DNA of 64,000 bases, from contig CAIWKE010000003.1 of assembly GCA_903913215.1 (NCBI GenBank), positions 248,001-312,000 on the forward strand. Reading direction: 5' to 3'. This document shows, one piece after another, positions 1 through 64,000 of the stretch; the stretch's first letter is position 1; each line of letters begins with the position of its first letter. The DNA comes from an uncultured Holophagaceae bacterium (GTDB taxonomy: Bacteria > Acidobacteriota > Holophagae > Holophagales > Holophagaceae). Below the pieces are notes generated by a model. That model did not search any database. It saw nothing but the letters and a program-made list of their open reading frames with translations, and was not told the DNA's origin. Both the position numbers and the translations under genes were made by a program.

Positions 1-449
1 TGATGCTCACCGCCCGGGCGGATCCCGAGGACAAGATCGCCGGGCTCTCCCTTGGGGCTGACGACTACCTGGTCAAACCCTTCAACTCCGGTGAGCTCAT
101 CGCCAGGATCCGGGCCGTCCTCCGACGTTCCCTGGCCCTGACCACTTCGATGGAGCCCGTGACTTTCCGGGAGCTCCATCTGGACGTCCGGTCTCGCCAG
201 GCCTTCAAGAATGGTGTGGACGTGAACCTGTCGCCCCGGGAATTCGACCTCCTGGTCGCCATCCTGCGACGCCCCGGCCAGATCCGGACCCGAGAGCAGC
301 TGGGCCTGGAGGTCTGGGGCACGACCCAACGCACCAACGCCCGTGCGCTGGACGTCTTCGTCTGCAAGCTGCGCGAGAAGATCGAGACCGAACCCTCCCG
401 CCCCCGCTACATCAAGACCGCACGCGGCGAAGGCTACTTCTGCGACTGA
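1..449 (+). CDS. Response regulator, OmpR/PhoB type (5' truncated by window edge)
   Basis: This is the C-terminal part of a two-component response regulator. The first ~40 visible residues are the end of a receiver domain: GADDY followed by VKPF, which holds the conserved lysine of the phosphorylation switch. A winged-helix DNA-binding domain follows (roughly residues 50-148), with the family-typical LSPREFDLL and RPGQIRTREQL segments and a GEGYF ending. The phospho-acceptor aspartate lies upstream of the window. The reading frame is open to base 1, so the visible ATG at base 3 is internal. No partner kinase is adjacent in the window; the hybrid kinase near 6.7-8.6 kb is a separate unit. The target genes are unknown. 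Confidence 0.9.
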   Translation, partial: MLTARADPEDKIAGLSLGADDYLVKPFNSGELIARIRAVLRRSLALTTSMEPVTFRELHLDVRSRQAFKNGVDVNLSPREFDLLVAILRRPGQIRTREQLGLEVWGTTQRTNARALDVFVCKLREKIETEPSRPRYIKTARGEGYFCD

Positions 450-565
450 GCGCGGCGTAGCCCACCTGGCGGTGCGAGAGCCGGCCCGGGCTCCGAAAGG
501 CACGTGACTGCTGGCCCCCGGGCTATTGTTTGCAAAATAGAGTTTAATGGAAGCCAGAGGCCTCC

Positions 566-2146
566 ATGCTCCAATCCCCGTCCCCCACCCGGCGCGCCAT
601 TGAGCGGCTCCCAGCGCACCTGCGGCGCTATGTGGTGGACCAGAACCCTGAGGCCTATACCCCCCGGGACCACGCGGTATGGCGGCACATCCTGCACCAG
701 CTGGCGGCGCGCCTGAAGGACACGGCCCACGCCAGCTACCTGGAGGGCCTGGCCGCCACGGGCATCGGCCTGGAGCGCATCCCCAGCCTGGACGACATGA
801 ACGCCAAACTGGAGGGCCTGGGCTGGTGCGCCGTGGGCGTGCGGGGCTTCATCCCCCCGGCGGTCTTCACGGAGTTGCAGTCCCTGGGCGTGCTGGCCAT
901 CGCCGCGGATATCCGAAGCCACGAGCACATCGAGTACACCCCAGCCCCGGACATCGTCCATGAGAGCGCGGGCCACGCCCCCATCCTGGCGAATCGACGC
1001 TATGCCCAATACCTGAAGCGCTGCGGCGAAGTGGGTTTTCGCGCCATCGCCTCCGTGGAGGACCAGGCGGTCTACGAAGCCATCCGCAACCTCAGCGTGG
1101 TGAAGGAGGATCCCGCTGCCAGCGCCGACGAGGTCCGCCTGGCCGAGGAACGCCTGCGGGCCGCCGGTACCAGCCGCCGGTACGTGAGCGAGAGCACCAA
1201 GGCCAGCCGCCTCTACTGGTGGACCGCCGAGTACGGCCTGGTGGGCGATCTGGCCGCCCCCAAGCTCTACGGCGCGGGCCTCCTCAGCAGCCTGGGTGAG
1301 GCAAGCCACTGCCTCAGCGCCGCCGTGCGAAAGGTGCCCCTGGGCCTCGTCTGCACAGACACTGAATACGACATCACCCGCATGCAGCCCCAGCTCTTCG
1401 TGGCCCGGGACTTCGACCACCTCTTCGAGGTGCTGGAGACCTTCGAGGCCAGCCTAGGCTGGAAGCGGGGTGGGGACCATGGGCTTGAGGAGGCCCTGCG
1501 GGCCCGCACCGTCAACCACCTGGTGCTGGACGATGGCCTGGAGCTCACGGGCAAGGTCGTGGCCCGGATTCCCGCCAGGGGCCTGCTGGCGCCGGGCCTG
1601 GCCACGGCCCTGGCCCGCGTGGAAGGACCGGTGCAGACCTCCCGCCATGGCCAGGGCGGAGGTCGCCCCTGGCCCGGCGAGGCTTTGGTGGCCTTTGGCA
1701 GCGGCGCCCTGCCCCAGCGCGGCGCCTTCAGCCTGGACCTGCCCTCCGGCCTCTTCCTCACGGGCTTTCGCGTGGGTGAGCATGAAGTCATCAACCTGCG
1801 GGGTCACCAGGATGGCCGCCCTCTGGACCTGCCCAGCTGGGCCCTGCTCTTCCTCAGCGGGGGCCTGCCCTCGGTGGCGGGCGGCCCCGCGGACCCCGGC
1901 GCCTGGGACGCCTGGTTCGGCGATCCCTCGGCCCTGTCCGAAGGCGAGGCCGAAGCCCAGGCCCGCGAGCGCAAGGCCGCAGCTCTGCCCCAGGAACTGG
2001 CCGAGCTTTATGAAGCCGCCCGAATCATTCGCGATACAACCATCCCCAATGTGACCGAGTTGGCAGAACTTCGGGCCCGCGCCGGGCATTACCCCGAGGA
2101 GTGGCTGTTGCAGGCCGAACTGAACGAGTTGGAGGCCGGTGTATGA
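566..2146 (+). CDS. phhA: Aromatic amino acid hydroxylase (phenylalanine 4-monooxygenase type) with long C-terminal extension
   Basis: Predicted non-haem iron, tetrahydrobiopterin-dependent hydroxylase, most likely converting phenylalanine to tyrosine. The iron ligands are visible: His132 and His137 in VHESAGHAP and Glu222 in WWTAEYGL. At 526 residues it is about twice the usual proteobacterial PhhA (~260-300). The catalytic domain occupies roughly residues 40-310, and ~200 further residues have no assignment from the sequence alone. The ATG follows GAGG with a 5-base spacer. The stop overlaps the start of the pterin-carbinolamine dehydratase gene (ATGA), which strongly supports the function because that enzyme recycles the cofactor. 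Substrate (Phe, Tyr or Trp) cannot be fixed by sight; Phe is favoured by the partner gene. Confidence 0.92.
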   Translation: MLQSPSPTRRAIERLPAHLRRYVVDQNPEAYTPRDHAVWRHILHQLAARLKDTAHASYLEGLAATGIGLERIPSLDDMNAKLEGLGWCAVGVRGFIPPAVFTELQSLGVLAIAADIRSHEHIEYTPAPDIVHESAGHAPILANRRYAQYLKRCGEVGFRAIASVEDQAVYEAIRNLSVVKEDPAASADEVRLAEERLRAAGTSRRYVSESTKASRLYWWTAEYGLVGDLAAPKLYGAGLLSSLGEASHCLSAAVRKVPLGLVCTDTEYDITRMQPQLFVARDFDHLFEVLETFEASLGWKRGGDHGLEEALRARTVNHLVLDDGLELTGKVVARIPARGLLAPGLATALARVEGPVQTSRHGQGGGRPWPGEALVAFGSGALPQRGAFSLDLPSGLFLTGFRVGEHEVINLRGHQDGRPLDLPSWALLFLSGGLPSVAGGPADPGAWDAWFGDPSALSEGEAEAQARERKAAALPQELAELYEAARIIRDTTIPNVTELAELRARAGHYPEEWLLQAELNELEAGV

Positions 2147-2388
2147 GGTGGATCGAACAGGATGGGAAGCTGGTCCGGGACTACAAGACCCCGGACTTCC
2201 TGACCTCATTCAACCTTGTGAGTGCTTTGGTGGCACCTGCCGAGGCCCTGCAGCACCACCCGGACCTAGCCTTCGGCTGGGGTTATGTGCACGTGTCGAT
2301 CACCACCCATGACGCGGGCGGCATCACAGAGGCAGATCACCGCCTCGCCCGCGCCATCGACGCCGCGGTTAAGTCTTTTGGTCTATAG
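2143..2388 (+). CDS. phhB: Pterin-4a-carbinolamine dehydratase
   Basis: A protein of 81 residues that dehydrates 4a-hydroxytetrahydrobiopterin so the cofactor of the upstream hydroxylase can be recycled. The family signature is clear: HHPDLAFGWGYVHVSI with the conserved histidines, then a T-x-HDAGGIT segment and an ADHRLARAID helix. The length is normal for the family (~80-110). The ATG at 2143 is chosen because it overlaps the phhA stop as ATGA, implying translational coupling; the frame is open further upstream but that would lie inside phhA. Bacterial PhhB is also known to support phhA expression in Pseudomonas; whether that holds here is unknown. Confidence 0.95.
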   Translation: MRWIEQDGKLVRDYKTPDFLTSFNLVSALVAPAEALQHHPDLAFGWGYVHVSITTHDAGGITEADHRLARAIDAAVKSFGL

Positions 2389-2458
2389 GTTCCCGCGAAA
2401 TGCGACCTGTCTCATTACGGGAAGGTCCGTTATTCTGGAATGTCCATCGAGGAGTCCC

Positions 2459-3142
2459 TTGCCGATTCTGCTGAAACCCCCAACAACATCCCGAATTTCT
2501 CCGCTTGGTGCGGCCTTCTTGGTGGCCGCTGGGCTTCTGGCCCTGGGCTGCCGCTCGGATGAAGTCATGCACTACCGCGTCCCCAAGGGCTCCGCCGAGG
2601 CCAGCGGGCCCCGGCCCGCCATGCCGCCCCAGCCCATGGGCGCCCGCACGGGTGAGATGCCGGGCGAGATGCCGGGTGGCCTGCCCGGTGGCGCCCCTTC
2701 GGACGTTCCCCCGCCGCCCCAGCCTGAGCACGGTCTGAAGTGGAGCCTGCCCAAGGGCTGGACCCAGGAGCCCGGCAGCGGCATGCGCTTCGCCACCCTC
2801 AAGGCCCCCGTCGAGGGCAAGCTGGAAACCAGCGTGGTGGTCCTACCCGGTGAGGCCGGCGGCGAATTGGCCAACGTGAACCGGTGGCGCGGCCAGATCG
2901 GCCTCGGGAACCTGGACGAAGCGGCCCTGACCAAGGGACGCAGCACGCTGAAGACCAAGGCCGGTGTCCTGAATATTTATGACTACACCGGCGAAGGCCA
3001 GGCCAAGAGCCGCATGGTGGCCGGCTACCTCCGGACCGCCGATGGCAACACCTGGTTCCTGAAGATGACCGGGGACGTGGCCCCCGTGGCCAAGGCCAAG
3101 CCTGAATTCCTGAACCTCCTGGGGAGTGTCCGCCTTGATTAA
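2459..3142 (+). CDS. Putative lipoprotein, Pro/Gly/Met-rich linker plus C-terminal domain
   Basis: Unrecognised protein of 227 residues. A TTG start at 2459 is chosen because AGGAG lies four bases upstream and it gives a clean signal peptide ending in a lipobox (ALGC, Cys31), so the protein is probably lipid-anchored. Residues ~45-85 form a low-complexity linker with repeated GEMPG/GGLPG units and a proline run. The remaining ~140 residues look globular (PKGWTQEPGSGMRFATL and a final FLNLLGSVRL). Its last bases overlap the start region of resB, so it is in one transcription unit with resB-ccsA. A link to cytochrome c assembly is therefore possible but is only context. Confidence 0.75.
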   Translation: MPILLKPPTTSRISPLGAAFLVAAGLLALGCRSDEVMHYRVPKGSAEASGPRPAMPPQPMGARTGEMPGEMPGGLPGGAPSDVPPPPQPEHGLKWSLPKGWTQEPGSGMRFATLKAPVEGKLETSVVVLPGEAGGELANVNRWRGQIGLGNLDEAALTKGRSTLKTKAGVLNIYDYTGEGQAKSRMVAGYLRTADGNTWFLKMTGDVAPVAKAKPEFLNLLGSVRLD

Positions 3143-4295
3143 GACCTACGCGCTCCAAACCTGGAAGTTCCTGAAGTCCCTCCAGCTCACCATCGTGCTG
3201 CTGGCCCTGCTCATGGCCCTGGTGGTCATGTGCACCCTGGCCCAGGTGGATCTGGGCACCGTGGGCGCTGTGAACGCCTACATGCGCAGCTTCTTCGTGT
3301 GGCACCAGTTCTCCTTCCTGACCTTCCCGGTGCCCACCTTCCCCGGTGCCGCACTCGTGGGCCTCTTCCTCACCATCAACCTGGTGGGCAAGACCCTGGA
3401 GATCAAGCGCACCTGGTCCAAGGCCGGCATGTGGCTGGTCCACTCGGGCTTGGTGATCCTCTTCGCGGGTGAGTTCGTGGCCGGCATGATGCAGGTGGAC
3501 ACCAACATGACCATCGAAGTGGGTCAGACCGTCAACTACGTGCAGAGCTACAAGAACGCCGAGCTGGCCCTCATCGATGTCACGGATCCCACCTGGGATG
3601 AGATTTACTCCGTGCCCGACAGCCTGCTGGCCAAGGGCGGCACCATCGCCATCCCCGGCACGCCCCTCAGCGTCAAGGTGAAGCAGTATTTCCCCAACGC
3701 CGAGCTGAGCAACCTGCAGCCCGGCGCCCCAGCCTCCCAGGCCACCGCCGGCGTGGGCCCCAGCGTCGCCGTGGTGGAGAAGCCCCTCACCAGCGTCGAC
3801 AACGAGATGAACCAGGTCTCCGCCTTCGTGGAACCCCTGGCGGGCGGCCGCAGCTACGGCACCTGGCTGGCCTCCGTGGCCCTGGGTGCCCCCCAGTCCT
3901 TCACCCATGAGGGCCGCACCTATGTGCTGTCCATGCGCCTGCGCCGCCAGTACCTGCCCTACGCCTTCACGCTGAAGCAGTTCCGACACGACGTCTATCC
4001 CGGCACCGATATCCCCAAGAACTTCTCCAGCCTCGTGCAGGTCATGAATCCCTCGCGCAACGAATCCCGCGAGGTGCTCATCTACATGAACCAGCCCCTG
4101 CGCTACGAGGGCAAGACCTTCTACCAGGCGAGCTTTGGCAAGAACGACACCCTCTCCGTCCTTTCCGTGGTTGAAAATCCCGGCTGGCTGCTTCCCTACG
4201 TGTCCTGCGTCCTCGTGTCCCTGGGACTGCTCGTGCACTTTGCCATCGTCCTGCGTCGCTCGCTCAAGCGGCGCCAGGACCAGAAGGAGGCCTGA
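3135..4295 (+). CDS. resB: Cytochrome c biogenesis protein ResB/Ccs1
   Basis: Membrane subunit of the System II cytochrome c maturation machinery, which with CcsA moves haem across the membrane and attaches it to apocytochromes. Four hydrophobic segments are visible: residues ~15-40, ~65-85, ~95-115 and a last one near 345-365. A large periplasmic domain lies between the third and fourth, typical of ResB. TTG at 3135 is preferred because GGGGAG sits nine bases upstream; the GTG at 3126 abuts the same Shine-Dalgarno and is unlikely. The gene overlaps the preceding lipoprotein gene and is followed two bases later by ccsA, a standard resB-resC arrangement. Confidence 0.9.
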   Translation: MIKTYALQTWKFLKSLQLTIVLLALLMALVVMCTLAQVDLGTVGAVNAYMRSFFVWHQFSFLTFPVPTFPGAALVGLFLTINLVGKTLEIKRTWSKAGMWLVHSGLVILFAGEFVAGMMQVDTNMTIEVGQTVNYVQSYKNAELALIDVTDPTWDEIYSVPDSLLAKGGTIAIPGTPLSVKVKQYFPNAELSNLQPGAPASQATAGVGPSVAVVEKPLTSVDNEMNQVSAFVEPLAGGRSYGTWLASVALGAPQSFTHEGRTYVLSMRLRRQYLPYAFTLKQFRHDVYPGTDIPKNFSSLVQVMNPSRNESREVLIYMNQPLRYEGKTFYQASFGKNDTLSVLSVVENPGWLLPYVSCVLVSLGLLVHFAIVLRRSLKRRQDQKEA

Positions 4296-4297
4296 CC

Positions 4298-6070
4298 ATG
4301 AAGCTTCTCGAAAAGTACCTGCCCTGGGGCTCGGCCATCCTGGCCCTGCTCATCGCCCTCTTCATGGCCCTGCCCACGGGCAAGGCCCGTGGCTTTGACG
4401 TTGGTGGTTTCGCCAACCTGCCCATCCTCGAGGGAGGCCGCGTCAAGCCCCTGGACTCCCTGGCCCGCAACTCCCTGCTGGTGATCCACAGTCGTCAGGG
4501 CTTCCGCTTCGAGGGCCGCACCATCGGCCCCGATGAGTGGATCCTGGACGTCCTGTTCCGCCCCGCCGTGGCCGACCAGCAGCCCATCTTCGTCATCGAT
4601 GACACCGAAGTCCTTGGCCTCATAGGCGCCCAGCAGAAGCAGGCCCGCAACTACTTCAGCCTCGCGGACATGGCCCCCCACCTCGAGGAGATCGAGAAGC
4701 AGGCCAGCCTGGCCCAAGGCAAGAAGCCCCAGGCACGCTCCCGCTTCGAGAGCGCCATCGTGAACCTCTTTGATCGCATCTACCTCTACTACAAGCTCCG
4801 CAACACCCTGCAGCTTACGGAGACCCCGGGCCTGGCCTGGGAGATCCAGTCCCTGGGCACCCCTGAGGCCACCACGCGCCACCAGGCCCTCATGGAAAGA
4901 GCCCACTTCCGCATGCTGCCACCCACGGCCGCCATGGGCCCTGATTCCTGGCAGAGCGTGGGCCAGGCACTCGCCGCCGGCAACACCGGCGGTCCCCTGC
5001 ACCCTGGGTTGATCCCCCTGGCCAAGCTCAGCGCCGCCTACGGGGCCGGCAATGCCGAAGCCTTCAACAAGACCCTGGGCGAGCTGGATGTCGTCGTCAA
5101 CCAACTGAAGCCCGAGGCCCTGGGCCACGCAACCAAGGAGACCGTCTTCAACCGGGCCCAGCCCTTCTTCATCGGCCTCTCCATCTACTTCGTGGCCTTC
5201 CTGGCACTGTGCTTCTCCTGGATCTACAAGCCCGAGACCCTGCGCAAGACGGCCTATGCCCTGCTTAGCGCTGGCGCCATCGTCCACACCCTGGGCCTGG
5301 CCGCCCGCATCATCCTGCAGGGCCGGCCGCCCGTCACCAACCTCTACTCCTCCGCCGTCTTTGTGGGCTGGGGCGCTGTCATCCTCGGCCTCATCACCGA
5401 GCGCATGTATCGCAAGGGCTTCGGCACCGCCGTGGCCGCCGCCGCCGGCTTCGCCTCCCTTCTGGTCGCCCAGAACCTGGGCACCGAGGGCGACACCATG
5501 GAGATGATGCGGGCCGTGCTGGACTCCAACTTCTGGCTGGCCACGCATGTGGTGACCATCACCATCGGCTACTCCGGCACCTTCCTGGCTGGCGCCATCG
5601 CCATCGCCTACGCCCTGCGCAAGCACATCGTGGCCGTGGTGGATCCTGAGACTGACAAGGCTCTGACGGACATGACCTACGGCATCATCTGCTTCGCCCT
5701 CTTCTTCAGCTTCATCGGCACCGTACTGGGCGGCATCTGGGCCGACCAGTCCTGGGGCCGCTTCTGGGGCTGGGATCCCAAGGAGAACGGTGCCCTCCTC
5801 ATCGTGCTCTGGAACGCCATCATCCTCCACGCCCGCATGGTGGGTCTCATCCGCGAGCGCGGCATCATGGTCATGGCGATCTTTGGCAACATCATCACCG
5901 CCTGCTCCTGGTTCGGCGTGAACATGCTGGGCGTGGGCCTGCACTCCTACGGCTTCATGGACCAGGCCTTCTATGCGCTCACCGGCTTCATCGCCAGCCA
6001 GGTCGTCCTCATGGGCATCTGCTATGCGCCTGCCAAGTTCTGGCAGGAGAAGCCGCACGGCAAAGCCTAG
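4298..6070 (+). CDS. ccsA: Cytochrome c assembly protein CcsA/ResC (long form)
   Basis: System II haem exporter and ligase subunit, 590 residues. The N-terminal ~285 residues begin with a membrane segment and continue as a soluble region. A hydrophobic C-terminal half carries the tryptophan-rich WGRFWGWDPKENGAL motif (WWD-type haem-binding loop) and conserved histidines such as HTLGLAAR and the GLHSYGF segment. Many CcsA proteins are ~300 residues, so the N-terminal half is an addition, as in the longer CcsA forms of deltaproteobacteria and Bacteroidetes. It directly follows resB (two-base gap) and ends convergently 23 bases from the next gene. Confidence 0.93.
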   Translation: MKLLEKYLPWGSAILALLIALFMALPTGKARGFDVGGFANLPILEGGRVKPLDSLARNSLLVIHSRQGFRFEGRTIGPDEWILDVLFRPAVADQQPIFVIDDTEVLGLIGAQQKQARNYFSLADMAPHLEEIEKQASLAQGKKPQARSRFESAIVNLFDRIYLYYKLRNTLQLTETPGLAWEIQSLGTPEATTRHQALMERAHFRMLPPTAAMGPDSWQSVGQALAAGNTGGPLHPGLIPLAKLSAAYGAGNAEAFNKTLGELDVVVNQLKPEALGHATKETVFNRAQPFFIGLSIYFVAFLALCFSWIYKPETLRKTAYALLSAGAIVHTLGLAARIILQGRPPVTNLYSSAVFVGWGAVILGLITERMYRKGFGTAVAAAAGFASLLVAQNLGTEGDTMEMMRAVLDSNFWLATHVVTITIGYSGTFLAGAIAIAYALRKHIVAVVDPETDKALTDMTYGIICFALFFSFIGTVLGGIWADQSWGRFWGWDPKENGALLIVLWNAIILHARMVGLIRERGIMVMAIFGNIITACSWFGVNMLGVGLHSYGFMDQAFYALTGFIASQVVLMGICYAPAKFWQEKPHGKA

Positions 6071-6093
6071 CTAATTCCTGCACAGGAAAAAGG

Positions 6094-6600
6094 TCAATTC
6101 GTCCGGCGGGCGACGGCCTCTAGGTAAGTCGAAAAAGCTGCTGGCTTGTTCGGCGGCGCGAGCTCGAAGCGGAGGGTCACAAGGCCCTCGGCTTTCTGGA
6201 AGTAGCTGAGGCGGAAGCCGGGGCCGGGGCCAACCTCGCTGGTGAGAGTCACGCCGCCGGGAATGGCGGCGACCAGGTAGTGGATCACGTGACCTTCGTT
6301 GTCCAGGTAGAGGCCCTTGAGTTGGTCACCTTCGGGGAAGAGCCAGAGCAGATCCTCGTGGTGCGAAGCGGGACGGCCGTTGGCTGCGGCCATGTCCGCG
6401 TAGCTGCGCCGCGCGAGGACTTTGCCCTCCAGCTCGAAGCGGAAGGTGGCGACGCCGGTGCTCTGCCCCGGCAACCCCCCGCCTTCGCCCTTCCACTCAC
6501 CCACCAGGAAGCGCACGGCTGCGAAGGGGTCCACAGCCGGAGTGGGCGCCTGGGCCATGAGCGCTGGAACGAGGAGCAGTGATGCGAGAAGGGACTTCAT
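6094..6600 (-). CDS. Exported DUF1579-like / THAP4-like beta-barrel protein
   Basis: Small exported protein of 168 residues. The start at 6600 gives MKSLLASLLLVPALMAQA, a good signal peptide cut after AQA, and it follows GGAG. The mature part begins FAAVRFLVGEWKGEG, which resembles the opening strand of DUF1579 or nitrobindin/THAP4-like barrels, and continues with strand-rich sequence (ATFRFELEGKVLARRSYA). The match is to the general fold, not to a known ligand. No haem-binding histidine can be assigned with confidence. It is separated by 64 bases from the upstream histidine kinase gene on the same strand. Confidence 0.65.
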   Translation of the reverse strand: MKSLLASLLLVPALMAQAPTPAVDPFAAVRFLVGEWKGEGGGLPGQSTGVATFRFELEGKVLARRSYADMAAANGRPASHHEDLLWLFPEGDQLKGLYLDNEGHVIHYLVAAIPGGVTLTSEVGPGPGFRLSYFQKAEGLVTLRFELAPPNKPAAFSTYLEAVARRTN

Positions 6601-6664
6601 GGGGACTCCAGATCGTTGGAACCGGAAGTAATACTCGCAGAGGTTCAGTAACAGCGGATAGCGC

Positions 6665-8611
6665 TCAGGCTCTCCGACCGAAGCCTCCAAGGTGCTCCTG
6701 GAGCTCCGCCATGCTGAAGGGCTTTGGCAGCAGAGAAACTTCGGCGTGAGCAGCCATCAGCGCCTGGGAGGCCTGGTCCACTCGGCCCGTGACGAGCACG
6801 ATCTTGAGGGGCGGCTGCAGCACGCGGAGGAGCACCAGGGTCCGGGTCGTACCAAGTCCTGGCAGGCTCATGTCCAGGAGGGCCACATCGGGCTGGAAGC
6901 CCGTCTCCAGGATGCCCAGGGCCTCCTCGCCGCTGGTCGCGCACACCACGCCATGGCCCAGGTGCTTCAGCATGACCTCCATGGAGCGCAACATGAGCTC
7001 GTCATCGTCCACCAGCAGCACCTTCAGATCCCCCCAAAGGGGCCGCACGGGGCAGAGGTCCTGGCTACCTTCACTCAGGGTGGTGCGGCGCTGGACCGGG
7101 AGGCGCATGATCACTGTGGTGCCCTGTCCAGGTTCGCTTTGCAGCTCCAACTCGCCACCGTGGTCCTGCACTGTCCTATAGACCAGAGAGAGGCCCAGCC
7201 CCGTGCCTTTGCCCACCCCCTTGGTCGTGTAGAAGGGATCGAGGGCCCGCTCCAGGACCTCCTTCGGCATGCCGCAGCCCGTGTCCGCGATCTGAATTTC
7301 AACCCAGCCCGCCTCCAGGTTCCGGCTCCGAAGCCGGAGGATGCCTCGCTCGGGCATGGCATCCGATGCGTTGACGAAGAGGTTCAGAAAGGCATGGTTC
7401 AGGGCATCGGAATCCCCGAAGATGGGGTGCAGATCCTCGGCCAGATCCAGCTCCAGGCAGATCGACGTCAGGGTGGTGCGCTCCAGGAGACCAAGTGCCT
7501 CGCGGAGGATGCCATTCAGGTCGAGGACGATGTCCTCGAGCGGGCCCTGCCGCGCCAGGCGCAGGAGACTCTTCACCATTTTGCCGCCCCGGACCGCGGC
7601 CATGGAGATGGTCGAGAAGGCGCGGTGGGTGGGACTGCCTACCGGGTGTTCCTCGACGGTTGAGGTGGACCAGCCCAGGATGGCCCCCAGGACGTTGTTC
7701 ATGTCGTGGGCAACCCCTCCCGCCAGGCAGCCCAGGCTCTCCATCCTCTGAGCCTGCTCAAGCTGGGCCTGAGCCTGTCGCTGCTGCTCCTGGGCCGCCT
7801 TGATCTGCGTGGTGTCCCGGATGATCCCCACGGTGTTCCAGCCATCCTGGAATTGCAGCGCCGACACTGACACCTCAACCGTGAGTTCCCGGCCGTCCTT
7901 GCGACAGGCCCGCTGCTCCATCCGCTTCGCAACCACCGGGCCCTCACCCGTCTTCTGGAAATTCAAGAATCCGCGACCATGGCTGTCTTGAAACCGCTCG
8001 GGCACGATGAGCTGGTGGAGTTTCTGACCCTGGGCTTCCTCTGGCGTGTACCCGAAGATCTGGGTGGCCGCCGAGTTCCAGTACAGAACCCGGCCCTCGG
8101 GGTCCATCATGAGGATGGCGTCCTGGACAGATTCCGTGATGGCCAAGGAGCGCGCCTCGCTCTCCCGCAGGGCGGCTTCGGTCCGCTTGAGGTGGGTGAT
8201 GTTGGAATGGGATACCACGAGCCGCGGGGCACCATCCTTCCCCAAGAAGCGGGTGATGGTACCGATGAACCAGCGCTGTTCATCTGGAGCATGGCAGGGG
8301 TATTCCAGAGAGAACACATCCAGCTCGCCGGCGAGTAGGCCTCGCATCCCTGCTCCGAAGGCCCGTGATTGTTCGGAGCCTGGACCCTTGGTCGCCTCGC
8401 AGGTGGCGAGGTAGTTGGCGCCTTCGCAAAGGTTCGCTAGGCCGTCTGAGTTGCTGCGGCCAAAGTCCCGCCAGGCCCGGTTGACCATGAGGATGACGCC
8501 CTGTTCGTCCAGGACGGCCAGGTTGGCCAGCAGGGAATCCAGGGTGGCGTGAGTGAGCCGCTCCAGTTCCCTGCTCGCCGCATCCGAAGGGAGGGAACTG
8601 CTGGCGTCCAC
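6665..8611 (-). CDS. Hybrid sensor histidine kinase (PAS-PAS-HK-receiver)
   Basis: Cytoplasmic-looking kinase of 648 residues with no membrane segment. Two PAS domains (about residues 20-145 and 155-275) are followed by a dimerisation helix with the phospho-histidine in GGVAHDMNN (about His302). A HATPase domain carries the N box (NLFVNASDAM), G1 (DTGCGMP) and G2 (KGTGLGLSLV). A C-terminal receiver has the acidic pair VDDDE, phospho-Asp near 580 (LLDMSLPG) and the LPKPFS lysine. GTG at 8611 is chosen because GGGAGG lies seven bases upstream; the frame runs on to a GTG at 8644 without a ribosome site. A soluble PAS sensor implies an intracellular or redox signal. The output regulator is not adjacent. 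Confidence 0.9.
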   Translation of the reverse strand: MDASSSLPSDAASRELERLTHATLDSLLANLAVLDEQGVILMVNRAWRDFGRSNSDGLANLCEGANYLATCEATKGPGSEQSRAFGAGMRGLLAGELDVFSLEYPCHAPDEQRWFIGTITRFLGKDGAPRLVVSHSNITHLKRTEAALRESEARSLAITESVQDAILMMDPEGRVLYWNSAATQIFGYTPEEAQGQKLHQLIVPERFQDSHGRGFLNFQKTGEGPVVAKRMEQRACRKDGRELTVEVSVSALQFQDGWNTVGIIRDTTQIKAAQEQQRQAQAQLEQAQRMESLGCLAGGVAHDMNNVLGAILGWSTSTVEEHPVGSPTHRAFSTISMAAVRGGKMVKSLLRLARQGPLEDIVLDLNGILREALGLLERTTLTSICLELDLAEDLHPIFGDSDALNHAFLNLFVNASDAMPERGILRLRSRNLEAGWVEIQIADTGCGMPKEVLERALDPFYTTKGVGKGTGLGLSLVYRTVQDHGGELELQSEPGQGTTVIMRLPVQRRTTLSEGSQDLCPVRPLWGDLKVLLVDDDELMLRSMEVMLKHLGHGVVCATSGEEALGILETGFQPDVALLDMSLPGLGTTRTLVLLRVLQPPLKIVLVTGRVDQASQALMAAHAEVSLLPKPFSMAELQEHLGGFGRRA

Positions 8612-8774
8612 GCTGGATCCTCCCGGGGCTGAACAGATCTCCACCCTAGGGTGGAAATCGGCTTGGAGTTGGGGACGAATCGGGCTGCACTGGCCTTGAT
8701 GGTCAGTCCCCGCCTCCAGCTCGCATCATGCGCCACAAATGCCAGCCCAGGTGGCAGAAAAAATATCGCCCCGA

Positions 8775-10103
8775 TTAAGCCTGCGCCCAGACGCGCACCA
8801 GGTGCTCGAAGTGCTCACCGCGCTGCTCGAAATTCTCGAACTGGTCGAAGCTCGCGCAGGCGGGGCTGAGGAGCACCTGATCGCCGGGCTGGGCCAGGTT
8901 TAGAGCGGCGGCGACGGCATCATCGAATTTGGGCACCACCTCGTGGGGGAGGTCGCCCAGGTCCCGCTGAAGCTGGGGGATGGCCTCGCCCAGGAAGATC
9001 AGGCGGCGGAGCTTGCCCTGGAGGGCCTCGCGCAGGGGCTCGTAGCTGGCGCCCTTGTCCGTGCCGCCCAACAGCAGAACCAGCGGGCCCGGCAGGGCGC
9101 GGATGGCCGTGAGGGTGGCGTCGACGTTGGTGCCCTTGGAGTCGTTGTAGGCCCGCACACCGCCCTTTTCGCCGCAGAGAGCCATGCGGTGCGCCAGGCC
9201 CGGGTAGCTGCGGAGCCCGGCGCGGAGGCCATCGTGACTCGCGCCACCATGGCGGGCCAGGAGGCTGGCGGCCAGGGCGTTCTCGACGTTGTGGTCACCC
9301 GGGATACGCAGGTCGGTGCGGGACAGCAGGGGCTCGCCGTGCAAATGCAAATGGCCCGCCGCATCACACCAGGCCTCGCACTCCGACCAGCCGAAGCGGG
9401 CCGTGGCGCCAGCGCCGGGGGCGTCCTGCGACCACTCGGGATGGGCCAGGGGCACCACGCGCAAGTCGGCGGCGCTCTGGTGTTCAAAGACGCGCAGCTT
9501 GGTGCGGCGGTAGACCTCCATGGTGCCGTGGCGGGCCAGGTGATCCTCCGTGAGGTTCAGGAAGGCCGCGGCTTCCGCATGGAAGGCCTGAGTCGACTCC
9601 AACTGGTAGCTGCTCAGCTCCACCACGAAGACCGTGTCCGCTGGAGCCGCCTGCACGGCTTCCAGTACCGGCGTGCCAAGGTTGCCACAGGCCACGGCGC
9701 TGATCCCGGCGGCGCGCAGCAGATGGGCCGTGAGGTCTGTCGTGGTGCTCTTGCCGTTGGTGCCGGTCACCGCCAGCACGCGGCTGCCATCCTGGCGCTC
9801 GCGAATGGCCCGGTGGGCAAGTTCGACCTCCCCGATGACCGCGATGCCACGCCGGAGGGCTTCGGCCACGAAGGGAGCTGTGCGCGGAATTCCCGGGCTG
9901 ATGACGAGCTGCTGGCAATCCTCCAGCAGGGCCAGCGGATGGCTGCCCCAGAGCCCGGGAATGCCCGCCTGGGCCAGTTCCTGCTCCAGGGCCGCACTGG
10001 GTTCGGGCCGTGTGTCGGTGAGGACCACGCCCAGCCCCTGCGTCGCCAGAAAGCGGGCTGCCGCCAGTCCCGATCGCCCTGCCCCCATGACCACACTGTG
10101 CAT
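8775..10103 (-). CDS. murD: UDP-N-acetylmuramoyl-L-alanine--D-glutamate ligase
   Basis: Cytoplasmic Mur ligase adding D-glutamate to UDP-MurNAc-L-Ala. The N-terminal Rossmann-like domain opens HSVVMGAGRSGLAAARFL. The ATP loop is VTGTNGKSTTTDL (about residues 113-125), and the Mur ligase central and C-terminal regions show HRMALCGEKGGVRAYNDSKGTN and LLLGGTDKG. At 442 residues it has the normal length. It belongs to the dcw cluster by function and strand but is cut off from mraY by an EAL-domain gene on the opposite strand, so it needs its own promoter in the 10104-10174 gap. ftsW, murG and murC, which usually follow murD, are absent here. Confidence 0.95.
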   Translation of the reverse strand: MHSVVMGAGRSGLAAARFLATQGLGVVLTDTRPEPSAALEQELAQAGIPGLWGSHPLALLEDCQQLVISPGIPRTAPFVAEALRRGIAVIGEVELAHRAIRERQDGSRVLAVTGTNGKSTTTDLTAHLLRAAGISAVACGNLGTPVLEAVQAAPADTVFVVELSSYQLESTQAFHAEAAAFLNLTEDHLARHGTMEVYRRTKLRVFEHQSAADLRVVPLAHPEWSQDAPGAGATARFGWSECEAWCDAAGHLHLHGEPLLSRTDLRIPGDHNVENALAASLLARHGGASHDGLRAGLRSYPGLAHRMALCGEKGGVRAYNDSKGTNVDATLTAIRALPGPLVLLLGGTDKGASYEPLREALQGKLRRLIFLGEAIPQLQRDLGDLPHEVVPKFDDAVAAALNLAQPGDQVLLSPACASFDQFENFEQRGEHFEHLVRVWAQA

Positions 10104-10174
10104 GGCGCCTCCCCCTCCAGGGTAGCGGGGACAGGCCTGGAATGCGGCGTTACACTAGATGGGCTGGGCATTTA

Positions 10175-10954
10175 ATGGAAAGCGATGTGAACATGCCCGA
10201 TGGCATTTTGGAGAGCCTGCTGAGCGGCGAGAGCAAAGTCGTCGCCCACGTGCAGCCCATGTACCGACTCCTGGATAATCGCCTGGTGGCCAAAGAGTAC
10301 TTGGCCCGCCACGTGGATGCAGAGGGCGTCATCCATGCCGTGGGGCCCTATCTGCAGGATCCCTCCCTCTCCTGGGAGGACCGGCTCCGCCTGGACCTGC
10401 GCTTCCTGGAAACCACCTTCGAGACCCTGGCCCGCACCGGGGATGAGCGGCACCTGCACTTCGTGAACCTGGAGCCCGTGAGCCTGGAAGCCCCCAGCTT
10501 CTGGGACAACCTGCCCCGGTGGCTGGCCGCCCTGCCCTTCGGCCCGGACCGCGTGGTCCTGGAGTTCACGGAATCCCAGGGCATCCACGATCCCGAGGAT
10601 CTCAACCGGTTCACCCAGCGCCTGCGGGAATTGGGCCTGATGGTGGCCGTAGATGACCTGGGCGCGGGCGTGGCCAGCCTCACCCACATGGCCCGCATCG
10701 CCCCGGACTTCATCAAGGCGGACCGCAGCCTCGTGGAGCAGGTGCATCGCCGCCCCTATCAGGCCGCCCTGCTGAACGCCCTCTCCCACTTCGCCAAAGC
10801 CATGCGCATCGGCTTCATTGCCGAGGGCATCGAGACACAGGAAGAACTGGAAGCCGTCATGGATGCGGACGTGCCCTGGGGCCAGGGTTTCATCCTGGGC
10901 CAGCCCTGGCCGACGCGCAGCCGACCGCTCATTGTTCCAAATGAGATCGTCTAG
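10175..10954 (+). CDS. EAL-domain cyclic-di-GMP phosphodiesterase
   Basis: Stand-alone EAL domain of 259 residues, with no sensor or membrane part, predicted to hydrolyse c-di-GMP to pGpG. Although the signature reads KEYLAR, the E-x-L-x-R pattern is kept. Every residue of the catalytic set is present: Glu41, Asn98 (VNLEP), Glu130 (EFTES), Asp160-Asp161 (DDLGAG), Lys181 (IKADRS), Glu217 (AEGIET) and Gln237 (GQGF). It should therefore be active. It lies inside the dcw cluster but on the opposite strand, sharing the palindromic stop CTAG with mraY. The start is uncertain: ATG codons at 10142, 10175 and 10193 all have weak ribosome sites. Confidence 0.88.
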   Translation: MESDVNMPDGILESLLSGESKVVAHVQPMYRLLDNRLVAKEYLARHVDAEGVIHAVGPYLQDPSLSWEDRLRLDLRFLETTFETLARTGDERHLHFVNLEPVSLEAPSFWDNLPRWLAALPFGPDRVVLEFTESQGIHDPEDLNRFTQRLRELGLMVAVDDLGAGVASLTHMARIAPDFIKADRSLVEQVHRRPYQAALLNALSHFAKAMRIGFIAEGIETQEELEAVMDADVPWGQGFILGQPWPTRSRPLIVPNEIV

Positions 10955-12039
10955 CGCAGCTTCAGCGAGCTGATCGCCAGGATCGAGCAGACGATGGCCG
11001 TGATCCAGAGGCGGATCACCACCTTGGTCTCCTGCAGGCCACCCAGTTCCAGATGGTGGTGGAACGGGGCCATGCGGAAGATGCGCTTCCCACCCCGAAG
11101 CTTGAAGCTGCCCACTTGCAGGATCACGCTCACGGCCTCCAGCACGAAGAGCCCCCCGGCGATGACTAGCAGCACCTCCTGCTTGATGATGAGGGCCGAG
11201 GTGCCCAGGGCGCCGCCCAGGGCCAGGGAGCCAGTGTCGCCCATGAACATCTCCGCAGGGTGCGCGTTGTACCAGAGGAAGCCCAGGCAGGCCCCCACCA
11301 TGGCGCCCATGAAAACGGTCAGCTCGCCACCGGCCAGCACGTGGGGCACCACCAGATAGGCGGCGATCTTCGCGTGGCCCACCACGTAGGCGAGGATGGC
11401 GTAGGTGAGCGACACGATGAGGGTGCCGCCGATGGCCAACCCATCCAGGCCATCCGTGAGGTTCACGGCGTTGCTGGTGCCCACCATCACCAGCCAGATC
11501 CAGGGGATGAGGAAGATGCCCACATCCGGCTTGAAGTTCTTGAAGAAGGGCACCGAGAGCTTGCTGGTGGCCGCGCCCCGCAGGCCGAAGTGCAGGATGA
11601 GCCAGCCCACCAGGATGGAGATGCCTGTGAGAAGGGCCATCTTCTGCCAGCTGCTGAGGCCCAGGTTCTGCTTCTTGAGCAGCTTCTGCGCGTCATCGAA
11701 GGCGCCCACGGTGCCGAAGCCCAGGAGGGCCAACAGGGAGACCCAGATGGCGCCGCTCTTGAGGTCACACCAGAGCAGGGTGGACACGGTGATCACCACC
11801 ACGATGAGAATGCCCCCCATGGTGGGCGTGCCGGCCTTCTTCTGGTGGTGCTCAGGCCCTTCCCCGCGAATGTGCTGGCCCATCTTCAGCGCCGTCAAAG
11901 TGCGAATCACCCAGGGGCCCAACAACAGACTCAGCACCATGGCCGTAGCCGCAGCCATGGCCGTGCGGAAGGTCACATAGCGGAAGACCGAGAAGCCTGG
12001 AACCAGGTCACGAAAAGGATAGAGAAGCCAAGGCAGCAT
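10951..12039 (-). CDS. mraY: Phospho-N-acetylmuramoyl-pentapeptide transferase
   Basis: Integral membrane enzyme making lipid I from UDP-MurNAc-pentapeptide and undecaprenyl phosphate. About ten hydrophobic segments, the KKAGTPTMGGILI signature (around residue 67), the NLTDGLDGLA aspartate motif and the HHHLE loop near the C-terminus identify MraY. The length of 362 is typical. It starts 34 bases after murF on the same strand. Its stop codon overlaps the stop of the convergent EAL gene by four bases. Confidence 0.96.
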   Translation of the reverse strand: MLPWLLYPFRDLVPGFSVFRYVTFRTAMAAATAMVLSLLLGPWVIRTLTALKMGQHIRGEGPEHHQKKAGTPTMGGILIVVVITVSTLLWCDLKSGAIWVSLLALLGFGTVGAFDDAQKLLKKQNLGLSSWQKMALLTGISILVGWLILHFGLRGAATSKLSVPFFKNFKPDVGIFLIPWIWLVMVGTSNAVNLTDGLDGLAIGGTLIVSLTYAILAYVVGHAKIAAYLVVPHVLAGGELTVFMGAMVGACLGFLWYNAHPAEMFMGDTGSLALGGALGTSALIIKQEVLLVIAGGLFVLEAVSVILQVGSFKLRGGKRIFRMAPFHHHLELGGLQETKVVIRLWITAIVCSILAISSLKLR

Positions 12040-12073
12040 GAGCAGTCCGGGAAGCAGGGTTCAGGGCGATAGG

Positions 12074-13423
12074 TCAGTGAGTGAGGAGCCAGGCCACGGT
12101 GCGTTCCGCGCGCCAGTAGCGGCTACCCTTCACCAGGATACGGGCTCCGGGCGGGATTGCGCCAAGTCCCTCCGCAGCGTCGCGCAGGGCCTCGAAGTCC
12201 GGGAAGGCCCGGGCGCCTGGACCGAAGCCCTCGGCATACTCCGCGGCGAACTCGCCGTAGGCCCAGAGCCGCGCGAGGCCAAGCGCCTTCAGCCCCGCCC
12301 CAGTGTCCCGGTGGACCGAAGCTGCGTCCGGGCCCAGTTCCCGCATGGACCCCAGCACCGCCACCGCCTCGCCGCCCGGCAGCAGCAGCAGGGCCTGAGC
12401 GCAGGCCAGGATGGAGTCGGGGTTGGCATTGTAGGTCTCGTCCAGAAGCAGGCCCCCGCCAGCGAGGGGGTTCAGGCGACCCCGCCCAGGCTCCGGTGTG
12501 ACACTGGCCAGGCCCTGGGCGATCTGATCGCCGCCGAAGCCCAGGTGCAGCGCCAAGGCTGCCGCCAGGGCCGCGTTGCGGATCTGGTGCTCGCCGGGCA
12601 GCTGGAGGCGCAGGGGCAGCACCCCCTGAGGGCTGCGCAAGTGGAAGGCGCCACCGGCGGCGCCCAGGGATTCCACGGCCTCCCAGGCATAGGTCTGGCC
12701 CTCGCCCACGGGCAGGGCCTGGGCATGGCGGGCCCAAGGCTGTTCGGCAATCCAGCGGCACCAGGAATCCGTGGCCAGATGGGTCCACACGCCGCCCCGG
12801 CGCAGGCCCGCCACCAGCTCGCCCTTGGCTTCGGCCACGCCCTGCTGACCGCTCGGGAAGTTCTCCAGGTGGGCGGTGCCCACCAGCGTGATGAGGCCTG
12901 CGTCCAGGGGCGCGATTTCCGTGAGGCGTCGGATCTCGCCGGGCGTGCTCATCCCCATCTCCAGCACCGCGGCCGCCAGGCCCTCGGGGAGGGTGGCCAG
13001 GGCCTCGGGCAGGCCCAGGGTGTTGTTGCGATTGCCGGGCGTCTTCCAGCCCCCCAGGGCCGCCGCCAGCAGCTCTTTGGTGCTGGTCTTGCCCACGCTG
13101 CCCGTGACGCCCAGGACCAGTCGGGGCCGCACCGCCTCCAGGCGGGCCTGGCCCCAGCGCTGCAGGGCCTCCAGGGTGTCGGGCACGATTAGTTGTGGAC
13201 AATCAATGTCAACCACGTGATCCACCAGCAGGGCCACGGCGCCCTTCTCCAGGGCCTGTGCGGCAAACTCGTGGCCGTCCCGCTCCGCCCGCAGGGCCAC
13301 GAAGCAGGCGCCCGGCTGCAGCGTTCGAGTATCCAGGGAGAGCGAGGTGGGGGCCAGGGCGCCGTCGCCACGGATTTCCGCGCCCAGCTCGGCGGCGATC
13401 TGGAAAAGGGACCAGTCGTTCAT
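12074..13423 (-). CDS. murF: UDP-MurNAc-tripeptide--D-alanyl-D-alanine ligase
   Basis: Cytoplasmic Mur ligase adding D-Ala-D-Ala to complete the UDP-MurNAc-pentapeptide. The ATP loop VTGSVGKTSTKELL is near residues 109-122, and the GNRNNTLGLP segment is characteristic of MurF. The substrate region ends with LLDETYNANPDS. The length of 449 is normal. Its ATG overlaps the tsaC stop as ATGA, so it is co-translated with the upstream gene. It is part of the murE-tsaC-murF-mraY run. Confidence 0.95.
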   Translation of the reverse strand: MNDWSLFQIAAELGAEIRGDGALAPTSLSLDTRTLQPGACFVALRAERDGHEFAAQALEKGAVALLVDHVVDIDCPQLIVPDTLEALQRWGQARLEAVRPRLVLGVTGSVGKTSTKELLAAALGGWKTPGNRNNTLGLPEALATLPEGLAAAVLEMGMSTPGEIRRLTEIAPLDAGLITLVGTAHLENFPSGQQGVAEAKGELVAGLRRGGVWTHLATDSWCRWIAEQPWARHAQALPVGEGQTYAWEAVESLGAAGGAFHLRSPQGVLPLRLQLPGEHQIRNAALAAALALHLGFGGDQIAQGLASVTPEPGRGRLNPLAGGGLLLDETYNANPDSILACAQALLLLPGGEAVAVLGSMRELGPDAASVHRDTGAGLKALGLARLWAYGEFAAEYAEGFGPGARAFPDFEALRDAAEGLGAIPPGARILVKGSRYWRAERTVAWLLTH

Positions 13424-14403
13424 GGGTGCTCCTGGGTGGAGGCGCGGCGCAGGCGGTCCCGCACTGCCAGCCAGGCCTCGGTCTCCGGGGGCTGCTCCAT
13501 GAAGATGACCTCATAGCCAGCGTCATCCAGCTCATGCAGGAGGGCGTAGAGCCGCATGGCCACGACTTCGGCCTCCAGCGGCAGGAGCAGGCCGAAGACG
13601 CCATCAGGCAGGCGCGGCAAGGCCCCCAGGGCCACGTAGACCATCCGTCCGTGGGCCTTTCGAACCCCCGTGCCCGGAGCCACCAGCTCCAACCGGGCCT
13701 TGGGCGCGTAGTGCCGCGCCAGCATCCCGGGCGCCGCCTGAGTTTCGTCGGTCCCAACAGATCCCGCCCAGACCTCCACAGGTCCTAATATCTCGCCCAA
13801 TTCCGCTGGCGGAATGGGGCCTGGCCTCAATATGCGTGGGGACTGCCCCGACAGATCAAGAATGGTGGACTCCAGCCCCGCCGTGGTGGGGCCGCCATCC
13901 AGAATGAGGTCCACGGCTTCGCCCAGGCTGGAGGCCACATGCTCGGCGGTGGTGGGCGACAGGTGCTGGCTGCGGTTGGCGCTGGGGGCCGCCAGGGGCC
14001 GACCCAGGGCGCGGATGAGGGCCAGGGCCACCGGATGCGAAGGGCAGCGCAGGGCCACGCTGGGGCCCCCGGCCCGGACGATGGCGGGCACCAGGGCCGA
14101 GGCGGGCAGCACCAGGGTCAGGGGCCCGGGCCAGAAGCGTTCCGCCAAGGCCTGGGCCTGGGGCGTCCAGTGGCTCACGAGGGGCTGCGCTGAAGCCGCG
14201 TCCGCCACGTGGAGGATCACCGGATTGGTCGCGGGCCGGCCCTTGGCCGCGTAGATGCGAGCTACGGCCTCGGGATTCAGGCCATCGGCCCCCAGGCCGT
14301 ACACGGTCTCCGTGGGGAAGGCCACCAGGTGTCCCGCAGCCAGGATGGCTGCCGCCTCGGCGATGGCCGGATCCTCAGGGGAGCTGACGGGGAGGATCCG
14401 CAT
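13420..14403 (-). CDS. tsaC: L-threonylcarbamoyladenylate synthase (Sua5/TsaC type)
   Basis: Makes threonylcarbamoyl-AMP for the t6A37 modification of ANN-decoding tRNAs. The YrdC domain (about residues 10-200) shows FPTETVYGLG, KGRPATNPVILH and the LAAPSANRS motif. A C-terminal Sua5-type domain follows (HYAPKARLEL), making it the long form (327 residues), rather than the short TsaC. Placement between murE and murF with overlapping stop/start codons on both sides is unusual for a dcw cluster and suggests co-translation with cell-wall genes. ATG at 14403 is preferred; GTG at 14406 also fits the GGGAG upstream. Confidence 0.93.
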   Translation of the reverse strand: MRILPVSSPEDPAIAEAAAILAAGHLVAFPTETVYGLGADGLNPEAVARIYAAKGRPATNPVILHVADAASAQPLVSHWTPQAQALAERFWPGPLTLVLPASALVPAIVRAGGPSVALRCPSHPVALALIRALGRPLAAPSANRSQHLSPTTAEHVASSLGEAVDLILDGGPTTAGLESTILDLSGQSPRILRPGPIPPAELGEILGPVEVWAGSVGTDETQAAPGMLARHYAPKARLELVAPGTGVRKAHGRMVYVALGALPRLPDGVFGLLLPLEAEVVAMRLYALLHELDDAGYEVIFMEQPPETEAWLAVRDRLRRASTQEHP

Positions 14404-15860
14404 CACGCCGACTCCCGCAAGGCCGCTTCCACGGCCTCGCGGTCACTGTAGGGATGCTTCACACCGTGGATCTCCTGATAGGGCTCGTGGCCCTTGCCGG
14501 CCAGCAGCAGCAGGTCGCCGGGGCGGCAGTCCGCCAGGGCGCGGCGCACCATGCCCCGCCGGTCCGCGTCGCGGTGGTAGCGTTGCTCATCGGCGCGGAT
14601 CTCGATGGGGATGCCCGGGGCAGCGTCGTCCAGGATGCGCTCGGGATCCTCAGAGCGGGGGTTGTCGCTGGTGTGCCAGACCACATCGGCGCCCACGGCC
14701 ACGGCCGCAGCCATGAGGGGGCGCTTGGTGCGGTCGCGGTCCCCGCCGCAGCCGAAGAGCACGTGGAGGCGCGCGCCGGGGGTGAGCAGGCGACGGCCCT
14801 CCACCAGGAGCTTCTCCAGGGCATCGGGCGTGTGCGCGTAGTCCACCATGACGCCGAAGGGCTGCCCGCAGTCCACGCGCTCCAGGCGGCCCGGGGCGCC
14901 ACTCACGCAGGTCACGGCAGGCACCAGGCGAGCCAGGTCGAAGCCCGCCTCGGCGCAGGCGGCCAAGGCCGCCAGCAGGTTGTAGGCGTTGAAGCGGCCC
15001 AGCAGCGGACTCGCCACCGGCCACTGGCCCCTGGGTGTGACCAGGGTGAAGCGGGTGCCCGTGGGGCCAAGGTCCAGGTCCGTGGCGCGATAGTCGGCCT
15101 CGCGGTCCAGGGCGTAGCCCAGACACCCGGCTTCCGAGAGAAGACGCTGGCCATAGGGATCGTCGGCGTTGGCCAGGAAGCGCTGGCATTGACCACGCAG
15201 GGCCGCCTTGGCCTGGAAATAGGCCTCCAGGGTGCCGTGGTAGTCCAGGTGGTCCTGGGTGAGGTTGGTGAAGAGGCCCACCTGGAAGTGGGCCCCATGG
15301 ACCCGGCCCAGGCAGAGGGCATGGCTGCTCACCTCCACCGCGGAGGCCACGTCGCCGGCACTCACGCTGCGCGCCAGCCACCGATAGAAGGCGGGACTTT
15401 CGGGGGTGGTGCGAACGGCCTCTTCTTCCAGATTTCCGGCTGCGTTCAGCACCGTGCCCACCAGGCCGCAGCCCAGGCCCGCGCCGCGCAGAAGCTGGCG
15501 GATGAGGGTGGTGGTGGTGGTCTTGCCATTGGTGCCCGTGACACCGATGAGAGCCAGGGCTTCATCCGGGGCACAGTGCAGGCGCCGGGCCAGGTCCGCC
15601 ATGCGCAGCCGGGGTTCGCCCTCAAAGCGGCAGGTGGCGATGCCCTCCGGGGCTTCCACCGGCGTCTCACTGAGGACGGCGCAGGCACCCTGCTCCAGGG
15701 CCTGGGGCAGGAAGCTGGCCCCGTCGGCCTTCTCCCCCTTCAGGGCCAGGAAGGCCCAGCCGGGCCCCAGCTCGCGGCTGTCGCTGCTGAGATCCAGCAC
15801 CTCCACATCGGGCCCCGCGGTGCGCACGGCGAGGCCGTCGATGAGTGTGTCCAGCTTCAT
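14403..15860 (-). CDS. murE: UDP-MurNAc-L-Ala-D-Glu:diaminoacid ligase
   Basis: Mur ligase adding the third amino acid of the stem peptide. The ATP loop VTGTNGKTTTTTLI is near residues 109-122. The MurE substrate segment TTPESPAFYRWL and the DNPRSEDPERIL motif (residues ~400-411) are present. DNPR is the motif associated with meso-diaminopimelate use, so the peptidoglycan is probably mDAP-type, as in other Gram-negatives. The length of 485 is normal. The ATG overlaps the ftsI stop (ATGA), and the stop overlaps tsaC. Confidence 0.95.
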   Translation of the reverse strand: MKLDTLIDGLAVRTAGPDVEVLDLSSDSRELGPGWAFLALKGEKADGASFLPQALEQGACAVLSETPVEAPEGIATCRFEGEPRLRMADLARRLHCAPDEALALIGVTGTNGKTTTTTLIRQLLRGAGLGCGLVGTVLNAAGNLEEEAVRTTPESPAFYRWLARSVSAGDVASAVEVSSHALCLGRVHGAHFQVGLFTNLTQDHLDYHGTLEAYFQAKAALRGQCQRFLANADDPYGQRLLSEAGCLGYALDREADYRATDLDLGPTGTRFTLVTPRGQWPVASPLLGRFNAYNLLAALAACAEAGFDLARLVPAVTCVSGAPGRLERVDCGQPFGVMVDYAHTPDALEKLLVEGRRLLTPGARLHVLFGCGGDRDRTKRPLMAAAVAVGADVVWHTSDNPRSEDPERILDDAAPGIPIEIRADEQRYHRDADRRGMVRRALADCRPGDLLLLAGKGHEPYQEIHGVKHPYSDREAVEAALRESA

Positions 15861-17959
15861 GGCAACCCCGCCTTGATCTTCACCACCGTGCCGGGCTCCA
15901 GGGGCGCGCCTGGCTCGGGACTCTGTCCCAGCACCCGCGTGGCCGTGATGCCGCCTGAGTTCGTCTCGATCCTGGGCGTGCCGCCCACCAACACCACGCG
16001 ATGGATGGCCGCCTTGAGGCTGAGCCCCTTGAGGTCCGGCACCCGCCCGCGCTCCACGTGAACCGTGGCCTCGTCTGTTTCGCTCACGGGCCAGTCCCGC
16101 AGGGAGAGCTTCAGATCCTTCTCCGGGTCCTGGTCCGGGCTGGTCTTGCGGAAGCGCTCAATGCCATCGCCGATGCGCTTGAAGAGCGGCGCCGCCACAC
16201 CGCCACCATCGGCGTCTCCGCCCGGGTCATCCAGCATGACCAGCACACCGTATTGGGGCTTTTCCGCAGGGAAGAAACCCATGAAGGAGGCGAAGTGGCG
16301 CTTGGGGTCGTACTTGCCGTCGATGAGCTTGCGGCTGGTGCCGGTCTTGCCGAAGGCCTCCACACCGTTGTCCAGCTTGGCCCGCCGCCCGGTGCCCTGG
16401 GTGATGACGCCCTTCAGGGTCTCCTTCATGAGGTTGGCGGTCTCCTCGCTGATGACTTGGCCCCGCACCTCGGGCTTGAACTCCTTGAGCAGCAGGCCCT
16501 TGTCGTTGTAAATGCGCTGCACAAGGATGGGCCGCATGAGCTTGCCGCCGTTGGCCAGGGCGCAGCCGGCCATGAGGATCTGCAGGGGCGTGGTGTTGAG
16601 CCCGTAGCCGTAGGAGAAGGTGTACTGGGTGGGCAGGCTCCAGCGGTCCGGGGCGATGAGGCGGCCCGAGCTCTCGCCGGGGAAGTTCAGGCCCGTGGCC
16701 TCACCGAAGCCGAACTTGCGCAGGTACTGGTAGTGGACGGCGGGGTCCAGCCGGGTGCCCATCTTGGCGGCGCCGATGTTGGAGCTCTGCCAGAGCACCT
16801 CCTCGAAGCTGATGACGCCATGCTTGTGCGTGTCCGTGATGACCGGGGCCTTGGTGCTGTACTGCCAACGGCCGGGCCCGCAGTCGATGCGCTCGCCCAG
16901 ATGGACCTTGCGTTCCTCCAGAGCGATGGCCGCCGTGAAGATCTTCATGGTGGAGCCGGGTTCGTAGACATCCTCCACGGGGTGCACCTTGCGGGCCGCC
17001 TTCTGTCGCTCCAGCTCCCGGCGCAGCTCCTCCTGCTCCCCGGCGGACAGCTCGGACTCGGAACGGTTGCGGAACTTCTTGGGCAGGATGTGGTTCGGGT
17101 CGAAGGTGGGAGTGCCCGCCATGGCCAGGATCTCGCCGCTCTGGGGATCCACCACCACCGCGTAGGCCGAGTGGGGCTTGGAGAGCCGCATGCCCTCCTC
17201 CAGGGCGTCCTCGACCAGATGCTGGATGGAGGCGTCGATGCTCAGCTGCAGGGAGGCCCCGTTCACCGGGATCTGGCTGTAGTTCTCCTGGAGGATGAGC
17301 AGCTTGCCATGGGCGTCGCGGGGGGCGATGAGCTCGCCCTTGAGGCCAGAGAGCTGCTTGTCGTAGGTCTGCTCGATGCCCAGCTGGCCCAGCCCGTCGA
17401 TGTTGGTGAAGCCGATGATCTGGGCGGCGAGGTTGCCCCGGGGATAGAAGCGCTGGCTCTCGGGCTGGAACTCGATGCCGTCCAGGTCCAGGGCGCGGAT
17501 GGCTGCCACCTTCAAGGGCGGCAGGTGGCGTTCCAGGTAGACGAAGGACTTCCGCTTGAGCAGCTTCTCCAGCACCTGGCCCTTGGTCTGCTCCAGGATG
17601 GGCGCCAGCTTGGCGGCCACTTCCGCCGCGGCCTTGCGGTCCGGGTTGCCCCACTGGCGGTCCTCGCCCTTGCCGGACTTGTAGGCCGGGTAGAACACGC
17701 GGGGATCGGCGAAGAGGCTCTCGACTTTGATGGAGATGGCCAGGGGCTCCCCACGCCGGTCCAGCAGCTCTCCCCGGATGGGCGGCACCGGCACGATGGT
17801 GGTGTGCTGCTGATCGGCTTTGGCCTGGTACTTCCGATGCTCGATACCCTGAAGCCAGACCAGGCGCAGCAGGATGAGGAGGGCCCAGAAGGCCATGCCA
17901 CCCATGAGCCAGGGCATCCGCCCGCCCAGCAGATCCTCAGGATCCTGCCGGCCCAGCAT
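15857..17959 (-). CDS. ftsI: Septal peptidoglycan transpeptidase FtsI (PBP3-like) with PASTA domain
   Basis: Class B penicillin-binding protein of the divisome that cross-links septal peptidoglycan. From the N-terminus: a short cytoplasmic stretch, one membrane anchor (FWALLILLRLVWL), a dimerisation region starting RGELLDRRGEPLAIS, then the transpeptidase with STMK (about Ser336), the SSN box (WQSSNIGAAK) and KTG (FGKTGTSRK). The last ~60 residues are one PASTA domain (VPDLKGLSLKAAIHRV). The PASTA tail recalls SpoVD/PBP2x and is not found in enterobacterial FtsI. The start is unsure: ATG at 17959 lacks a clear ribosome site, and GTG at 18043 would add 28 residues. Confidence 0.9.
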   Translation of the reverse strand: MLGRQDPEDLLGGRMPWLMGGMAFWALLILLRLVWLQGIEHRKYQAKADQQHTTIVPVPPIRGELLDRRGEPLAISIKVESLFADPRVFYPAYKSGKGEDRQWGNPDRKAAAEVAAKLAPILEQTKGQVLEKLLKRKSFVYLERHLPPLKVAAIRALDLDGIEFQPESQRFYPRGNLAAQIIGFTNIDGLGQLGIEQTYDKQLSGLKGELIAPRDAHGKLLILQENYSQIPVNGASLQLSIDASIQHLVEDALEEGMRLSKPHSAYAVVVDPQSGEILAMAGTPTFDPNHILPKKFRNRSESELSAGEQEELRRELERQKAARKVHPVEDVYEPGSTMKIFTAAIALEERKVHLGERIDCGPGRWQYSTKAPVITDTHKHGVISFEEVLWQSSNIGAAKMGTRLDPAVHYQYLRKFGFGEATGLNFPGESSGRLIAPDRWSLPTQYTFSYGYGLNTTPLQILMAGCALANGGKLMRPILVQRIYNDKGLLLKEFKPEVRGQVISEETANLMKETLKGVITQGTGRRAKLDNGVEAFGKTGTSRKLIDGKYDPKRHFASFMGFFPAEKPQYGVLVMLDDPGGDADGGGVAAPLFKRIGDGIERFRKTSPDQDPEKDLKLSLRDWPVSETDEATVHVERGRVPDLKGLSLKAAIHRVVLVGGTPRIETNSGGITATRVLGQSPEPGAPLEPGTVVKIKAGLP

Positions 17960-18120
17960 ACGCCGGGAGGTCTGGGGTGCAGTGGCGAAGCGGAAGGACA
18001 CGGTGAAGGGCCAGGATGCGAGGTTGGAAGAGGAAGGGCCCACGGCCCCGTGCTACTAGCCTAACGGGCTGCGGGTCGCTTGGCCGTGGGCCAGGAGAAA
18101 GAATCGCCCTAAACGGGAAA

Positions 18121-18143
18121 GGGCCGCCAAACCCGAGCGGCCC
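18121..18143. repeat. Small hairpin between ftsL and ftsI
   Basis: GGGCCGC and GCGGCCC pair as a 7-bp stem around a 9-base loop, inside the otherwise gene-free 18044-18176 gap. On the transcribed (minus) strand it is followed by TTTCCC, so it could attenuate or process the ftsL-ftsI message. There is no U-tract long enough for a standard terminator. Confidence 0.35.
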
Positions 18144-18176
18144 CCCGACCCCAGACTCTGGATTCCAGACCCTGGT

Positions 18177-18545
18177 CTACAGACCCTCCGACGTGACCGG
18201 CCTGAGCTTGGCGATGCGCTGGTCCTCGGGGGTGAAGGCGCGGCGGATGAGGAGGCCCTGCTTGCGGGGTTCGAGGCCCACCTTCGTGGCATAGACCTGA
18301 ACTTCCTCGTCGCGCTGGAAGCGGCTGCGCTCCAGCAAGAGCTTGCGCTGCAGCTCCTCCTCCTGGTGGATGCGCTCTTTGATCTCACCCATGGCGTAGC
18401 TCATGCGGGTGCTCTGGATCTTGAGGTAGGCCAGGGTGGCCAGGGGCATGGCCAGGGCCAGCACCAGGAGGAGCAGGCGCAGGATGCCCTCGCTCTCCAC
18501 CCGGCGGGTGGGAAAGGAGGAGCCCGAAAGCGTTCCGTCAACCAT
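18177..18545 (-). CDS. ftsL: FtsL-like cell division protein
   Basis: Small bitopic protein of 122 residues: a ~20-residue cytoplasmic tail, one membrane segment (ILRLLLLVLALAMPLATLAYL), then a helical heptad region (GEIKERIHQEEELQRKLLLE) and a short tail. FtsL sequences diverge strongly, so the assignment rests on topology plus the position between rsmH and ftsI, where ftsL sits in most dcw clusters. The tail pattern VGLEPRKQG resembles the conserved end of FtsL/FtsB coiled coils. Confidence 0.82.
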   Translation of the reverse strand: MVDGTLSGSSFPTRRVESEGILRLLLLVLALAMPLATLAYLKIQSTRMSYAMGEIKERIHQEEELQRKLLLERSRFQRDEEVQVYATKVGLEPRKQGLLIRRAFTPEDQRIAKLRPVTSEGL

Positions 18546-18559
18546 GGGAGACCCCGTTC

Positions 18560-19525
18560 TCAGAGAAGCCGTTCCGCCACGCGGAGGCGGGCGGACCGTG
18601 AAGGAGGATTGGCGGCGGCTTCGGCCTCGCTGGGCGCGATGCCACCGGAGTGGATCAACTTGACGACCTTGGGCAGGACCATGGGGGCCGTACGTCCGGG
18701 TCCGTCGTAGATGCCCGCGAGGCGGCGCAGGGTCTGCTTGACGATGCGGTCCTCCAGGCTGTGGAAGCTGATCACCGCCAGGCGTCCGCCGATGCGAAGG
18801 TGGCCCACGGCGGCTTCCAGGGCGGCGGCCAGGCGGTCCAGCTCGCCGTTCACGGCAATGCGGATGGCCTGGAAGGTGCGGGTGGCTGGATCGCTGTGAC
18901 CCTTGCGCTTGGCGGGCTCGCGGGGGATCACGGTGTAGACGGCCCGAGCCAGGTCCTGGGTGGTGTCCAGGCGGCCCTCGTGCAAGGCCCGCAGGATGGC
19001 CCGGGCGATGGGGCGGCTGGCCCGCTCCTCGCCGTACTGGTAGATGGCATCCGCCAGGCTTTCATCGGTCTGCTCGGCGATCCAGGCCCGGGCCGAGAGG
19101 CCGTGCTCAGGATCCATGCGCATATCCAGGGGGCCCGAATCCCGGAAGCTGAAGCCCCGCTCCGGGGTGCGCAGCTGCAGGGTGGAGACGCCCAGGTCCG
19201 CGAGGATGGCGTCGAAGCCTTGGGGGGCCTGGGCCGCCTGCCAGCCCAGGAAGTGGGGATCCTCCCAGAGGTCCTCGTAGGCGCAGGCCAGGACGCTGAG
19301 CCGGGCGTCGGCGCCCAGGCGCTCGCGAGCGATGGCGCGGGCATCGGGATCCCGGTCCACGCCCAGGTAACGGGTCTCTGCATCGGCGGTGGCCAGCAGC
19401 GCCTCGGCGTGGCCGCCCAGGCCCAGGGTGAGGTCCAGCACCCGGGCTGCCGGGGGCAGCACGAGGTTGGCCAGCACTTCCTGAAGGAGCACAGGGACAT
19501 GGATGGGAGCGGGGGTCGTCATCAT
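18560..19525 (-). CDS. rsmH: 16S rRNA (cytosine-1402-N4)-methyltransferase
   Basis: SAM-dependent methyltransferase for C1402 of 16S rRNA, historically called MraW. It opens HVPVLLQEVL, has the SAM loop LDLTLGLGGHAEALL, the FDAILADLGVST and FSFRDSGPLDMRMD segments and the C-terminal ISFHSLEDRIVKQ signature. The length is 321. The start at 19525 overlaps the mraZ stop (TGATG); the open frame further upstream lies within mraZ. It is the second gene of the MraZ-controlled cluster. Confidence 0.95.
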   Translation of the reverse strand: MMTTPAPIHVPVLLQEVLANLVLPPAARVLDLTLGLGGHAEALLATADAETRYLGVDRDPDARAIARERLGADARLSVLACAYEDLWEDPHFLGWQAAQAPQGFDAILADLGVSTLQLRTPERGFSFRDSGPLDMRMDPEHGLSARAWIAEQTDESLADAIYQYGEERASRPIARAILRALHEGRLDTTQDLARAVYTVIPREPAKRKGHSDPATRTFQAIRIAVNGELDRLAAALEAAVGHLRIGGRLAVISFHSLEDRIVKQTLRRLAGIYDGPGRTAPMVLPKVVKLIHSGGIAPSEAEAAANPPSRSARLRVAERLL

Positions 19526-19989
19526 CAGATCCCCAGGTCCGCGAGCTGAGCGAGGTCGTCGGCGCCCAGGGGCTCCGCCGCCAGACGGCGCTGGAAGCCG
19601 GCCTTGTTCCACAGAGCCAGGTGGTCCATCTGGCCCAGTACGGCCACTTCGCCCGTCAGCTGGGCGGCTTCGCGCAGGATGGGGGGGATGACAAACCGGC
19701 CCTGGGCGTCGGGCTCCACCTCGCTGCCGAAGTAGGCGGTGGTCTCCAGGAACTTGCGCTTGGCGGGGCTGGTGGAAGGCAGGGCCGCCAGGCGGGCTTC
19801 GATGGCCTCCCAGATGGGCATGGGGTAGAGACGGGCGGAGCGGCCATCCAGCGAGGTGAGGTAGTGCTTCAGAGCTCCGCCCCCCTCGCCCTGGGCGAAG
19901 GATTCGAGCTCAGCCTTGAAGGATGAGGGGAGCTTGAGGCGTCCCTTCTCGTCCACCGTGGCCGGCGAATTACCGCGAAGTCGCAGCAC
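19525..19989 (-). CDS. mraZ: Transcriptional regulator MraZ
   Basis: DNA-binding AbrB-like regulator that controls its own dcw operon. Two SpoVT/AbrB-type repeats are visible: one starting with RGNSPATVDEKGRLKLP and a second near residue 95 with SEVEPDAQGRFVIPP. GTG at 19989 is preferred: it follows AAAGG by seven bases and gives the family-typical short N-terminus (MLRLRGNSPAT). A TTG at 20019 would add ten residues. Five phased AGTGG boxes stand ~50 bases upstream, exactly where MraZ would bind to autoregulate. Confidence 0.95.
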   Translation of the reverse strand: MLRLRGNSPATVDEKGRLKLPSSFKAELESFAQGEGGGALKHYLTSLDGRSARLYPMPIWEAIEARLAALPSTSPAKRKFLETTAYFGSEVEPDAQGRFVIPPILREAAQLTGEVAVLGQMDHLALWNKAGFQRRLAAEPLGADDLAQLADLGI

Positions 19990-20040
19990 CGGCTTGCCTT
20001 TCAAAAGGTTTCTCCGCAAAGAGCCGATCGCGAAGTGAGA

Positions 20041-20085
20041 CCACTTTCACCCACTTCAATCCACTTTTCTCCACTGAGAACCACT
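20041..20085 (-). promoter_or_regulatory. MraZ operator: five AGTGG boxes at exact 10-base spacing
   Basis: On the plus strand CCACT begins at 20041, 20051, 20061, 20071 and 20081; read in the mraZ direction these are five AGTGG boxes, one per helical turn. MraZ is known to bind tandem GTGG/TGGG-type direct repeats with about 10-base spacing upstream of mraZ in E. coli and mollicutes. The match in motif, phase, orientation and position makes this a confident operator call. Five copies is more than the three or four usually described. Confidence 0.9.
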
Positions 20086-20089
20086 TCAA

Positions 20090-20117
20090 AGTCTAGGTAG
20101 GCGCCAAATCCCCACAA
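20090..20117 (-). promoter_or_regulatory. Candidate sigma-70 promoter of the mraZ cluster
   Basis: Reading leftward, TTGTGG (20117-20112) and TAGACT (20095-20090) are separated by 16 bases. This matches the -35/-10 consensus only moderately. If used, transcription would begin within the MraZ boxes, which suits a repressor. Confidence 0.4.
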
Positions 20118-20288
20118 GCCGAAAAGAAAAGCGAAACGCCTGGCCTTCATCCTTCAGGGCAAACATCGACGGGTTCCCATATGAGACGGGCATTCAGCGC
20201 CGTCGAGCAGAATGCCAAGCGAATATTTCACGGCATATCCAGCCTCGGTGGACCACGGCTGCCTGAAAACCATCGGCAAGGCGACACT

Positions 20289-20317
20289 TTGAAAGCTTGG
20301 GGAAAAACCAGTAAAAT
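20289..20317 (+). promoter_or_regulatory. Sigma-70-type promoter for bacteriohemerythrin
   Basis: TTGAAA at 20289-20294 and TAAAAT at 20312-20317 are separated by exactly 17 bases, in an AT-rich island of an otherwise GC-rich region. This is one of the best consensus promoters in the window and points at the downstream hemerythrin gene, leaving a leader of about 110 bases. The rest of the 19990-20435 gap, apart from the MraZ boxes, shows nothing recognisable. Confidence 0.65.
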
Positions 20318-20435
20318 ACCTAAATATCTGTTTTTTATGATCCGGGTCACAGCTTCCCCTCCCAGGCTCCAGACCGCGTGGGAGGTTCCGATGAAGCAGG
20401 TAGTTGCCCTGTTAGTGGGGTCCGGGAGGTTTGAG

Positions 20436-20837
20436 TTGGCCTACATGCAATGGCGTTCCTCGCTGGAAGTCGGTCACGACCAGATCGATCGCGAGCACCG
20501 CTCCCTGGTGGAAGCCCTGAACCGGCTTCACGCGGCCATGAAGATGGGCAAGGGCAAGGAGGAGATCGGGCAGATCCTCGTGTTCCTCAAGGACTACACC
20601 GAGAGCCACTTCAAGACCGAGGAGGCCATGATGCTGAAGCACGGCTACCCGGCTGCCCCTGGGCACCTGGCCGCCCACGCAGACCTGGTGCAGCAGGTAT
20701 CCGCCCTCGTCACGGACTACCACGCGGGCAAGGCCCTGCTCACGGGCGCGGTCTTCGACTTTCTGGAAGGTTGGCTGGTGAAGCACATCATGAGCGAGGA
20801 CAAGGCCCTCGGCGATTTCATGAAGAGCAAGGCTTAG
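20436..20837 (+). CDS. Bacteriohemerythrin
   Basis: Single-domain O2-binding di-iron protein (133 residues). The iron ligands are in order: VGHDQIDREH, with HxxxE in HRSLVE, then SHFKTEE, HGYP...HLAAH and HIMSED. TTG at 20436 is preferred because GGGAGG lies six bases upstream and it yields MAYMQW, the usual family start. A second in-frame start, ATG at 20391, also has GGGAGG (five-base spacer) and would add a 15-residue hydrophobic segment. The gene ends directly against the convergent HIT gene. In related bacteria such proteins buffer or deliver oxygen; here that is inference. Confidence 0.9.
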   Translation: MAYMQWRSSLEVGHDQIDREHRSLVEALNRLHAAMKMGKGKEEIGQILVFLKDYTESHFKTEEAMMLKHGYPAAPGHLAAHADLVQQVSALVTDYHAGKALLTGAVFDFLEGWLVKHIMSEDKALGDFMKSKA

Positions 20838-21185
20838 CTAGAGGCAGAGCCGTCCGCCGAGCGGCTTCCCACCCAGCAGGTGGAAGTGCAGGTGGTACAC
20901 GGTCTGGCCTGAATCAGGCCCGCAGTTGCTGAGCAGGCGCCAGCCGCTGGCCTCGACGCCGTGGTCAGCGGCGATCCGGGCGGCCACCTGGGTCACCCGT
21001 GCGGCGGCGGCGGCAGTCTCTGGATTCAGATCCCCCAGCCCCTCGCAGTGGGCCTTGGGGATGATCAATATGTGGACTGGAGCCTGGGGCGAGATATCTT
21101 TGAAGGCGACCAGGGTATCGTCTTCATACACGATGGCCGAAGGGATCTCCTTTCGTGCGATCTTGCAGAACAGGCAATCGCTCAT
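20838..21185 (-). CDS. HIT family nucleotide-binding hydrolase (Hint-like)
   Basis: Histidine-triad protein of 115 residues, probably a purine-nucleoside phosphoramidase. It starts MSDCLFCKIARKEIPS, a classic Hint beginning with the CxxC pair, and ends with the catalytic triad HLHFHLLGG. The ATG at 21185 fits the family; the frame is open further upstream but runs into the divergent trmL. Its stop abuts the hemerythrin stop. The start lies only 18 bases from the divergent trmL start. Confidence 0.93.
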   Translation of the reverse strand: MSDCLFCKIARKEIPSAIVYEDDTLVAFKDISPQAPVHILIIPKAHCEGLGDLNPETAAAAARVTQVAARIAADHGVEASGWRLLSNCGPDSGQTVYHLHFHLLGGKPLGGRLCL

Positions 21186-21203
21186 TTCTGGACCCCCCAC
21201 CAC

Positions 21204-21659
21204 ATGTTCAACATCATTCTGCATCAACCTGAGATCCCCCAGAATACCGGGAGCATCGGTCGCCTCTGCGTGAACAACGGGGCGAAGCTTCATCTGATCC
21301 ACCCCCTGGGCTTCGAGACCACGGACTATTACCTGCGTCGGGCAGGCCTGGATTATTGGGAGAAGCTGGATCCCACCCACTACGAGGACTGGGCCGATTT
21401 TTTAACTCGCAATCCTGATATGCGACTCTGGTTTTTCACGACCAAGGGTTCGCGCCGTCACACGCAAGTGGACTGGGCCTATGGGGATGGTCTTGTTTTT
21501 GGTCGCGAGACCGCCGGCCTGCCCGAAGACTTGCTCAGCACCCATGCAAGCAACTTGGTTCGCATCCCCATGCTGGGGGACCACCATCGAAGCCTAAATC
21601 AAGCCCAGGCAGCAGCAATAGGGCTTTACGAAGCCTTGAGACAGACTGAGAATTGGTAA
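21204..21659 (+). CDS. trmL: tRNA (cytidine/uridine-34-2'-O)-methyltransferase
   Basis: SPOUT-family methyltransferase modifying the wobble ribose of certain tRNALeu species. It begins [20 protein letters not shown], very close to the TrmL consensus, and has the knot motifs [12 protein letters not shown] and IPML followed by [15 protein letters not shown]. The length of 151 is normal. No Shine-Dalgarno is visible before ATG 21204, and the divergent HIT gene starts 18 bases away, so the message may be leaderless or its promoter may lie inside the HIT gene. Confidence 0.93.
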
Positions 21660-21675
21660 TCACCGAGGAGCTTAT

Positions 21676-22074
21676 ATGAACGAAGCGCCCATCCGTGTCG
21701 TCATCGCAAAGCCCGGCCTCGACGGCCATGACCGCGGCGCCAAAGTCGTAGCCCGAGCCCTGCGCGATTCAGGCATGGAAGTCATCTACACCGGCCTCCG
21801 CCAGACGGCCAAGCAGATCGTGGCTGCCGTGGTGCAGGAGGACGCCCGGGTACTCGGCATGAGCATCCTCAGCGGCGCCCACAACCAGATCTTCCCCGAG
21901 GTCATGCGCCTGCTCAAAGAGCAAGGGGCCGATGACGTCCTGGTCTTCGCCGGGGGCATCATCCCCGACGAGGATATCCCTGGCCTCAAAGCCGTGGGCA
22001 TCCGGGAGATCTTCCAGCCCGGCACCAACACCGACGACATCGTGGCCTTCGTGCACAAGGCACTCACTGCCTGA
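21676..22074 (+). CDS. Free cobalamin-binding domain (methylmalonyl-CoA mutase C-terminal type)
   Basis: A 132-residue protein equivalent to the B12-binding domain of methylmalonyl-CoA mutase. The base-off/His-on motif DxHxxG is seen as [10 protein letters not shown], with the later SILSGAH and FAGGIIP loops that hold the nucleotide tail. Stand-alone versions serve as small subunits of acyl-CoA mutases (for example archaeal-type MCM or isobutyryl-CoA mutase). No large subunit is in the window. The TGA overlaps the radA ATG by one base, so it is coupled to a DNA-repair gene, an odd pairing. Confidence 0.9.
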
Positions 22075-23438
22075 TGGCAAAAGGCAGCCCGCTGTACGAG
22101 TGCACAGCCTGTGGCGCTCGCCATCCCAAGGCCATGGGCAAGTGCACGGGATGCGGCGCCTGGGATACGGTCCAGGAGGTGCGCGGCACCCTGAAGCGCG
22201 ATCTCCAGCGGGCTGGCTCCGCCTATGCCCAGAGCCACTACACGGGGCCCGTGGCCCTGCCTGATGTCATCGTCACCGACGCCCAACGCCAGCCCACCGG
22301 CATCGCCGAGCTGGATCGGGTGCTGGGCGGTGGCGTGGTGCCAGGCATGGTGGCCCTGCTGGGCGGCGAGCCCGGCATCGGCAAGTCCACCCTCCTGCTG
22401 CAGTGGGCGGCCACCACCACGGGCCGGGTGCTCTACGCCAGCGGCGAGGAGAGCGAGCGCCAGATCAAGCTGCGGGCCCAGCGCCTGGGCGCAGAGAACC
22501 CCGGCATCCACCTGCTGGCCGAAACTGATGTGCGCAGGATCCTCGAGGAGGCCGAGCGCATGAAGCCTGACCTCCTCCTGGTGGACAGCATCCAGACCCT
22601 CTTCGATCCTGATTTCGAAAGCAGCGCCGGCAGCGTGAGCCAGGTGCGCGGCTGCGCGGCCCTGCTCACCCGCTGGGCCAAGACCACGGGCACCCCCCTG
22701 GTGCTGGTCGGCCATGTCACCAAGGACGGGAGCCTCGCGGGCCCCAAGGTGCTCGAACACCTGGTGGACACGGTGCTGGCCTTCGAGGGCGATCGCCACC
22801 ACCACCACCGCCTCCTGCGCGCCCTCAAGAACCGCTTTGGAGCCGCCTTCGAGCTGGGCGTCTTCGCCATGACCGAGCGGGGCCTGGTGGCCGCCGAAGG
22901 CAACCCCTTCTTCCTGGACGCAGAGCCCCGGCCGGGCTGCGCCGCCACCGTGGTCCTCAGCGGCACCCGGCCCATGGTGGTGGAGATCCAGGCCCTGGTG
23001 GCCTCGGCGGGCCTGGGCATCCCCCGCCGCACGGCCCTGGGCATCGATGGCCAGCGGCTGGCCATGCTCTGCGCAGTGGCCGAGCGCCGGGGCGGCGTCC
23101 AACTTCATGACCGGGATGTGTACCTGAACGTGGCTGGCGGCCTGGAGATCGAGGATCCGGCGGCGGACTTGGCTGTCATCGCCGCCCTCTGCAGCAGCGG
23201 CAGCGGCCGACTCCTGGCGGAGAAGTGCCTCTTCATGGGCGAGGTGGGTCTCACGGGCGAGGTGCGCCCCGTGGCCCAACTGCCCCTGCGCCTCCAGGAG
23301 GGTGCCCGTCTGGGCTTCACCTGCGCCGCCGTGCCCCGCCTGGGCCTGGAGGGCAAGAGCCCCCTGGAGCTGTTCCCGGAGATCAGCGTGGAGCGCCTGC
23401 GTAGCAAGGCCTGGCTCAAAGGCAAGGTTGAGGAATAA
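22074..23438 (+). CDS. radA: DNA repair protein RadA (Sms)
   Basis: RecA-related ATPase and branch-migration helicase acting in recombination. The four-cysteine zinc finger (YECTACG and CTGCGAW) occupies residues ~10-32. Walker A is GGEPGIGKST (about 100), Walker B LLLVDSIQ and the RadA-specific motif KNRFG is near 250. The C-terminal third is the Lon-protease-like domain. The length of 454 is typical. It starts within the stop of the B12-binding gene. Confidence 0.96.
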   Translation: MAKGSPLYECTACGARHPKAMGKCTGCGAWDTVQEVRGTLKRDLQRAGSAYAQSHYTGPVALPDVIVTDAQRQPTGIAELDRVLGGGVVPGMVALLGGEPGIGKSTLLLQWAATTTGRVLYASGEESERQIKLRAQRLGAENPGIHLLAETDVRRILEEAERMKPDLLLVDSIQTLFDPDFESSAGSVSQVRGCAALLTRWAKTTGTPLVLVGHVTKDGSLAGPKVLEHLVDTVLAFEGDRHHHHRLLRALKNRFGAAFELGVFAMTERGLVAAEGNPFFLDAEPRPGCAATVVLSGTRPMVVEIQALVASAGLGIPRRTALGIDGQRLAMLCAVAERRGGVQLHDRDVYLNVAGGLEIEDPAADLAVIAALCSSGSGRLLAEKCLFMGEVGLTGEVRPVAQLPLRLQEGARLGFTCAAVPRLGLEGKSPLELFPEISVERLRSKAWLKGKVEE

Positions 23439-23478
23439 GAAACCGGCACGGGTGGGCCGCCTGACTTAGACTCGTCCC

Positions 23479-24519
23479 ATGACCTGGAGGCCCTGTCCCC
23501 GGGCGGACCTGGACCCCCTCGCCCTGCCCCTCGATTCCCGACAGGGTTACCTCCTCTCCCGCCTGGATGGCTGCCTGGACCTGCCCAGCCTTGCGGCCAT
23601 GCTAAACGTGGACGAGGGGTACACCCGCCGAATGGTCCTAGAGCTGGTGCGACTGGGGGCCGTTGAGCCTGAAGAGGCCTCCAAGGAATCCGCCAGCCAA
23701 GCCGGTCCAGAGCTCCCTGCCCAAGCCCTGCCCACGGAAGTGCCGACTCCCGGGGAGAACCCGGCCGTGGAGGGAGCGGTGGCTGAGGATGCGAGCCCCG
23801 ACCCCGCCGCCGACTCGCCTGAGGACCAGGCCTCACTCTACTCCGCCACCCACCGGCAGCTCTTCGAGCAGCAGCTGCACGCCCAGCCGGTGGACTCCCG
23901 GATGGCCATGGCCCGGCTGGCCCAGGACCCCCAGCTCAGCGCCTGGTGCTACGACCCCACGGCCGAGGTGATCCGGGCCCTCCTGGAGAACCCACGCATG
24001 GGCCTGCTTCAGGCCCGCCTCGTGGCCACCCACCACCGCACCAGTGCGGGCCTGGAAGCGCTCTGCGCCCGTCCAGCCTTCACCAGCGACGCGGGGGTCC
24101 GGCGGGCCCTGCTCCAGAACCCCCTGCTGCCCCAGGCCATCTACCGGCGCCTCTGGTCCCCCAAGCGGCTCCAGGAGCAGTACCTCGTGGCCATCTCCCG
24201 AGAGGCCCCAGAGCAGGTCCGCAGCATGGCCCGGGATCTCCTCCGCATGAGCTTCACCCAACGCCAGGGCGAGGAGCGGGCCGAACTGATTCTCCAGACC
24301 GAGGGTCGCTGCCTGGCCACCCTGGTGGGCCTCACCATCGACGGCCACACCACGTCGATCCTCTGCCGCCGCACCTACACCTCCACCCTGCTCATCCAGA
24401 ACATCGCCCGCTGGAGCGCCGCCCCACCCCAGCTCATCGCCCATCTGCAGCGCCAGGACACCGTCAAGCGCAACCCCATGCTCCGCCAACTCCTGGCGAG
24501 GCACCCCAACGCCAGCTAA
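23479..24519 (+). CDS. Unknown protein: winged-helix-like N-terminus, acidic linker, helical C-terminus
   Basis: Not recognised (346 residues). Residues ~10-65 read SRQGYLLSRLDGCLDLPSL then VRLGAVEPEE, a pattern seen in predicted small winged-helix domains of myxobacterial and acidobacterial signalling proteins. Residues ~65-125 are an Ala/Pro/Glu-rich linker. The remainder is helical with repeated L-x2-P-x3-P units (NPRMGLLQARLVATH, NPLLPQAIYRRLW), perhaps HEAT-like. No catalytic motif or signal peptide is visible. It follows radA by 40 bases and ends before a perfect 12-bp inverted repeat. Confidence 0.7.
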   Translation: MTWRPCPRADLDPLALPLDSRQGYLLSRLDGCLDLPSLAAMLNVDEGYTRRMVLELVRLGAVEPEEASKESASQAGPELPAQALPTEVPTPGENPAVEGAVAEDASPDPAADSPEDQASLYSATHRQLFEQQLHAQPVDSRMAMARLAQDPQLSAWCYDPTAEVIRALLENPRMGLLQARLVATHHRTSAGLEALCARPAFTSDAGVRRALLQNPLLPQAIYRRLWSPKRLQEQYLVAISREAPEQVRSMARDLLRMSFTQRQGEERAELILQTEGRCLATLVGLTIDGHTTSILCRRTYTSTLLIQNIARWSAAPPQLIAHLQRQDTVKRNPMLRQLLARHPNAS

Positions 24520-24526
24520 AGCTTTT

Positions 24527-24557
24527 CTACCTCTCAGCACACAGCGCTGAGAGGTAG
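24527..24557. terminator. Perfect 12-bp inverted repeat between convergent genes
   Basis: CTACCTCTCAGC (24527-24538) and GCTGAGAGGTAG (24546-24557) pair without a mismatch around a 7-base loop. It lies between the stop of the + gene at 24519 and the stop of the - gene at 24577, so a bidirectional terminator or 3'-end stabiliser is likely. Neither strand has a U-tract after the stem; TTTT precedes it on the + strand. Confidence 0.6.
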
Positions 24558-24576
24558 ACGTCCCTCTGGCCGGAAC

Positions 24577-26304
24577 CTACGCGTATAACCGCTGCAAGCC
24601 CGGATCCTGGGTCAGTTCCTCGATGAGGTCCCGCACGCTGATGAGGTCGCGCAGTTTGGCGCCATTGCTGCCCGTGAAGAAGAGCCCGCTTTCCTCGTTG
24701 CCCTGCATGGCGTCGGCCAGCCGGTCGGCGATGCAGTAGCCCACGGCCATGGCACCCTTGCCGTGGCCGCAGGGGGACAGGCAGTTGCTCACGCAGCGGA
24801 TCTGGGGGGCGGTACCGGCCTCTATGTGGCGCTGGAGGCTGGTGCGGACGCCCCGGGCGGGCAGACCCACCGGGGACTTCATGAGGCCAATGTCCTCGGC
24901 CTTCGCTCGGAGGATAACCTCTTTGAAGATGGGCGAGGCGTCGCACTCGAAGGTGCCGATGAAGCGCGTGCCCATCTGGACGCCGCCCGCGCCCAGGGTG
25001 AGGAAGCGCTGAATGTCTGCGTGGTCCCAGACACCGCCGGCCACCAGCACCGGGAAGTCACCCCACTTGTCGCGCTCCGCCAGCACCTCGGGGAGGATGT
25101 TCTCCAGCGTGTGGGCCGGATCCAGACAGCCATCGTGGCTGAAGCCCTGGTGGCCGCCGCTTTCGGGACCTTCCAGCACCACGGCATCCGGCAGGCGGTT
25201 GTACTTCCTGGACCACTGCTTGCAGATGACGTTCAGCGCCCGGCCCGAGGAGACGATGGGCACCAGCGCCACATCCGCATCGCCCACATAGCCCGGCAGC
25301 GCCAGGGGCAGCCCAGCGCCCGACACGATCATCTGCGCGCCCCCGGCCAAGGAGGCCCGCACGGCGGCCTCATAGCCCTCAATGGCACAAAGGATGTTCA
25401 CACCCACGGCACCGCGTCCTTCGGACCGCTCCCGGGCAGCGCGGATGATCCACTCCAGTGCCTTGGGGGGGTTCAGGGATTCGGTGCCGTCAGGACGGCC
25501 CAGGCGCATCTTGGGATCGGCCGAACTGTGATAGCCGGTGCCGATGGCGGAGACCAGACCCACGCAGCCGGTGCTGGCCACAGCGCCCGCCAGACCCTCC
25601 CAGGACACACCTACGCCCATCCCGCCCTGCTGAATGGGATAGGCCAGGTCCAGGTTGCGGATGCGCAGCCGCGGCAGGGTGCAGGCGCCCCGGCGGATGA
25701 AGGTCTGGGCCATGGAGTCCAGGCCCGCCATGAGCCGCGTGCGGAAGGCCGCCAGGGGGCTGGAATCGAGGAGCGAAGGGTTGCTGGGCTGGAGGCCGAT
25801 GGCGCCATCAGCCATGGCCTGACGGGCTTCGGCGTCCGTTTCGGCAGTGGCCACGACCGGCAGGCCAAGATACTGCAGCGCGGCAACGATGCCGGGGCGG
25901 GCCAGGAAGGCGGAAGCGCCGTTGGCCTTGGCCTGGGCGGCTTCCTCAGCATTCTGAACAACCACCAGGCGCGGCAGATTCGCGTGGCGCAGCATGGCCA
26001 GAGAGGGCGGCAGTTCGGCCGTGTGCAGCAGGAAGGCCACGCCCGCCTCGCGGGCGGCGGCCACGACGCCATCGGCACCCTCGCGCAGGCCGCGCAGGTC
26101 CAGCCCGATCTTGGCGCCTTCGCGCATGGAGGCCTTCAGCTCCTGCAGGCGCTCCCGCAGGCGGGCGGCGTCCGGGAAGGCCTCGGTGCGGGGCAGCGCC
26201 CAGCCCCCAGCCTTCAGGAATGCCGCCTGGAAATCCAAGGAACCTGGAGCCTGCCAACCCTGGAGGGTGGGCGCGGTCGCGGTCTTGAAAAAGGACTCGG
26301 ACAT
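24577..26304 (-). CDS. Nitronate monooxygenase / PfaD-like flavoprotein with N-terminal extension
   Basis: FMN-dependent TIM-barrel oxidoreductase of the nitronate monooxygenase (2-nitropropane dioxygenase) and PfaD superfamily, 575 residues. The catalytic barrel spans ~215-540: PIQQGGMGVGVS, VGLVSAIGTG, MIVSGAGLPLALP, EGPESGGHQGF and VLVAGGVWD with GAGGVQMGTRF. A cysteine-rich stretch CVSNCLSPCGHG sits near 510. The first ~200 residues look like a degenerate extra half barrel (GADGVVAAAREAGVAF, LPRLVVVQNAEEA), so the protein is longer than ordinary NMO (~330). GGGAG lies six bases before the ATG. The physiological substrate is unknown. Confidence 0.82.
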   Translation of the reverse strand: MSESFFKTATAPTLQGWQAPGSLDFQAAFLKAGGWALPRTEAFPDAARLRERLQELKASMREGAKIGLDLRGLREGADGVVAAAREAGVAFLLHTAELPPSLAMLRHANLPRLVVVQNAEEAAQAKANGASAFLARPGIVAALQYLGLPVVATAETDAEARQAMADGAIGLQPSNPSLLDSSPLAAFRTRLMAGLDSMAQTFIRRGACTLPRLRIRNLDLAYPIQQGGMGVGVSWEGLAGAVASTGCVGLVSAIGTGYHSSADPKMRLGRPDGTESLNPPKALEWIIRAARERSEGRGAVGVNILCAIEGYEAAVRASLAGGAQMIVSGAGLPLALPGYVGDADVALVPIVSSGRALNVICKQWSRKYNRLPDAVVLEGPESGGHQGFSHDGCLDPAHTLENILPEVLAERDKWGDFPVLVAGGVWDHADIQRFLTLGAGGVQMGTRFIGTFECDASPIFKEVILRAKAEDIGLMKSPVGLPARGVRTSLQRHIEAGTAPQIRCVSNCLSPCGHGKGAMAVGYCIADRLADAMQGNEESGLFFTGSNGAKLRDLISVRDLIEELTQDPGLQRLYA

Positions 26305-26447
26305 GCATGGCTCCCAGGTACGGGAAAGGAATCCGTACCACCCTCCATTGTGGACTCAAACAACATTTTTGTGGATCAGTCTTCTTTACCTGTGGGTAGG
26401 CAACTCTTTCCCGTTTTTGTTAATGTTGAGAAGAAAAGCAGAACTGA

Positions 26448-26523
26448 TCACCACCAAGACGCCAAGGCACCAAGAAAGAAAAGCTGTTCTTGGTGCCTTG
26501 GTGCCTTGGTGCCTTGGTGGTGA
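26448..26523. repeat. Hairpin with octamer-periodic arms (family A)
   Basis: The left arm holds three octamers (ACCAAGAC, GCCAAGGC, ACCAAGAA) from about 26453. The right arm 26487-26523 is their reverse complement but holds four octamers, so the arms differ by exactly one unit. The spacer between arms is ~10 bases. It lies between the NMO-like gene and ilvC in the 26305-26546 gap, which otherwise shows nothing recognisable apart from AT-rich sequence. Function unknown; it could form a strong RNA hairpin at the 3' end of ilvC. Confidence 0.85.
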
Positions 26524-26546
26524 ATTTTATCTTTCGTTGGGGAGAC

Positions 26547-28153
<1,607 letters not shown>

Positions 28154-28164
28154 GGGCTTCTCCA

Positions 28165-29883
28165 TCAAACCGGGTCGGCGCCGGTCTCGGCCAGGGGGCT
28201 GGGCGAGGGGCGTCGGATCATGTCGTGAAGGGCGGCCCCGGCAGCCACCATGGGATAGACGCTGTCCTCCTGCTCCACGCGGAATTCAATCAGGGCGGTG
28301 CCCTTGGCCGCTCGGGCCGCAGCCACCGCGGAGGCCACATCGGCCCGCTTGTCGACGCGCTGGCCGTGGACACCGAAGGCCTCCGCCAGCTTCACGAAGT
28401 CCGGCGACAGGATGGGCGTGGCGGCGTAGCGGCTCTCGTAGAACAGCTCCTGCCACTGGCGGACCATGCCCAGGAAGCCGTTGTTGATGATGGCGATGTT
28501 CACCTTCACATCCTCCTGCACGGCCGTCATGAGCTCTGCGAAGGTCATCTGGAAGCCGCCGTCGCCAGCCACCACCCAGACCTCAGCGTCGGGACAGGCC
28601 ATCTTGGCGCCGATGGCCGCGGGCAGGGCGAAGCCCATGGTGCCGGCGCCGCCGCTGGTGATGAGGCTGCGTTCACCATCGTGGTGATAGTACTGGGCCT
28701 CCCACATCTGGTGCTGGCCCACATCCGTGACCACCACCGCAGCGCCCTTGGTGAGTTTCCAAAGGTCGTGCATGACATGGGCGGCGTAGAGGTGACCGTC
28801 ATCAGGCAGGTTCTTGATGTCCCGCACGGCCGAATCGCCGCGCCAGCTGTTGATCCGCTCCAGCCAGGGCGTGTGGCGGGCGGACTGGACCTTGGGCAGG
28901 ATGGCCCGCAGGACCTGCAGCAGGTCCCCACCCAGGGCCACATCCACGGGGACGTTCTTGTTGAACTCGCTGAAGTCGATATCGATGTGGATCTTCTTGG
29001 CGTCCGGCGCGTAGGCCTTGAGGCGGCCCGTCACGCGGTCGTCGAAGCGCATGCCCAGGGCGATGAGCAGGTCCGCCTCCTGGATGGCCTGGTTCACCCA
29101 GGCTTCGCCGTGCATGCCCATCATGCCCAGGCTGTGGGGGTGGGTCGCGGGCACGGCGCCCAGGCCCAGGAGGGTGATGGCAAAGGGGATGTCCGCGCGC
29201 TCCGCCAGGGTGAGCACTTCGGCCCGGGCCCCGGAGAGCTGGATGCCATGGCCCGCGAGGATCACCGGCCGCTTGGCCTCGTTGATCATGGCCACGGCGC
29301 GCTCGAGTTCGGCAGCCGCCGGGAAGGGCGGGATGTGGCGCAGATGCCGGGTGGGCATCGCCTTCTCCCACTCGAAGGTGGCCTTGCCCTGCTGGGCATC
29401 CTTGGTGATGTCCACCAGCACGGGACCAGGGCGCCCGCTGGTGGCCACGGCGAAGGCCTCGCGAATGGCCGGGGCGATGTCCTCGGCCCGGGTCACCAGG
29501 TAGTTGTGCTTGGTGACCGGCAGGGTGATGCCCGTGATGTCTACCTCCTGGAAGGCGTCCGTGCCCAGCAGGCCCGAGCCCACCTGCCCCGTGATGGCGA
29601 CCAGGGGGATGGAGTCCAGCATGGCCGTGGCCAGGCCCGTCACCAGGTTGGTGGCGCCGGGTCCTGAGGTGGCCACCACCACCCCCGTGCGACCGGAGGC
29701 CCGGGAGTAGCCATCCGCCATGTGGACGGCACTCTGCTCATGGCGCACCAGCACGTGGCGGACGGGGTAGCCGGTCATGGCGTCATAGGTGGGCAGGATG
29801 GCGCCGCCCGGATAGCCGAAGACGGTGTCCACCCCCATCTTCAGCAGACATTCCCAGATGATCTGTGCTCCGGTTTGTTCCAT
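28165..29883 (-). CDS. ilvB: Acetolactate synthase large (catalytic) subunit
   Basis: Thiamine-diphosphate enzyme condensing pyruvate into acetolactate (572 residues). The N-terminal domain has the catalytic glutamate region VRHEQSAVHMADGYSRASG, the FAD domain lies in the middle, and the C-terminal ThDP motif is GDGGFQMTFAEL followed by AIINNGFLGM. It starts MEQTGAQIIWECLLKMGVDT and has GGAG six bases upstream. It is co-directional with ilvN (11-base gap) and preceded by a GC-rich hairpin after leuB. Confidence 0.96.
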   Translation of the reverse strand: MEQTGAQIIWECLLKMGVDTVFGYPGGAILPTYDAMTGYPVRHVLVRHEQSAVHMADGYSRASGRTGVVVATSGPGATNLVTGLATAMLDSIPLVAITGQVGSGLLGTDAFQEVDITGITLPVTKHNYLVTRAEDIAPAIREAFAVATSGRPGPVLVDITKDAQQGKATFEWEKAMPTRHLRHIPPFPAAAELERAVAMINEAKRPVILAGHGIQLSGARAEVLTLAERADIPFAITLLGLGAVPATHPHSLGMMGMHGEAWVNQAIQEADLLIALGMRFDDRVTGRLKAYAPDAKKIHIDIDFSEFNKNVPVDVALGGDLLQVLRAILPKVQSARHTPWLERINSWRGDSAVRDIKNLPDDGHLYAAHVMHDLWKLTKGAAVVVTDVGQHQMWEAQYYHHDGERSLITSGGAGTMGFALPAAIGAKMACPDAEVWVVAGDGGFQMTFAELMTAVQEDVKVNIAIINNGFLGMVRQWQELFYESRYAATPILSPDFVKLAEAFGVHGQRVDKRADVASAVAAARAAKGTALIEFRVEQEDSVYPMVAAGAALHDMIRRPSPSPLAETGADPV

Positions 29884-29927
29884 GGTCGACTCCGAGGGTG
29901 CGGCAATAGTCTGGCAGGTAGAAAGGT

Positions 29928-29951
29928 GGCCCCGCCTTGAGGTGCGGGGCC
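29928..29951. terminator. GC-rich hairpin between leuB and ilvB
   Basis: GGCCCCGC and GCGGGGCC form an 8-bp stem around an 8-base loop in the 94-base leuB-ilvB gap. On the transcribed strand it is followed by ACCTTTCT. It may partly terminate leuAB transcription or protect the ilv message. No leader peptide is present, so classical attenuation is not supported. Confidence 0.45.
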
Positions 29952-29977
29952 GAGGTCGGTAGTTCCGATCGTGGCCC

Positions 29978-31065
29978 CTAGCTGGGCAGAATCACGTCCA
30001 GAACCTTTTTGGCCACAAGGGCCTTGCGAATCGTGGCGCCCAGGGAGGCCGTGCCGTGGGCATGCTTGGCGCCCTGGAGGTCCGAAGTGCCATGGCCCTC
30101 ATGCAGCGTACGGTCCACGGCGGCCTCCAGGGCCTCCGCCTCCGCCTTGAGACCCAGCGCGTGGCGCAGCAGCATGGCTGCGGAAAGAATGGTGCCCACA
30201 GGGTTGGCCTTGTCCTGGCCGGCGATATCCGGGGCAGAGCCATGGATGGGTTCGTAGAGGCCCACGGTGCCGCCCAGGCTGGCGGAGGGCAGCAGGCCCA
30301 GGGAGCCCGCCAACACGGCGGCCTCATCACTGAGGATGTCCCCGAAGAGGTTCTCTGTGAGCACCACATCGAAGTCCCGGGGCCGGGCGATGATCGACAT
30401 GGCGAAGCTGTCCACGTAGGCGTGGGTGAGGGCCACCTCGGGGTACTCCGCCCCCAGCTCAGTGACCACCTCGCGCCAGAGCCGCGAGGTCTCAAGTACA
30501 TTGGCCTTGTCCACGGAGACCAGCTTCTGGCGACGATTTCGGGCCAGATCAAAGGCCACGCGGGCCACGCGGAGGATTTCCGGGCGGTCATAGGGCAGCG
30601 TGTTCAGGGCCCGCTCGGGGCTGTAGGAGCGGGGCTCGCCGAAGTAGAGGCCGCCCGACAGCTCCCGGACGATCATCATGTCCGTGCCCCGTACCACCTC
30701 AGCCTTGACGGGGGAGGCATCCTCCAGAGCCGGATGGACGCTGACAGGGCGGAGGTTGGCGAAGAGACCCAGGCCCTGGCGCAGGCGCAGCAGGCCCGAT
30801 TCCGGGCGTTGGGCACGGGGGTGCTTGTCCCAAGCAGGACCGCCCACGGCGCCCAGGAGCACGGCGTCCGCGGCCTTGCAGGCCATCAGGGTGGCTTCCG
30901 GCAGGGGATCCCCGCAGGCATCCACGGCGGCGCCGCCGATGAGGCAATCCTGGAAGGTGAACGTGTGGCCGAAGCCCTCGGCCACGGCCCGCAGACAGGC
31001 CACCGCCTCGCGGGTCACTTCGGGACCGACGCCATCACCGGGAAGAACGACGATGCGCGCCTGCA

Positions 31066-31066
<1 letters not shown>
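29978..31066 (-). CDS. leuB: 3-Isopropylmalate dehydrogenase
   Basis: NAD+-dependent oxidative decarboxylation of 3-isopropylmalate in leucine synthesis. It begins [20 protein letters not shown], with the substrate arginines in [16 protein letters not shown], the catalytic segment TVDKAN-like [16 protein letters not shown] and the metal/cofactor motif [12 protein letters not shown], then [13 protein letters not shown]. The length of 362 is typical. Its ATG overlaps the leuA stop by one base (TGATG). Confidence 0.97.
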
Positions 31067-32637
<1,571 letters not shown>

Positions 32638-32777
32638 GGCGTGGTGGTCTCCCTAGTCCGACATGCGCCGGACGGATCGATTCAAGATGACCTGAACCTA
32701 CCCATGATTATAGTTAATAATTTTTATGATTCCATTAGTTTTAGTTAAGTCGTTAGAATCTTGGATCCGGAGGCATC
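32638..32777. promoter_or_regulatory. Divergent leuA/lysR promoter region
   Basis: The 140-base gap contains a strongly AT-rich core (about 32704-32760), unlike the surrounding GC-rich DNA. For leuA a TATAAT lies on the minus strand at 32712-32707, but no good -35 box is seen at 17 bases. TTAGTTTTAGTTAA-like runs could serve the LysR gene or its binding. LysR proteins usually bind between divergent genes; the exact box cannot be fixed by eye. Confidence 0.5.
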
Positions 32778-33698
32778 TTGGAACTCGGCCAGTTGGAAAC
32801 CTTTCTCACCATCGCACGGGAAAAAAGCTTCTCCCGCGCGGCGGAGCGTCTTTATAGGACGCAGCCGGCGGTGAGCCTGGCCCTCAAGCGCCTGGAGGAG
32901 GAACTGGGCGAGGTGCTGGTGGACCGCACCACCAAGGGGGGCACCCTCACGGACGCCGGGGAGACCCTCCTGCCCCTGGCCCAGCGCATGCTCGACCTCC
33001 GCAAGCAGATCGGTGACACCTTCGGCACCCTCAAGGGACTGCAGCAGGGCCGCCTCAACATCGGGGCCAACGAGAGTGTCTCCGAATACCTGCTGCCCGG
33101 CGTGCTACTGGCCTACCAGCAGACCCACCCGGCCATCCGCATCCAGGCCTACCGGCAGAGTTCTGAGCGCATCCCCACGGAAGTGCTGGACCGTCGCCTG
33201 GACATCGGCTTCGTGTCCTACGACCCCATGCACCCGGAACTGCAGAGCGAGGTCATCCTGCGGGATCACATGGTGCTGGTGGTGCCACCGGGCCACCGCT
33301 TCGCCAAGCGCCGGGAGATCAAGCTGGAGAACCTGGCCAACGAGACCTTCGTGGCCCACAACGCCGTGACCCCCACCCGCAGCGCCATCATGGACCTTTT
33401 CTCCCGCTGCCAACTGCCCCTGCGGATCACCATGGAGCTGGGCTCCCTGTCCACCATCCAGGAGTTCGTCTCCCTGGGGGCCGGCGTGGCCATCCTGCCC
33501 CGCATGACCGTCCTGGAGAGCCTGCGTCAGGGCAAGGTCGTGGAGGTGGTCGTGAAGGACCTCCAGGTCGAGAAGCTCATCCGCATCGTCACCCGCCGGG
33601 AGGAGGCCCTCTCCCACGCGGCCAAGGCCTTCCTGAAGCTGGTCCGCGCCACCGATTTCGCCAAGAACCCATCGCCCTCCCGGAGGAAGCAGCCATGA
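32778..33698 (+). CDS. LysR-type transcriptional regulator, probable leu regulator
   Basis: 306-residue LysR regulator. The winged helix-turn-helix occupies residues 1-60 ([21 protein letters not shown], then [15 protein letters not shown]). The co-inducer-binding domain runs from ~90 with a typical [17 protein letters not shown] strand and ends near 295. The TTG start at 32778 has GGAGG four bases upstream and gives the usual [10 protein letters not shown] opening. It diverges from leuA and overlaps leuC by four bases (ATGA), so it likely regulates both arms of the leucine genes. The ligand is unknown; isopropylmalate would be the LeuO/IlvY-style guess. Confidence 0.92.
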
Positions 33699-35104
33699 GC
33701 CCACGCACGCTCTACGACAAGATCTGGGAGGCCCATCTCGTGGCCACCCGCGAGGACGGCACCAGTCTGCTCTACATCGACCGGCACCTGGTCCACGAGG
33801 TCACGAGCCCCCAGGCCTTCGAGGGCCTGCGCCTGGCCCAGCGACCCCTCCGCAAGCCCGCGGCCATCCTTTCGGTGGCGGACCACAACGTGCCCACTTC
33901 CAACCGTGAAGCCGGCATCGCCGACGAGACCAGTCGCCTGCAGGTGGAAGCCCTGGAAGAGAACGTGAAAGCCTTCGCCGTTCCCTACATCCCCCTGCTG
34001 GATGACCGCCAGGGCATCGTCCACGTCATCGGACCTGAGCAGGGCTTCACGCTGCCAGGCAGTACCGTGGTCTGCGGCGACAGCCACACCAGTACCCACG
34101 GCGCCTTCGGGGCCCTGGCCTTTGGCATCGGGACCAGCGAGGTGGAGCATGTCATGGCCACTGAGACCCTGCCTCAGCGCCGTTCGAAAAACATGCGTGT
34201 CCACTTCGAGGGCAAGCTGCCGGAGGGCCTGGGCGCCAAGGATCTGGCCCTGCGCCTCATCGGCCAGATCGGCACCGCCGGTGGCACGGGCCATGTCATC
34301 GAGTTCACGGGGTCAGCCGTCAAGGCCCTGTCCATGGAAGCTCGCATGACCCTCTGCAACATGAGCATCGAGGCGGGCGCCCGCTCGGGCCTCGTGGCCC
34401 CGGACGAGACCACTTTCGCCTACCTCAAGGGCCGCCCCATGGCGCCAACCGGGACCCAGTGGGAGCAGGCTCTGGCCTATTGGCGCGCCCTGCCTTCGGA
34501 TGTGGATGCCCACTTCGACAAGGAAGTGGTGATCCAGGTGGATGGCCTGGCCCCACAGGTCACCTGGGGCACCAGCCCCGAGGCGGTGTTGGATGTCACG
34601 GGCCGCGTGCCGGATCCCGAGCAGACCGGCTCCCCCGCGGACAAGGAGGCCATGCTCCGCGCCCTGGAATACATGGGCCTGGTGGCGGGCACACCCCTTG
34701 AGGAAGTGCCCGTGGATGTCGTGTTCATCGGCTCCTGCACCAATGGCCGCATCGAGGATCTGCGCGCCGCCGCTGCGGTGGCCAAGGGCCGCAAGGTCGC
34801 GGTGGGCGTGCGTGCCCTGGTGGTTCCCGGCTCGGGCCTGGTGAAGCGCCAGGCCGAGGCCGAAGGCCTGGACCGCATCTTCCTGGACGCGGGCTTCGAG
34901 TGGCGCCAGCCCGGTTGCAGCATGTGCCTGGGCATGAACGACGATCGCCTGGAACCCGGCCAGCGCAGCGCCAGCACCAGCAACCGAAACTTCGAAGGAC
35001 GCCAGGGCCGCGGTGGCAGAACCCACCTTGTCAGCCCACAAATGGCCGCCGCCGCCGCGGTCACGGGCCACTTCACCGATGTCCGCCGCCTGTTGGGAGC
35101 CTGA
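33695..35104 (+). CDS. leuC: 3-Isopropylmalate dehydratase large subunit
   Basis: Aconitase-family subunit carrying the [4Fe-4S] cluster; with LeuD it isomerises 2- to 3-isopropylmalate. It starts [13 protein letters not shown], has the [20 protein letters not shown] segment and the three cluster cysteines: Cys348 ([10 protein letters not shown]) and Cys408/Cys411 (CSMCLGMN). The length of 469 is normal. The start overlaps the LysR stop, and leuD follows after one base. Confidence 0.97.
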
Positions 35105-35105
35105 G

Positions 35106-35693
35106 ATGCAGCCCTTCACCACCCTCACCGGCACCGCCGCCCCCCTCCTCCGCGCCAACGTGGACACGGACCTCATCATCCCCAAGCAGTACCTCAAGAC
35201 CCTGGTCCGCACGGGCCTGGGCCAGCATCTCTTCGCGGAGATCCGCTACGACGATTCCGGCGCTGAGAAGCCAGACTTCGTGCTGAACCGCCCACCCTAC
35301 CGGGCAGCGAACATCCTGCTGGGCGGGCCGAATTTCGGTTGCGGTTCCAGTCGCGAGCACGCCCCCTGGGCCCTCCTGGACTTCGGCATCCGCTGCGTCA
35401 TCGCCCCCAGCTATGCGGACATCTTCTACAACAACTGCTTCTCCAACGGCATCCTCCCCCTGGTGCTGCCGCTGGAGACCGTGGAAGCCATCGCCGCCGC
35501 CGGAAATCCCGTCACCGTGGACCTCCCGGCCCAGACCGTCACCGCTGGCGGAGTGACGCACCGCTTCGACATCGAGCCCGGTCGCAAGACCACCCTGGTC
35601 GAAGGCCTGGACGAGATCGGCAAGAGCCTCGCCAACCTGGCCGCCATTGAAGCCTTCGAAGCCAAACGCGGCCGCGAAACCCCCTGGCTGTAA
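35106..35693 (+). CDS. leuD: 3-Isopropylmalate dehydratase small subunit
   Basis: Swivel-domain partner of LeuC (195 residues). Family features: [18 protein letters not shown] near the start, [18 protein letters not shown] in the middle, [19 protein letters not shown] and a final [16 protein letters not shown] 35106 is one base past the leuC stop; longer open frames upstream overlap leuC and lack similarity. Confidence 0.97.
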
Positions 35694-35703
35694 ATGCAAA
35701 CTG

Positions 35704-35880
35704 ATCCACCACGAAGACTCGAAGACACGAAGAAAATAGAATAAGGAAACAAGAAGAACGGAAGGGATTGGGCCTTGCTGCACCGGCCCTGCTCCGCGCC
35801 AGTCCGCTGCGCCTTGCCTTTGTTCTTACTTTCTTTCTTCCGTCTTCAACTTTGCGTCTTCGTGCCTTCGTGGTGAATCT
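35704..35880. repeat. Family A hairpin with a long insert between its arms
   Basis: Left arm 35704-35735 holds octamers ACGAAGAC, TCGAAGAC, ACGAAGAA after CCACC. Right arm 35831-35880 is the reverse complement, with more and partly decayed units. About 95 bases lie between the arms, with no gene seen. It fills most of the leuD-yicC gap (35694-35949). The unit is close to the 26.4-kb element (CGAAG here, CCAAG there), so both belong to one family. Confidence 0.75.
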
Positions 35881-35949
35881 GTTGATCCTTTCTCAAGTCC
35901 AATTCGCGACGCTCGCATCTGCTAGGCTTGGGGTCTTCCCGGGACGTTT

Positions 35950-36825
35950 ATGAAGTCGATGACTGCCTTTGCTGAGCTGGTGCAACCTCTGGACGCGGGG
36001 CAGCTGCGGCTGACGATGCGCAGTGTGAACTCCAAGGCCCTGGACCTGTCGCTGCGCCTGCCGCCAGCGTTGTTTCCCCTGGAGGCCTCGCTGCGGGCCC
36101 AGGTGCGGGAGTCTGCGCAGCGGGGCAAGCTGGACCTGGGCATTGAGGTGCTGGACGAGCCCTCCCTGGAGCCTCAGCTCAACCGTGCCCTGCTTCGCTC
36201 CGTGGCCAAGGCCTGGAAGGAGGACGCTGAGTGGCTCGACCTGCCACCCCTCAGCGCCGAGGCCTTCTTCCGTCTGCCCGGCGCCCTGCAGTCGCCGACC
36301 TCAGATCTGGCGGAGCGTCTGGCCACGCCCATCCGCGAGGCCTTGAAGACCCTGCTCGCCACCTGGAACCAGGGCCGCGACCGCGAGGCCGAGCGGCTGC
36401 GCCCCTTCTTCGTGGACGGCCTCGCCCGCCTGCGCAGTCTACGCGACCGCCTCGCCCTTGAGGCCGAGGCTCAGCTCGCGGACCTGCCCGGCCTCTACCG
36501 CCAGCGTATTGAGCAGCTGCTGGAGGACGCCCGCCTCGCGGGACAACTCCCTGCGGAGCGGCTTCTGGCTGAGGCCGGTGTGCTCGCAGAGCGACAGGAC
36601 GTCCGCGAAGAACTCATCCGGCTCTCCGCCCACCTGGACGACTTCGCCGAGCGGTTGGCCAAGAACAAGCTCGAAGGCAAGGCCGTGGACGTCTGGTGTC
36701 AGGAAGTCCTGCGCGAGCTGAACACCACCGGCAGCAAGTGCAAGCGCCTGGACATGACCCGCGCCGTCATGGAAGCCAAGGGCGTTCTCGACCAGATCCG
36801 CGAGCAAGCCGCGAACCTCGAGTAG
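35950..36825 (+). CDS. yicC: YicC/YloC family endoribonuclease
   Basis: 291-residue protein of the YicC family, shown in E. coli and Bacillus to cut RNA (YicC acts with PNPase on small RNAs). The N-terminus MKSMTAFAELVQPLDAGQL and the segment RSVNSKALDLSLRLP match the family start, and the C-terminus has the conserved LRELNTTGSKCKRLDMTRAV and VLDQIREQAANLE. The length is typical. The last ten codons are repeated, with changes, in a tandem duplication just downstream. Confidence 0.92.
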   Translation: MKSMTAFAELVQPLDAGQLRLTMRSVNSKALDLSLRLPPALFPLEASLRAQVRESAQRGKLDLGIEVLDEPSLEPQLNRALLRSVAKAWKEDAEWLDLPPLSAEAFFRLPGALQSPTSDLAERLATPIREALKTLLATWNQGRDREAERLRPFFVDGLARLRSLRDRLALEAEAQLADLPGLYRQRIEQLLEDARLAGQLPAERLLAEAGVLAERQDVREELIRLSAHLDDFAERLAKNKLEGKAVDVWCQEVLRELNTTGSKCKRLDMTRAVMEAKGVLDQIREQAANLE

Positions 36826-37038
36826 GCAAACCGGCATTGGGGATCATCCATCGGTTGATTAACCGCAGAGAACGCAGAGAGCGCAGAGAAAAGCAGGCAG
36901 TTCTCTGCGCCCTCTCAGATCCGCGAGCAGGCTGCAGACCTCGGGTAAGCAAATCGGCATTTGGGATCATCCATCGGTTGATTAACCGCAGAGAACGCAG
37001 AGAGCGCATAGAAAAGCGGGCAGTTCTCTGCGCCCTCT
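36793..37038. repeat. 123-base tandem duplication: yicC 3' end plus family B hairpin
   Basis: Copy 1 (36793-36915) starts ten codons before the yicC stop and runs into a hairpin arm. Copy 2 (36916-37038) repeats it with ten differences (~92% identity). Six of the ten lie in the 33-base coding stretch: three are synonymous, two change an amino acid and one swaps TAG for TAA. Copy 1 loses the outer part of the hairpin's right arm where copy 2 begins; copy 2 continues into a complete right arm. Confidence 0.9.
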
Positions 37039-37048
37039 GCGGTTAAGA
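36979..37048. repeat. Family B hairpin with nonamer-periodic arms (complete copy)
   Basis: Left arm units with nine-base period (CGCAGAGAA, CGCAGAGAG, CGCATAGAA) follow TTAACC. The right arm at about 37024-37047 reads back TTCTCTGCG, CCCTCTGCGG and TTAA. An incomplete copy, cut by the duplication, lies at 36859-36915. Confidence 0.8.
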
Positions 37049-37055
37049 GTTTTTC

Positions 37056-37110
37056 CTCCGCGTTCTCAGCGTTCTCCGCGGTTGGCGGTTTGGCGGTTTG
37101 GCGGTTGGCG
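37056..37110. repeat. Decayed family B arm followed by an octamer microsatellite
   Basis: 37056-37083 reads (reverse strand) AACCGCGGA, GAACGCTGA, GAACGCGGA, a diverged nonamer arm without a partner. From 37082 the octamer TTGGCGGT repeats about three and a half times up to 37110, just before the stop of the next minus-strand gene at 37114. Confidence 0.7.
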
Positions 37111-37113
37111 ATG

Positions 37114-37977
37114 CTACAACCCTAGCGGATCAAAGGGCAGGTCCATGGCGCCTTTCCACACGCCGAAGAGGCGGGTGCGGGACCAGTCGGCCTGATCGGG
37201 ACGGAGGCGGCGCAGCTTGCGGGACAAGAACCACACGCTGCCGTCTTTCATGCGCAGCTCGTCGTAGGGGGCAATGCGCACCTTGGCCATGTCCTCGGGG
37301 GCCACGTCGCCTGGAAACACGGTCCAGGCCCAGCGCCCTGCGGCCAGGCCCTCGGCCCAGGCGTGACTTTCCAGCAGGCCAGGGCCCGAGGAGATCGTCC
37401 ATCCGGCCACGCCGGTTGGGCCCCAGGTGAAGCCCTCGAAGCGGCTGAGGCCCAGGCCCTCGCGGCGGAAGGGGCCCGTGCCCGGAACCCGCCACTGGGC
37501 CAGGCGTTCCGGCAGATCCGCTTGACGGTTGGGGAAGCGCAGATCCAAGGTCTCGCCATCTTGAGCCTTGGCTTCGCCGCCCAGGTGGGCGACCTCAGGG
37601 CCAAGGACCGCGCCCAGGCGAGCCGCATCCAGGGTGCCGCCCTCCTGCAGGCGCCAACCCGGGCGCAGCTTGAGCTGCCAGTGGCGCTGATGGCGCGAGG
37701 CCTGCAGTCCCGTGATGAGCACACCCGCCCAAGCGCCTTCGGCGTTGCGGTCCAGCACCGTCAGCTCCGCCTGGTGGGCCAGCAGCGTTTCCAGTGCGAG
37801 ACTGGCGGGCATCAGCACCTCCAACCGGGCCGCCTCCTCGCCGAATTCAGGCGTGGCCGGCACGTAGAGCTGCCGCCCCTCCGCCAGGGGCACGGGTACC
37901 AGCCCCGCCTGATAGGCCAGGTAGCCCGCCACGCCCAGCAGGGCAGCCACGAGAACAGCGACCAGGCCCCATTTCAT
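37114..37977 (-). CDS. Membrane-anchored or exported protein resembling solute-binding family 5
   Basis: Unknown 287-residue protein. It begins MKWGLVAVLVAALLGVAGYL, an uncleaved anchor or signal peptide. The segment WQLKLRPGWRLQEGGTLDAARL recalls the FTLRPGVKFHDG motif of peptide/nickel-binding proteins, and later AWTVFPGDV and ELRMKDGSVWFL are weakly similar, but the protein is about half the usual length (~500). It may be a reduced or degenerate member. The start follows GGAG by six bases and lies one base past the threonine aldolase stop, so the two are in one transcript. Confidence 0.6.
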   Translation of the reverse strand: MKWGLVAVLVAALLGVAGYLAYQAGLVPVPLAEGRQLYVPATPEFGEEAARLEVLMPASLALETLLAHQAELTVLDRNAEGAWAGVLITGLQASRHQRHWQLKLRPGWRLQEGGTLDAARLGAVLGPEVAHLGGEAKAQDGETLDLRFPNRQADLPERLAQWRVPGTGPFRREGLGLSRFEGFTWGPTGVAGWTISSGPGLLESHAWAEGLAAGRWAWTVFPGDVAPEDMAKVRIAPYDELRMKDGSVWFLSRKLRRLRPDQADWSRTRLFGVWKGAMDLPFDPLGL

Positions 37978-37978
37978 A

Positions 37979-39007
37979 TCAAGCTCCGCGCAGCAGGTCG
38001 GCCAGGGGCTCCAGGCGCTGGAGCGCCGCCTCCACATCGGCAGGCTCAAGATCGCGGTGGGCGATGAAGCGGATGGCGGAGCCCACGGGCAGGGCCCGCA
38101 CCCCGACGGCCTCCAGGGCAGCCAGGGCCTCGGCCACGGCGGGCACAGGCACCAGCAGGATATTGGTTTCGGGCACCGGTGCCGCGACGCCGAAAGCTCT
38201 CAAACCCTCGGCCAGCCGCTGGATTTTTGCGTGGTCCTCGCCAAGCCGCGGCAGGTAGTCCAGAGCCACCAGGCCCGCAGCAGCCACCACGCCGCCCTGG
38301 CGCACGCCGCCACCCAGCATCTTGCGCAGGCGCCGGGCCTCCACCATGGCCGGGGCAGAGCCACAGAGCAGCGAGCCCATGGGCGCGCCCAGGCCCTTGC
38401 TCAGGCAGACCTGAACCGTATCCACGCCCGCGGCGAGGTCGGACAGCGACACACCCAGGGCTGCCGCCGCGTGCCAGAGCCTCGCCCCATCCAGATGCAC
38501 GGCCAGCCCAGCGGCCTTGGCCGCGGCCACCAGGGCACGGTGCTCAGCCACGGGGGTGGTGGTGCCCCCGGCGAAGTTGTGGGTGTTCTCCAGGCAAAGC
38601 AGCCGGGTGCGCAGTGTGTAATAAGGCCCGGGTGAGCCCGCGGCCTTCGTCACCTGGGCGGGGGTGGGTCGCCCCAGGCCGCCCTCCCAGGCCAGGGCCT
38701 CGGGCATACCCCCCGCCAGCCAGGCGCCAGTGCCCAATTCTGAGCCCAGCACGTGGGCCGCCACGGGGGCCAGGAAGCGGTCCCCCCGCTGCAGGTGCAG
38801 CATGAGGCCGATCAAGTTGCCCATGCAGCCCGAGGGCACCCACATGGCCGCCTCCAGGCCCAGCAGGCCCGCCACGCGCTCCTCCAGGCGGGCCATGGTC
38901 GGGTCGCGTTCCAGGACATCGTCCCCCACCTCGGCGGCGGCCATGGCCGTGCGCATCTCCGGCGTGGGCCGGGTCACTGTGTCAGAGCGGAAGTCGAGGG
39001 GTCGCAT
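37979..39007 (-). CDS. ltaE: Low-specificity L-threonine aldolase
   Basis: PLP enzyme (342 residues) cleaving L-threonine/allo-threonine to glycine and acetaldehyde. It opens LDFRSDTVTRPTPEMRTAM, a family hallmark, with ENTHNFAGGTTTP, HLDGARLWHAAAALG and the Schiff-base lysine in CLSKGLGAPMGSLLCG. ATG 39007 is used; a TTG at 39019 is in frame but neither has a ribosome site. It diverges from uppP across a gap containing a perfect 12-bp palindrome. Confidence 0.95.
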   Translation of the reverse strand: MRPLDFRSDTVTRPTPEMRTAMAAAEVGDDVLERDPTMARLEERVAGLLGLEAAMWVPSGCMGNLIGLMLHLQRGDRFLAPVAAHVLGSELGTGAWLAGGMPEALAWEGGLGRPTPAQVTKAAGSPGPYYTLRTRLLCLENTHNFAGGTTTPVAEHRALVAAAKAAGLAVHLDGARLWHAAAALGVSLSDLAAGVDTVQVCLSKGLGAPMGSLLCGSAPAMVEARRLRKMLGGGVRQGGVVAAAGLVALDYLPRLGEDHAKIQRLAEGLRAFGVAAPVPETNILLVPVPAVAEALAALEAVGVRALPVGSAIRFIAHRDLEPADVEAALQRLEPLADLLRGA

Positions 39008-39043
39008 GGGTAGATTCAAACATGGGCTGAGGGCGGGGCTGAG

Positions 39044-39070
39044 CTACAAGTTTGCGCTGCAAACTTGTAG
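39044..39070. promoter_or_regulatory. Perfect 12-bp palindrome with 3-base centre between divergent ltaE and uppP
   Basis: CTACAAGTTTGC, centre GCT, then GCAAACTTGTAG, without mismatch. It lies 37 bases from the ltaE start and 103 from the uppP start and is followed by GTTTAAAAAT. A two-fold operator for a dimeric regulator is possible; so is a member of the triloop hairpins seen near 53.7-54.4 kb. Confidence 0.55.
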
Positions 39071-39172
39071 GTTTAAAAATGCCAGGTGGGGATTGGTGGT
39101 GGGGCATCCGGTCCTCCGAGGAAGGCAAGCGCTGAGCTCTCTGGCACACTGGTGGTTTGTGTCGGAGCTCTG

Positions 39173-40054
39173 ATGAACCTCATCCACGCCATCCTCCTGG
39201 GTCTCATCCAGGGCCTGACGGAATTCCTGCCGGTGTCCTCCACGGCGCACCTCACGCTGGCGGAGCACCTGATGTTCCACGGACGCGCCATGCCCCTGGC
39301 CTTCGACGTGCTGCTCCATGTGGGCACGCTGCTGGCCCTGTTCGTCTACTTCCGCCAGGAGCTGGTCCAGATCTTCATGGGCTGCTTTGGCCGGGACAAG
39401 GAGGGGCGCCGCCTGGCCATCTGGCTCTTCGTCGCCATGATCCCCACGGGCATCTTCGGCCTGGCCACCAAGGGCATCAAGGAGGCCGCCAAGGAGCACC
39501 TCTGGGTCTACGGCCTCGGCCTGCTCTGCACCTCCGCCCTGCTCTTCGTGGCCAACCGCCTGAGCCAGGACCGGGTGAACCTGCAGAACGAGGACCTCGC
39601 GGGCCGGGATATCCAGGGCCTGCGTCCCATGGACGCCCTGGCCGTGGGCACCATCCAGGGCATCGGCGGCGGCTTCGGGCTCTCCCGCTCGGGTTCCACC
39701 ATCGCCATGGGCGTGTTCCGGGGCCTGAAGCTGCCCGCTTCCACCCGCTTCAGCTTCCTGCTGGGCATGCCTACCATCGCCGCCGCGGCTGCCGTGGAGC
39801 TGCGCGGCCTGCTCAAGCCCATCATGAAGCACCTGCCGCTTCCGGCGGATATGGCCTTCCCAGCAGGCTCCAGCTCACCCTTGATGCTCTGCATCGTGGG
39901 CGTCGCCGCCGCGGCCATCTCGGGCTACTTCGCCATCGGGCTGCTGGACCGCTTCACCCGCAAGCCCAAGCTGAATGGTTTCGCCATCTACTGCCTGGGC
40001 ATGGGCCTGGTGCTGGTGGTGCTGGGCAGCACCGGGATCCTCGGGCACAACTAA
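39173..40054 (+). CDS. uppP: Undecaprenyl-diphosphatase (BacA/UppP)
   Basis: Membrane phosphatase recycling undecaprenyl diphosphate to the lipid carrier used by MraY. The two signature loops are present: GLIQGLTEFLPVSSTAHL at the N-terminus (with catalytic Glu and Ser) and GGGFGLSRSGSTI near residue 165. About seven hydrophobic segments; 293 residues. ATG 39173 follows GGAG. It supports the same pathway as the dcw genes but is not linked to them. Confidence 0.96.
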   Translation: MNLIHAILLGLIQGLTEFLPVSSTAHLTLAEHLMFHGRAMPLAFDVLLHVGTLLALFVYFRQELVQIFMGCFGRDKEGRRLAIWLFVAMIPTGIFGLATKGIKEAAKEHLWVYGLGLLCTSALLFVANRLSQDRVNLQNEDLAGRDIQGLRPMDALAVGTIQGIGGGFGLSRSGSTIAMGVFRGLKLPASTRFSFLLGMPTIAAAAAVELRGLLKPIMKHLPLPADMAFPAGSSSPLMLCIVGVAAAAISGYFAIGLLDRFTRKPKLNGFAIYCLGMGLVLVVLGSTGILGHN

Positions 40055-40174
40055 TTTAAATATCAGCCGGAGCTGGACGGAGATGGCGCAGCCCTGTGCT
40101 TCATCCCCTTCCATCGCCGGCCAAAATGCGCGCCCGCCCATACCGGCCCGCGCGCCGGGGCCTATCTTTGGGGC

Positions 40175-40912
40175 ATGCGCTGGCCTCTGGGACTTGCCCT
40201 GATGTCCACCCTTGGTGTTCCTGACCTTTCTGCCCCTGATCCCGCACCCCCGGCCAACCCGGCCGAGGAACTGGCCTTCGTCCGGGCCCGGGCCCGCATG
40301 GTCCAGGCGCAGCTGCGGTTCCGGGGCATCCGGGACGAGCGGGTGCTGGCGGCCCTGGCCACGGTGCCCCGTCAGGCCTTCGTCCCAGCCCACCTGCGGG
40401 CCCGGGCCTACGAGGATGGTCCCCTGCCCATCGGCCTGGGTCAGACCATCTCCCAGCCCTACATCGTAGCCTTCATGACCGAGGCCCTGGCCCTGCAGCC
40501 CGGGGAGCGGGTGCTGGAGGTGGGTACCGGCTCCGGCTACCAGGCCGCCGTGCTCTCGGATCTGGTGGCGGAGGTCTGGACCCTGGAGCGGGTGCCGGAG
40601 CTGGCCGAGCGAGCTCGCAGCCAGCTGGCCCTCCTGCACTGTGCCAACGTGCGGGTCCGCTGCGGCGACGGCTTCCTGGGCTGGCCCGAGGGCGCCCCCT
40701 TCGACGCCATCCTGGTCACCTGCGCCCCGGAGGAGGTGCCCCCGGCCCTGGTGGCCCAGCTGCGGGAGGGTGGCCGCATGATCCTGCCCCTCGGCCCCCA
40801 GGGGCAGGCCCAGCAGCTCTGCCTGCTGCGCAAGGGCCCCGGCGGCCTGGATGTCCAGTCGGTGATGCTGGTGGCCTTCGTCCCCATGGTCCCCGGCGGG
40901 CCCGAGCCCTGA
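40175..40912 (+). CDS. pcm: Protein-L-isoaspartate O-methyltransferase, possibly exported
   Basis: SAM-dependent repair enzyme for damaged aspartyl residues. Family motifs: IRDERVLAALATVPRQAFVP, the PCMT loop GLGQTISQPYIVAFM, SAM loop VLEVGTGSGYQAA and FDAILVTCAPEEVPPAL. The usual protein would begin near residue 35; here an extra N-terminus MRWPLGLALMSTLGVPDLSA looks like a weak signal peptide followed by a Pro/Ala linker, so a periplasmic form is possible. If translation began later this would vanish. The length is 245. Confidence 0.9.
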   Translation: MRWPLGLALMSTLGVPDLSAPDPAPPANPAEELAFVRARARMVQAQLRFRGIRDERVLAALATVPRQAFVPAHLRARAYEDGPLPIGLGQTISQPYIVAFMTEALALQPGERVLEVGTGSGYQAAVLSDLVAEVWTLERVPELAERARSQLALLHCANVRVRCGDGFLGWPEGAPFDAILVTCAPEEVPPALVAQLREGGRMILPLGPQGQAQQLCLLRKGPGGLDVQSVMLVAFVPMVPGGPEP

Positions 40913-40941
40913 GCGCTTGACGGCGTTCTCTTAGGCTCTTG

Positions 40942-41016
40942 CATCCCCGTTCACCTCCGGCCATCCCCGGCTAAATTCTTTTTTTTGCCGGGGATCTGCG
41001 GGGATGGACGGGGATG
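40942..41016. repeat. Hairpin with decamer-periodic G-rich arms (family C)
   Basis: Two 30-base arms (40942-40971 and 40987-41016) pair imperfectly around a 15-base loop rich in T. The right arm consists of three decamers, each starting CGGGGAT: CGGGGATCTG, CGGGGATGGA, CGGGGATGCG. It lies between pcm and the ABC transporter genes, both on the + strand. It could form a very stable RNA hairpin; with the T-run in the loop and not after the stem it is not a standard terminator. Confidence 0.85.
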
Positions 41017-41161
41017 CGCACGGCCAATTACTCTCCCGGTTCTGCAACCCTCCGCTACCCGACCCACCCCGCTCACCGACTCTCCGCCGCCGTTCACCGA
41101 TCCGTCCCCCGCTGGGGCCCGGGCCTTCCTACACTGGAACCTCGCCGCACCGGAGGCTCGA

Positions 41162-41923
41162 TTGATCCAGCTCAATGAGGTCCACAAGTCCTTCACGGTG
41201 AAGGACCGGAAGACACGAAGCACCAAGCGCATCGACGCAGTGCGGGGCATCTCGCTCACGGTGAAGCCTGGCGAGATCTACGGCCTGCTGGGCCCCAACG
41301 GGGCTGGCAAGTCCACCACCTTGCGCATGATCGCGGCCCTCATGGACCCCGACGCGGGCGACATCCAGGTCTGCGGCATGGACACGCGCCAGCAGCCCGA
41401 GGCCGTACGGGGCTGTCTGGGCTACCTCAGCACCGACATGGGCGTCTACACCCGCTTCACGCCGCGCGAACTACTGCGCCTCTTCGGTGAGTTCCAGGAC
41501 GTGGATCCCGCCATCGCCGAACGCCGGGGGATGCACCTGTTGGACAAACTGCAGCTGGCGGACTTTGCAGATGTGAAGATGGAGGGCTTCTCCTCGGGCC
41601 AGAAGCAGAAGGTGGGCATCGCCCGGGCTCTCCTGCACGATCCCAAGGTGGTCATCTTCGACGAGCCCACCACGGGCCTGGACGTGCTCACGGCCAAGAC
41701 CGTGCTCGACCTGCTCCGCATCATGCGCGAAGAAGGGCGCAGCGTCATCGTCTCCACCCATGTCATGCCCATGGTGGAAGACATCTGCGACCGCGTGGGG
41801 ATCATCTTCGACGGCAAGCTCCACGGGGACGCGCCGCCCCGGGAGGTGCTGGCCTCTCGCCATGCCAAGACCCTCGATGAGGTCTTCTTCCAGCTCGCAG
41901 CCGAATCCGAAGGAGCCAACTGA
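41162..41923 (+). CDS. natA: ABC transporter ATP-binding protein (NatA-like)
   Basis: ATPase of a sodium-efflux-type ABC exporter (253 residues). Walker A GLLGPNGAGKSTT (about residue 45), Q-loop region TDMGVYTRFTPRELL, signature FSSGQKQKVGIARALL, Walker B VVIFDEPTTGLD and the H-loop STHVMPMVE. TTG 41162 is preferred because GGAGG lies five bases upstream and the opening LIQLNEVHKSF fits the family. The permease follows with a one-base overlap. Substrate Na+ is inferred from NatA/NatB similarity; other small ions or drugs are possible. Confidence 0.88.
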   Translation: MIQLNEVHKSFTVKDRKTRSTKRIDAVRGISLTVKPGEIYGLLGPNGAGKSTTLRMIAALMDPDAGDIQVCGMDTRQQPEAVRGCLGYLSTDMGVYTRFTPRELLRLFGEFQDVDPAIAERRGMHLLDKLQLADFADVKMEGFSSGQKQKVGIARALLHDPKVVIFDEPTTGLDVLTAKTVLDLLRIMREEGRSVIVSTHVMPMVEDICDRVGIIFDGKLHGDAPPREVLASRHAKTLDEVFFQLAAESEGAN

Positions 41924-43113
41924 TGCGCGGCGCCCTGCTCATCGCCAAGAAGGAATTCCTGGAGCTGTCCAAGGACCGGAAGACCCTGTTTCTGGTCTTC
42001 GTGGTCCCCTTTCTCATCTACCCGGCGATCTTCGGGATGATGACCAAACTGGGCAAGCGGGATGCCGACCAGCACCGCAACAAGCCGAGTCGGGTCTATC
42101 TGGTGGACCCCTCGGATGCGCTGGGCCCCCTGCTGAAAGCCGACCCCAGGAAATTCGATCTGGTGGCCAGACCCGAGGGGGATCTCAGACAGGCCCTCCG
42201 GGATCAGAAGCTGGAGCTGGCCCTGGAGGTGGCTCCCGGTGCTGCGGCGGCCCTGCAGAAGCAGGAGACCTTCACCGTGGCCGCCACCCTGGATGAGAGC
42301 GAGCGCTCCTCGGAGCTGGCCCTGAAGCGCCTCAAGGAGAGCCTGGCGCCCCAGGAGAAGGCCTGGGTGCAGGGGCGACTCCAGACGCTAGGTGCCTCGG
42401 CCCAGCTGGCCGAGCCCCTCAAGCTGAACGTCCAGAACGCCGCCGACGAAGCCCTGGAGGCCGGCAAGGCCATCGGCATGATGCTGCCCTACCTGCTCAT
42501 GATCATGATGTACACAGGCTCCATGCAGCATGGCATCTACGCCACGGCTGGTGAGAAAGAACGCAACACCCTCCTCAGCCTCATGGCCACCCGCCTGCCC
42601 CGAGTCCAGATCATCCTGGGCAAGCTGCTCTACATCTTCAGCATCGGCGTCATCTCAGCCCTGCTCAACCTGCTGAGCCTGGGGATCTCCATCGGCATCA
42701 TGGGGGGCGGTTCCGCCAACTCGCTCTCGGCCATGGCGGCCATCGCCAACCCCCTCACCCTGGGTCTCACCTTCCTGATCATGGTGCCCCTGGGCCTCTT
42801 CTTCGCGAACTTCATCCTGCTCATGGGCATCCAGGCCAGGACCACTATCGAGGCGGGCAGTGCCATCACGCCGGGCCTCTTCCTGGTGATCTTCATGGGG
42901 GTGTTCAGCATGGCGCCGGGCGTGGACAAGATGCCCTTCCTGGCCTACGTCCCTGTGATCAATGTGTGCATGGCCCTGCGCAAACTCTTCAGTCAGCAGT
43001 TCAGCTGGCTGGAGTACCTCGTGGCCTTCACCATGACCGTGGGCCTTGCCGGGGTCTTGACCCTGGTCTCCACCCGGCTGCTGAATCGGGAAAAGGCCCT
43101 CTTCCGGGCCTGA
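41923..43113 (+). CDS. natB: ABC transporter permease (NatB-like)
   Basis: ABC-2-type permease of 396 residues. It begins MRGALLIAKKEFLELSKDRKTLFLVFVVPFLIYP, then a ~140-residue extracytoplasmic domain (residues ~45-185) rich in Lys/Glu, and five further membrane segments in the C-terminal half, ending VSTRLLNREKALFR. The TAGEKERNTLLSLMATR stretch is typical of NatB/ABC-2 proteins. The ATG overlaps the natA TGA. Confidence 0.88.
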   Translation: MRGALLIAKKEFLELSKDRKTLFLVFVVPFLIYPAIFGMMTKLGKRDADQHRNKPSRVYLVDPSDALGPLLKADPRKFDLVARPEGDLRQALRDQKLELALEVAPGAAAALQKQETFTVAATLDESERSSELALKRLKESLAPQEKAWVQGRLQTLGASAQLAEPLKLNVQNAADEALEAGKAIGMMLPYLLMIMMYTGSMQHGIYATAGEKERNTLLSLMATRLPRVQIILGKLLYIFSIGVISALLNLLSLGISIGIMGGGSANSLSAMAAIANPLTLGLTFLIMVPLGLFFANFILLMGIQARTTIEAGSAITPGLFLVIFMGVFSMAPGVDKMPFLAYVPVINVCMALRKLFSQQFSWLEYLVAFTMTVGLAGVLTLVSTRLLNREKALFRA

Positions 43114-43141
43114 TTCGGGCCTATTCCGCCCACCCCCGGAT

Positions 43142-43170
43142 TTGCCGGGAAAAGCCTGTCACTCTATAGT
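43142..43170 (+). promoter_or_regulatory. Sigma-70-type promoter before the TPR gene
   Basis: TTGCCG (43142-43147) and TATAGT (43165-43170) are separated by 17 bases. The TPR gene ATG lies 31 bases after the -10 box, behind an AAGGA ribosome site. Confidence 0.65.
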
Positions 43171-43200
43171 TTCATTAACAGGCTTCCTAAGGATTTCCGA

Positions 43201-43734
43201 ATGGCGACAAAGGCTAAGTCCGATACCACTCCCAAGTCCGCGCCGGCTTCCAATCAGCCCGCACAGTCCCCCCTGGCCGACGCCTACGCGAAGGCCGTGA
43301 AGCTCGTGGACTCCGGCAAGGCGGCCGAGGCCGTGAAGGCCCTCAGCACCCTCCTTCATGACGCCACCGCTGCCGGGGACTGGGGCATGAAGCGCCGGGC
43401 CCAGATTTACCTCCTCGTCGCCGAGGCCAAGGCCAATCCCCCCAAGGCCCAGCCCACGGATGCCGCCACGGAGATCCAGGCCTGCCTGAACCGCCATGAG
43501 CCCGACGAGGCCCTCAAGCTGGCCGAAAAGGCCATCAAGGCCCACCCCGCCCAGGGCTCCCTCCACTACCTCCGGGCCGTGGCCTTCGCCCAGAACGAGA
43601 ATGCCGACGCCGCCGCCGAGAGTCTGAAGAAGGCCATGGAGCTGGATACGGACTTCGTCTACCAGTGGCACATGGAAGCCGACTTCAACGCCATCCGGAA
43701 GTCCCCCCTCTTTGGCTTCACCGAGAACCGCTAA
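43201..43734 (+). CDS. Small TPR-like protein
   Basis: 177-residue cytoplasmic protein of unknown role. The first ~25 residues are Lys/Ser/Pro-rich and disordered. Helical repeats follow: DAYAKAVKLVDSGKAAEAVKAL, then EPDEALKLAEKAIKAHP and SLHYLRAVAFAQNENADAAAES, typical TPR spacing. It ends with a compact tail (FNAIRKSPLFGF) seen in small TPR proteins of unknown function. It has its own promoter and is 15 bases from the YvcK-type gene, so co-transcription is likely. Confidence 0.75.
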   Translation: MATKAKSDTTPKSAPASNQPAQSPLADAYAKAVKLVDSGKAAEAVKALSTLLHDATAAGDWGMKRRAQIYLLVAEAKANPPKAQPTDAATEIQACLNRHEPDEALKLAEKAIKAHPAQGSLHYLRAVAFAQNENADAAAESLKKAMELDTDFVYQWHMEADFNAIRKSPLFGFTENR

Positions 43735-43749
43735 CCCCGGTACCTGGCC

Positions 43750-44739
43750 ATGATCCTGGCGAATGGCCTCAACCCTGACCAGCCCCTCCGGGTAGTGGCG
43801 CTGGGGGGTGGTACCGGCTTGGCCGCTCTGCTGCGGGCCCTCAAACGCGAGGCGGGCCGGAATCGGGAACCCTGGAAGCTCACGGGCATCGTCACCGTCT
43901 CAGACAACGGGGGCAGCTCCGGACGCCTGCGAGATGAGCTGGGCGGCATCCCCCCGGGGGATCTGCGCAATTGCCTGTCGGCCCTCACGGTGGAGGACTC
44001 GGCTCTGTCGGGCCTGCTGAACTACCGCTTCGGTGGTGAGGGCAGCCTCGGTGGCCATTCCCTCGGCAACCTCATGCTCTGGGCCCTGGCGGACCTCACC
44101 GGCGACTGGGTGCGGGCCATCCATCAGCTCTCGGGCGTGTTGGTGACTGTGGGGCGCCTCTTCCCCTCCACCATCGTGCCCGTCACCCTCTGCGCCGAGG
44201 ACCTGGACGGTAACCGCTACGAGGGCGAGACCGCCGTGGGCGCCTGCCAGCCCCCCCTGGCCCGCCTTTGGCTGGAGCCCAAGGATGCGGAACCCCTGCC
44301 TGAGGCTGTGCTGGCCCTGCTGCGCTCGGACCTGATCCTGCTCTCCCCGGGCAGCCTCTACACCTCCACCACCGCCAACTTGCTCCTGCCCGACCTGCAG
44401 GAAGCTGTGGAATTCTCGCGGGCGCCGGTGATCTACGTGGCCAACCTCATGACCGAGCCCGGTGAGACCCATGGCCTGGACCTGGAGACTCACATTGCCG
44501 CTATCTCCGCCTTCGGGCGGGTGAGGATCTCCGCCATCATCGCCAATGACATGCCCCTCAGCCCCGAGGTCCTGGCCCGGTATCAGGAGGAGGGCGGCGA
44601 CCAGCTGCTGGCGAAATCGGACACAATCCTCGGCATCCCCGTGCACCGCTTCCCCCTGCTGGATCCCGATGCCCCCAATGCCCGCCACCATCCGGACCTG
44701 CTGAACCGGGCCATCCGCGAAGTACTGGGGCGGTTGTAG
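43750..44739 (+). CDS. yvcK: YvcK/GlmR family protein (CofD-like, gluconeogenesis factor)
   Basis: 329-residue UPF0052/CofD-like protein. It opens VVALGGGTGLAALLRALKRE and has VTVSDNGGSSGRLRDELGGIPPGDLRNCLSAL, the UDP-sugar/phosphate-binding signature, and LLSPGSLYTST and ANLMTEPGETHG. In Bacillus this protein binds UDP-GlcNAc and steers carbon into peptidoglycan precursors; a similar role here would link it to the cell-wall genes, but that is inference. Confidence 0.92.
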   Translation: MILANGLNPDQPLRVVALGGGTGLAALLRALKREAGRNREPWKLTGIVTVSDNGGSSGRLRDELGGIPPGDLRNCLSALTVEDSALSGLLNYRFGGEGSLGGHSLGNLMLWALADLTGDWVRAIHQLSGVLVTVGRLFPSTIVPVTLCAEDLDGNRYEGETAVGACQPPLARLWLEPKDAEPLPEAVLALLRSDLILLSPGSLYTSTTANLLLPDLQEAVEFSRAPVIYVANLMTEPGETHGLDLETHIAAISAFGRVRISAIIANDMPLSPEVLARYQEEGGDQLLAKSDTILGIPVHRFPLLDPDAPNARHHPDLLNRAIREVLGRL

Positions 44740-44872
44740 GGCCTTAACCCTAATCGGAAGCCCCCTCCCTGCCGATAGACAGAGCAGGGCCTCAGGTGCC
44801 TTGGTATTTTTTAGGTAAACTTACTTATTCTGACAAAGACAGGCGTAGGCTTGTCCCCATAGGAGTCCGGGC

Positions 44873-45997
44873 TTGGCGCTGAACGGGGATCTATCCACGA
44901 TGGGGCTGGAGGACATCTTCCAGTGGCTCGCTGTGGGCAAGAAGACCGGCGTCCTGGAACTGCGCGGCTCCCTCCACACCAAGCGCGTGGCCTTCCATGA
45001 GGGCCGCATCACCAGCATCTGGTCCTCAGATCCAAGGGAGTACCTGGGCCAGTACCTCCTGGCCTTCAATCGCATTACGGAAGAGCAGTTGCGGGACGCT
45101 CTGGCCACCCAGGAGGACGAGCAGCAGCTGCTGGGCCGCATCCTCGTGAACCGGCAGCTGGTCACTGAGGCCGAGATCCGCCGCATCGTGCAGATGAAGG
45201 TCGAGGAGAGCGTCTACGACACCTTCCTCTGGAGCGTGGGCAGCTTCGAATTCCATGACGGCGCCGGCTCCCACCAGAAGTCCATGCTGCTCAGCCTGGA
45301 TGTCACGGGCATCGTGCTGGAGGGCGCGCGGCGCCTGGACGACTGGAAGCGCATCCGGAAGATCATCCGGGGCGGCGACGCGGTGCTGTCCCCCATCTCC
45401 GAAGCCATCGCCGAGCGCCTGCCCCTGGCCACGGAGGATGCGGACATCCTTTCCCGCCTGGATGGCTTCAAGCGCGTGGACCAGCTCGTGCTGGACATGC
45501 GCATGCCTGAATACAAGATCAACAAGCTGCTCTTCGACCTCCACGAGAAGGGTCTGGTGCGCATCGTCAGCTCCGGCGGCAACCTGGGCGAAAACCCCAG
45601 CCTCCAGCTGCAACGGGCCCGGGCGCTGGTGGAGAAGCAGAAGCTGCAGGAGGCCCAGGAGGAGCTCCGCCGCATCCTCAAGGACCAACCCCGCCACCTG
45701 GACGCCAACAAAATGATGGCCGTGGTGCAGGATCTGCTGGAGGAGAAGCTGCTGGACCAGGAGCTGATTCCCGAGCTGGCCGTAAGCCTGGACGAGCTCA
45801 TGACCACCAACCTTGGCCCCAACGAGGCCTTCCTGGCCAGCCGCGTGAATGGGCTCTGGAGCATCAAGGACATTCTCTCCATTGCGCCCTTCCAGCCTGA
45901 CGAATGCCTGGGCATCTTCTCCAAGCTGCTGAAGCGTGGGATTCTCAAGACCACGAAACCCGCTCCGGGAGCCGACCAGCAAAGCTACTCACGCTGA
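44873..45997 (+). CDS. DUF4388 (PATAN) domain protein
   Basis: 374-residue cytoplasmic protein. Residues 1-100 are a DUF4388/PATAN domain: LNGDLSTMGLEDIFQWLAVG, KTGVLELRG and VAFHEGRITSIWSSDP. A helical region (EQLRDALATQEDEQQLLGRIL) resembles the GspE-type N-terminal domain. A TPR-like part follows (RARALVEKQKLQEAQEELRRIL), and the end (VNGLWSIKDILSIAPF) looks winged-helix-like. PATAN proteins occur in motility and signalling in cyanobacteria, deltaproteobacteria and Acidobacteria. TTG at 44873 is chosen with AGGAG seven bases upstream. Confidence 0.82.
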   Translation: MALNGDLSTMGLEDIFQWLAVGKKTGVLELRGSLHTKRVAFHEGRITSIWSSDPREYLGQYLLAFNRITEEQLRDALATQEDEQQLLGRILVNRQLVTEAEIRRIVQMKVEESVYDTFLWSVGSFEFHDGAGSHQKSMLLSLDVTGIVLEGARRLDDWKRIRKIIRGGDAVLSPISEAIAERLPLATEDADILSRLDGFKRVDQLVLDMRMPEYKINKLLFDLHEKGLVRIVSSGGNLGENPSLQLQRARALVEKQKLQEAQEELRRILKDQPRHLDANKMMAVVQDLLEEKLLDQELIPELAVSLDELMTTNLGPNEAFLASRVNGLWSIKDILSIAPFQPDECLGIFSKLLKRGILKTTKPAPGADQQSYSR

Positions 45998-46019
45998 CCC
46001 TCCCGAACCTGGAGGTGTC

Positions 46020-46739
46020 ATGCGTCTCGTCCTGCCCCTGCTCTTGACCGCCCTGTCCCTCGGCCTGCCCCTGGCCGCCGCCAAGCGCCCCAGCGCCGCC
46101 CAGCTGGAGGCCCAGGTCAAGCGCCTCACCAACGAACGCGATGACCTAAAGCAGCGCCTGGCCGCCACCGAGGACCTCCAGCAGGAGCTGGCTGCTGCCC
46201 GCAAGGCCCGCGACCTGGCCAAGGCCGAGGCCGAGGCCACCCGCAAGGAATCTGCTCAGCTGAGCGCCACCCTCAAGGAGAACCAGGGGGGGAGCGACGC
46301 CATCCTCAAGGAGCTGCAGGAGGCCAAGGTGGCCGCCGCCACGGCCAAGGAGGAAGCCGCCCGCCTGGGCCGCCAGAACGAAGAGCTCAAGCTGAAGGTG
46401 GCCGCCGTACCCGCCGAGGGCGACCTGGTGATCCTGGGTGAGGACCTCAAGCCTGCGCGGGCCATCAACCTCAACCGCATCACCCCCCGCGTCAAGGGCA
46501 GCGGCCTCTTCAGCGCCAATCCCAGGGGCGTGGTGGTGGTGAACGTGCTCATCAGCGAGAAGGGTGACGTGCTGGCCGCCCGCCTGCTTCAGGGCCTGCC
46601 CGGCGAGTCCGCCGTCGCCCGCCAGGCCGAGGAGGCCTGCCTTGAGGCCGCCAAGCACATTGTCTTCGACCCTGCCGCCTCCGCTGACGGCAAGACCAAG
46701 TTCAAGGTCTGGCAGGGCGTGGGGTTCTACCTGGACTAG
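46020..46739 (+). CDS. Exported coiled-coil protein with TonB C-terminal-like domain
   Basis: 239 residues. Signal peptide MRLVLPLLLTALSLGLPLAAA, then a long charged coiled coil (about residues 30-130, many Lys/Glu/Ala heptads). The C-terminal ~85 residues resemble a TonB C-terminal domain (VVVVNVLISEKGDVLAARLL and AAKHIVFDPA). Lacking an N-terminal membrane anchor and proline rod, it is not a classical TonB. It ends one base short of the convergent truA stop codon. Confidence 0.78.
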   Translation: MRLVLPLLLTALSLGLPLAAAKRPSAAQLEAQVKRLTNERDDLKQRLAATEDLQQELAAARKARDLAKAEAEATRKESAQLSATLKENQGGSDAILKELQEAKVAAATAKEEAARLGRQNEELKLKVAAVPAEGDLVILGEDLKPARAINLNRITPRVKGSGLFSANPRGVVVVNVLISEKGDVLAARLLQGLPGESAVARQAEEACLEAAKHIVFDPAASADGKTKFKVWQGVGFYLD

Positions 46740-46740
46740 C

Positions 46741-47532
46741 CTAGCTCCGCTCGCCGAAGGGGCTGGGCTCACCAATCCCCCAGCGGGCCTCATACCAGAC
46801 CTTCTCCAGGCAAAGCCCGTGGGGCGGGGCCGTCTGGCCAGCCTTGGTGCGGTCCTTGGCTTCGAGGATGCTCGCGAGGTCGCCGGGCCGCCGCTTGCCT
46901 CGACCCACCTCCACGAGGGTGCCCGCGAGGATGCGCACCATGTGCATGAGAAAGCTGGTGCCCTCGAAGGCCAGCTCCGCCCCGCCCTCCACGGGCTGGA
47001 TGGCGATGCCGTGGATGGTGCGGATGGGCGTGGTGGCGGCGCACTCGGCGCTGCGGAAGCTGGAGAAGTCGTGGGTGCCCAGCAGGGGCCACAGGGCCTC
47101 GGCCATGGCGCCGAAGTCCAGGGGGGTGGCCTGGTGGACCTGCCAGCGGTAGGCGGATTGGAGCGGGTCTGCTGCCGGGCCGAGCCCAAGCCGGTAGACA
47201 TACCGCTTGGCGATGGCGTGCTGGCGGGGGAAGAAGCCCTCCGGGGCCACCTGCACCGCCAGCACCCGGAGGTCCTGGGGCAGGTGGGCATTCAGGGCCA
47301 TCAAGAGCCGGTAGGGTTCCCAGTCGCGGCTGGTGCGGACCAGGACGCCCTGAGCCCGGGCGTGGACGCCTGCGTCCGTGCGACCTGTGCCCTGGGGCAT
47401 GGGGGCCTCAGGATCAAAGCGCTGAAGACCATGCCAGAGCTCCCCCTGCCCTGTTCGCAGGGAACTCTGGATCTGCCAGCCATAAAAAGCAGAACCGGCA
47501 TAAGCCACCTGGAGGAAGAAAGGATGCGGCAT
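46741..47532 (-). CDS. truA: tRNA pseudouridine(38-40) synthase
   Basis: Isomerises uridines 38-40 in the anticodon arm. The N-terminal strand is FFLQVAYAGSAFYGWQIQ. The catalytic aspartate is in GTGRTDAGVHARAQ, with KRYVYRLG, DFSSFRSAEC and FLMHMVRILAGTLVEVG. The length of 263 is normal. Its stop faces that of the TonB-C gene with a one-base gap; its start is divergent from hup, some 330 bases away. Confidence 0.96.
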   Translation of the reverse strand: MPHPFFLQVAYAGSAFYGWQIQSSLRTGQGELWHGLQRFDPEAPMPQGTGRTDAGVHARAQGVLVRTSRDWEPYRLLMALNAHLPQDLRVLAVQVAPEGFFPRQHAIAKRYVYRLGLGPAADPLQSAYRWQVHQATPLDFGAMAEALWPLLGTHDFSSFRSAECAATTPIRTIHGIAIQPVEGGAELAFEGTSFLMHMVRILAGTLVEVGRGKRRPGDLASILEAKDRTKAGQTAPPHGLCLEKVWYEARWGIGEPSPFGERS

Positions 47533-47864
47533 GGGCCCATCTTATCGCGGACGCTGAACCTCCAGGGGCGTTCCACGAGGATCTGCTTGCTACATGGGAC
47601 TTATTATTGAGCATTGGGGCCAATCCCGGTGTTCCATGGGCCAAGCAGTGCCCTGGTGGCGCTGATTCCCGAATTTTAAACACATAAAACCCTTGACCAC
47701 ACTGGATCTGCGGCGTAGGTTCTGGGCAGTTTATAAGAACCAGCATCCATGGGCATCCGGGGATGCATGGTGGTTGAAGATTCAATGATTACGGACATCT
47801 TTCCCAGGGTTAGATTCCGTTTCTTACCAACCAGGGACTCAGTTCCCACTTTTTGGAGGTTCTC
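47533..47864. other. Gene-free region between truA and hup
   Basis: 332 bases without a plausible coding frame. It holds the hup promoter (47693-47721) and a ~140-base hup leader. Around 47750-47770 an imperfect GCATCC/GGATGC hairpin is possible. Nothing else is recognised. Confidence 0.6.
47693..47721 (+). promoter_or_regulatory. Candidate hup promoter
   Basis: TTGACC (47693-47698) matches the -35 box in five of six positions. After 17 bases TAGGTT gives a weak -10. It points at hup and leaves a leader of about 140 bases. Confidence 0.5.
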
Positions 47865-48161
47865 ATGAACAAGGCTGAACTGATCAGCGCCGTGGCCGCC
47901 AAGGCCGGCATCACCAAGGCCCAGGCGTCGGTGGCTCTGGAGCAGGTACTCAGCGGCATCGGCGGCGCCCTGCGGGTCGGGGACAAGGTCACCCTGGTGG
48001 GCTTCGGCACCTTCTCCGTGGCCAGCCGGGGCGCCCGGACGGGCCGCAATCCCCGCGACAACAAGCCCATCAAGATCGCCGCCAAGAAGGTCGCCAAGTT
48101 CAAGCCAGGCAAGAAGCTGGCGGATGAGGTCAACGGCAAGGGCGCCAAGAAGCGCAAGTAG
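47865..48161 (+). CDS. hup: HU-family DNA-binding protein
   Basis: Nucleoid protein of 98 residues. It begins MNKAELISAVAAKAGITKAQ, has VGFGTFSVASRGARTGRNPR (the DNA-binding arm with the RNP turn) and ends in a lysine-rich tail GKGAKKRK. The length is slightly above the usual ~90 because of this tail. ATG 47865 follows GGAGG by five bases. A GC-rich hairpin followed by TTT ends the unit. Confidence 0.96.
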   Translation: MNKAELISAVAAKAGITKAQASVALEQVLSGIGGALRVGDKVTLVGFGTFSVASRGARTGRNPRDNKPIKIAAKKVAKFKPGKKLADEVNGKGAKKRK

Positions 48162-48198
48162 ATTCAAGTCGCCGGTCTGGAACCGGAGTGCAGCAATG

Positions 48199-48224
48199 GC
48201 GGGGCCTGTGTTCACAGGCCCCGC
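48199..48224 (+). terminator. hup terminator
   Basis: GCGGGGCCTGTG, centre TT, CACAGGCCCCGC: a perfect 12-bp inverted repeat starting 38 bases after the hup stop, followed by TTTCGT. This is a strong stem with a short U-tract. Confidence 0.75.
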
Positions 48225-48420
48225 TTTCGTCAATGACTGTTTTTTGATGTTAATTGATTTTTTTTCCAGAATACAGAGCGCTGCACTGGTTGTGGCGAAT
48301 CTGGCCCGGCCTGGCGCTAAAACCCGTCCCTGCTGAAGGGAGGCCCGGTCTGGGTCGCACCTTCCACTTCTCAGGCTTGACCCCGGGACATCCGATGAAG
48401 AGGCATTCCGAGAGGCCCGC

Positions 48421-49086
48421 ATGTCCGACGAATCCGCCAGCCCCAAGAAGAGCCCCATGAAGCTCATCATCATCATCGTCGCCGCCCTGGTGGTGCTCGG
48501 TGGCGGTGGTGCGGGCGCCATGTTCTTTATGAAAAAGAAGGCCGCCGCCAAGGCCGCCGAGGAAGCCGCTCTGGCCGAAAAGGCCAAGGCCAAGGAGGGC
48601 GAGGCCCCCCATGAGGAGGCCGCTGCCGAACACCCTGGCCACGAGGATGACTCGGATGATTGCGGGGACACCGGCGAGAAGAAGGAGGAGGGCGGTGGCC
48701 ATGGAGGCGCCGCCGCCGGGGATCCCGTCATGGTTTTGACCCGCACCGTGAACCTCACGGGCCCGCGCCGCAACGCCTTCCTCCGCTGTGAGCTGAACAT
48801 CCTCTTCTGCGACAACGAGCTGGGCAAGCTGGCCTCCGGTGATAAACCCTCCCCGGAAAAGAGCCTCATCCAGTCCATCGTGCTGGGCTCAATCTCCGGC
48901 AAAACCGTGGAGGAGGCCGCGGACCCCGAGTCCCGCGAGTCTCTGCGCAAGGAGATCAAGGAGAAGCTGAACGAGCAGTTCAAGCCCCATGCCCCCAAGC
49001 CCGGCGAGAAAGAGGATCCCAAGCACAAGAAACCCAAGAAGCCCATCAAGAGCGTGCTCATCGTGGATTGGGCCATTCAGCAGTAG
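48421..49086 (+). CDS. fliL: FliL-like flagellar basal body-associated protein
   Basis: 221-residue inner-membrane protein expected beside the flagellar motor stators. Cytoplasmic start, one membrane helix (LIIIIVAALVVLGGGG), then a Lys/Glu/Ala- and His-rich linker. The periplasmic FliL domain begins RTVNLTGPRRNAFLRCELNI and ends KKPIKSVLIVDWAIQQ, with SLRKEIKEKLNEQF matching the family's central helix. The linker is longer than in most FliL. fliN follows; no other flagellar gene is in the window. Confidence 0.85.
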   Translation: MSDESASPKKSPMKLIIIIVAALVVLGGGGAGAMFFMKKKAAAKAAEEAALAEKAKAKEGEAPHEEAAAEHPGHEDDSDDCGDTGEKKEEGGGHGGAAAGDPVMVLTRTVNLTGPRRNAFLRCELNILFCDNELGKLASGDKPSPEKSLIQSIVLGSISGKTVEEAADPESRESLRKEIKEKLNEQFKPHAPKPGEKEDPKHKKPKKPIKSVLIVDWAIQQ

Positions 49087-49103
49087 CTGGCACAACCATT
49101 GCG
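49087..49103 (+). promoter_or_regulatory. Sigma-54 promoter upstream of fliN
   Basis: CTGGCACAACCATTGCG matches the -24/-12 consensus TGGCAC-N5-TTGC exactly. It begins immediately after the fliL stop codon, and start of transcription would fall near 49115, 35 bases before the fliN ATG. Sigma-54 control is common for flagellar genes. Confidence 0.8.
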
Positions 49104-49149
49104 GGGCTTTGGGCAAGGGTCCATGCTTTGACAGGACTGAGGGAGGGAC

Positions 49150-49458
49150 ATGGCTGCCAAGCGGGGAGATCGGCTCGACACCGACCGCGTGCTCAGTTTC
49201 GAGCAGGTGGTGACGGATCTCATGCCCTTCATCGACACCCCCCTCGGCCTTGAGATCCAGCTGGGCCAGGCCCGGCTGACCATCCGCGAGTTGCTGGACC
49301 TGGAGCCCGGCTCCCTGGTGGAACTCAAGAAGAGCGCCGGTGAGCCCATGGACGTGCTCTGCAAGGAGCGCATCGTCCTGCGCGGCGAGGTCACGGTGCT
49401 GGAAGACAGCCTGGGCCTGCGCGTCACGGAGATCATGGATCCCGATCGCCGCGTATAG
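49150..49458 (+). CDS. fliN: Flagellar motor switch protein FliN
   Basis: 102-residue SpoA-domain protein of the flagellar C-ring. DTPLGLEIQLGQARLTIREL, then LLDLEPGSLVELKKSAGEPMDV and ERIVLRGEVTVLEDSLGLRVTEI match the FliN/SpoA fold, including the hydrophobic patch. The length is typical of the short FliN form. It is preceded by a sigma-54 promoter. FliM is not in the window. Confidence 0.92.
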   Translation: MAAKRGDRLDTDRVLSFEQVVTDLMPFIDTPLGLEIQLGQARLTIRELLDLEPGSLVELKKSAGEPMDVLCKERIVLRGEVTVLEDSLGLRVTEIMDPDRRV

Positions 49459-49500
49459 ACGGGGTGGCTGCGCCCAACCTTATGGCATCCTGAAGGTTCC

Positions 49501-50352
49501 ATGGATGCCTCCCTCCCCAGCCCGCCGCCGGTCGCCCTTTGTTTGGGCGGCATGGATCCATCTGGAGGGGCGGGCCTGGTGCGGGACACGATCACACTCG
49601 CGGAGCTGGGCTGCCAGCCCATGACCGTGAGCCTGGCGGAGACCCTCCAGAACGGCCTGGCCTGTACCCGCATCGAGGCCCCCAGCCTCGACCCCGTGGC
49701 CCGGGTCGAATGCCTGGCCCCCCATCTGGCGGGGCGCTGGGGCCTGAAGCTGAGTCTCTGCGCCCTCGATGAAGCCGCCTTCCGGCGCCTCTGCGCCACC
49801 CTGCGCCACCTGGACCCGCCCCTCCGCATCTGGGACCCCATCCTGGCGCCCAGCGCCGGTGTGGGCCTCCATGACGGCGCGGACCTGCGCCGCATGGGCC
49901 AGGCTCTGCTGCCCATGGGGAAGTGGATTGTGAGCCCCAACCGCGGTGAAGCCGCTGCCTTCGCGGGCCTGCCCCCGGAGGCCATCCGCAGTGCCGCACC
50001 TGAAACCCTCGCAGCCCCCTGGCTGGAGGCCGGGGCGGTGGCCGTCTGGCTCAAGGGCGGCCATAGCGGCGGTACCGAGGTGCAGGACTTCTGGGTCACG
50101 AAGGACGGCGTCCTGCCCCTGGATCTGGCCGCCCGCCTGCCCGGTGAGCGGCGCGGCACGGGCTGTGTGCTGTCTGCCACCTGGCTGGGCCTGCGCCTGC
50201 AGGGCCTGAATGACCTGGACGCCGCCCGCCAGGCCGCGAGGCGCCTGCGGGCGCGCTGGGATCTGGCCTTCGCCCCAGGGCTGGCCGGACGGCCGATGTT
50301 CGGTCCCCTTTCGCAAGCCGACCCGCGCCCCACCGCTGTAGAGGCCTCATGA
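49501..50352 (+). CDS. thiD: Hydroxymethylpyrimidine/phosphomethylpyrimidine kinase (ThiD-like)
   Basis: Ribokinase-fold kinase of thiamine synthesis, 283 residues. ALCLGGMDPSGGAGLVRD is the substrate-binding opening, WDPILAPSAG and SPNRGEAAAFAG are typical, and RGTGCVLSATWLG carries the anion hole and catalytic Cys/base region. The middle is more diverged than in enterobacterial ThiD, so a related pyrimidine or pyridoxal kinase is possible. ATGA overlap with the next gene shows coupling to an unknown protein. Confidence 0.85.
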   Translation: MDASLPSPPPVALCLGGMDPSGGAGLVRDTITLAELGCQPMTVSLAETLQNGLACTRIEAPSLDPVARVECLAPHLAGRWGLKLSLCALDEAAFRRLCATLRHLDPPLRIWDPILAPSAGVGLHDGADLRRMGQALLPMGKWIVSPNRGEAAAFAGLPPEAIRSAAPETLAAPWLEAGAVAVWLKGGHSGGTEVQDFWVTKDGVLPLDLAARLPGERRGTGCVLSATWLGLRLQGLNDLDAARQAARRLRARWDLAFAPGLAGRPMFGPLSQADPRPTAVEAS

Positions 50353-51533
50353 GCGAAGGCGGACACGGTTTCCTGCTGCGTTCCAACCAGGACGCCCCCT
50401 GGGCGGGCTGGTCCGGTTCCCGCTTTCTGGAAGAAGGCCTGGCCTCGGTCCACGCGGCCCCGGGCCGCGCCCTGGCCCGCCTCATGCACCTGGCCGCGCT
50501 CTTTCCCGGTGGCTTCGCCCTCATCTGGGACCACCCACCGGCCTGGATGCAGGCCCTGCCCCTAGAGGCTCGTCAGGGCTGGTGGGAGGCCATCAGCGCC
50601 ATTCCACACCTGAGCCTGCACCTGGGCCCCGAGGTGGCCCCGCAGCTGCCTGGTGGCGCCTTCCGGGCCTGGGTGCACTGCCCGGACCTGCCCGAGGGCC
50701 CCGTGGGCGAGCTGTGGCGCCAGGGCGTCCTGGGCTGGGTGCCCCGGCCCGGTCCCACTTGGCAGCTGCCCGGCCTCGGCTCCGCTGCACCCGGCGAGGA
50801 GGTCGCGGCGGGCTGGCTCTGGGGCGAGGTCTGCCTGCCCCTGGGCGCGCTCAGCACCCTTGGCTCTGGCGAGGCCCTCATCGCGGCCATGTCCGAGGCC
50901 CAGGGGGCCGCCGAGCGCGGTCTGGCCTTACGCCTGGCCTGTGGCGCCTGGGCGGATCCGCCCTTCTCCCGGCGCGCCGTGGGCTGGCGCCTGGCGGTCA
51001 CGGGAGGCACGGAATTCCAGCGGTCCGGGGGTTCCTGGCCGACGGCCCTGGGCCAGCTTCGAGCCCTCAAAGCCCTCCTCAAGGAGCGGCTCCGCACGCC
51101 CATCCACCTGGGCGCCAGCCACGACTTCCAGATGGCCGCCCTGCTGGGCCGCCAGGCCCTGCGCGAGGGCCTGCCCTGGCGGGCCAGCCTGCCCCTGCCC
51201 CCGGCGCCGGGCTCCTTCACGCCGGGCCTGGCGGCGGACCCCCGCGATGCCGCGCCCCTGGAGGCCCGTGCCCTCCAGCCCGCGGGCTGGATGGACACCT
51301 TCGACCATCCCCCCGTGGCCCTGCTGCGAGTCCCCGCAGTGCCGCCCGAGGCGGGCGCCCAGACCCTCCTGGCCCAGATCCACCCGGCCCCGGCCCTGCG
51401 CTGGCTGCCCCCGGACCTGCCGCCGCCGGGCCCCTTCGATCCCGATCGCCAATGGGCCCCCGCAGCGGCCTATCCCTTTCCCGCGGATCCGGGCAACGGC
51501 GTCCAGCGCGGGCTCTTCGAGGGCTTCGACTGA
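50349..51533 (+). CDS. Unknown protein coupled to thiD
   Basis: 394 residues, not recognised. Very rich in Ala, Leu, Pro, Gly and Trp, with no signal peptide or membrane span. Segments such as FPGGFALIWDHPPAWM, RAWVHCPDLPEGPVGEL and RTPIHLGASHDFQMAALLG look globular. The last ~60 residues are proline-rich (LPPDLPPPGPFDPD). The start overlaps the thiD stop as ATGA, so it is expressed with it. Codon third-position GC is like its neighbours, so there is no sign of transfer. Confidence 0.7.
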   Translation: MSEGGHGFLLRSNQDAPWAGWSGSRFLEEGLASVHAAPGRALARLMHLAALFPGGFALIWDHPPAWMQALPLEARQGWWEAISAIPHLSLHLGPEVAPQLPGGAFRAWVHCPDLPEGPVGELWRQGVLGWVPRPGPTWQLPGLGSAAPGEEVAAGWLWGEVCLPLGALSTLGSGEALIAAMSEAQGAAERGLALRLACGAWADPPFSRRAVGWRLAVTGGTEFQRSGGSWPTALGQLRALKALLKERLRTPIHLGASHDFQMAALLGRQALREGLPWRASLPLPPAPGSFTPGLAADPRDAAPLEARALQPAGWMDTFDHPPVALLRVPAVPPEAGAQTLLAQIHPAPALRWLPPDLPPPGPFDPDRQWAPAAAYPFPADPGNGVQRGLFEGFD

Positions 51534-51554
51534 TACCCTGAGGCGGGAGTGATC

Positions 51555-52544
51555 ATGTCCGCTGAACACCTTGAACAGAAAGCCCGCATCCGGCTCGCTT
51601 TATTGTCCATCAGCGCCGGTGCGGTGCTGCTAGGCCTGAAGTTCTGGTCCTTCCTCCTGTCAGGTTCGGTGGCCCTGAAGTCCGATGCCATCGAGAGCAT
51701 CGTCAACGTGGTGGCTGCCATCTTCGCCCTGGGGGCCGTGATCTTCGCGGGTCAGCCTGCGGACAAGGAGCACCCCTACGGCCACGGCAAGATCGAGCAC
51801 TTCAGCGCCGCCTTCGAAGGGGGCCTCATCTCCCTGGCAGCCGTGTTCATCCTGTGGGAGGCCGCCAAGGGCTTCTACTACGGTGTCGAATACAAGCAGC
51901 TGGGCCTGGGCCTGGCTGTGAACCTGGTGGCGGGCGGCCTCAATGGCGTGCTGGGCTGGTTCATGCTCCGCCAGGGTCGCAAGACCCGCTCCCGTGCCCT
52001 GGAGGCTGACGGCCACCACATCCTCTCGGACTTCTGGACCACCGTGGGCATCGGCGCCGGACTGATCGCCGTGAAGCTCACGGGCCTCCGTTGGCTGGAT
52101 CCCCTCATGGCTGTGACTGTGGGCCTGCTGCTGGCCCGCACGGGCTTCAAGCTGGTGAAGGAGTCCTCCCAGGCCCTGCTGGACATGGAGGACCCGGACA
52201 CCCTGGAGAAGGTGCTGGCCACCATGAACCAGGTGCGCCCCTGGGACATCCTGGCCCTCCATGAGATGCGCACCTTCCGCTCTGGGCGCTACACCCACGT
52301 GGACGTCCACATGGTGGTGCCCGAGTACTACCCCGTGCGCCAGGCCCACGACCTCTGCGAAGCCTTCGGCCTCGCCACCCTGAAGGCCGCCAGCATTGAG
52401 GGCGAGGTGCACACCCACGTGGATCCCTGCGCCCGCCTCTACTGCGACCGCTGCCCCGCCGATTGCTGCCTCATCCGCAAAGCCCCCAAGACCGCCGATG
52501 CCACCTTCACCCTCGAAGATGCCACAGCACTTGGGCCGACCTGA
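51555..52544 (+). CDS. Cation diffusion facilitator (FieF/CzcD family) with Cys-rich C-terminus
   Basis: Proton-coupled metal exporter of 329 residues with about six membrane helices. The transport-site motifs are SDAIES (helix 2) and ADGHHILSD (helix 5, HxxxD). A cytoplasmic C-terminal domain follows (LHEMRTFRSGRYTHVDVHMVV). The end is unusual: HTHVDPCARLYCDRCPADCCL, five Cys plus His in ~20 residues, suggesting an added metal-binding site. ATG 51555 follows GGGAG by five bases. The substrate (Fe, Zn, Mn) cannot be read from sequence by eye. Confidence 0.9.
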   Translation: MSAEHLEQKARIRLALLSISAGAVLLGLKFWSFLLSGSVALKSDAIESIVNVVAAIFALGAVIFAGQPADKEHPYGHGKIEHFSAAFEGGLISLAAVFILWEAAKGFYYGVEYKQLGLGLAVNLVAGGLNGVLGWFMLRQGRKTRSRALEADGHHILSDFWTTVGIGAGLIAVKLTGLRWLDPLMAVTVGLLLARTGFKLVKESSQALLDMEDPDTLEKVLATMNQVRPWDILALHEMRTFRSGRYTHVDVHMVVPEYYPVRQAHDLCEAFGLATLKAASIEGEVHTHVDPCARLYCDRCPADCCLIRKAPKTADATFTLEDATALGPT

Positions 52545-52578
52545 ATCCACGACTGATCCAACTCTGAGAAAATGTATT

Positions 52579-52650
52579 TAACCGCAGAGGACGCAGAGAG
52601 CGCAGAGAAAGGCCTTCTCTCCTCTGTGCTCTCTGCGTCCTCTGCGGTTA
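52579..52650. repeat. Family B hairpin (nonamer-periodic arms)
   Basis: Left arm from TAACC with CGCAGAGGA, CGCAGAGAG, CGCAGAGAA; the right arm reads back through TGTGCTCTCTGCG and TCCTCTGCGGTTA to 52650. It lies between the convergent cation-efflux and dus genes. It is followed by TCTCTTTTGATTTT on the + strand. Confidence 0.88.
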
Positions 52651-52681
52651 TCTCTTTTGATTTTATGGTTCCTGTTTTTTT

Positions 52682-52711
52682 GAGTCTTCGAGTCTTCGTG
52701 GTGGATCAGTT
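52682..52711. repeat. Single family A arm next to the family B hairpin
   Basis: TGAGTCTTCGAGTCTTCG, then TGGTGGATCAG is the reverse complement of the left arm at 35701-35722 (CTGATCCACCACGAAGAC). Only one arm is present, so here a family A element is half lost or was acquired as a half. It overlaps the last codons of dus. Confidence 0.7.
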
Positions 52712-53695
52712 CGCTTTTGAATCAACCAGCCGCAGCGCATCGATGGCAACCATGAGGGCCTGGGCGTCGCTGGCAGCGTGAAGGTTCTGGCGGAAGCCGT
52801 GGCCGCCGGGGACACCCTTGGTAAACCAGGCGCCGATCTTCTTGATCTTGTGCAGGGCCTCGCGGGGCTCCAGGAGATCCAGGAGGATCTGGAAGAGGCG
52901 CAGGGTGGCGTCGATGCGCATCTCCGTGGTCACCACCAGACCCGGCTCCAGCACCTGCCGGAAGAGGAAGGGGTTGTAGAGGGCGCCCCGACCGATCATC
53001 ACCGCGGCGCAGCCGGTCTCCGCCACCATGCGGTGGGCGTCCTCGGCCGTCACCACGTCGCCGTTGCCGATGATGGGGAAGCTCGTGCCCGCCTCCACGG
53101 CCCGGGCGATGATGCTCCAGTCCGCGTGGCCCTCGTACTGCTGCACGCGCGTGCGGGGGTGTATGGCCAGGGCCTGCACGCCCGCCTGCTCGAACATGCG
53201 CAGGAAGTCCAGGAACTCGCCGCGGTCCTTTTGCGAGCTGTCCCAGCCCGCGCGCATCTTCACGGTGACGGGGACCTTGACGGCCTTGACCATGCCCGTC
53301 ACGCAGCGTTCCGCCAAGCGGATGTCCCGCAGCAGAGCCGAACCCGCGCCCCCCTTGGTGACGTTGCTGGCGGGGCAGCCCATGTTCAGATCCACCATGT
53401 CCGCGCCTGCAGCCTCGCATAGCACCGCGCTCTCGGCCAGGGCTTCGGGTCGGCCACCGGAGACCTGCATGGCCAGCGGCCGCTCGCCGGTGGCGGCCAT
53501 CATCTTCTCCGCCTTCACCGCGTGGCGGATCAGCGCCTCGCTGCTGATCATCTCCGAGACGGTAAGGCCCACCCCGCCCACTTCCCGGATGAACTTGCGG
53601 AAGGGCTGATCCGTAATTTCATGCAGCGGCGCCATCACGAGGCGGTTGGACACCTCGACGTCGCGGATCAGGAAGGGGGTGTGGAAGAAGGTCAC
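52706..53695 (-). CDS. dus: tRNA-dihydrouridine synthase (DusB type)
   Basis: FMN-dependent reduction of tRNA uridines, 329 residues. The barrel opens FLIRDVEVSNRLVMAPLHEI; the catalytic Cys is in DLNMGCPASNVTKGGAGSAL; KMRAGWDSS, IHPRTRVQQYEGHADW and IGNGDVVTAEDA are all family motifs, as is MIGRGALYNPFLF. Its 3' end runs close to a repeat arm, so the last few codons may have been altered by the insertion. Confidence 0.95.
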   Translation of the reverse strand: MTFFHTPFLIRDVEVSNRLVMAPLHEITDQPFRKFIREVGGVGLTVSEMISSEALIRHAVKAEKMMAATGERPLAMQVSGGRPEALAESAVLCEAAGADMVDLNMGCPASNVTKGGAGSALLRDIRLAERCVTGMVKAVKVPVTVKMRAGWDSSQKDRGEFLDFLRMFEQAGVQALAIHPRTRVQQYEGHADWSIIARAVEAGTSFPIIGNGDVVTAEDAHRMVAETGCAAVMIGRGALYNPFLFRQVLEPGLVVTTEMRIDATLRLFQILLDLLEPREALHKIKKIGAWFTKGVPGGHGFRQNLHAASDAQALMVAIDALRLVDSKAN

Positions 53696-53733
53696 GGAGC
53701 GGCTCGCTTGCGACCCATCAGTTTAGCCCTGCC

Positions 53734-53760
53734 CAGGATTTGGCCGAAGGCCAAATCCTG
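53734..53760. repeat. Perfect 12-bp hairpin with GAA triloop
   Basis: CAGGATTTGGCC, loop GAA, GGCCAAATCCTG, without mismatch, 14 bases past the mgsA stop and 38 bases before the dus start (both read leftward). No U-tract follows. It may mark the mgsA transcript end. Confidence 0.7.
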
Positions 53761-53774
53761 AGGGAATGGAAAGG

Positions 53775-54233
53775 TCAGGCGGGGGTGCGGTTCCGATACA
53801 GCTCGTAATCCGGCAGCAGCCGCTCGTAGGTCTCGTTCATGAGCGGGCTGGAGATGAGAAAGTCCGCCGAGGCCCAGTTGCAGGCCACGGGAATGTTCCA
53901 CACGGCCGCAAGGCGCAGGAGGGCCTTCACGTCCGGGTCGTGGGGCGCGGGCTCCAGGGGATCCCAGAAGAAGATCATGAAGTCGATCTCCCCCTCGGCG
54001 ATCTTGGCGCCGATCTGCAGATCCCCGCCCAGGGGGCCGCTCTGGAACTTGGTCACCGGAAAGCCCAGCAGCTCCTCCACCAAGCGCCCCGTGGTGCCCG
54101 TGGCGTAGAGGTCATGGCCGCCCAGCAGACCCTTGTTGAACTCGATCCACTCGAGCAGATCCCGCTTCTTGTGGTCATGGGCCACCAGGGCGATCTTCTT
54201 TCGCGGTTGCATGGTGAGGGAGGGTCGCGTCAT
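53775..54233 (-). CDS. mgsA: Methylglyoxal synthase
   Basis: Converts dihydroxyacetone phosphate to methylglyoxal, an overflow bypass of glycolysis. [45 protein letters not shown] and [20 protein letters not shown] are close to the family consensus, with the catalytic Asp in GGDLQIG. 152 residues from ATG 54233; an ATG at 54212 ([13 protein letters not shown]) is equally plausible, since neither has a ribosome site. It lies between rho and dus with hairpins on both sides. Confidence 0.95.
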
Positions 54234-54273
54234 GGCGGTAGTTTAGGAGGAGTTTGTGAATTTGGTGTGCGCT

Positions 54274-54306
54274 CTGCAGGTTTCGGCCTGCGGCCGAAAT
54301 CTGCAG
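54274..54306. repeat. 15-bp hairpin with TGC triloop
   Basis: 54274-54288 and 54292-54306 pair over 15 positions with one G-T wobble around TGC; the core is GGTTTCGGCC and GGCCGAAATC. It lies in the rho-mgsA gap. Confidence 0.7.
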
Positions 54307-54361
54307 GGAGGAAAGCCTGGGCGGGAACTTCAAGCTGAGTTGGCCATTCCGTAGTGAGTAA

Positions 54362-54379
54362 GAGGGCTTAACAGCCCTC
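54362..54379. repeat. 7-bp hairpin in the rho 3' region
   Basis: GAGGGCT, loop TAAC, AGCCCTC. On the rho strand it is followed by TTACTC. It sits between the two triloop hairpins and could help end the rho message. Confidence 0.5.
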
Positions 54380-54391
54380 CTTCTATCCACA

Positions 54392-54418
54392 TCAGAATTC
54401 GGCGCAGCCGAATTCTGA
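54392..54418. repeat. Perfect 12-bp hairpin with GCA triloop after rho
   Basis: TCAGAATTCGGC, loop GCA, GCCGAATTCTGA, without mismatch, four bases past the rho stop. Architecture as at 53734-53760 and 39044-39070, but unrelated sequence. Confidence 0.75.
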
Positions 54419-54422
54419 GCAG

Positions 54423-55715
54423 CTACCGCCGCGCCGGCGGCTCCTGAAGATTCGCCAAAAACTCATCATTGGTCTTGGCCTTTCCCAGCCGGTCCACGAG
54501 CAGTTCCATGCTCTCGCTGGGGCCGCTGGCGCTGAGGATCTTGCGGAGCACCCAGATCTTGGCCAGCTTGGTGGCGTCGATGAGGAGGTCCTCCTTGCGG
54601 GTGCCGGACTTCTGGATGTCCATGGCCGGGAAGATGCGCTTGTCGCTGAGCTTGCGGTCCAGCACGATCTCGCTGTTGCCGGTGCCCTTGAACTCCTCGA
54701 AGATCACATCGTCCATGCGGCTGCCGGTCTCGATGAGGGCCGTGGCAATGATGGTGAGGCTGCCGCCAACCTCAATGTTCCGAGCCGCGCCGAAGAAGCG
54801 CTTGGGCCGCTGGAGGGCGTTGGAGTCCACGCCGCCGGACAGCACCTTGCCGCTGGGGGGCACCACGGTGTTGTAGGCCCGGCCCAGGCGCGTGATGGAG
54901 TCCAGCAGGATCACCACGTCCTTCTTGTGCTCCACCAGGCGCTTGGCCTTCTCGATGACCATCTCGGCCACCTGGACGTGGCGGGTGGCGGGCTCGTCGA
55001 AGGTGCTCGAGACCACCTCGCCCTTGACGCTGCGCTCCATGTCCGTCACTTCCTCGGGCCGCTCATCGATGAGCAGCACGATGAGGAAGACCTCCGGGTG
55101 GTTGGCGGTGATGGAGTTGGCGATGTTCTGCAGCAGGACGGTCTTGCCCGTGCGCGGCGGAGCCACGATGAGGGCGCGCTGGCCCTTGCCCAGGGGCGTC
55201 ATGAGGTCCATCACCCGGGTGCTCAGTTCCTGGGGATCCCGCTCCATGCGCAGGTGGTGTTTGGGGTAGAGGGGCACCAGATCATCGAAGTGCACCCGCT
55301 CCTTGGCCATGCTGGGCGGGTCGAAGTTCACGGCGTCCACCCGCAGCATGGCGAAGAACTTCTCGCCCTCCTTGGGTGCGCGGATCATCCCCGAGAGGGT
55401 GTCGCCCGTACGCAGGTTGAATTTGCGGATCTGGCTGGGGGAGATGTAGATGTCTTCGGAGCCCGCCAGGTAGTTCTGGTCGGGACTGCGCAGGAAGCCG
55501 AAGCCCTCGGGCAGCACCTCCAGCACGCCTTCGGAGAAGAACTGGCCCTCGGCCTCGGCCTGGGCCTGGAGCACACGGAATACGAGTTCCTGCTTCCGCA
55601 TGGAAAGGGGGCTCTCGATGGCCAAGCCCTTGGCCAGATCCGCGAGTTTGCCGATGGACAGTTCCTTGAGCTCTTGCAAGCTCAGGGCGGCCGGGGGCTG
55701 AGAAGGGGTGGCCAT
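54423..55715 (-). CDS. rho: Transcription termination factor Rho
   Basis: RNA-dependent ATPase helicase that ends transcription, 430 residues. N-terminal Rho_N helices ([20 protein letters not shown]), RNA-binding cold-shock fold ([21 protein letters not shown]), Walker [14 protein letters not shown] (Lys191), [16 protein letters not shown] and the bicyclomycin/Q-loop part [19 protein letters not shown]. No large N-terminal insertion, unlike actinobacterial Rho. It is the first gene of its local run on the minus strand. Confidence 0.97.
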
Positions 55716-55772
55716 AGGTCACCTCAGGGGTAGGGCGAGTCGGAAGTGGCTCGGGGATTCATACAGGATAGG

Positions 55773-56615
55773 TCAGAAATGCTTATCGGCCAAATCCCGG
55801 TCCACTTCAGTAACGAACGCGCGGACCCTCGCCACAAAGCCCTTGGGATCCTCCACGGGGTAGGCGTGGCCAACCTCGGGCACCACCTCGAAACGGGCGC
55901 TGGGGATCCCCTCGGCCGTCTTCCGGCACTTCCAGGGGGGCGTGAGGAGGTCCTCGGCTCCGCTCAGCAGCAGCACCGGCGCCTGGATGCGGCCCAGCCG
56001 CTCGCGGATGTCCCAGCCCTGGGTGCCGCGGATCTGATGCAGGTTGCCGTGCTGGGGTCTGTCGCCGCCTGTGACGACCTGGTGGTAGGCCCGCAGTACG
56101 CCATGCCGGGCCTCCAGAAAGTGGTCCCCCCACAAAAAGGGGGCCACCGCATCGAATTGCAGCAAGGGGCCTCCGATTTCCAGGCAGTGGGCCCAGTGCT
56201 CGGCCTTGAGGCTGAGGGCGAAGTCGAAGTAGGGCATGGCGCTGGTGAGCACGGCACCGGGGAAGGCGTCCGGATGCTCGGTCAGCAGCTCCAGGCTCAG
56301 GGCGCTGCCGTTCGATAACCCCACCAGCCAGGGACGCGCCACGCCCAGCACCTGGAACAGATCCCAGGCCTCCGCCGCCAACAGGGCTGTGGGATAGGGG
56401 CCCTCCAGAGGCGCGTCCGAGCGGCCCTGGCCCCGGCTGTCGAAGGTGAGGATGCGAAAGTCGTCCCGCAGGCCCGGCAGTACACCGGCCCACATCGTGG
56501 TGTCCGACAACAGGCCGTTGAGCAGCACCAGCCAGGGCCCATCAGGATTGCCCTGCACGCGGTAGTGCAGCTTCAGACCTGAAGGCAGAGTGGCGAAGGT
56601 GGGCTGTGGCCGCAC
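55773..56615 (-). CDS. Alpha/beta-hydrolase
   Basis: 280-residue alpha/beta-hydrolase of the 3-oxoadipate enol-lactonase-like group. The nucleophile elbow is VGLSNGSAL (Ser), the acid is in LLSGAEDLLTPP and the histidine in PEVGHAYPVE. FDSRGQGRSDAP is the usual oxyanion-side loop. GTG 56615 starts one base after the sixA stop with GAGG five bases upstream, so the two are coupled. The substrate is unknown. Confidence 0.88.
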   Translation of the reverse strand: MRPQPTFATLPSGLKLHYRVQGNPDGPWLVLLNGLLSDTTMWAGVLPGLRDDFRILTFDSRGQGRSDAPLEGPYPTALLAAEAWDLFQVLGVARPWLVGLSNGSALSLELLTEHPDAFPGAVLTSAMPYFDFALSLKAEHWAHCLEIGGPLLQFDAVAPFLWGDHFLEARHGVLRAYHQVVTGGDRPQHGNLHQIRGTQGWDIRERLGRIQAPVLLLSGAEDLLTPPWKCRKTAEGIPSARFEVVPEVGHAYPVEDPKGFVARVRAFVTEVDRDLADKHF

Positions 56616-56616
56616 C

Positions 56617-57093
56617 CTAACCTCGCAGCTCGGAGGGAGAGTATTGCCGCTCGAAGCGCCAGCCTCCTGAGGTCCAGCGGATCACGGTGCAGCTGGCTTT
56701 CTTCACGTCCGTGGAATGCCCGGTGAGGTGGAAGATGAGCTCGCTTAGAAAGGGCTGATGACTCACGAGGGCGAAGACTTCCTCCCCGAGATCCTCGGCC
56801 AGCAGCCCCCGCAGCCAAAGGTCCGCCTGAGCGGGCCGCGCCTCAGGCACCAGGCCCAGCGAGGTCTCCATGGGAAAGGCGCCCGCTGCTTCTTGCAGGC
56901 AGGTCATGGTCTCTGCGGCGCGTCGGTAGGGACTGTTGAAGCCCCGCGTGGGTCGCAGCCCCAAGCGAACCAGCCCCGCCATGGCCGCCCGCGTGCGGGT
57001 CCAGCCCTCAGGCGTCAGCGCCCGCTCCGCGTCCCGCTGGCCCGGTTGCGGATCTTCGGCGATGCCGTGGCGGATGAGGAGCAGCGTCGTCAT
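56617..57093 (-). CDS. sixA: SixA-like phosphohistidine phosphatase
   Basis: Histidine-phosphatase superfamily protein of 158 residues. The RHG motif is LLLIRHGIAEDP; NSPYRRAAETM and LVSHQPFLSELI complete the active site. Small size and the ARALTPEGWTRTRAAM segment fit SixA, which removes phosphate from histidines of phosphorelay or PTS proteins. It is divergent from the DEAD-box helicase and followed by the hydrolase. Confidence 0.9.
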   Translation of the reverse strand: MTTLLLIRHGIAEDPQPGQRDAERALTPEGWTRTRAAMAGLVRLGLRPTRGFNSPYRRAAETMTCLQEAAGAFPMETSLGLVPEARPAQADLWLRGLLAEDLGEEVFALVSHQPFLSELIFHLTGHSTDVKKASCTVIRWTSGGWRFERQYSPSELRG

Positions 57094-57251
57094 GAAGCGA
57101 TGTTACCGCACAGGATCCAGTTGATCTTTTTCCCTTGTATTTCAAGGGCTTTCGGGAGATGATAGCTGTTTGGGCCCCTCCCGGCTGGCGCTGTTCGCCA
57201 ATAGAGACTGCCAATTCGGCACTCGCGCAGGGACAGCCCCGGGAGATACCA

Positions 57252-58928
57252 GTGAGTGAAATGACCTTCGCAGCCCTTGGCTGCAGCGAAGCTTTGTTGG
57301 CCGCCCTGGCCAAGCGCGGTTTCGAGACCCCCATGCCCGTCCAGGCGGCGACCATCATGCCCGGCCTCGAAGGCCGCGACCTGCTGGTGCAGAGCCGCAC
57401 CGGCTCTGGCAAGACGCTGGCTTTCGGCCTGCCCCTGCTGCAGCGGCTGTCCGACGAGCGCCACCCCCAGGCCTTGATCCTGGCGCCGACCCGCGAGTTG
57501 GCCCAGCAGGTGGGCGCGGAGCTCCACACCCTCGTCCCCAAGCTGCCCATCGCCTCCCTCGTGGGTGGCGTGGCCTACCCGCCCCAGCTCCGCTCCCTGC
57601 AGCTGGGCTCGCCCGTGGTCGTGGGTACCCCCGGCCGCGTCATGGATCACCTGAACCGCGGCACCCTGGACCTCAGCAAGGTGAGCATGATCGTCCTCGA
57701 CGAGTGCGACGAGATGCTGAACATGGGCTTCCTGGAAGACGTGGAGACCATCCTGGCCAAGGTGCCTGCGGGCCCCCAGACCTTCCTCTTCTCGGCCACC
57801 CTGCCAGCCCCCATCGCCAAGCTGGCCAAGCGATTCCTCAAGGATCCCGTGCAGATCACGCTGGCGGAAGCCGGTGAGCACGCCATGCACGCGGACATCA
57901 CCCACGCCCCTGTGCTGGCGCCTGACCATCAGCACGTGCGCGCCCTGGTGAACCTGCTGCTCCTCGATCAGCCCAGTGCCGCCCTCATCTTCACCAAGAC
58001 CAAGGCCCAGACCGAGGAGGTCGCCGAAGAGCTGACCGTCTCGGGCCTGCCCGCCGCTTTCCTCCACGGCGACCTCGCCCAGGCCACCCGCACCCGCATC
58101 CTGGGCCAGTTCAAGGAGGGCAAACTGCGCTACCTAGTGGCCACGGACGTGGCGGCCCGCGGCCTCGACATCGAGGGTCTGCCCCTGGTGGTCCACATGG
58201 GCATTCCCACCCAGCTGGAGAACTACATCCACCGCAGCGGTCGCACCGGCCGCGCCGGTGCCAAGGGCACCAGCATGGCGCTGGTGGGCTTCAAGGAAAG
58301 TCGCATCCTGCTGGCCTGGAGCCGCCGTGGCGGCCTCCAGTTGGACTGGCGCGCCGTGCCCACCCCCATGGAGATCCGCGAAGCTCAGGCCAAGAAGCTG
58401 CTGGATGGCATCCAGGGTTCCGCCAGCGCCGCCCTGCTTAACCAGGCCACGCAGATGCTGAAGGACGCAGATCCCGTGCGCCTCGTGGCGGGCCTCCTGG
58501 GTCTCGTCCAGGCCGACCAAGCCTCGGGCTTCGAGCTGCCCAATGAGCCCGAGCGCAAGACCAAGTCCCGCTTCGATATCGCCCGTGAGCGCAAGGAGGG
58601 CGGCCCCCGTCCCCAGCGCACCTACCAGGAGCGTGCTGCCGCCCGTGGCAACGAGGCCCCTGGCATCCGCGGCGCTGGCCCCAAGCCCGACTCGGCCTTC
58701 TCGAAGACCCGCCCCGACGGCAGCTTCAAGCCCCGCCGCGACTTCGACGACAAGCCCCGGCCCTACGTGAAGCCCAATGCCGACGCGCCCGGCGCCCCCC
58801 GCAAGTCCTGGGAGGACCGCCCCAAGGCCGCCGCTTCGGAAACACCCCGCCCCTGGAAGCCCGGCGTGAAGAAGCCCGCAGCCAAGCCCACCGATGACCG
58901 GCCCGCCAAGCCCTGGAAGAAAAAGTAA
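57252..58928 (+). CDS. DEAD-box family RNA helicase (DECD variant)
   Basis: 558-residue ATP-dependent RNA helicase. Q motif MTFAALGCSEALLAALAKRGFETP, motif I SRTGSGKT, Ia APTRELAQQ, Ib GTPGRV, II DECD in VLDECDEML (C replaces A), III SATLP, IV ALIFTKTKAQTE, V RGLDIEGL and VI HRSGRTGRAG. The last ~100 residues are a Lys/Arg/Pro-rich RNA-binding tail. GTG 57252 is preferred with GGGAG six bases upstream; the frame extends upstream without a good start. A leader of up to ~158 bases separates it from sixA. Confidence 0.93.
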   Translation: MSEMTFAALGCSEALLAALAKRGFETPMPVQAATIMPGLEGRDLLVQSRTGSGKTLAFGLPLLQRLSDERHPQALILAPTRELAQQVGAELHTLVPKLPIASLVGGVAYPPQLRSLQLGSPVVVGTPGRVMDHLNRGTLDLSKVSMIVLDECDEMLNMGFLEDVETILAKVPAGPQTFLFSATLPAPIAKLAKRFLKDPVQITLAEAGEHAMHADITHAPVLAPDHQHVRALVNLLLLDQPSAALIFTKTKAQTEEVAEELTVSGLPAAFLHGDLAQATRTRILGQFKEGKLRYLVATDVAARGLDIEGLPLVVHMGIPTQLENYIHRSGRTGRAGAKGTSMALVGFKESRILLAWSRRGGLQLDWRAVPTPMEIREAQAKKLLDGIQGSASAALLNQATQMLKDADPVRLVAGLLGLVQADQASGFELPNEPERKTKSRFDIARERKEGGPRPQRTYQERAAARGNEAPGIRGAGPKPDSAFSKTRPDGSFKPRRDFDDKPRPYVKPNADAPGAPRKSWEDRPKAAASETPRPWKPGVKKPAAKPTDDRPAKPWKKK

Positions 58929-59038
58929 GAACTTCCGCAGATCCACGCCCCTGGCGTGAACGGGTATTCAGACATCCCCCGGGGTGGTTGCGAACAGCTC
59001 CCACTCCGGGGGATTCTCTCTGCCTGTTCGGAGTTGCC

Positions 59039-60835
59039 TTGTGTCCGTTCCTGCTGTCCAGTGTCCTGAGCCTCGCCGTCCCCGTTCCTGCCATGGCCCC
59101 CCAGGCTGCCCAGATTCTTCCGCCTGCCCGGGCGGTCCCAGATCCCACCGAGGCGGAGGCCCGGCGCCAGCTCTCGGAGGCCCGCAACCTGGACGCCAAG
59201 GAAGCGATACCCCGGCTGGACGCCTTGGTGCGGCGGTACGGCGAGGCCTCGGAGCCGGGCCTGCACGGCTTGGTGGACGAAGTCCTGGCCCTGAAGGTCA
59301 GGCTCCTATTCGATCTGGGCCGCTTTGACTCGGGGACCGAGGCCCACAGGGCCCTGCATCGGCGCAGGCCGGCCGCGGCACCGCAGGAAAGAGACCCCTT
59401 CCAGTCCTGGGACCAGGAATTCGCAGAGCAGCTCTATTTCGCCGCCCAGGCCCACCAGGAGAACTGGCCCAACGAGCCTGGCAATCCGCCCTACAATGCC
59501 CTGCTGCGCCTCTACGGCCAAAGCCAGGTGCCGGGCGTGGCCTATCTCGTGGCCAGTGCCATGGTCAACCAGGGCGCTGCCCGGAACGAGAAGGGCCACC
59601 AGGAGGCGGCCATCCAGCTCTTTGGGCAGGTGGCCACCCGCTTCGGGGACCTGGATGAGCCCCGGGTGTTCCGCACCGTGAACACGGCCCTGGCCAACCG
59701 GGGGGGCGTGCTGCGGGACCTGCACCGCCCGGAGGAGGCGGACCGGACCTATGCGGCCGTCGGGGCCCGCTATGAAGCTGCTAAGCGAGATGGCAAGGAC
59801 GAGGGCAGCCTGCGGGCCCTGCGCTTCCGGGGCCTCTACGCCACGGAGCAGGGCCACTTCGACGCGGCACTGGGTTACTTCGACGAGGTCCTCCGCCGCA
59901 TGGAAGATCTGCCAGGGGAGGCCCCCCGGATCATCGGCACGATGATCAATCGCGGTTATGCCCTGGGTGAAGCGGGTCGCCACGAGGAGGCCTTGGCCCA
60001 GTACCAGGCCCTGCTGGACCGCTTCGGTGATTCTGGTGATGCAGACCTGCGGCAGGACCTGGCCATCACCATCGTCAATAAAGGCTGGGTGTTGAAGGAG
60101 CTGGGCCGAGAGGCGGAGGCCCTGGAGGCCTGGGATGACGTAATGGAGCGCTTCGGCCCCGAGAGGATTGGGGAGACGGAGTACCTGCAGGACCAGTTGG
60201 TCAAGGCCTGCCTCAACAAAGGGAGGGTCCTGGCCCAGCTGGGGAAGCTGGTTCTGGCCCAGGCCAGTCTGGATCGGGCCCTGGCCTACCTGGGCACAGG
60301 GACCGGCCCCACAACCATCAAGCTCCGCCTCGCAGTCCAGGAGGCCCGAACCGACCTCCTGAAGCAACAAGGCCAGTACGCCAGCGCCAGCAGAGACCTG
60401 CAGGCGGCGCTGGAACAGCTGCCCACCATTCAAGATCAGGAACTGGGCGCGGCCGCAGCCAGTGCCGTCAATAGCCTGGGCTACTACTGGATCCTCGACG
60501 CCAAGCAGCTCTGGACCCAGACACAGACCTGCGGCCCCGCCGTGCAGCAGAAACTGAAGAAGGCCCTGGAGACCCTGCGCGAGGCCAAGGCCAAGGAGGC
60601 CGAGACCGATGTCCAAGCCATGCTCCTGGGCAACCAGGCCTACGCCCTGTTCCTCCTTGGCCGCGAAGCCGAGGCCCGACCCCTGCTGGAGGCCTGCCTC
60701 CGCCAGGGCGGCGAGGAACTCTACAAGGGCGAACTGGAGGACACAACCCTGGTCCCCTGCCCCCCCGACAAGGGCTTCAAGGCGTTGGTCGAGAAGACCT
60801 GGAAGCGCGTAAAGCCGAAAGTGAAAACCCCCTGA
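59039..60835 (+). CDS. Exported TPR-repeat protein
   Basis: 598 residues. A hydrophobic N-terminus (PFLLSSVLSLAVPVPAMA) is a likely signal peptide with cleavage after AMA. It is followed by many TPR helices: KEAIPRLDALVRRYGE, EAAIQLFGQVATRFGDLDEP, EEADRTYAAVGARYE, EALAQYQALLDRFGDSGD, EALEAWDDVMERFGPE. The repeated RFGD/RYGE turn between units is distinctive. TTG 59039 has GGAG five bases upstream; TTG 58988 would give a longer start with a positive charge. It probably scaffolds envelope proteins. Function unknown. Confidence 0.8.
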   Translation: MCPFLLSSVLSLAVPVPAMAPQAAQILPPARAVPDPTEAEARRQLSEARNLDAKEAIPRLDALVRRYGEASEPGLHGLVDEVLALKVRLLFDLGRFDSGTEAHRALHRRRPAAAPQERDPFQSWDQEFAEQLYFAAQAHQENWPNEPGNPPYNALLRLYGQSQVPGVAYLVASAMVNQGAARNEKGHQEAAIQLFGQVATRFGDLDEPRVFRTVNTALANRGGVLRDLHRPEEADRTYAAVGARYEAAKRDGKDEGSLRALRFRGLYATEQGHFDAALGYFDEVLRRMEDLPGEAPRIIGTMINRGYALGEAGRHEEALAQYQALLDRFGDSGDADLRQDLAITIVNKGWVLKELGREAEALEAWDDVMERFGPERIGETEYLQDQLVKACLNKGRVLAQLGKLVLAQASLDRALAYLGTGTGPTTIKLRLAVQEARTDLLKQQGQYASASRDLQAALEQLPTIQDQELGAAAASAVNSLGYYWILDAKQLWTQTQTCGPAVQQKLKKALETLREAKAKEAETDVQAMLLGNQAYALFLLGREAEARPLLEACLRQGGEELYKGELEDTTLVPCPPDKGFKALVEKTWKRVKPKVKTP

Positions 60836-60848
60836 AATCTTTTCCCAC

Positions 60849-60885
60849 CTCCAAATCGAGGGCGCTTCCTCCCCTCGATTTGGAG
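60849..60885. terminator. 14-bp perfect inverted repeat between convergent genes
   Basis: CTCCAAATCGAGGG (60849-60862) and CCCTCGATTTGGAG (60872-60885) around a 9-base loop, between the TPR stop (60835) and the PBP1A stop (60891). Probably a bidirectional terminator; no U-tract on either side. Confidence 0.65.
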
Positions 60886-60890
60886 CATGG

Positions 60891-63386
60891 CTACGCGTTC
60901 GGATCCGCCGAACTCAAATCCACCGGCTTCGGCTCCTCCACCACCGCAGGACGCCCCCAGGCACGGTTCTCCATGGACTGGGTGTGGGCCTTCTCGCGGG
61001 CTTCGCGGATCTTCTGGATGGCCTCGGCGTCGCTGCCGGACTTGGGCACGGTGCCGGGCTTGAAGGCCAGGTGCAGCACCCGGTCCGTGGTGGCGCCGGT
61101 GGCCAGCAGGCCCGTGTAGCGGTCGATGTCCGCCCACTCCATGCCCTCGGGGGCCTTGAACTCCTCCCGCTCAGTGGTGGGCAGGGCCGCCTTCATGAAG
61201 TCGACCCAGATGGGCAGAGCCACCTTGGCGCCGTCGGCGCCTTTGTAGATGGTCTTCTTCTCATCGAGGCCCACCCAGACGCCGCAGACGATCTTGGTGG
61301 AGAAGCCCATGAACCAGGCATCCGTGTGGTCGTCCGTGGTGCCGGTCTTGCCCGCCACGGGCCAGTTCAGCTCGTTGCTCTTGGCGCCTGTGCCGCTGGT
61401 GGCCACGCCTTGAAGGCACTGGATGAGCTGGTAAGTGCTCATGGGATCCAGTACCTGCTCCGTGGCGGCACCGCCGTGTGTCTCCAGCACCCTGCCGTTG
61501 CGGTCCGTGACCTTCTTGATGAAGAAGGGCACCGGGGCCTGCAGGCCGCCATTGGCGATGGTCGAGTATCCGCGCACCATCTCCTTCAGCGTGAAGTCGC
61601 CGGACCCGAGGGCCATGCTGGGATAGGGCGGGATATTGCCTGTCACGCCACATTTGCGGGCGAAGTCGATGACGTTGAGGACGCCGGTCTCCTCCAGGGT
61701 GCGCACGGCGGGGACGTTGCGGGAATCGCGGAGCGCCTCCCAGATGGGAATGGGCCCCCAGAAATCCCGCTCATAGTTCTTGGGTTCGTAGGGCTTCACG
61801 CCGGGTCGCAGGGGCTTGAAGTCCGTGGTGCCGTCCGGGTGGGTGACGGTCACGTAATCCACGGTGTCCAGAAAGCGGGTGGGGATGTCCTGGACCATGG
61901 TGGCGGGGGTCTTCCCGGCGGTGAAGGCGGCGCCGTAGACGTAGGCCTTCATGGTGGAGCCCACCTGGCGCAGGGCCTGGGTGGAGCGGTTGAACTTGGA
62001 GCGGTTGAAATCGTAGCCGCCCACCATGGCGCGGATCTCGCCGCTCATGGGATCCACGGCCATGAGGGCCCCTTCCACCTGGGGATCCTGGTCCAGCTCC
62101 AGGCTCTTGGGGGTGCCATCCTCGGCACTCTTCACCGCAAAGAGCGGCGCGGCGCCGCGGGGCAGCAGTTTTTGGATGTCCTTGCCTGCCCAGGCGAAGG
62201 CGCTTTCGGGCACGTCCAGCTGGCCCGCACCGATGCGCACCTGGGCCTTGCCGCCCTTCCAGCCGAGGATGACGCCCCGCACGCTGTCGCCCTTCTCGAA
62301 GTAGCGCTTCCAGCCGTTCAGCTGAGTGGTCTCGGGATCTGACACGAACTGCACCGCCTCCTTGCGGAAGCCCCGGCGCCGATCCACGGCCTTGAGGCCG
62401 TTGCGCACGGCTTCGTTGGCGGACTCCTGCCAGAAGCTGTTCAGGCTGGTGGTGACCTCCAGGCCGCCATTCAGGGCCTGCTCCCGGCCGTACTTCTCGT
62501 AGAGGTACTTGCGGACCTCCTCCACCACGTAAGGGGCCACGGCCTCTTCGCGGGCGTTCTCCCGGGCCAGGCGGATGGGCTTCTCGACGAGCAGGCTGGC
62601 CTCGGGGGCCTTGAGGTAGCCCTCCTTCACCATGCGGATGAGCACGTGATTCCGACGCGTCTTGGCGGCGGCCCGGGCCTTGGGATCAGGGTTGTAGGGG
62701 TTGTACCAGTTGGGATTCTGGACCAGGCCCGCCAGCAGGGCGCACTCTTCCACGTTGAGCTGGGGGGCGCTCTTGCCGAAGTAGAATTCCGAAGCGGCCT
62801 CGATGCCGTAGCGGCCGCCGCCGAAGTAGACCTCGTTGGCGTACATCTCCATGATCTGCTTCTTGGAGTAGGCCTTCTCCAGCTTGCGGGCCAGGACAAT
62901 CTCCTGGAGCTTCCGCTGCAGGCCGCCCGAGAGCAGCCGGCGCTCCCGCTTCGCTGTCACGGTGCGGATGAGCTGCATGGTGAGGGTCGAAGCCCCTTCC
63001 CGCCGCCTGCCGAAGCTGGTGACGAAGTTCCAGCCGGACCGGGCCACACCCATGGCCGAGACGCCGCCATGCTCCCAGAAGTCCTTGTCCTCCGTCGCCA
63101 CCAGGGCGTTCACGAAGGCCTTGGGAATGTCCCCGTATGGGATCACCACCCGATGCTCCTCGGCGAAGATGCCGATGACGTTGCCGCTCTGGTCCAGCAC
63201 CTTGGTGATGGTCTTGGGCACTCGCAGGGCGAAAAGGGTCAGGAATCCGTCCGCATCGCGGGACAGGTAGGACCAGGTCACACCCAGGCCCACGGCACCC
63301 AGGAGCGCGCCGATCCCGGAGACCAGGAGCAGACGGCGGAGCCACTTGCGGAGGGTGGGGGAGGGCTTGGGGAGCTTGGCGGCCAT
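60891..63386 (-). CDS. Penicillin-binding protein 1A family (bifunctional)
   Basis: 831-residue class A PBP. One membrane anchor (LLLVSGIGALLGAVGLGVTW), then the glycosyltransferase domain with the catalytic Glu in ATEDKDFWEHGG (Glu99) and GASTLTMQLIR, EMYANEVYFGGGRYGIEAAS. An OB-like linker follows, then the transpeptidase: STMK (Ser477), SRN and KTGTTDDHTDAWF. It polymerises and cross-links glycan. The start MAAKLPKPSPTLRKWLRRLL fits a cytoplasmic tail. It is divergent from nadK, with the two starts 29 bases apart. Confidence 0.95.
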   Translation of the reverse strand: MAAKLPKPSPTLRKWLRRLLLVSGIGALLGAVGLGVTWSYLSRDADGFLTLFALRVPKTITKVLDQSGNVIGIFAEEHRVVIPYGDIPKAFVNALVATEDKDFWEHGGVSAMGVARSGWNFVTSFGRRREGASTLTMQLIRTVTAKRERRLLSGGLQRKLQEIVLARKLEKAYSKKQIMEMYANEVYFGGGRYGIEAASEFYFGKSAPQLNVEECALLAGLVQNPNWYNPYNPDPKARAAAKTRRNHVLIRMVKEGYLKAPEASLLVEKPIRLARENAREEAVAPYVVEEVRKYLYEKYGREQALNGGLEVTTSLNSFWQESANEAVRNGLKAVDRRRGFRKEAVQFVSDPETTQLNGWKRYFEKGDSVRGVILGWKGGKAQVRIGAGQLDVPESAFAWAGKDIQKLLPRGAAPLFAVKSAEDGTPKSLELDQDPQVEGALMAVDPMSGEIRAMVGGYDFNRSKFNRSTQALRQVGSTMKAYVYGAAFTAGKTPATMVQDIPTRFLDTVDYVTVTHPDGTTDFKPLRPGVKPYEPKNYERDFWGPIPIWEALRDSRNVPAVRTLEETGVLNVIDFARKCGVTGNIPPYPSMALGSGDFTLKEMVRGYSTIANGGLQAPVPFFIKKVTDRNGRVLETHGGAATEQVLDPMSTYQLIQCLQGVATSGTGAKSNELNWPVAGKTGTTDDHTDAWFMGFSTKIVCGVWVGLDEKKTIYKGADGAKVALPIWVDFMKAALPTTEREEFKAPEGMEWADIDRYTGLLATGATTDRVLHLAFKPGTVPKSGSDAEAIQKIREAREKAHTQSMENRAWGRPAVVEEPKPVDLSSADPNA

Positions 63387-63415
63387 ATCCCCAGGATACC
63401 GGCTACATTGTTGCC

Positions 63416-64000
63416 ATGTCCCAACGACTCGTTCTCGTGGCCAAAGCCAAGTCGCCGCACCTGGGTTCCACCCTGGGGGCTGTGGTGCCGCTCTTCCTGG
63501 CGCGGGGCTGGCAGGTCATCGGCGAACCCAGCCTGGCCGAGGCCTGGGCCCTGGCGAACCTGGACCCGGCGGCCCTGCACACGGACCCCGATCTGGGCCG
63601 GGACGAGTCCCCGGCCCAGCTCTGCCTGGTCCTGGGCGGCGACGGCACCCTCCTCTACGCCGCTCGGCGCGTGGGCCTCCGAGGCACGCCCATCCTGGGC
63701 ATCAACCTGGGCTCCCTGGGCTTCCTCACGGCCCATCCCGTCTCGGGCGCCCTGGAGGCCGTGCAGGCCTTCCTGGCCGGCACCCTGGTCCCTGATGTGC
63801 GGCCCATGCTGGAGGCCGAGCTGTGGCGGGACCGCATGCTCCTGGTGCGGCAGACGGTGCTGAACGACGCTGTGCTGGCCAAGGGCGCCATGGCCCGCAT
63901 CATGGACATGCGCCTGCAGGTGGGGGACCAGGACGCGGGCCCCATCAAGGCCGATGGCCTCATCATCGCCACCCCCACTGGCTCCACCGCCTACGCGCTC
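63416..64000 (+). CDS. nadK: NAD kinase (3' end outside the window)
   Basis: The first 195 residues of an ATP-NAD kinase. LVLGGDGTLLYAAR is the GGDG catalytic motif, GINLGSLGFLT follows, then the nucleotide-binding NDAVLAKGAMARI and ADGLIIATPTGSTAYAL at the edge. The frame from ATG 63416 stays open to base 64000. It starts 29 bases from the divergent PBP1A gene, so both promoters must be short or overlap. No Shine-Dalgarno is visible. Confidence 0.93.
   Translation, partial: MSQRLVLVAKAKSPHLGSTLGAVVPLFLARGWQVIGEPSLAEAWALANLDPAALHTDPDLGRDESPAQLCLVLGGDGTLLYAARRVGLRGTPILGINLGSLGFLTAHPVSGALEAVQAFLAGTLVPDVRPMLEAELWRDRMLLVRQTVLNDAVLAKGAMARIMDMRLQVGDQDAGPIKADGLIIATPTGSTAYAL

Follow-up and report, generated by a model that had tools for sequence, protein, structure and literature searches.

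The 64,000-nt stretch of Holophagaceae DNA analysed here (the window) carries a pair of inverted, G-rich repeat arrays that begins 28 nt past the end of a pcm-like ORF and precedes a natA-like gene, all on the + strand (Table 1). Each array is 27 bp long and consists of three CGGGGAT cores at exact 10-bp steps, one of the six cores of the pair being degenerate; those of the right arm begin at 40989, 40999 and 41009. An inverted-repeat search returned arms of 35 nt each (40941-40975 and 40983-41017) that are 80% complementary, with 7 nt between them. The RNA fold of the + strand is very stable (z -7.8; 0 of 200 shuffles equally stable), and that of the - strand has z -5.1. Complementarity and fold thus bear out the imperfect decamer hairpin between pcm and natA that the first-pass annotation had described, and its view that this is not a standard terminator also holds. 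The T-run sits within the loop and no T run follows the stem, the 3' flank on the + strand being GCACGGCCAA, and a reading as an intrinsic terminator is accordingly not supported. A G-quadruplex-like structure, which had also been suggested, finds no support either: there are at most three G4 tracts per arm, and both strands of 40901-41060 lack a four-tract motif, whether the loops allowed are 1-7 or 1-12. Rfam gave no family at gathering score anywhere in the window. Between the palindrome and natA, at ~41070-41140, lies a block that is also present in relatives (CCGTTCACCGAT ... CTAGACTGG-like), perhaps a promoter or operator.

Table 1. Inverted array pair and neighbouring genes, in window coordinates
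Feature	Position	Strand	Remarks
pcm-like ORF, upstream	40175..40912	+	Gene name from the first-pass annotation
Whole inverted array pair	40941..41017	.	"Inside-out": GCCGGGG ends turned to the loop
Left three-core array	40943..40969	-	+ strand order ATCCCCG, degenerate ACCTCCG, ATCCCCG; then GC to 40971
T-rich loop TAAATTCTTTTTTTT, 15 nt	40972..40986	+	Position is that of the gene in locus L150 (see text)
Right three-core array	40989..41015	+	CGGGGAT three times, all perfect, 10-bp steps; GC before at 40987-40988
natA-like ABC transporter ATPase gene, downstream	41162..41923	+	Gene name from the first-pass annotation; TTG start inferred, ~41162

Within the window, the exact two-decamer pattern occurs solely at 40941-41017, and loose matches (at most 3 mismatches) are uninformative, with 24 found and 16.5 expected. 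The whole genome (3.9 Mb in 41 contigs, 95% complete) gives a different picture. A search for CGGGGATn3CGGGGAT at no more than 1 mismatch returned 75 matches, against 1 for the reversed-pattern control, as befits the repeat family that had been proposed from the letters of this locus. The matches fall into 35 clusters. Two or more matches are present in 23 of these, and most of the 12 single-match clusters are probably due to chance. Because six clusters at contig ends have common flanks, some may be one copy counted repeatedly, and the estimate of roughly twenty true copies carries this uncertainty; it is not the single copy that would have spoken against a family. For assembly, the repeat matters in that six contig ends of this draft genome fall within it.

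Read by eye, the pairs of this genome are mostly "outward" (TTTTGGCCGGGGAT...loop...ATCCCCGGCCAAAA). In a strict scan of 21 own loci, 9 pairs were outward and 1, that of the window, was inside-out; the other 11 were arrays without a passing partner, a class that includes arrays whose partner is short or degenerate; indeed, several of the 11 show such a partner by eye, and four own arrays stand alone by eye (L002, L025, L037, L048). At 39 further Holophagaceae loci, taken from the 40 acidobacterial loci of the GTDB scan described below, the same scan counted 9 outward, 15 inside-out and 23 unpaired. A codon model placed 20 of the 21 own copies in intergenic DNA; the exception is the window's copy (L001), scored as within coding solely through the natA ORF running on upstream. 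Both neighbours were called for 17 own copies, of which 9 lie in convergent gaps, 8 in co-directional gaps and none in a divergent gap; 6 of the 24 window gaps longer than 60 bp are divergent.

We compared the two arms in 34 pairs. Cores are 92% identical and spacers 59% (45% with arms shuffled among pairs), figures in which core conservation is partly built in, the arrays having been found by core with as many as 5 mismatches allowed. Because the scan favours good cores and several own pairs are near-identical, the contrast is somewhat overstated. This difference between cores and spacers suggests that selection acts on each core more than on an RNA stem, and the cores seem to be conserved as for a protein that reads DNA, more than as for the stem of an RNA hairpin.

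A GTDB scan with the triple pattern returned 55 stretches, 40 of them from Holophagaceae/Acidobacteria MAGs (by title, 32 Holophagaceae, 1 Geothrix and 7 Acidobacteria); the 15 from other phyla are, by eye, period-10 tandem runs without an inverted partner and were set aside. Among the 77 genomes of the taxonomic family, 18 carry the exact triple and none the control pattern. Arrays with other cores, such as CACGGAG and CACCGATG, also occur.

In five relatives (G029, G006, G040, G059 and G056), CGGGGAT arrays flank a gene of the GxxExxY/PDDEXK_3 nuclease family, the loci being L150 (in G029), L148/L301, L142, L145 and L268. At L150, the arrays stand around the gene in exactly the inside-out orientation of the window's pair. 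The window's own genome has three PF13366 genes (TIGR04256, GxxExxY), each between inverted arrays that share this architecture but have different cores. Such bracketing is nearly general. With an inverted repeat of score at least 32 within 400 bp either side of the gene as the criterion, repeats were found at 100 of 113 Holophagaceae GxxExxY loci (shuffled, 2/565; cross-locus pairs, 154/3000) and at 21 of 26 loci from Acidobacteriota outside that family, other classes included (shuffled, 0/130; cross-locus, 78/650), leaving 13 and 5 loci below threshold. These loci are the best-scoring among the matches listed and not a random sample, and some were scored by program and not read by eye. Cross-locus pairs do pass the threshold at times (5% and 12%), which is to be expected where loci have cores in common. 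Bracketing was found at 0 of 25 natA genes and 3 of 204 random gene-sized segments. The counts of 100 and 21 include four loci (L322, L328, L337 and L229) at which the GxxExxY gene lies between long inverted repeats of another kind.

Of the repeat-bearing loci, 91 of the 100 from Holophagaceae and 20 of the other 21 have a three-core array, with steps of 8-11 bp, in each arm (shuffled arms, 29/1000 and 0/210). A first version of this test, restricted to 9-11 bp, found both arms in 63/100 and 8/21 (shuffled, 14/1000 and 0/210), fewer because many families step by 8. The common steps are 9+9, 10+10, 8+9 and 8+8. The first-pass annotation had read the ten-base spacing as placing the G4 tracts on one face of the DNA, which agrees with the exact 10-bp period of the CGGGGAT family; this period is a trait of that family and its nearer relatives and does not extend to all families. 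Since sister families use steps of 8, 9 or 10 bp, helical phasing is not a general rule; this wider range weakens the general phasing idea and leaves intact the reading of the arrays as parts of an element.

Among the matches listed, GxxExxY proteins are present in 62 of the 77 genomes that represent the taxonomic family; in the phylum sample, 77 of 197 genomes have them. One genome of the same family, G065, stands out with 49 PF13366 matches among those listed, the next highest of the 77 having 10. Seven plasmid records from other phyla carry the gene, six of them under the name GxxExxY. The flanking inverted repeat exceeds all 200 shuffles in four (Gemmatirosa, Bacteroides, Bernardetia and Sphingomonas), and three (Fusobacteria ZRK30, Treponema and Prevotella) are without clear arrays. 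On the Sphingomonas plasmid (NZ_CP155749.1, L403), gene and inverted arrays lie between fabD and fabG. IMG/VR yielded five loci with flanking inverted repeats as judged by raw score (33-114), one of the CACAAAGAA kind.

The bracketed genes match PF13366 and TIGR04256 at curated cut-offs. Across 117 sequences, conservation reaches 99% or more at the three named residues of the GxxExxY motif and, further on, at D, ExK, Q and Y, and the D, E and K of the PD-(D/E)XK signature are present in 99-100%. The fold is predicted with confidence (pLDDT 91.1, pTM 0.84). Its best structural match is SSO0001 (Z 10.1, rmsd 3.1, 98 aligned), and it also resembles a restriction-endonuclease-like protein (Z 8.3, rmsd 2.8, 98 aligned); the match to the Holliday junction resolvase Hjc (Z 7.2) is in a range that may mean a common arrangement only. 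By signature, modelled fold and PF13366, the protein qualifies as a member of the PD-(D/E)XK nuclease family, for which cutting is predicted. The gene is kept by selection: nine pairs gave dN/dS values of 0.03-0.23, although dS was saturated in several of them. A sequence search of the PDB with the protein gave one chance-level match, to ketol-acid reductoisomerase (E 0.022), which was discarded.

Array and protein vary together. For this comparison the four loci with long repeats of another kind were dropped, which left 117 rows, or 113 without near copies. In a Mantel test on pairs below 70% identity, protein identity correlates with array similarity at r = 0.382, a value reached in 0 of 999 permutations. 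When all 117 proteins are ordered by how similar they are to that of L150, the four others bracketed by CGGGGAT come 2nd, 3rd, 4th and 7th. On a tree of the 113 proteins, five core classes require 17 changes, against a shuffled mean of 56.8 (0 of 200 shuffles as low). One side of its midpoint fork holds all 40 GAT and all 5 CGGGGAT rows, and the other 37 of the 38 GAG and 20 of the 27 AAG rows; these core labels come from a simple count, and some rows, such as L146, are probably mislabelled. The five CGGGGAT proteins do not group together on the tree but fall into two groups. Shared descent of whole elements accounts for part of the co-variation, which does not by itself prove recognition.

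Arrays and gene seem to move as a unit. DNA homology between elements at different sites ends at or near the outer array ends in five comparisons. They include a group counted as one comparison (L121 against L119, L122, L126 and L127; L125 against L119, L122 and L127), in which L125 against L126 is the exception, homology ending 67 bp short on the right, and further L131/L330, L323/L327 and L127/L269. In the fifth comparison, of the CGGGGAT type, L150 and L148 (G006) are alike at ~81% from the first ATCCCCG to the opposite-side GCCGGGG, with no homology beyond. Many more distant homologous pairs end inside the element, near the gene.

Two insertion sites were read across relatives, at 18 and 19 of 20 returned loci each; L377 and L381, on broken contigs, and L370, with one flank, were left out. 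At the 19-locus site, 15 of 19 have a gap of 31-32 bp, G041, G008 and G005 carry gene-bearing elements of two core kinds, and G024 carries a gene-less palindrome of a third core. At the 18-locus site, the gap is 52 bp in 9 of 18 and the gene is present in G041; G033 has the element of G041 with most of the gene deleted and its last stretch kept, and gene-less palindromes of three further cores occupy the site in G036, G037 and G027. The occupants of these sites indicate that internal deletion can yield gene-less forms and that the same gaps are reused. No target-site duplication was recognised by eye when the two sites were compared with their diverged empty relatives. Two other observations were made here. 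At the 18-locus site, L376, L378, L379 and L380 (G017, G048, G040 and G046) carry a long palindrome of another kind (CGCAGTGCGAAGCGCC-like). At the 19-locus site, the G005 locus (L363) has several similar CACCGATGA palindromes in a row beside the GxxExxY gene, filling 1292 bp where the gap is 31-32 bp.

CGGGGAT arrays are absent upstream of natA in all 27 relatives with at least 400 bp there, and uppP, not pcm, lies directly before natA in 25 of the 27 (99-147 bp away in 23 of these). Because pcm is also extra here, natA gives no exact empty site. In one relative (L198), the uppP-natA gap holds CACAGAGGA-type repeats.

We conclude that the hairpin at 40941-41017 is probably a gene-less, non-autonomous, MITE- or REP-like derivative of a GxxExxY nuclease element. 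It has the three-core inverted arrays, its core brackets GxxExxY in relatives, and its own gene is absent; we call it a derivative and not a full element because the 15-nt loop holds no gene. Its membership in a mobile array family is well supported by comparison of sequences: the shared arrays, the bracketing, the co-variation of core and protein, the boundaries at the arrays, the occupied and empty sites and the one deleted sister copy. The full element is ~400-970 bp long. It has one gene, for a ~120-aa GxxExxY protein of PD-(D/E)XK fold (PF13366/TIGR04256), and an array on each side in inverted orientation; an array consists of three short cores, spaced at 8-10 bp steps (10 in the CGGGGAT family). 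The nuclease would bind its own array and cut at or near it, and repair or recombination would then copy the element. Gene-less pairs would be born by internal deletion and either be mobilised in trans or decay in place, and any effect on pcm or natA expression, such as a 3'-end hairpin on the pcm mRNA or insulation of natA, would be a by-product.

That the GxxExxY nuclease moves the arrays is something we infer. The family assignment is the firmer claim, because no cognate nuclease was found in the genome, the coupling between gene and copy number is loose and no target duplication was recognised. No CGGGGAT-clade GxxExxY gene was found at 1e-25 in this 95% complete genome, whose three GxxExxY genes fall outside that clade, so that it is without an evident current mobiliser. 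Among the loci read, a CGGGGAT-bracketed gene is present in 4 of the 18 genomes with the exact triple, and none in G031 (12 triples) or G000 (11), so copy number is only loosely coupled to the cognate gene across genomes. For a broader reading the chances seem to us about even: GxxExxY may be the mobility and specificity factor of widespread, undescribed minimal elements that shed gene-less palindromes. Its protein clades would each tend to have their own core, and the elements would spread via intergenic gaps in several phyla, as a nuclease-driven counterpart of the REP-RAYT system.

The arrays might instead be mobile with GxxExxY as a passenger, or as a separate selfish or defence nuclease, while another enzyme acts in trans, as with the MITEs of insertion sequences. 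This we regard as unlikely, although the genome lacks a CGGGGAT-clade gene, gene-less copies are many, GxxExxY activity is a prediction and palindromes with quite different cores occupy the same gaps. Against it stand the near-general bracketing across families and the co-variation of core with protein. Moreover, GxxExxY is the sole gene identified between CGGGGAT arrays, a statement that covers closely spaced pairs and not wider ones such as L076 and L107, and for which the transposase search was of PF01797 in the window's own genome. A defence role receives little encouragement from PADLOC, which gave nothing convincing, with matches only at E 0.03-0.06. Like bacterial MITEs, the copies are short and gene-less and have inverted ends in common with a gene-bearing element; for a sister element, G033 has a derivative formed by internal deletion. 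They differ from MITEs in the bracketed gene, which does not encode a recognised transposase, and in their ends, which are arrays and not simple terminal repeats; nor was a target duplication recognised.

It is more doubtful still that the palindrome is an RNA element, a hairpin at the end of the pcm transcript whose role would be to stabilise that end or to attenuate read-through into natA. The very stable fold on both strands would fit, as would the 17 own copies in convergent and co-directional gaps with none in a divergent one. The arms of the pairs, however, agree in their cores far more than in their spacers, although spacers agree better than in shuffled pairs, and some own arrays stand alone. 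The T-run in the loop, the lack of an Rfam family at gathering score in the window and the varying orientation of the pairs also speak against an RNA function.

The best-known elements of similar habit are REP/BIME sequences moved by REP-associated tyrosine transposases (RAYTs). According to PMC2817692, the RAYT gene lies between two inverted repeats, repeat and protein coevolve and the repeats alternate in orientation; the REP unit of PMC3733652 is a short palindrome, one end of which bears a GTAG or CGTC tag. REPs are dispersed, extragenic, found in both orientations and 3' of genes (compare PMC2817692 and PMC3733652), as the arrays are. The arrays also share with them the small gene between inverted copies, the co-variation of core and protein and the gene-less copies, those of this genome being extragenic. 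The differences are that the protein has a PD-(D/E)XK fold instead of being a Y1 transposase, and that the unit consists of three direct cores and is not self-complementary, so that a hairpin needs a pair. The strong link between gene presence and repeat number reported for RAYTs was not seen here. By eye, no GTAG or CGTC tag was seen beside the arrays. The Y1 transposase profile PF01797 has 0 matches in the 95% complete genome, while 5 of 14 control genomes were positive, and with the direct-repeat unit this makes a RAYT-driven REP a very improbable identity for the hairpin. Equally improbable is a G-quadruplex regulatory site, or an array of nucleoid-protein sites unrelated to mobility: G4 tracts at 10-bp steps and core conservation suggestive of a protein reader could be so explained, but there is no four-tract motif, and presence or absence at sites, gene bracketing and homology boundaries are unexpected of a fixed regulatory site.

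PD-(D/E)XK homing endonucleases offer a further comparison. In these, a single small nuclease gene spreads with its recognition DNA, as the gene of a GxxExxY nuclease element would. Here, in contrast, there is no intron or intein; the loci read lie in intergenic gaps and have arrays as ends. The gene of the 23S rRNA intervening protein (PF05635) is seen in similar repeats; its profile had no match in the window's own genome, and none in the control genomes either, which makes this negative uninformative. The GxxExxY family (TIGR04256/PF13366 PDDEXK_3), to which the array-bracketed genes belong by their matches, is known here by motif and fold only.

A mobile repeat group that brackets GxxExxY is apparently undescribed. 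The literature searched, mostly open-access and without bioRxiv preprints, holds no description that links GxxExxY to inverted arrays or mobility; the portion of PMC8934634 that names GxxExxY does so in an unrelated context, and passages of PMC3174227 have no description of a GxxExxY array family. GxxExxY is an annotation name without a function, and if the arrays are its target, a common orphan protein gets a testable role. This would also give an origin to many of the small palindromes between genes in Acidobacteriota, and perhaps in other phyla, and would show that a restriction-type nuclease can take the place of a Y1 transposase in driving REP-like repeats. The clades with their different short cores would then be a natural set in which to follow change of DNA specificity in small nucleases.

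The window holds other arrays of this general build. At ~36860-37086 lie CCGCAGAG-type arrays that include a near-perfect tandem duplication of ~120 bp, and the CCGCAGAG core also brackets one of the GxxExxY genes of the same genome (L063). Another outward CCGCAGAG palindrome, gene-less and with three cores per arm, is located at ~52579-52650.
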